A stretch of 8,734 nt of DNA from positions 1 through 8,734 of the forward strand of contig JAGUYV010000481.1 of NCBI GenBank assembly GCA_020061125.1, read 5' to 3'. Position numbers and translations under genes: made by a program. Positions 1 through 8,734 of this stretch are shown here, piece after piece (positions within the stretch are counted from its first letter, which is position 1; every line of letters starts with the position of its first letter). Below the pieces are notes generated by a model. The model had not been told where the DNA came from and did no database searches. It saw only the letters and a program-made list of their open reading frames with translations. The DNA is from a bacterium (GTDB lineage Bacteria; UBP15; UBA6099; DSWB01).

Positions 1-440
1 GCATTGCGGACGCCTTCACCGCGGCGGGCATGGCCGCAACAGCCGTGGACGATGTCACCGGCCTGCTGTGGGGCAAGCTGCTGATCAATGTGGGCATCAA
101 TCCGCTCACCGGGTTGCTGCAGGTGCGCAACGGCCGGCTGGTCGAGATTCCCGAGGCGGATGCGCTCCTCGAAGCCGCAGTGCTCGAAGCCGCGCGCGTG
201 GCCCAGTCAAAGGGCATCCGCATCCCGTTCCCGGATGCCGTGTCCAAAGTGCGTGAGGTGGCCAGGCTCACGGCGCAGAACATTTCCTCCATGCGCTCGG
301 ATGTCATGAACCGCAAGCCCACGGAGATTGATTACATCTGCGGCGCGGTGGTGCGCGCGGCCGAAGAAACCGGCGTTCCCGCGCCCATCAACCAGACTCT
401 GCTGCGGCTCGTGAAATCGCTGCATGTTTTTGACGACTGA
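1..440 (+). CDS. panE: 2-dehydropantoate 2-reductase (ketopantoate reductase), C-terminal part, 5' end outside window
   Basis: This is the C-terminal helical domain of a ketopantoate reductase, which reduces 2-dehydropantoate to pantoate with NADPH in pantothenate/CoA synthesis in the cytoplasm. The reading frame is open from the window edge (first full codon at position 3), so the NAD(P)-binding Rossmann domain lies upstream. Visible family signatures are LWGKLLINVGINPLTGL, whose Lys (codon 75-77) matches the catalytic lysine of E. coli PanE, and SSMRSDV..KPTEIDYICG, which contains the conserved Ser and Glu of the active site. The gene ends with TGA at 438-440. The family is broad: the ApbA/PanE fold also includes reductases whose substrate is not known to be ketopantoate, and no neighbour in the window belongs to pantothenate synthesis. 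The fold assignment is firm; the exact substrate is inferred. Confidence 0.88.
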   Translation, partial: IADAFTAAGMAATAVDDVTGLLWGKLLINVGINPLTGLLQVRNGRLVEIPEADALLEAAVLEAARVAQSKGIRIPFPDAVSKVREVARLTAQNISSMRSDVMNRKPTEIDYICGAVVRAAEETGVPAPINQTLLRLVKSLHVFDD

Positions 441-455
441 ACCAGGGCCGCGCGA

Positions 456-471
456 ACACAACATGTTGTTC
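456..471. promoter_or_regulatory. Candidate NrdR box upstream of glyA-nrdR (12-bp perfect palindrome core)
   Basis: The core ACAACATGTTGT (458-469) is a perfect 12-bp palindrome. The 16-mer matches the published NrdR-box consensus acaCwAtATaTwGtgt at 12 of 16 positions. It lies 25 bp upstream of the -35 element of the glyA promoter. A partner site 30 bp downstream (486-501) is weak (9 of 16) but overlaps the -35. An alternative reading is an RNA hairpin, because CAGGG (443-447) and CCCTG (471-475) flank the palindrome; no T tract follows, so it is not a clear terminator. Confidence 0.4.
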
Positions 472-495
472 CCTGCCCGATTTCCATGCCTTATG

Positions 496-524
496 TTGCG
501 AACTTCATGGAGCGGCCATATAAT
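496..524 (+). promoter_or_regulatory. Sigma70-type promoter of glyA
   Basis: The -35 element TTGCGA (496-501) and the perfect -10 element TATAAT (519-524) are separated by 17 bp. Transcription would start near 531, giving a leader of about 58 nt before the ATG at 590. The TTG at 524 that could extend the glyA frame overlaps this -10 element, which argues against it being the start. Confidence 0.75.
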
Positions 525-589
525 TGACGCGTGCAAATCGCGGGCGGCCGCCCGCGTATTTATTGAATAAAAGAGAGGGATACCGCAAC

Positions 590-1858
590 ATGTCCACTTA
601 CATGGATGCCCAGTTGTTCCAGACAGACCCGCAGATCGCCAAGCTCATGGAAGGCGAGTACGAACGGCAGACCACCTGCCTCATGATGATCCCGTCGGAG
701 AACTACGCAAGCCGCGCCGTGCTTCAGACAATGGGCAGCATTCTCACGAACAAATACGCCGAGGGTTATCCCGGCGAAAGATATTACAACGGTTGCGCGT
801 TTTACGACATGCTCGAAAACCTCGCCATCGAACGCGCGCGAAAACTCTTCAAGGCCGAGCATGTGAATGTGCAGCTCCACACCGGCACCAGCGCCAACTA
901 CGCCGCATACTACGCGTTTCTGGAACTTGGCGACAAAGTCATGGGCATGTCCACGGCCCATGGCGGACACCTCACCCACGGCAAGGATCTGAATTTCTCG
1001 GGCCGGTTCTATGAGTTCCACTCCTACGGCGTGAGCAAGAAGGACGAGCGCCTGGATTACGATGAAATCCGCTCCATAGCCAAAAAGGTCAAGCCCAAAC
1101 TCATCGTGTGCGGAGCAAGCGCGTATCCGCGTACCGTGGATTTCGAGAAGTTCCGGGAAATTGCCGACGAAGTGGGCGCGTTTCTCATGGCCGACATCGC
1201 GCACATTGTGGGCCTCATCGCCGCGGGCCTGCACCCGGACCCGATCAAAGTTGCGGATGTGGTCACGACCACCACGCACAAGACTCTGCGCGGCCCGCGC
1301 GGCGCCATCATCTTCTGCAAGCGCCAGTACGCCGAAAAAATTGACAAAGCCGTGTTCCCCGGCACACAGGCCGGCCCGCTCATGCACCAGATCGCGGCCA
1401 AGGCCGTGTGCTTCAAGGAAGCCCAGAGCTTCGGGTTCAAGGAATACCAGAACCAGGTCGTGAAGAACGCCGCGGTGCTGGCCGACGGACTCAAGGACCA
1501 GGGCCTGCGACTGGTGACTGGCGGCACGGACAACCATCTGGTGCTGGCCGATGTCACGCCTCTGAAACTCAACGGAAAAGACGCCGCGGACCTGCTCGAA
1601 GAAGCGGGCATCGTGGTCAACTGCAACCTCATCCCCTTCGACAAGCGCTCGGCCATGTCCCCGAGCGGCATCCGCCCGGGCACCCCGGCCCTCACCACGC
1701 GCGGCATGAAGGAAGAGGAAATGACGCAGATCGCCAAGTGGATCGGCGAAGTGCTCAAGAAGCCCAAAAAGGAATCCGTGCGCATCGCCGTGCGCCAGCA
1801 GGTGCGCGAGATGTGCGAGCAGTTCCCGATCTACCACGATCTGCTGAACTGGCGCTGA
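590..1858 (+). CDS. glyA: Serine hydroxymethyltransferase
   Basis: This 422-residue protein is a PLP-dependent enzyme that interconverts serine and glycine while loading a one-carbon unit onto tetrahydrofolate, the main feed for thymidylate, purine and methionine synthesis. Family signatures are IPSENYAS near the N terminus, [15 protein letters not shown] (its YAEGYP Glu corresponds to the folate-site Glu57 of E. coli GlyA), AHGGHLTHG, the DIAHIVGL strand with the PLP-pyridine Asp, [14 protein letters not shown] with the Schiff-base Lys231, TGGTDNHL, and [14 protein letters not shown] with the substrate-carboxylate Arg. Length is normal for bacterial SHMT. The ATG at 590 is preceded by AGAGAGGGA (572-580) at good spacing and by a strong promoter. 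One mild oddity is CAFYD where E. coli has CEYVD. nrdR follows after 78 bp, probably in the same transcript. Confidence 0.97.
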
Positions 1859-1859
1859 C

Positions 1860-1880
1860 CGGCGCGCGGCCTGCGCGCCG
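1860..1880 (+). other. GC stem-loop between glyA and nrdR
   Basis: CGGCGCGC (1860-1867) pairs with GCGCGCCG (1873-1880) around a 5-nt loop, starting right after the glyA stop codon. No T tract follows, so it does not look like an intrinsic terminator. It could set mRNA stability or partial read-through into nrdR. Confidence 0.45.
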
Positions 1881-1936
1881 CAGCGCCCGGACCTTGACGC
1901 GGCCTCGTGGCCGCGGGGATCTTCGAGCCGTTCATC

Positions 1937-2440
1937 ATGAAATGTCCCTACTGCGGAAACCAGGAAGACAAGGTCATTGACTCGCGCAGCATCAAAGGTG
2001 GCGAAGCCATCCGCCGCCGCCGCGAGTGCCTCAAGTGCGGCAACCGCTTCACCTCGTACGAGGAAATTGACGAAGTCGTGCGCATGGTGGTGAAAAAGGA
2101 CGGCCGGCGTGAGCCGTTCGACCGCGCCAAGATCCGCGGCGGCCTGCTCAAGGCCGTGGAAAAACGCGAAATCCCCATTGACCGCATTGAGCGCATCGTG
2201 CACGACATTGAGGCCGAGGTGTTCCGCGACCGCGCTGAAGTGCCCACCCGCGACATCGGCGAACTCGTCATGCATATCCTGCATGAACTTGATGAAGTGG
2301 CTTATGTGCGCTTCGCCAGCGTGTACCGCCAATTCAGCGACATCACCGAATTCATGAACGAACTGAAAACCATGCTCGGCAAACCCGGCAAAGCCCCGGA
2401 TCTCCCGGACAGCAAACCCCGCAGGGAAGACAGCGAATAA
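1937..2440 (+). CDS. nrdR: Transcriptional repressor NrdR
   Basis: This 167-residue protein is the nucleotide-sensing repressor of ribonucleotide reductase genes; it oligomerises with ATP/dATP and binds tandem NrdR boxes. It starts MKCPYC, the invariant start of the family, which fixes the ATG at 1937 over an in-frame GTG at 1907. The zinc ribbon uses Cys3, Cys6, Cys31 and Cys34, with the basic RRRREC stretch (residues 26-31) that contacts DNA. An ATP-cone domain follows at about residues 47-139 (VVKKDGRREPFDRAKI through VRFASVYRQF). The last 25 residues are a polar tail, making the protein slightly longer than usual. A ribosome-binding site is poor, so translation may depend on glyA transcription or on upstream ribosomes. 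Its predicted targets lie just downstream, in front of nrdJ. Confidence 0.97.
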   Translation: MKCPYCGNQEDKVIDSRSIKGGEAIRRRRECLKCGNRFTSYEEIDEVVRMVVKKDGRREPFDRAKIRGGLLKAVEKREIPIDRIERIVHDIEAEVFRDRAEVPTRDIGELVMHILHELDEVAYVRFASVYRQFSDITEFMNELKTMLGKPGKAPDLPDSKPRREDSE

Positions 2441-2447
2441 ACCATCT

Positions 2448-2488
2448 GCCGGTCACGGCCGGCGGACCGCACGCTCCAGTTTTTTTTT
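2448..2488 (+). terminator. Possible terminator after nrdR (atypical)
   Basis: GCCGG (2448-2452) can pair with CCGGC (2459-2463), or CGGTC (2450-2454) with GACCG (2465-2469), and a run of nine T follows at 2480-2488. The gap between stem and T tract (10 nt or more) is larger than in a standard intrinsic terminator. CGCTCC (2472-2477) can also pair with GGAGCG further on, enclosing the T run. End of the glyA-nrdR transcript here is likely from layout, but the structure is weak. Confidence 0.4.
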
Positions 2489-2550
2489 GAAAAATCCGGG
2501 GGAGCGCACTCGCATTTCCCGGTTCCGCACCCGTGAAATGCGGCCATCCA

Positions 2551-2565
2551 CATGTTTTCAACATG
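2551..2565. repeat. Inverted repeat in nrdR-nrdJ interval
   Basis: CATGTT (2551-2556) and AACATG (2560-2565) are inverted arms separated by three bases. An AT-rich stretch with TTTATAAATAATTAT follows (2571-2585). No good -35 lies at the right distance for a promoter. The repeat may be a regulator site; its function is unknown. Apart from this, I see nothing definable in 2489-2631. Confidence 0.4.
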
Positions 2566-2631
2566 CGTTGTTTATAAATAATTATCCGGTTAAGCCGTTT
2601 TTTGAGCTTTTCAACAACAGGCGTCCATGAA

Positions 2632-2647
2632 ACACCACAGATTGTTA
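2632..2647. promoter_or_regulatory. NrdR box 1 upstream of nrdJ
   Basis: The 16-mer ACACCACAGATTGTTA matches the NrdR-box consensus acaCwAtATaTwGtgt at 11 of 16 positions. Alone it would be weak, but its centre is exactly 31 bp from the centre of the much better box 2, with 15 bp between the two sites. This is the known arrangement of paired NrdR boxes on one face of the helix. Confidence 0.75.
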
Positions 2648-2669
2648 TTTAATTTAAAATGGGTACAAT
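2642..2669 (+). promoter_or_regulatory. Candidate nrdJ promoter P1, overlapped by both NrdR boxes
   Basis: TTGTTA (2642-2647) and TACAAT (2664-2669) are separated by 16 bp. The -35 lies in the right half of NrdR box 1 and the -10 in the left half of box 2, so bound NrdR would directly block polymerase. The start would be near 2676, leaving a leader of about 220 nt. Confidence 0.45.
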
Positions 2670-2678
2670 ATATTGTGG
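2663..2678. promoter_or_regulatory. NrdR box 2 upstream of nrdJ
   Basis: The 16-mer GTACAATATATTGTGG contains the perfect palindrome ACAATATATTGT (2665-2676) and matches the NrdR-box consensus at 13 of 16 positions. nrdR itself is the preceding gene and a ribonucleotide reductase gene follows, so the regulator, site and target are all present locally. Confidence 0.88.
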
Positions 2679-2686
2679 TGGGGTAC

Positions 2687-2716
2687 TTGACAGGGCGCAG
2701 CCGGAAAAGATATCAT
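2687..2716 (+). promoter_or_regulatory. Candidate nrdJ promoter P2
   Basis: A perfect -35 TTGACA (2687-2692) and -10 TATCAT (2711-2716, 5 of 6) are separated by 18 bp. Transcription would start near 2723. NrdR box 2 ends 8 bp upstream of the -35, within the reach of bound polymerase, so NrdR could still repress it. Confidence 0.7.
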
Positions 2717-2722
2717 ACACAC

Positions 2723-2895
2723 TGTCGGCAGGGTTGCCGCCCGGCCGCGAACGGGACATTTTCCCCCCACGCAAGTGGGCCTTTGAATAAAAACAACAGG
2801 AACTGTGAACTGGGCGTGATTCACGCGCGGAATTTGCCGTGAGCGCACCCGGAAGCGCATGAGTCCGAGGGGCCATTACAAAGGAGTGTCAGCAC
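2723..2895 (+). other. Hairpin-rich 5' leader of nrdJ
   Basis: The untranslated leader is about 173 nt from P2. By eye it can form a row of short stem-loops: CGGCA/TGCCG with a GGGT loop (2726-2739), CCCG/CGGG (2740-2755), CCCAC/GTGGG capped by a GCAA tetraloop of the GNRA type (2766-2779), and GCGTG/CACGC with an ATT loop (2814-2826). I could not match it to a known riboswitch; the B12-box GCCACTG of cobalamin riboswitches is absent. It ends in a strong ribosome-binding site, AAGGAG (2881-2886). Confidence 0.45.
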
Positions 2896-5361
2896 ATGCC
2901 TCACAACGCAAACCAGATGGATTTTTCGAGCGCCGATGGAGGGAATGGAGCCACGAAAACCGCCCGCAAACAGTCCGCGGCCAAGGATGCGGTTCTGCCG
3001 GGACTGGAGACGCCCATGCCCGCGCCCGCGCGCATGGCTCTTCGCATGCCTTCGGGTCTCGCTGCCATCAGCGACAACGCACGCAAAGTGCTCGAACGCA
3101 GATATCTTAAAAAAGACGACAGCGGCGCGGTCATCGAAACCGCCGAAGACATGTTTCGACGCGTGGCCAACAACATCGCGCAGGCCGACCGCATCTACGA
3201 CGCGGGCGCGGACATTAAGAAAACGGAAGACATCTTCTTCAATCTCATGTCCAGCCTGGACTTCATGCCCAACTCGCCCACACTCATGAACGCGGGCCGT
3301 GACCTGCAGCAGTTGTCCGCGTGCTTCGTGCTGCCCATCGAGGACAGCATGGAGGACATCTTCGACACGGTCAAAAACACCGCGCTGATCCACAAGTCCG
3401 GCGGCGGCACCGGGTTCAGCTTCTCACGGTTGCGGCCCCGCAACAGCCGCGTGCGCAGCACCAAGGGCGCGTCCAGCGGCCCGGTGTCGTTCATGTCCGT
3501 GTTCAACAGCGCCACGGAAATCATCAAACAGGGCGGCACGCGCCGCGGCGCCAACATGGGCATTCTGCGCGTGGATCACCCCGATATCCTCCAGTTCATC
3601 AGGTGCAAGCAGGAAGACGGACGCTTGAGCAACTTCAACATCTCCGTGGCCCTGACCCAGGAGTTCATGGACGCGGTGGAGCAGGGCACGGCCTACAAGC
3701 TGCGCGACCCGCGCGACGGCCGCATCACCAGCGAGCTCGACGCGCGCGAAGTGTTCGACCTCATCGTCGAGATGGCGCACGGCAACGGCGAGCCGGGCGT
3801 GATCTTCATTGACCGCATCAACGAGAACAACCCCACGCCGCACATCGGCGCCATCGAGAGCACCAACCCCTGCGGCGAGCAGCCCCTGCTCCCTTACGAA
3901 TCCTGCAACCTCGGGTCCCTGAACCTGTCCCATTTCGTCACCCCGGAAGGCGCCGTGGACTACGCGCGCCTGGGCGAAGTCGTGCATCATAGCGTGCACT
4001 TCCTGGACAATGTCATAGACATGAATTCCTACCCGCTGGATAAAATCGCGCTCATGACCAAGTCCAACCGCAAGATCGGCCTGGGCGTGATGGGGTTCGC
4101 CGACATGCTCATCATGATGGGCATCCCCTACGACAGCGAGGACGCGTACAGCATCGGCAGGCAGGTCATGCAGTTCATTGACGAAGAGTCCAAGGCTGCG
4201 TCCCGTGAGCTGGCGCGCGAGCGCGGGCCGTTCCCCAATTTCAGGGGCAGCAAGTACGACGAGCCGGGCGCGGCGCCGATCCGCAACGCCACCACCACCA
4301 CCATCGCGCCCACGGGCACCATCTCCATCATTGCGGGCTGCTCCTCGGGCGTCGAGCCATTGTTCGCGGTGTCCTACACCCGCACGGTCATGGACAACGA
4401 CGAGCTGGCCGAGGTGCATCCCCTGTTCCGCATGGCCTGTGAGCAGCGAGGCGTGTATAGCAACAAGCTCATGATGGACATCGCCGAGGCGGGCAGCGTG
4501 CGCCATGTGGACCAGGTGCCCGAAGACATGCGCAAGCTCTTCGTCACCGCGCACGACATTACCCCCGAGTGCCACATCCGCATGCAGGCCGCGTTCCAGA
4601 AGCATGTGGACAACGCGGTTTCCAAGACCGTGAATTTCCGCCACGACGCCACCATTGACGATGTGGAAACCGTGTACCGGCTGGCCTATTCCCTCGGGTG
4701 CAAGGGCGTCACCATTTACCGTGACGGCAGCCGCGAGAACCAGGTGCTGGCCGTGAATAAAGACGCCAAAGAGGCCGCACCCGCCGCGGCGCCCCAGCCC
4801 GCACAGCCCTCCGCGCTGTTCAGAGTGGACGAGCGCGGCTATCATGTCCCGCGTGAGCGCCCCTCTGTGACCAAGGGCCGCACAGAGCGCATTATCACCG
4901 GCTGCGGCAATCTCTATGTAACTATCAACGAAGACGAAAACGGCCCGTGCGAAGTGTTCACGCAGATGGGCAAGAGCGGCGGCTGCGCCGCGTCCCAGTC
5001 CGAGGCCGTGTCCCGTCTCATTTCCCTGTGCCTGCGCTCGGGCATTGACCCCAAGCAGATCGTCAAACACCTGCGCGGCATCCGCTGCCACACCCCGTCC
5101 TGGCAGAACGGCGGCATGATCATGAGCTGCCCCGACGCCCTGGGCCTGGTCATGGACCGCTATCTGCGCTGGGCCGAAAAGAATCCCGCCGAGGCCGCGG
5201 CCCCGGAACAGCAGCAGTCCATGGCGGCCATGGCCGAGAAGATCAGTTCCACGCTCGAAGCGCGGGACCAGATGGTGGGCGCCTGTCCGGATTGCGGTGG
5301 GGCCGTGGAGCACGATTCCGGGTGCATTGTGTGCCGCATCTGCGGGTTCTCGAAGTGCTGA
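2896..5361 (+). CDS. nrdJ: Class II (adenosylcobalamin-dependent) ribonucleoside-diphosphate reductase
   Basis: This 821-residue enzyme reduces ribonucleotides to deoxyribonucleotides using a radical made from adenosylcobalamin, so it needs neither oxygen nor a separate radical subunit. Cys143 (LSACFVLP) and Cys337 (ESCNLGS) form the expected reducing pair, and NPCGE at 324-328 supplies the Asn, thiyl-radical Cys326 and Glu of the active site, with the same spacing as T. maritima NrdJ. IAPTGTIS (470-477) is a conserved phosphate-binding loop. An Ala/Pro-rich linker (about 610-655) leads to a TSCPD domain (about 664-765) and a C-terminal Cys-rich ribbon with Cys797, 800, 810, 813, 816 and 821 at the very end. 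No N-terminal ATP-cone is seen, so overall-activity inhibition by dATP is probably lacking and control may rest on NrdR. The ATG at 2896 has AAGGAG nine bases upstream. The next gene starts 28 bp after the stop. Confidence 0.97.
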   Translation: MPHNANQMDFSSADGGNGATKTARKQSAAKDAVLPGLETPMPAPARMALRMPSGLAAISDNARKVLERRYLKKDDSGAVIETAEDMFRRVANNIAQADRIYDAGADIKKTEDIFFNLMSSLDFMPNSPTLMNAGRDLQQLSACFVLPIEDSMEDIFDTVKNTALIHKSGGGTGFSFSRLRPRNSRVRSTKGASSGPVSFMSVFNSATEIIKQGGTRRGANMGILRVDHPDILQFIRCKQEDGRLSNFNISVALTQEFMDAVEQGTAYKLRDPRDGRITSELDAREVFDLIVEMAHGNGEPGVIFIDRINENNPTPHIGAIESTNPCGEQPLLPYESCNLGSLNLSHFVTPEGAVDYARLGEVVHHSVHFLDNVIDMNSYPLDKIALMTKSNRKIGLGVMGFADMLIMMGIPYDSEDAYSIGRQVMQFIDEESKAASRELARERGPFPNFRGSKYDEPGAAPIRNATTTTIAPTGTISIIAGCSSGVEPLFAVSYTRTVMDNDELAEVHPLFRMACEQRGVYSNKLMMDIAEAGSVRHVDQVPEDMRKLFVTAHDITPECHIRMQAAFQKHVDNAVSKTVNFRHDATIDDVETVYRLAYSLGCKGVTIYRDGSRENQVLAVNKDAKEAAPAAAPQPAQPSALFRVDERGYHVPRERPSVTKGRTERIITGCGNLYVTINEDENGPCEVFTQMGKSGGCAASQSEAVSRLISLCLRSGIDPKQIVKHLRGIRCHTPSWQNGGMIMSCPDALGLVMDRYLRWAEKNPAEAAAPEQQQSMAAMAEKISSTLEARDQMVGACPDCGGAVEHDSGCIVCRICGFSKC

Positions 5362-5389
5362 AGCCTGATCCGGGGGCGAGACGGCCGTC

Positions 5390-6340
5390 ATGGCGCAAAA
5401 TGTGATTTCCGTCAAAGGGCGGGAAATTCCCGTCAACATCACCATCGAGCGGCGAAACAACGCCACCGTGCGCTTCGGCAAAACCGGCGTCAACATTCGC
5501 ATTCCCGGGCATGTTTCCAGAAAAGACAAGAAAGCGTTGCTAAAACAGTTCACGGCCTGGGCGCGCGCGGAGTTGCAGGCCAATCCGCAACTTTTGGCCC
5601 AATACCACATCTCTCCCCCCGAATACCGCGAAGGGGCCATGCTACGCATCAGGGGCCAGATCTTCATTCTGCGCAAATTTATTGTGAACAAAAAGACCGG
5701 CGCGGCGTGGCTTGACGGCGATGAATTGCTGTCGCCCGCGGAAGCCCGGCTTCGGGGCATCCAGTCTCCGCCAGTGAACATTCTCATGGAACTGCCCGCG
5801 CATTTTTCCGATGACGAGCGCAACGAAATGGCGGACGGTCTGATCAGCCTGTGCATGGGCGACTTCTTCATAAACGAAATTGCCGGCCGGGTGCGCGAAC
5901 TCAACGACCGGCATTTCGGCCACTGCATCCGGTCCGTGCGCCTCAAGAATGTCAAAGCGCGCTGGGGCAGTTGCTCCGCGGCTGGTAACCTGAACTTGAG
6001 CACGCGCCTTTTGTGCGCTCCGCCCGAAGTTGTGGACTATGTCATCATTCACGAACTGGCGCATGTGGGCCTGTACAATCACTCGAAAAAATTCTGGGAC
6101 CGCGTGCGCGAGGTCATGCCCGATTACATGGTTCACAGCCAATGGCTCAAAGACAACGGCGAGAAATGCTCGTTCGAGCAGTGCATCTGCGGGTATGCGC
6201 CGCCCGTGCGCGCCGCCGCATGCGCACGCCATGATGCCGATGATGCCGCTCCGGCCGCTTCTCCGCGGCAGGACGACGCGCAGGAACCGCCACCCGGTTA
6301 CATAGAACGGCAGATATCGCTTTCCTTTGATTTTGAATAG
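5390..6340 (+). CDS. YgjP/DUF45-family zinc metallopeptidase-like protein with C-terminal clamp-binding-like motif
   Basis: This 316-residue protein belongs to the YgjP-like (DUF45, PF01863) family, part of the same zincin clan as SprT and WLM proteases. The N terminus has the usual beta-rich start (IERRNNATVRFGKTGVNIRIP region, 23-43). The family core follows: RWGSCS (191-196), then HELAH (221-225) with His221 and His225 as zinc ligands, Glu222 as catalytic base, and His231 of NHSKKFW as third ligand. Cysteines at 260, 265, 267 and 278 follow the domain. Residues about 272-307 are Ala/Pro/Asp-rich and probably disordered, and the protein ends with QISLSF at 308-313, which fits the bacterial sliding-clamp-binding consensus. 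Substrate is unknown; E. coli YgjP has been reported to act on UTP rather than peptides, so protease activity is not assured. It is probably co-transcribed with nrdJ. The ribosome-binding site is modest (GGGGGCGAG, 5372-5380). Confidence 0.9.
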   Translation: MAQNVISVKGREIPVNITIERRNNATVRFGKTGVNIRIPGHVSRKDKKALLKQFTAWARAELQANPQLLAQYHISPPEYREGAMLRIRGQIFILRKFIVNKKTGAAWLDGDELLSPAEARLRGIQSPPVNILMELPAHFSDDERNEMADGLISLCMGDFFINEIAGRVRELNDRHFGHCIRSVRLKNVKARWGSCSAAGNLNLSTRLLCAPPEVVDYVIIHELAHVGLYNHSKKFWDRVREVMPDYMVHSQWLKDNGEKCSFEQCICGYAPPVRAAACARHDADDAAPAASPRQDDAQEPPPGYIERQISLSFDFE

Positions 6341-6362
6341 TTCCGCGGTGCGGGTTGAGGGG

Positions 6363-7433
6363 CTACGGGGTGCGGTGCGACGCCGCGGGAGCGGGTTCGC
6401 CCGCGCGCTCGTGCGCGCCGCACACTTCGCGCACAAACCCGAGCATGGATGCGATCATGTCCCGCGCGAACAGGAAGATGCCCACATGGCCGCAGGGCAG
6501 CCAGGTCACCCGGGTCACGCCCCATTGTGCGGTGATGCGCTCCACATTGTCCGCGGGAATCAGCAGGTCGTAACGGCCGGCGATGTAGTGGATGCGGTCC
6601 GGAGACAGGCGCGGCGCGAAGCTCGAAGGGGTGATGATGCGCCAGGCGTCTTCGGCCATGTCCGGGGTCACGCCTGCGGCGTTGAAATCGCGGATGATGG
6701 TGCGGCCCACCACGCTGTCCCACATGCCCCGGATCAAGTCTCCGCCGGCGATGATGGGGATGGCGAAGTCAATGCGTGAGTCCGCGCACAGCACCAGGCC
6801 CGTGATGAATCCGCCGAGGCTGAACCCGCTCACGCCCACGGGGCCGCTGTACCGGGCGCGCGCCCAGGTGATGAGGGACCGCACATCGCACACGGACTGG
6901 CGGAACGCGGCCACGGTCTGCTCCAGATCTCCGTTCAGCATCAGATCACCGTCCGCCGTGCCTTTGGGCCTGCGGCTGCCGTGGTAGGGCTGGGTCATCA
7001 GAATGCAGGTCACGCCGCTGCGGGCCAGAATCCAGCCGAGCAGCCAGTGGTAAGGCGTGTGCACGCCCCATTCGCGCCAGCCGTGCATGAGAATCAGCGC
7101 GGGCGCGGCCGCGCCCCCGTGCATGGCCCGCGCCTCGAACACGCGCCCCGTGACCGTGTCGTTGCACGCGTGCTCCGACTGCGATTCGCTCCGGAACTCA
7201 TAGTCGAAAATACGGATGCCGCCGCGCGAGCGCTCGTTCGACGGCTTCATGTCCGGCGCGGCCAGCCCGCGGTCGTAGAACAGTTCCGGGCGCTCGAAAT
7301 ACTCGGGCCTGTTGCATTCGGACAGGTCCGTGTTCGCGCTCAACATGGGGGTGCGCGCGCTGACTTTGTGCTCCAGGCCCGTGACAAGAATGTCTATGGC
7401 GTTTGCGATGAATTTGAGGAGAGCCTGCAGCAT
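6363..7433 (-). CDS. Alpha/beta hydrolase family protein, substrate unknown
   Basis: This 356-residue protein has the alpha/beta hydrolase fold. The oxyanion-loop motif LMHGWREWG lies at about 115-123, and the nucleophile elbow GFSLGG places Ser205. Asp289 (GRYDLLIP) and His316 (CGHVGIF) complete a catalytic triad. Esterase, lipase or peptidase activity is possible; nothing nearby tells which. There is no clear signal peptide, and the N-terminal helix (LLKFIANAIDILV) is amphipathic or weakly hydrophobic. The frame stays open upstream to a Met at 7598, but I chose the Met at 7433: an extended -10 promoter at 7482-7490 would start transcription near 7475, so earlier codons would not be transcribed from it, and GGAAAG (7450-7445) serves as a weak ribosome-binding site. 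The C terminus ends in an Ala/Pro-rich tail. It converges on the metallopeptidase gene with only 22 bp between stops. Confidence 0.85.
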   Translation of the reverse strand: MLQALLKFIANAIDILVTGLEHKVSARTPMLSANTDLSECNRPEYFERPELFYDRGLAAPDMKPSNERSRGGIRIFDYEFRSESQSEHACNDTVTGRVFEARAMHGGAAAPALILMHGWREWGVHTPYHWLLGWILARSGVTCILMTQPYHGSRRPKGTADGDLMLNGDLEQTVAAFRQSVCDVRSLITWARARYSGPVGVSGFSLGGFITGLVLCADSRIDFAIPIIAGGDLIRGMWDSVVGRTIIRDFNAAGVTPDMAEDAWRIITPSSFAPRLSPDRIHYIAGRYDLLIPADNVERITAQWGVTRVTWLPCGHVGIFLFARDMIASMLGFVREVCGAHERAGEPAPAASHRTP

Positions 7434-7450
7434 GGGTTGCGTTGCTTTCC

Positions 7451-7468
7451 GTCCGGGCCGGCCCGGAC
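7451..7468. repeat. Perfect 18-bp GC palindrome in hydrolase leader
   Basis: GTCCGGGCCGGCCCGGAC is a perfect palindrome. In the - strand mRNA it can fold as a 7-bp stem with a CCGG loop just after the predicted transcription start (about 7475) and directly against the GGAAAG ribosome-binding site. There is no T tract on either side, so it is not a terminator. It may be an operator or a 5' hairpin affecting stability or translation. Confidence 0.6.
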
Positions 7469-7481
7469 TGTAGTCATGCAT

Positions 7482-7490
7482 AGTATAGCA
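7482..7490 (-). promoter_or_regulatory. Extended -10 promoter of the hydrolase gene
   Basis: On the - strand the sequence reads TGCTATACT: a TATACT -10 element (7487-7482) with the TGn extension. There is no convincing -35 at 17-18 bp, which extended -10 promoters can do without. Transcription would begin near 7475. Confidence 0.5.
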
Positions 7491-7516
7491 AAGCGCGGCT
7501 GCTCGACACAGGCTTT

Positions 7517-7526
7517 GATGTACATC
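7517..7526. repeat. 10-bp palindrome between divergent promoters
   Basis: GATGTACATC is a perfect 10-bp palindrome lying about 50 bp upstream of the copA -10 element and upstream of the hydrolase promoter. It could be an operator. It does not match the CopY box (TACANNTGTA), and I saw no CueR- or CsoR-like site. Confidence 0.3.
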
Positions 7527-7571
7527 GGCTTTTTCCCCAAGCGCTGCGTGAAACATGTTGCTCGCCCGCTC

Positions 7572-7580
7572 TGTTATAAT
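7572..7580 (+). promoter_or_regulatory. Extended -10 promoter of copA
   Basis: TGTTATAAT is a perfect TATAAT -10 with the TGn extension. No -35 is evident at 17 bp or at the 19-20 bp spacing used by MerR-type activators such as CueR. Transcription would start near 7587, giving a leader of only about 14 nt that still holds the ribosome-binding site. Confidence 0.65.
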
Positions 7581-7600
7581 TTTAGAATCGAGGTGCAAAC

Positions 7601-8734
7601 ATGGCTGCGCAAACCGCGGGACAACAGGGCAGGGCGCTCATTCCTCTCAAGGGCATGCATTGCGCATCGTGCGCGGCCAACATCGAAAAGCATCTGAACG
7701 CCATGCCTGGCGTCACCGGAGCAAGCGTGAATTTCGCGTCCTCGGAAGCGTCCGTTGGATTCGACTCCGGCAGTGTTGGCCTGCGCGATATTGTGCGCAA
7801 AATCCGATCCCTCGGATATGAAGCGCCCACGGAAACCGCCGTGCTGGACATCAAGGGCATTTCCTGCGCTTCGTGCGTGAACCGCATTGAAACCGCGCTC
7901 AACAAAGCGCCGGGCGTGGTTCGCGCGGCCGTGAATTTTGCGCAGGCCCAGGCCCTGGTGGAATTCCTTCCGGGCGCAGCGACAGCGGCGGAACTCGTGA
8001 ACGCCGTGGACCGCGCGGGCGCATATACCGCATCGGTTGCGGATCAGACAAACGCCGAACAGCAGCCGGGCGCCCAGTTTGAGGAAGAATTCCGCAGCAA
8101 CCGTTCGCGGCTCATATTCGCGGCCGCATTGACTCTGCCCGTATTCGTGCTGGGCATGGGGCACATGGTTGGCGTTCACAGCTTCAACAGGCCCTGGGCG
8201 CACTTCACCGCTCTGGTTCTGTCCACGCCCGTGCTGTTCTGGTCGGGCGCGCAGTTTTTCACCGGGTTCTGGAATTCGCTCAAGCACCGCACTGCGGACA
8301 TGAACACGCTTGTAGCCGCGGGCACGGCGTCGGCTTATTTATATAGCGCCGCGGCCACGCTCGCGCCTTCGGCCCTGGCCCGCGCGGGCATTGAGCCGCA
8401 GGTGTATTTCGAGACCGCTTGCATGATCATCACGCTCATCCTGTTTGGTCGCATGCTCGAGGCGCGCGCCAAGGGGCAGACTTCGGACGCGATTCGCAGG
8501 CTCATGGACCTGCGTCCGCGCACCGCGCGCGTGTCGCGCGACGGGCGCGAAATGGAAATCCCGGCGGATGAGTTGCGCGAAGGCGAGGAATTTATCGTGC
8601 GGCCGGGCGAGAGCTTCCCCGCGGACGGCGCGGTTCTCGACGGGCGGTCCGCGGTGGATGAGTCCATGGTCACGGGTGAAAGCATTCCGGTTGACAAACA
8701 GCCCGGGGACATGGTTACCGGCGCGACGGTCAAC
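7601..8734 (+). CDS. copA: Copper-translocating P-type ATPase, N-terminal part, 3' end outside window
   Basis: The frame is open from ATG 7601 to the window edge (378 codons). P1B-type ATPases of this kind export Cu(+) from the cytoplasm using ATP. Two N-terminal heavy-metal-binding (HMA) domains are present: GMHCASC with Cys21 and Cys24, and GISCASC with Cys89 and Cys92. Four membrane segments follow at about residues 171-190, 201-222, 235-258 and 269-287, then the start of the actuator domain with TGES at 358-361. The CPC membrane motif, the DKTG phosphorylation site and the nucleotide-binding domain lie beyond the edge, so metal specificity rests on overall similarity to CopA. The ribosome-binding site is GAGGTG (7590-7595), five bases before the ATG. 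No copper chaperone or regulator gene is seen in the window. Confidence 0.93.

Follow-up and report, generated by a model that had tools for sequence, protein, structure and literature searches.

The 8,734-nucleotide stretch of DNA analyzed here (the window) comes from a bacterium of the UBP15 lineage and carries, in the order glyA, nrdR, nrdJ, and ygjP, a group of genes that ends with an open reading frame for a 316-residue zincin of the YgjP type. The features of this region are collected in Table 1. The initial annotation placed ygjP directly behind nrdJ, and this position in the nrdJ operon was confirmed: the nrdJ stop codon and the ygjP start codon are separated by 28 bp, and neither a promoter-like nor a terminator-like site was found in this gap on the + strand. 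A candidate NrdR operator precedes nrdJ. Its downstream box was identified by pattern (0.12 sites are expected per window) and its upstream box by eye, and the distance between them fits the spacing of paired NrdR boxes. We infer from this arrangement that ygjP is likely expressed together with the ribonucleotide reductase gene. Another palindromic sequence resembling an NrdR box, ACACAACATGTTGTTC, is present at positions 456-471, between an upstream reductase gene and glyA. On the other side of ygjP, a convergent gene for an alpha/beta hydrolase ends at 6363, which is 22 bp beyond the ygjP stop codon.

Table 1. Positions of the genes, motifs, and candidate regulatory sites in the window
Feature	Position	Strand	Basis
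nrdR, ATP-cone repressor of ribonucleotide reductase genes	1907..2440	+	PF03477, PF22811
Candidate NrdR operator before nrdJ, boxes ACACCACAGATTGTTA (2632-2647) and GTACAATATATTGTGG (2663-2678), 31 bp apart	2632..2678	+	
nrdJ, class II ribonucleotide reductase	2896..5361	+	PF02867, PF00317, PF12637
YgjP-like zinc metallopeptidase	5390..6340	+	PF01863; AlphaFold2 core pLDDT mostly >85 in residues 11-70 and 161-260
RWGSC motif, residues 191-195, N-terminal to the zincin helix, conserved among YgjP proteins	5960..5974	+	Columns invariant or nearly so in alignments A1 and A2
HELAH zinc-binding/catalytic motif, residues 221-225	6050..6064	+	H221, E222, and H225 invariant in A2
H231, conserved third histidine	6080..6082	+	Invariant in A2
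Cys/His cluster C260-x4-C265-x-C267-x10-C278-x2-H281, between domain and linker	6167..6232	+	pLDDT ~52 or lower from residue 261
A/P/D-rich linker, lineage-specific extension beyond the usual YgjP end	6176..6310	+	pLDDT <50 over residues 267-314; homologues usually end 30-45 residues past HExxH
QISLSF, hexameric sequence like a beta-clamp-binding motif, residues 308-313	6311..6328	+	Matches Q-phi-x-[LM]-x-[FL]; 1/560 sampled genes
Acidic terminus DFE, Asp immediately after the motif	6329..6337	+	

Residues 174-255 of the protein match the Pfam family PF01863 (YgjP-like, DUF45) at 4e-34, with a score of 118.9 bits (cut-off, 26). No SprT-like family matched the 316-residue protein, given that the Pfam scan at an E value of 0.001 returned PF01863 only, and searches of NCBIfam and PADLOC gave no match. 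The previously proposed zincin core, with HELAH followed by a histidine at 231, is found at exactly these residues in the translation of the open reading frame, and by analogy with the family H231 is likely the third zinc ligand. The protein shares with other PF01863 members the domain itself, the RWGSC and HExxH...H motifs, a beta-rich N-terminal part, and the C-terminal helices. However, it differs from them by a 54-residue extension that carries a clamp-like motif, whereas its relatives usually stop a few residues past the domain.

An AlphaFold2 model built from a 30-row alignment gave high confidence for most of residues 11-70 and 161-260, with the blocks of the catalytic core at pLDDT values of 86-98. 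When this model was used in a Foldseek search, archaeal minigluzincins were returned first, followed by Wss1. VIA-align Z scores were 11.2 for abylysin, 11.0 for selecase, 7.9 and 7.8 for SPRTN, and 7.7 for Wss1; values below 8, as for SPRTN and Wss1 here, are not decisive and may reflect a common arrangement, and a match in fold is not a match in function. As judged from the model, the core is a minigluzincin whose nearest eukaryotic structures are those of SPRTN and Wss1. The archaeal minigluzincins (abylysin and jannalysin/selecase; Z of 10-11) are the nearest solved structures overall, but they are single domains of ~105 residues that lack both the tail and the N-terminal part of the window protein. 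SPRTN (6mdw, 6mdx) and Wss1 (5xbn, 5jig) share its catalytic zincin fold with ~16-22% identity over ~95 residues. Unlike these proteins, the window protein has no Pfam SprT-like match and no ubiquitin- or p97-binding parts, and its motif is of the beta-clamp type rather than the PCNA type.

The C terminus of the protein reads ...GYIERQISLSFDFE, and the QISLSF sequence lies three residues before the end. Beta-clamp-binding motifs take the form Q-phi-x-[LM]-[FL] or Q-phi-x-[LM]-x-[FL], where phi is aliphatic (PMC11139829, a 2024 review), and QISLSF matches the hexameric consensus given there at all positions. What the initial annotation said of this tail was accurate with respect to the coordinates of QISLSF, its agreement with a clamp-type motif, the composition of the stretch preceding it (the last 54 residues include 11 A, 7 P, and 6 D), and its flexibility, since residues 267-314 are predicted to be disordered. 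The motif and its flanks read IERQISLSF-DFE. The tail of Escherichia coli Pol IV (MERQLVLGL) likewise has ERQ ahead of the core of a hexameric motif, and the disordered C terminus and acidic end of the window protein are further points of likeness. The window motif differs from that of Pol IV in having Ile at position 2 and in being carried by a peptidase, not a polymerase. The Asp immediately after the motif has a counterpart in Pol III alpha. The cluster of C260, C265, C267, C278, and H281 could, more speculatively, form a small extra metal site.

Codon usage clearly supports the reading frame of the core, whereas the tail is only weakly coding-like. In the tail, the frame outscores its two shifted alternatives by 18.5 and 4.7 nats, yet one reverse frame exceeds it by 7.3. 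Furthermore, GC3 in the last 13 codons is 0.38, which is at the level of the lowest 2% of genes. The C-terminal extension may be young.

We then asked how readily such an ending arises in this genome. The background set consisted of the window and 100 contigs of the same genome (862 kb), in which a simple gene caller based on codon usage yielded 560 complete genes. The pattern Q[LIMV]x[LM](x)[FL] occurs within the last 15 residues of only one of these 560 genes, that of the YgjP-type protein. From the density of the motif across the proteome, 0.0014 such C termini are expected per protein; with ~2,970 genes, this amounts to about four in the genome by chance. The match is thus notable for this particular protein and yet, by these motif counts, too common to stand alone. 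True C-terminal clamp motifs in E. coli number only a handful (Pol II, Pol IV, and Pol III alpha; PMC11139829). Set against about four chance matches, this number suggests that a bare C-terminal match is roughly an even bet between true and accidental.

The host replication proteins appear suited to such an interaction. DnaE has a canonical clamp motif, QASLF (within GQASLFGDDF), at the usual internal place. In alignments with known clamps, the host DnaN has STDGHRL, DPRAFMGG (with the DPR arginine), YPNYEKV (P-x-Y-x-K-V), and a C-terminal VLMPIKM, and most of the peptide pocket is conserved. Relative to the E. coli pocket, R152, H175, P242, V247, and M362 are kept, and L155 and R246 conservatively changed. 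As further potential users of such motifs, a DinB-type polymerase (PF00817) and MutS (PF00488) were sought in the host genome, which is 79% complete, and neither gave a match.

If the motif were functional, the terminal QxxLxF might be expected to persist in orthologues, as had been proposed, and the genomes compared gave this expectation no support. No orthologue was found among seven genomes of the phylum, where a single other genome has a YgjP match (L034) that is short and different, and the motif is absent from more distant homologues. A scan of genome contigs with the protein sequence recovered only two distant relatives, both without tails.

To broaden the comparison, PF01863 was searched in 386 genomes spread across phyla, in the order and phylum to which genome G158 belongs, and in the G361 and G141 phyla (392 genomes for the latter), and a viral scan was added. 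A home-made HMM was used to locate the domain in 249 distinct YgjP C termini, which are not a random sample because some were picked for their long open frames and some are phage loci, a choice that favors the finding of tails. These proteins continue past the domain for a median of 6 residues, and 8 of them do so for at least 30. Clamp-like C-terminal ends occur in 2 of the 249 (L158 and L173). In L158, QVRLSF is the ordinary end of the domain. In L173, a Pro-rich disordered tail of 38 residues has QGSLF as its final five residues, and the start of the gene abuts the stop codon of an exonuclease III gene (PF03372; locus at L215:1372-2975). A congener (L213) has the same pair of exonuclease III and ygjP genes, with upstream proteins that are 64% identical, and its YgjP protein ends in a 21-residue tail without a clamp motif. 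Given that the tail is rare among the 249 proteins and the motif is missing in L213, the clamp motif is not a family trait. Its occurrence in YgjP proteins is sporadic, which is often true of short linear motifs and always true of chance matches. Viral YgjP proteins were not found in an initial scan, and a profile scan identified 34 in phages (L237-L270, on IMG/VR contigs), none of which has a clamp-like end. On the basis of the survey of 249 C termini, we rejected a family-wide enrichment of clamp motifs.

Several other features of YgjP-like genes were observed in these searches. At the loci of alignment A3 from the sampled genomes, the gene immediately preceding the YgjP-like gene encodes type I restriction HsdR domains in 36 of 98 cases, and a large subclass of YgjP zincins is located in type I restriction operons. 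Two small genomes have YgjP-like genes with four and six in-frame TGA codons (G249:C1:817699-818301 and G376:C1:821377-821979, respectively), which suggests that TGA may be read as an amino acid in them. Finally, a 381-residue protein at L103:6706-7849 (- strand) has a pentameric clamp motif of canonical form, SQLNLFDTP, in its interior.

Because almost no relatives share the clamp-like ending, it may be either a new adaptor or a product of chance. We consider binding of the clamp by the QISLSF tail to be plausible, with the prospects evenly divided. The fuller proposal, in which a YgjP-type minigluzincin is tethered to DnaN by its tail motif and made together with NrdR-controlled nrdJ, is held at a shade under even confidence. 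In its favor are the consensus match and flanks, the DnaE motif and DnaN pocket, the predicted disorder, the fold shared with SPRTN and Wss1, the QGSLF ending of L173, and the nrdJ/NrdR context. Counting against it are the lack of conservation in orthologues, the rarity of the tail among the 249 relatives, the absence of the motif from L213, the roughly four chance matches, and the weak coding signal of the tail. These last observations bear on a competing account, to which we assign a substantial probability that nevertheless falls somewhat below one half. According to this account, the protein is an ordinary YgjP peptidase with a low-complexity tail, produced for example by loss of the original stop codon in GC-rich DNA, whose end fits a loose motif with no link to the clamp. 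The rate of clamp-like ends in the family (2/249) is not clearly above that in the genes of the host genome (3/560), the QVRLSF of L158 demonstrates that such an end can arise at an ordinary domain boundary, and the tail takes up the room that remains before the convergent gene. However, chance must also accommodate a match at every consensus position and in both flanks, the extreme terminal placement of the peptide in a disordered tail, and the QGSLF ending of another long-tailed YgjP protein.

The operon shared with a ribonucleotide reductase could also mean that the enzyme acts on nucleotides as a housekeeping partner of nrdJ in deoxynucleotide synthesis and that any clamp motif is incidental. 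Some enterobacterial records do annotate YgjP as a nucleotide-acting enzyme, as in a table entry that lists Salmonella ygjP as a UTP pyrophosphatase in nucleotide metabolism (PMC12783615, table). No test of UTP pyrophosphatase activity was found in the literature searched, and the fold and motif are of the zinc peptidase type. We regard this explanation as very unlikely.

If the peptidase is instead tethered to DnaN, it would be made alongside the NrdR-controlled class II reductase, during deoxynucleotide supply for replication or repair. In this lineage, the gene would have acquired the sequence for a disordered C-terminal tail that has RQISLSFDFE as its last residues. Most likely, Q308, I309, L311, and F313 would dock in the DnaN peptide pocket, D314 would sit near basic residues beside it, and the flexible linker would hold the peptidase to the clamp on DNA undergoing replication or repair.

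SPRTN also joins a protease to a flexible tail that carries a sliding-clamp box. The analogy with SPRTN made in the initial annotation survives in part: the zincin fold near SPRTN and Wss1, the disordered tail, and the clamp motif speak for it, but the Pfam scan gave no SprT-like match and conservation of the motif is not supported. That the protein acts as a SPRTN-like crosslink protease at replication forks is a minority reading that we judge unlikely, and the step from clamp binding to cleavage of DNA-protein crosslinks draws on fold resemblance and gene order. An independently built bacterial counterpart of SPRTN, in which a clamp-tethered YgjP minigluzincin, made together with ribonucleotide reductase, frees DNA of proteins at forks or sites of repair, is a little more unlikely still. 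The literature searched yielded neither a report of a bacterial metallopeptidase being recruited to the replication clamp nor a study of what YgjP does. If these proposals are true, this architecture would have had at least two separate origins, with QISLSF behind nrdJ and QGSLF behind exonuclease III. A clamp-tethered YgjP, if real, would have converged on the arrangement seen in SPRTN and would provide a concrete, cheaply testable link to the replication-coupled removal of DNA-bound proteins.
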